NCBI GenBank assembly: GCA_965371225.1
Contig: CBDUXP010000115.1
Span: forward strand, 1 to 5,683
Length of the DNA stretch: 5,683 nt
Direction of reading: 5' to 3'
Source: CBDUXP01 sp965371225 [NCBI: uncultured bacterium]
Lineage (GTDB): Bacteria; Abyssobacteria; SURF-5; CBDUXP01
This document shows positions 1-5,683 of this stretch, piece after piece (within the stretch, counting starts at the first letter, position 1; each line of letters starts with the position of its first letter). The notes under the pieces are model-generated. The model had not been told where the DNA came from and did no database searches. It worked only from the letters and a program-made list of their open reading frames with translations. The translations under genes were made by a program, and so were the position numbers.

Positions 1-154
1 CGGTGGATCCCAGTTGCGCGAGGAGGCGGGCTGCGTGACCGCCGCCCCCCACCGTACCATCCACATAGGTGCCCGCCGAACGGATGGACAGAAGGGCTAG
101 CGCCTCCTGCGCGAGAACTGAGATATGACGGTCCCCGGTCACCCGGGGCTTCAT
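1..154 (-). CDS. rsmH: 16S rRNA (cytosine-1402 N4)-methyltransferase RsmH, N-terminal part
   Basis: RsmH (MraW) uses SAM to methylate N4 of C1402 in the 16S rRNA decoding site and is the usual partner of mraZ at the head of the dcw cluster. Only 51 codons are inside the window; the gene continues past the left edge. The visible residues contain the family's start: H10-I-S-V-L-A-Q-E near the N-terminus (family form HxPVLLxE), then the SAM-binding segment Y30[10 protein letters not shown]40 (family form YVDGTxGxGGH). The ATG at 154-152 lies 7 nt after the stop of the STAS gene, so translational coupling is likely. An AGGAGGT (171-177) inside the end of the STAS gene sits 16 nt upstream, which is far for a ribosome binding site; a closer AAAGG gives normal spacing. 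A GTG at codon 5 is possible but less well placed. The identification is strong. Confidence 0.93.
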
Positions 155-161
155 CCAGCCT

Positions 162-539
162 TTACGGCTGACCTCCTGCGGCTGCAACCGCGTCTGCCTC
201 GGCGGGACCAAAGCTCGCCACCGCGGCGTCATCACTGTCGAACGTCTCGAAAATTTTAGCGGCCCCCACCATGCGAAACACACCCCGCAGGTAGCGGCTC
301 ATGCCGGACAGCTTCAGGTTGCCGTCGCGCTGCCGCACCTTCCGCAGGCGCTCCAGCAACATGCCGACCCCCGCGTAATTGATCTGCGCCACGCGGGCCA
401 GGTTGACGACGATGTCGTACTTCTCCTCCACCATGAGGTCGGCGAAGACCCGCTTCATCTCCAGGGCGGACGGCGTGTTGAGATTCCCTTCCAGCCGGAT
501 CACCGTGATCCCATCCTGGTCGTTCCGTTCTACCTTCAC
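162..539 (-). CDS. Single-domain STAS protein (anti-sigma factor antagonist-like)
   Basis: A 125-residue protein that is a single STAS domain, like SpoIIAA/RsbV anti-anti-sigma factors, which act in the cytoplasm by binding an anti-sigma kinase. Visible family features are the first strands (V3-E-R through I11-T-V-I-R-L-E-G18), N19-L-N-T-P in the place of the usual ELD(T/S) turn, the strand I43-V-V-N-L47, the loop I53-N-Y-A-G-V-G59 and the helix M60-L-L-E-R-L. In SpoIIAA this loop reads D-S-S-G-L-G and the first Ser is phosphorylated; here the D-S-S positions are N54, Y55 and A56, so control by the usual serine kinase looks impossible. The tail after residue 110 is Ala-rich and probably disordered. 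I chose the GTG at 539-537 because GGAGG lies 7 nt upstream; a longer in-frame reading would overlap mraZ. It sits 43 nt after mraZ and 7 nt before rsmH, so it is co-transcribed with both. No kinase or sigma partner is in view. Confidence 0.85.
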
Positions 540-582
540 TCCATACCCTCCTACTGACCGGTTCACCGGAGACCGCCCCAGC

Positions 583-1029
583 TCACAAGCCCAAATCCCG
601 CAATCCGCTGGAGACACCCTCGGCCCCATCGAGCGAGGCTTTGGGCAAGGCGTCCCACCGGTCCTTGGCCCACACTTCGATGTAGGTGGACACGCCGGCG
701 AAAACCACCTCGTGCTCGATCCCCGCATGCTCCCGCAAGGCGGGCGGCAGCAGGATGCGCCCAGCTCGGTCGGGCGACACGTCGACCGCGCCCGAGAACA
801 GTTGGCGCCGGTACTGCCGCGCGTTGAGATCGACAGCCGACATGGACCGGATCTGCGTCTCGATCCGCTCCCATTCGGCCGGGGGATACAGGGTCAAACA
901 GGGATCCAGCACGCTGCGGGTGAGCATCAGGGTGGCGATGCTGCGGCCGGCCATGACCTCCCGGAGCTTGGACGGGATCGTCACTCGGCCCTTGTCGTCT
1001 AGCGCGTGCTCGTACTCGCCGTAAAACAC
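583..1029 (-). CDS. mraZ: Transcriptional regulator MraZ
   Basis: MraZ is the conserved first gene of the dcw cluster, a DNA-binding protein that forms ring-shaped oligomers and represses its own operon in E. coli by binding TGGG repeats. The 148-residue length is normal. Both AbrB-like half-domains are present, each with the family's DxxxR signature: D11-D-K-G-R15 followed by V-T-I-P, and D87-R-A-G-R91 followed by I-L-L-P. The N-terminus starts with the typical F-x-G-x-y pattern (M-F-Y-G-E-Y) and the mid region Q72-Y-R-R-Q-L-F-S-G-A is also typical. The start is GTG at 1029-1027 with GGGGAG about 5 nt upstream. The C-terminal 15 or so residues (A-E-G-V-S-S-G-L) are a variable tail. The operator described at 1037-1061 lies immediately upstream, so autoregulation is well supported. 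Confidence 0.97.
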   Translation of the reverse strand: MFYGEYEHALDDKGRVTIPSKLREVMAGRSIATLMLTRSVLDPCLTLYPPAEWERIETQIRSMSAVDLNARQYRRQLFSGAVDVSPDRAGRILLPPALREHAGIEHEVVFAGVSTYIEVWAKDRWDALPKASLDGAEGVSSGLRDLGL

Positions 1030-1036
1030 TTTGTCT

Positions 1037-1061
1037 CCCCATAGGCTCCCACTCTCTCCCA
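1037..1061 (-). promoter_or_regulatory. MraZ operator: three TGGG(A/G) boxes at 10-bp spacing
   Basis: On the minus strand three boxes, TGGGA (1061-1057), TGGGA (1051-1047) and TGGGG (1041-1037), are each separated by exactly 5 nt. This matches the MraZ-binding pattern known from E. coli and Mycoplasma (TGGGN with 5-nt spacers), where each box contacts one subunit of the ring. They lie between the -10 box and the start of mraZ, so bound MraZ would block early transcription. A lone TGGGA at 1113-1109, just upstream of the -35, may be a further site or chance. Confidence 0.85.
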
Positions 1062-1070
1062 GTACGCTGC

Positions 1071-1099
1071 ATTAAAGCACACTTATAACCCCTTGTCAA
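1071..1099 (-). promoter_or_regulatory. Promoter of mraZ-STAS-rsmH (sigma70 type)
   Basis: Read leftward, TTGACA (1099-1094) is separated by exactly 17 bp from TTTAAT (1076-1071), a perfect -35 and a 4-of-6 -10 box. Transcription should start near 1064, giving a leader of about 35 nt that contains the three MraZ boxes. No better candidate was seen between here and mraZ. Confidence 0.8.
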
Positions 1100-1220
1100 C
1101 ACAAAACTTCCCACTAGCCTGTTGACGAACAGTACACGAAAGTTTGTGCGTAAACCCTTATGGAATTTGCCTTTACAGATGATTGATAACTCGAATACCG
1201 GCAAGTGTTTCCGGCCGACG

Positions 1221-1236
1221 TGGCAAATATGTGCCA
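1221..1236. promoter_or_regulatory. 16-bp imperfect palindrome, possible operator
   Basis: TGGCAAATATGTGCCA is symmetric except for one mismatched pair (TGGCA-x-ATAT-x-TGCCA). It lies in the divergent intergenic region, about 100 bp upstream of the marR promoter and about 120 bp upstream of the mraZ promoter. Its form suits a dimeric regulator, but nothing identifies which one. Confidence 0.3.
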
Positions 1237-1243
1237 AGAATCC

Positions 1244-1258
1244 TCCCACTCCGTCCCA
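1244..1258 (-). promoter_or_regulatory. Possible distal pair of MraZ boxes
   Basis: Two more TGGGA boxes (1258-1254 and 1248-1244) face the same way with the same 5-nt spacer, about 180 bp upstream of the main operator. The neighbouring positions in the same phase do not carry TGGG. Two 5-mers can occur by chance in GC-rich DNA, so this is a candidate auxiliary site only. Confidence 0.35.
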
Positions 1259-1334
1259 CAGAAGGAACGTGCAGATGAGTGACACCGGTAGGTGGGCGGA
1301 CGGACTGCCTGCTCCCCAGAATGGGGGCCTGCAC

Positions 1335-1363
1335 TTGACCGCCAAATAGTTGTGTGATACAAT
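1335..1363 (+). promoter_or_regulatory. Promoter of the marR-arsM operon (sigma70 type, near-leaderless)
   Basis: TTGACC (1335-1340) and TACAAT (1358-1363) are separated by exactly 17 bp and each matches the consensus at 5 of 6 bases. The expected transcription start is near 1370, only about 3 nt before the ATG at 1373. The mRNA therefore seems to have no room for a ribosome binding site. Confidence 0.78.
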
Positions 1364-1369
1364 GATTGT
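1359..1369. promoter_or_regulatory. ACAAT-G-ATTGT palindrome over the -10 box: candidate operator
   Basis: A perfect inverted repeat with 5-bp arms and a 1-nt centre overlaps the last five bases of the -10 box and ends at the predicted transcription start. A repressor bound here would exclude RNA polymerase. The neighbouring MarR-type protein is the obvious candidate, because MarR proteins commonly bind short palindromes over their own promoters. This is inferred from position and symmetry only. Confidence 0.42.
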
Positions 1370-1372
1370 GAT

Positions 1373-1933
1373 ATGCAAGAAACTGGACCAAGCGTGGAAG
1401 GCCGCAAGGACGCACGCAAAGAAGCCGGCGCCCCCGACCAAGCCGACCGCCTGCGGCGCATCGTGCTGGGGGTCACCCGCCTGTTGAATCAGGTGGACCG
1501 CTTTGAGAGCGCCTGTTGCGGGGTGACCGTGGGCCAGTGCCTGACGCTCACGACCCTGCGGGAGCAGGGCGAGATGCCGAGTCAGCGGTTGGCCCAGACC
1601 CTAGGACTCGCGCCGAGTACGGTGACGCGCGCGGTGGCGCCCCTCACCGAGCGCGGCTGGATTCACCGCCGGCGGGACGAAACGGACCGGCGCCAGGTCT
1701 GGCTGGGACTCACGGAGGAGGGCGCGGTGCTGGCCGCGCGGTTGGCCGAGCGCGCCAGTGCCACATACGGACTGATCCTCGATCACCTGCCGGCCGCGGA
1801 CCGGGAGCCGACTCTGGCGGCGTTGGAATGCTTATTGGATGCGTGTCGCGGGGCACAGGCCATCTGCTGTCCGCCGGACGCACCCGGCCAACCGGAAGCG
1901 CTCGGCGCTGCCATGGAGACGACCCATGTCTGA
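1373..1933 (+). CDS. Cysteine-rich MarR-family regulator of the arsM operon
   Basis: A 186-residue winged-helix protein of the MarR family, a little longer than usual because of charged N-terminal and Pro/Ala-rich C-terminal tails. The helix-turn-helix covers about residues 69-90 (S70-Q-R-L-A-Q-T-L-G-L-A-P-S-T-V-T-R86), followed by the wing with the MarR signature D102-E-T-D-R-R107. Seven cysteines stand out: C48-C49 and C56 in the N-terminal helical region, and C153, C158 and C165-C166 near the C-terminus. In MarR dimers both ends form the dimer interface, so these could combine into a thiol site for As(III) or an oxidant. ATG 1373 is the first start in this frame, since an in-frame TGA lies at 1355-1357, and no good Shine-Dalgarno start follows, so a leaderless mRNA is likely. 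It overlaps arsM by 8 nt. It is probably an autorepressor; the family call is firm and the arsenic-sensing role is inferred. Confidence 0.85.
   Translation: MQETGPSVEGRKDARKEAGAPDQADRLRRIVLGVTRLLNQVDRFESACCGVTVGQCLTLTTLREQGEMPSQRLAQTLGLAPSTVTRAVAPLTERGWIHRRRDETDRRQVWLGLTEEGAVLAARLAERASATYGLILDHLPAADREPTLAALECLLDACRGAQAICCPPDAPGQPEALGAAMETTHV
1915..1918 (+). promoter_or_regulatory. Ribosome binding site that fixes the arsM start
   Basis: GGAG inside the last codons of the marR-like gene lies 7 nt before the ATG at 1926. It supports this start over the in-frame ATG upstream at 1839, which lies well inside the regulator gene and would add 29 residues unlike any ArsM N-terminus. Confidence 0.6.
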
Positions 1934-2852
1934 GACGACGAATATGCAAGACCTCACGCCGGACGACGTACGCAAGACCGTGTCGGGGCACTACGCCGGC
2001 GCGGTACAGGCGGCGACCGCACCCAAGAGTTGCTGTGGGAGCGCGCCAGTGGATCTGGCGAATCTCGACCTGGCCGACTCGGCCACGCACGTGCAGGTGT
2101 TGGAGCAGTTCGATCAGGAAAAGTGGGTGACGGCGAGCGGGTATGCCGCGGAAGAGTTGGCGGACTTGCCGCCGGACGCTGTCCGCGCGTCGTTCGGTTG
2201 CGGCGATCCCGTGAACCTGGCGCGTATCGCCCCGGGGGAGACCGTGGTGGACCTGGGAAGCGGCGCGGGCATCGACGTGATTCTCGCCGCGAAGAAGGTC
2301 GGGCCCAGCGGGCGGGTCATCGGCATCGATATGACCGACGAGATGATCGCGAAGGCCGAAGCCAACATCGCGGAAGCCGGGCTGACGAATACGGAGATTC
2401 GGCGGGGCATCATCGAGGACCTCCCGGTGGAGAACGCTACGGTCGATTGGGTGATCTCCAATTGCGTCATTAATCTTTCACCGGAGAAGCCGCGGGTGTT
2501 TGCCGAGATGGCGCGGGTGCTCAAGCCGGGCGGGCAGTTTCTGGTCTCCGACATCGTGGTCGGCGCCCTGCCGCAGGCCATTCGGGAGAACGTGCTCGGC
2601 TACGTGAGCTGCGTCGGCGGCGCGGTCGCGGAGGAAGAGTATCTCGGCATCATTCGCGACGCCGGGTTCCGCGATGTCCAGGTGGTCGCGAGCCACGCGT
2701 ACACCGCCCCGGAACTCTTGGGCTTCGCCGGCCTCTCTGGCGAATCGTCGGAGGAGGCGCTAGACACTCTGGGGGACGGGGCCCGGCAGATTCTCGAACA
2801 GTTGGCCGGCAAGATCGTGTCGATCAAGGTGCACGGCCGCAAAACGTCCTAG
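1926..2852 (+). CDS. arsM: Arsenite S-adenosylmethionine methyltransferase ArsM
   Basis: A 308-residue class I SAM methyltransferase of the ArsM/AS3MT type, which adds methyl groups to As(III) in the cytoplasm to give methylated, partly volatile arsenicals. An N-terminal Y23-x12-C36-C37 segment is followed by F90-G-C92-G-D-P, SAM motif I V107-V-D-L-G-S-G-A-G115, the acidic residue D135 in I-G-I-D-M-T, then I177-S-N-C180-V-I-N-L-S-P-E-K and S228-C229-V-G-G-A. C92, C180 and C229 correspond to the three arsenic-coordinating cysteines of characterised ArsM enzymes; the C36-C37 pair is also typical of bacterial members. After residue 255 comes the smaller C-terminal region. It starts inside the end of the regulator gene (8-nt overlap), so the two are translationally coupled. 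Nothing in it looks broken. The main uncertainty is physiological: it could prefer methylated arsenic intermediates. Confidence 0.93.
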   Translation: MSETTNMQDLTPDDVRKTVSGHYAGAVQAATAPKSCCGSAPVDLANLDLADSATHVQVLEQFDQEKWVTASGYAAEELADLPPDAVRASFGCGDPVNLARIAPGETVVDLGSGAGIDVILAAKKVGPSGRVIGIDMTDEMIAKAEANIAEAGLTNTEIRRGIIEDLPVENATVDWVISNCVINLSPEKPRVFAEMARVLKPGGQFLVSDIVVGALPQAIRENVLGYVSCVGGAVAEEEYLGIIRDAGFRDVQVVASHAYTAPELLGFAGLSGESSEEALDTLGDGARQILEQLAGKIVSIKVHGRKTS

Positions 2853-2888
2853 CCGCGCCACCCCGCGCGTGGGACGGGGAGGTGCCCC

Positions 2889-3788
2889 ATGCCTGAGGAT
2901 CGCTCACCCGAGGAAGTGCGCAACCGCATCGCGTCGCGGTACACCGCAGCCGCCAGCGCCGCGTCCGTGCCCGACCCCACCGCGCAAGCGGGGCCACGGG
3001 ACCTGGCGGCGCTGGATCTCAAAGGCGAGGGGGGCCGGGCCCTGTTCGTAGAGGACGCCCCGCCGGGGGCGCTTGCCCAGGCGGCGGGCTATGCGGACGA
3101 GGACGTGGCGACCGTGCCCGAGGGGGCGTTCCGCGGATCCTTCGCGTGTGCGACGCCAGTGAGCCTTGCGGATATTCAGCCCGGGCAGACGGTCCTCGAC
3201 CTGGGCTGTGGCCAGGGGTTGGACGTCATTCTCGCCGCGCGCCTCGTCGGCCCCACCGGGCGCTGCATCGGCGTGGACCTGACCCAGGCGCAGTTGGACC
3301 GCGCGCAAGCCCACATCGCGGAAACCGGGCTCGCGAACACGGACCTGCGCCAAGGACCCATGGAGGCGCTCCCGGTGGAGAGTGCGTCGGTGGACTGGAT
3401 CATCTCGAACGGGGCGATCAATTACTCCCCGGAAAAACCCAAGGTGTTCGCCGAAGCTTTCCGCGTGCTGAAGCCGGGGGGCCAGCTCCTCGGGGCCGAC
3501 GTGCTCGTCGAGGACCTGGATCCCGCCCTGGGGAACCGGTTGTTTGGGTACGTGCAGAACGCGGGCGGGGCGACGGGCGAAGCGGCGTACCTCGCACTCA
3601 TCCACGCGGCAGGGTTCAAGGACGTTGACGTCGTCGCGCGCACCGAGTTCACGGCCGGTCAGATTTTGCAATTCCTCGGGTACGACGCCGAGCCCACGGA
3701 CGAAGCCGCCGCCGCCGACCCGGAGCTGGTGAGCCTCCTCGCCGGCAAGCTCGCCGCCACCGCCATCCACGCCCGAAAGCCCGCGTAG
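2889..3788 (+). CDS. Tandem ArsM paralogue lacking most arsenic-binding cysteines
   Basis: A 299-residue SAM methyltransferase clearly duplicated from the arsM gene upstream. Over the SAM domain (residues 99-207) I count about 68 identical positions out of 109 against ArsM, with no gap. SAM features are intact: V102-L-D-L-G-C-G-Q-G110, D130 in I-G-V-D-L-T, and L194-K-P-G-G-Q. Only C87 (F85-A-C87) of the three arsenic ligands remains. ArsM C180 is G175 (S-N-G-A-I-N-Y-S-P-E-K) and C229 is N224 (Y-V-Q-N-A-G-G); the N-terminal Cys-Cys is also gone. Its other cysteines, C107 and C126, lie in SAM-fold positions. Three-coordinate arsenic binding as in ArsM therefore looks lost, while methyl-donor binding looks kept. 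The start has GGAGG (2878-2882) 6 nt upstream and lies 36 nt after arsM, so it is co-transcribed. It may be a heterodimer partner, an enzyme for another substrate, or a drifting duplicate; the intact frame argues against decay. Confidence 0.85.
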   Translation: MPEDRSPEEVRNRIASRYTAAASAASVPDPTAQAGPRDLAALDLKGEGGRALFVEDAPPGALAQAAGYADEDVATVPEGAFRGSFACATPVSLADIQPGQTVLDLGCGQGLDVILAARLVGPTGRCIGVDLTQAQLDRAQAHIAETGLANTDLRQGPMEALPVESASVDWIISNGAINYSPEKPKVFAEAFRVLKPGGQLLGADVLVEDLDPALGNRLFGYVQNAGGATGEAAYLALIHAAGFKDVDVVARTEFTAGQILQFLGYDAEPTDEAAAADPELVSLLAGKLAATAIHARKPA

Positions 3789-3825
3789 CCGCCCCGGTCG
3801 CAGGCTCAGGGTCATCCCATCTAGG

Positions 3826-3853
3826 GACTCCGGCGCAACCCTAGGCCGGAGTC
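3826..3853 (+). terminator. Strong hairpin after the arsM operon, terminator-like without a U-run
   Basis: GACTCCGGC (3826-3834) and GCCGGAGTC (3845-3853) form a perfect 9-bp stem around a 10-nt loop, 37 nt after the second methyltransferase. No T-tract follows, so it is not a classic intrinsic terminator; it could stop transcription with a factor or protect the 3' end. A competing inverted repeat, CTAGGG (3821-3826) with CCCTAG (3839-3844), overlaps it. Confidence 0.45.
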
Positions 3854-3931
3854 GCATCCCCCAACTAGCCTTGCGTGGGCAACGTCCTAGGCGTACTAGA
3901 CTTCTAGATAGTTCTTTATTAAGCACAGGTG

Positions 3932-3959
3932 TTATTCAACAACAGATAGGGCATACAAT
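3932..3959 (+). promoter_or_regulatory. Weak candidate promoter for the repeat protein gene
   Basis: TACAAT (3954-3959) is a good -10 box. The best upstream partner is TTATTC (3932-3937) with a 16-bp spacer, a poor -35. It lies about 127 nt before the start codon, leaving a leader that includes the 3965-3988 inverted repeat. This is a suggestion only. Confidence 0.3.
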
Positions 3960-3964
3960 CCCGC

Positions 3965-3988
3965 TTCTGCGCCTTTGTTAGCGCAGAA
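3965..3988. repeat. Perfect inverted repeat with 8-bp arms
   Basis: TTCTGCGC (3965-3972) and GCGCAGAA (3981-3988) flank an 8-nt centre, CTTTGTTA. It lies just after the candidate promoter at 3932-3959, so it would fall in the leader RNA. No T-tract follows on either strand, which argues against an intrinsic terminator; an operator or RNA hairpin is possible. Confidence 0.5.
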
Positions 3989-4085
3989 ACCTGAAAGTTG
4001 GTGTAGCACGTCTTGACCCCTTATTGGTTAGAGGAGGGTCAGTCGGGCGAAAGGTTCCGCATGGACGGGACACGGGAGATTTGCG

Positions 4086-5186
4086 ATGCGCACATTTCAT
4101 TGGGGAGTGAAATCCGTTGCGCTGGCTTGTATAGCAGCGATTGCCGTTCTGCTGGTGACGCGCCCAGCCACAGCCATCAAACCAGAGGATCCGGGGGGCG
4201 GCAACGCCCTTGAGGAGCGCGTCGTTGACTTAGAGGCCAATGTCGCCGCGTTGCAGGCCCAAGTGGAGGCGCTTGAGACGCTGCTCGCGTCGGTAAGTCT
4301 CGGGACACACAACGGCCAACCCGTGCTGCGGTTTAGCGGCATTAACGTGCAAATTGTTGATGGCACCAGCACCACACCTAGCAGCACAGGTCTGGGCAAT
4401 CTCATCGTCGGGTATGACGAACCTTGGGGCGGAAACATCTCTTTCCCACCCAGCGTGAAAACCGGTTCCCACAACCTGGTCGTGGGTTCCCAGCATAGCT
4501 ATACGAACTATGGCGGCGCGGTGTTTGGCCACCGCAACGTCATAAGCGGAATATTTGCGACCGTAACCGGCGGAACTCAGAATGTCTCAAGTGAATCCAC
4601 CACGAGCGTGAGCGGCGGGCAAGATAATATCGCCAGTGGCCATGTGGCGAGTGTCAGCGGTGGCTGGGCGAATGAGGCGGGACCGGGACACCAGTCCAGC
4701 GTCAGCGGCGGCTCCCACAACATTGCCAGCGGCTGGCGAGCCAGCGTGACCGGCGGCCAATTCAACGAGGCGAGCGGCGATTGGTCCCACATCTCTGGCG
4801 GTGGCGGTTTGGGACTGCTAAGTGAGGAGATTGGCAACACCGCTGGGGGTGAACACACGAGCATTCTCGGCGGCGTCGCCAACTTCGCCGGCGGCGGGTC
4901 TACATGCATCAGCGGCGGAGGTCACAACGAGACGGGTGACTTCTATACCAGCGTGAACGGAGGCAATGAGAATCTTGCTAGTGCTCGCTATTCGACAGTC
5001 CTCGGTGGCAACTGCAATACCGCCGGTGGCCAGGATTCTACCGTCGGCGGCGGAAATGAGAATCAGGCGATTGCACAGCGTTCTTCGGTGAGCGGTGGGA
5101 AACTCAACCAAGCGAATCATCTGAGTTCGACCGTGAGCGGTGGGCTAGGCAACACCACAGCCGCCAACTTCGATCACGTGCCCTAA
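4086..5186 (+). CDS. Exported coiled-coil protein with YadA-head-like 15-residue repeats
   Basis: A 366-residue protein with a clear Sec signal peptide: K9, a hydrophobic core (V11-V24) and a likely cut after A28-T-A30. A coiled coil follows, with L/V at positions 42, 46, 49, 53, 56, 60, 63, 67 and 70, a perfect a/d heptad pattern. Next comes a conserved linker (N87-V-Q-I-V-D-G; G104-N-L-I-V-G-Y; T126-G-S-H-N-L-V-V-G), then about 13 repeats from residue 158 to the end. These are mostly exactly 15 residues with consensus (S/T)-V-S-G-G-x-x-N-x-A-S-G-x-x-(S/T/A); one has a 9-residue insertion (residues 235-258). This resembles the left-handed beta-roll of YadA-type trimeric adhesin heads, but there is no C-terminal membrane anchor. 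GGGAG lies 7 nt before the ATG. It is probably a trimeric secreted or surface fibre; its target is unknown. It contains two cysteines (C274, C310) in the repeat zone. Confidence 0.82.
   Translation: MRTFHWGVKSVALACIAAIAVLLVTRPATAIKPEDPGGGNALEERVVDLEANVAALQAQVEALETLLASVSLGTHNGQPVLRFSGINVQIVDGTSTTPSSTGLGNLIVGYDEPWGGNISFPPSVKTGSHNLVVGSQHSYTNYGGAVFGHRNVISGIFATVTGGTQNVSSESTTSVSGGQDNIASGHVASVSGGWANEAGPGHQSSVSGGSHNIASGWRASVTGGQFNEASGDWSHISGGGGLGLLSEEIGNTAGGEHTSILGGVANFAGGGSTCISGGGHNETGDFYTSVNGGNENLASARYSTVLGGNCNTAGGQDSTVGGGNENQAIAQRSSVSGGKLNQANHLSSTVSGGLGNTTAANFDHVP
4557..5183 (+). repeat. Coding tandem repeats of 45 nt (15 residues), about 13 copies
   Basis: The repeat units begin at residues 158, 174, 189, 205, 220, 235, 259, 274, 289, 304, 319, 334 and 349. 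Lengths are 16, 15, 16, 15, 15, 24 and then 15 residues onward. Gly-Gly at repeat positions 4-5 and Asn at position 8 are the most constant. A degenerate copy precedes them (residues 143-157, F-G-H-R-N-V-I-S-G). The DNA copies have diverged considerably, so the array is old and not freshly amplified. Confidence 0.85.
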
Positions 5187-5220
5187 CGCCTCAAGTAACC
5201 GGCCTGGATGAGTGGGGGCT

Positions 5221-5244
5221 GGGCGCGTCCGGACGGGCGCGCCC
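5221..5244 (+). terminator. GC-rich hairpin after the repeat protein gene
   Basis: GGGCGCG (5221-5227) pairs with CGCGCCC (5238-5244), and the stem can extend inward through a G-U pair and CC/GG to a 4-nt loop, for about 10 bp. It begins 34 nt after the stop codon. The downstream sequence has scattered T and C but no clean U-run, so termination is plausible and not certain. Confidence 0.4.
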
Positions 5245-5422
5245 CGCTGCTTCCTCCCACCGACCGCTACGGGGCCAATTCCAGCCTCGCGGCGGATATC
5301 CGTCGGGCTTCGCACCGGCCCGGGGTGGTGTGTGCCGGTCTGTGCACAGATTTCCCGCCTGCTGAATAGACGGGGGCGGGGGCGCGTCTTAGGGGTCAGA
5401 ACACGCGCACACACACGCAATT

Positions 5423-5428
5423 GAGGAG
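5423..5428 (+). promoter_or_regulatory. Ribosome binding site of the last gene
   Basis: GAGGAG lies 8 nt before the ATG at 5437, the only strong Shine-Dalgarno sequence in this spacer. It supports a real gene start there, although the gene is cut by the window edge. Confidence 0.7.
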
Positions 5429-5436
5429 ACTACGCC

Positions 5437-5683
5437 ATGCACACACGGATGCTGACCATAGGACTTGGACTGGCCGCGGCGCTGTGCGCCACGCCGGCGC
5501 TGGCCGAAGATTCCTTTTCCACTTTCGCACGCAACGGTGAGCGCGTGCTGGTCGCCGAGCGCGAGTACCGCTACACGGTCTATGACGGCGGTCGGCACGG
5601 GCGCCACGGCCGGCACCGCAAACGCCACCGCCACACGGCGGCCTGCGACCGCGTCTGGATCCCGGGCGGGTATGAAACCGTGA
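5437..5683 (+). CDS. Exported His/Arg-rich protein, partial (runs off the right edge)
   Basis: 82 codons are visible, open to the end of the window. Residues 1-23 form a good Sec signal peptide (R4, hydrophobic L6-L16, likely cut after A21-L-A23). The mature part begins E-D-S-F, has an R/Y-rich stretch (residues 42-49), then a basic cluster at residues 53-66 with five His and seven Arg/Lys, then C70-D-R-V-W-I-P-G-G-Y-E-T. A V-W-(V/I)-P-G-x-Y-E motif, often repeated, occurs in many uncharacterised exported bacterial proteins, so more copies may follow beyond the edge. The His cluster could bind metal or polyanions, but this is unproven. GAGGAG lies 8 nt upstream. The two rightward shadow frames here have no such signals. 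I do not recognise a named family. Confidence 0.75.
   Translation, partial: MHTRMLTIGLGLAAALCATPALAEDSFSTFARNGERVLVAEREYRYTVYDGGRHGRHGRHRKRHRHTAACDRVWIPGGYETV

Follow-up and report, generated by a model that had tools for sequence, protein, structure and literature searches.

A tandem ArsM paralogue with derived loss of arsenic-binding cysteines and a possible change of acceptor

The gene at 2889..3788 on the + strand of the window (the whole stretch of 5,683 nucleotides that was analysed) encodes an ArsM-derived protein of 299 aa, here called P2, which is a genuine, well-resolved paralogue that has lost arsenic ligands secondarily and is known from one copy. Sequence comparison shows P2 to have arisen by tandem duplication within the ArsM lineage of the window; it has changed fast while its neighbour, P1, stayed canonical. 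The reading that we prefer, with a probability of about one half, is that P2 is an ArsM-derived SAM methyltransferase that has lost canonical As(III) binding and has probably changed its acceptor, a change of role that is plausible but unproven.

P1 is a canonical arsenite methyltransferase of 308 aa, encoded by arsM at 1926..2852 (+ strand). Aligned by BLASTP, P1 and P2 are identical at 138 of 301 positions (E 1e-92), with four gaps, all near the C-terminus, and this full-length identity, together with the grouping of both proteins in the tree, bears out the description of P2 as a tandem ArsM paralogue in the earlier note. By hand, about 68 of 109 residues had been counted as identical across the SAM domain, free of gaps, close to the computed value of 70 of 109 in the ungapped alignment of P1 98-206. 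The cysteines of P1 are CC36-37, C92, C180 and C229, a numbering that is exact with the arsM start at 1926. At these positions, P2 has C87 for C92, G175 for C180 and N224 for C229, with no cysteine at 36-37, so that the alignment agrees with the replacements read previously: Gly, Asn, no N-terminal Cys-Cys and the C92 equivalent kept. The remaining cysteines of P2 are C107, located in the SAM loop LGCGQG, and C126. Moreover, C92, C180 and C229 align with C72, C174 and C224 of CmArsM (PDB 4fr0), and of the three As-binding cysteines expected of an ArsM only the C72 equivalent is kept in P2.

According to the accessible part of a review (PMC6950371), all three cysteines of CmArsM are needed for the conversion of As(III) to MMAs, and C174 and C224 for that of MMAs to DMAs; thus, canonical arsenite methylation by P2, which lacks the equivalents of C174 and C224, is unlikely. 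Having kept only one of the three As(III)-binding thiols and no N-terminal Cys pair, P2 would most likely no longer methylate free As(III) by the thiol mechanism of ArsM. It might instead be an arsenic enzyme with another ligand set, acting for example on thiol-bound or methylated arsenicals via C87 only, which we hold to be improbable and place third among the four readings considered. The retention of C87 and the location of P2 behind arsM speak for it, as do TtArsM from Thermus thermophilus, which methylates As(III) with one Cys as described in the available text of PMC8649762, and a Bacillus ArsM, which needs two according to the same part of PMC6950371. Compared by that description, TtArsM is similar to P2 in being ArsM-like with a single conserved catalytic Cys; however, it is described as distant from other ArsMs, is an active arsenite methyltransferase, and two His ligands are proposed to substitute for its cysteines, whereas no histidine is seen near G175 or N224 when the sequence of P2 is read. 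The pair formed by C174 and C224 in CmArsM being lost in P2 also counts against a residual arsenic activity.

In the case of a methyltransferase with a changed acceptor, the retained SAM-binding loop would still support SAM binding and catalysis, and the acceptor site would have been remodelled by C180G, V181A, L184Y, C229N, G91A and G93A. The new acceptor could be another small molecule met during arsenic stress, and the arsenic chemistry itself would be left to P1. Regarding the SAM domain, a class I methyltransferase domain is found in P2 (PF13847, 9.2e-27), and SAM motif I is intact in 8 of 8 conserved columns, as is the frame, the 299-aa ORF being open over its whole length; the earlier note had claimed both. 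NF008823 (ArsM/PRK11873) is the best-scoring NCBIfam family of P2 too, and P2 shares with it the predicted fold, SAM motif I, a similar length and its branching beside P1, but lacks CC, C180 and C229 and fails the curated cut-off of 263 bits with a score of 190.5, whereas P1 passes with 275.4.

The predicted model of P2 (mean pLDDT 73.3, pTM 0.75) is closest to ArsM structures, with 5evj_A at Z 25.2 (rmsd 2.2, 215 aligned) and 4fr0 at Z 24.8 (rmsd 2.4, 215 aligned), and, outside ArsM and AS3MT, it resembles 3bus_B most (Z 19.9, rmsd 4.6, 214 aligned). The model of P1 matches 4fr0 with Z 25.2 (rmsd 2.2, 215 aligned). The alignments used for folding were made without L002, which is partly masked; in the tree it is represented by L042, its copy from the whole genome. 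P2 is predicted by this modelling to fold as ArsM, a likeness that is no proof of function, and as the loop of N224 is modelled at a pLDDT below 50, a new pocket is unreadable from the model.

The losses of P2 were located on 52 columns, each conserved in at least 90% of 27 canonical relatives, which were chosen for their three cysteines, so that the Cys columns are in the set by construction. P1 keeps 52 of 52 and P2 keeps 39, the 13 losses being C36Q, G91A, G93A, M136L, M140Q, I163M, C180G, V181A, L184Y, S208A, V211L, C229N and S299A. Of the 14 columns that lie no more than four residues from a Cys site, 7 are lost, compared to 6 of 38 elsewhere (Fisher p=0.026, ranging from 0.024 to 0.062 over six settings of threshold and distance). 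When the Cys columns are excluded, 4 of 10 columns are lost near the sites and 6 of 38 elsewhere (p=0.18, not significant), and consequently it is mainly the cysteines that support a focused loss. The idea of a loss focused on substrate ligands therefore survives for the cysteines, as a mild tendency, and a strong focus on the arsenic pocket was dropped beyond them. In a leave-one-out count, P2 loses 12 of 50 columns, the canonical relatives 0-9 and the proteins with Gly at the C180 position (the Gly180 group) 7-13; the two highest canonical losers, L047 and L048, both have very long branches.

The tree contains P1, P2 and 34 relatives. Four sequences (L044, L049, L053 and L054) were dropped beforehand as fragments or fused ORFs, having Cys wherever the site was covered, and L051, a distant methyltransferase (34% over 113 aa) without any of the three cysteines, was dropped before the residue table. 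P1 and P2 are grouped at 97/100 (SH-aLRT/UFBoot), in keeping with common descent with canonical ArsM. When P1 was constrained to its nearest other ArsMs without P2, the AU test rejected the constraint (p=0.025) and the SH test did not (0.059). In addition, P1 and P2 have in common a DLA(N/A)LDL stretch, with 31-33 aa between CC and AGY; elsewhere this interval is 0-16 aa in 32 of the 34 relatives, 26 aa in L057 and 35 aa, of unrelated sequence, in L045. The cysteines are kept in P1 and in the nearest ArsMs, which places the ligand loss on the P2 branch, as had been supposed.

This branch is 4.7 times longer than that of P1 (0.74 against 0.16). In relative-rate tests with the six nearest outgroups, 52-59 changes are unique to P2 and 12-21 to P1 (p 2.9e-4 to 2.4e-8), and the excess is weaker with distant outgroups (p=0.024 with L036, 0.022 with L033 and 0.12 with L060). 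For the pair P1:P2, the NG86 method gives dN 0.51, dS 1.12 and a dN/dS of about 0.46, where dS approaches saturation and both branches are averaged in the pairwise ratio; together with a third-position GC of 86%, this fits a frame under net constraint. A relaxed or decaying duplicate, with a frame still open but a gene on its way out, is to our mind the least probable of the four readings. It would account for the long branch, the 13 of 52 conserved columns lost and the failure to find the pair elsewhere, but P2 has taken about 0.74 substitutions per site without stop or frameshift and is preceded by a good Shine-Dalgarno-like site, and its intact SAM loop with a complete motif I, its third-position GC and the dN/dS all argue against simple decay. 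With one P2 gene alone, relaxed constraint and selection for a new role cannot be told apart.

Regarding the residues of the relatives, Cys is present at both C92 and C180 in 27 of 34, and the C229 position is Cys or an in-frame TGA in all 34, another residue occurring only in P2. The combination Cys-Gly-Asn at C92, C180 and C229 is found in none of the 34. Gly at C180 is present in seven of them, on a separate branch, namely L043, L046, L059 (Chelatococcus) and four haloarchaeal proteins; Gly at C180 is thus not unique to P2, which weakens the earlier interpretation. In each of the seven, C92 is replaced by Val or Thr and the C229 position holds Cys or TGA. L043 and L046 are of the ArsM/AhpD type with an in-frame TGA at C229, and selenoproteins of this kind have been published according to the accessible part of PMC13188914. 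The ArsM/AhpD and related selenoproteins (NF041537, NF041536, NF047649) and the haloarchaeal L058 and L071-L073 have Gly180 as in P2; in contrast, the other two sites are reversed in P2. A placement of P2 within this group was rejected by its residues, as C92 is kept and C229 is Asn, and by the tree, as a constraint placing P2 with the Gly180 proteins fails both tests (AU p=0.025, SH 0.042).

Methyltransferases resembling ArsM, with Gly at C180 and Val at C92, are encoded on the haloarchaeal plasmids L058, L071, L072 and L073. In the four stretches read, their genes lie next to those for OsmC or carboxymuconolactone decarboxylase, and the annotation goes no further than methyltransferase domain protein. 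Among the matches listed, at least seven further plasmid records contain full-length matches to the L058 protein, at 63.5-80%. A Paraclostridium plasmid (L066, 2902-3660) has a gene annotated as arsM whose C229 position is an in-frame TGA, which would be consistent with a selenocysteine arsenic ligand.

With marR and arsM, P2 seems to form an operon, as its third gene, and is probably co-transcribed behind the two others. The MarR-family regulator gene, marR (1373..1933, + strand; Pfam MarR PF01047, 3.2e-15), overlaps the arsM start by 8 nt, and arsM is spaced 36 nt from P2, with a Shine-Dalgarno-like GGAGGT at 2878..2883 (+ strand), 5 nt before the P2 ATG. One promoter-like site is present upstream of marR, a candidate sigma-70-type operon promoter at 1335..1363 (+ strand; TTGACC-17-TACAAT, with TG before the second hexamer), which is a consensus match only, one site being found compared to a mean of 0.5 in shuffles. 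Following P2, a 9-bp perfect inverted repeat without a T run (GACTCCGGC/GCCGGAGTC; 3826..3853, + strand) may possibly mark the operon end, and no terminator-like site was found in the site scan. A Cys pair is present near either end of the MarR protein (CCGVTVGQC and ICC), which may sense arsenic, and P2 may be under arsenic control. MarR relatives with Cys pairs near both ends also directly precede arsM in L009 (5242-5829) and L062 (Paenibacillus bovis, 2316-2768), and with that of the window they are candidate non-ArsR arsenic sensors.

The operon-like layout holds both possible partners for a further reading, where P2 would be a pseudo-enzyme or regulatory subunit that binds SAM or SAH without catalysis and pairs with ArsM or the MarR repressor, tuning their stability, activity or DNA binding. 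We regard this as unlikely, although it comes second in order, after the changed acceptor. It is counted against by the fact that, to our knowledge, dimers are not established for the ArsM family. In favour of it, inactive paralogues activate eukaryotic methyltransferases (DNMT3L, METTL14 and T. brucei PRMT1-PRO) in the available part of PMC10908127, and TtArsM binds its own repressor, TtSmtB, in that of PMC8649762. However, DNMT3L and METTL14 are reported in the same portion of PMC10908127 not to bind SAM or SAH, whereas SAM motif I of P2 is complete. Considering P2 as an operon-borne gene, it can tentatively be suggested that the loss of ligands led either to a methyltransferase with a different acceptor, as we prefer, or to a SAM-sensing subunit controlling ArsM, either of which may form a second arm of an arsenic-responsive methylation, hidden from arsM surveys that filter on cysteines.

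Other P2-like proteins and gene pairs were searched for in genomes, plasmids, phages and viral contigs. The genome contig scan depended on six 8-residue patterns of P2, one of which had to be matched exactly; diverged orthologues can escape such a scan, and absence from the genome contigs is consequently weak evidence. It gave 87 pattern stretches and 13 relatives, 11 of them of the ArsM type, the two others (L012 and L013) being remote methyltransferases. All 11 ArsM-type loci score higher to P1 than to P2, and none has a second ArsM-like ORF; the contigs of L005 and L009 end just after arsM, and hence the downstream neighbour is visible in at most 9 of the 11. In 13 whole genomes, NF008823 gave 22 matches at E<=1e-20, none with the combination of P2. 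The plasmid search with P2 gave 69 records, all less than 60% identical (34-49% among the 60 listed), and that with a Gly180 query gave 66, of which the best 40 were listed. Among the 15 plasmid stretches read across both searches, no P2-like protein was found, and second ORFs at E<=1e-8 were limited to a fragment of 125 aa (L059) and a remote methyltransferase (L072), neither having the residues of P2. The phage search gave two records only, 30% identical, with no P2-like protein, and the viral contigs also had none, their matches being four canonical loci. These four, L067-L070, lie on IMG/VR contigs classed as viral and carry ArsM genes with all three cysteines.

A lack of conservation of the gene pair had been named in the earlier note as refuting its interpretation, and no second arsM-P2 pair was seen in the 11 ArsM-type genome loci (at most 9 with a visible downstream) or in the 15 plasmid stretches, which, as far as these loci reach, counts against that interpretation. 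The question of whether ArsM homologues with Gly at C180 and Asn at C229 always sit beside a full ArsM found no case to apply to, as no homologue with this combination was found among the 34 relatives, the genomes and the plasmids.

Duplicated genes of this general kind are frequent. That the ArsM fold exists without the full arsenic ligand set is indicated by P2 and, independently of it, by the Gly180 group, and, if P2 does have a new acceptor, the P1/P2 pair would be a compact natural experiment on substrate change in an arsenic enzyme. As described in the accessible part of a large arsM survey (PMC5552862), only sequences with at least three of four conserved Cys were retained; thus, ArsM descendants without the cysteines were dropped before inspection. 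No description of a tandem ArsM paralogue without cysteines was found in the open-licence literature, whose partial coverage does not prove absence.

Besides the operon, the opposite strand of the window carries mraZ, a STAS gene and the start of rsmH, which looks like the head of a division cluster; the STAS-domain gene (2-728, - strand) is located between mraZ (583-1029) and the rsmH start. Compared with 10 of the 13 genomes behind the loci, MraZ reaches 44% at best, with a protein on a contig of a Chloroflexus bin that, to the eye, looks foreign to this bin. Downstream of P2, the window encodes at 4086-5186 a putative exported protein with repeats of the SVSGGxxNxASG type, which matches an ice-binding beta roll below threshold only.
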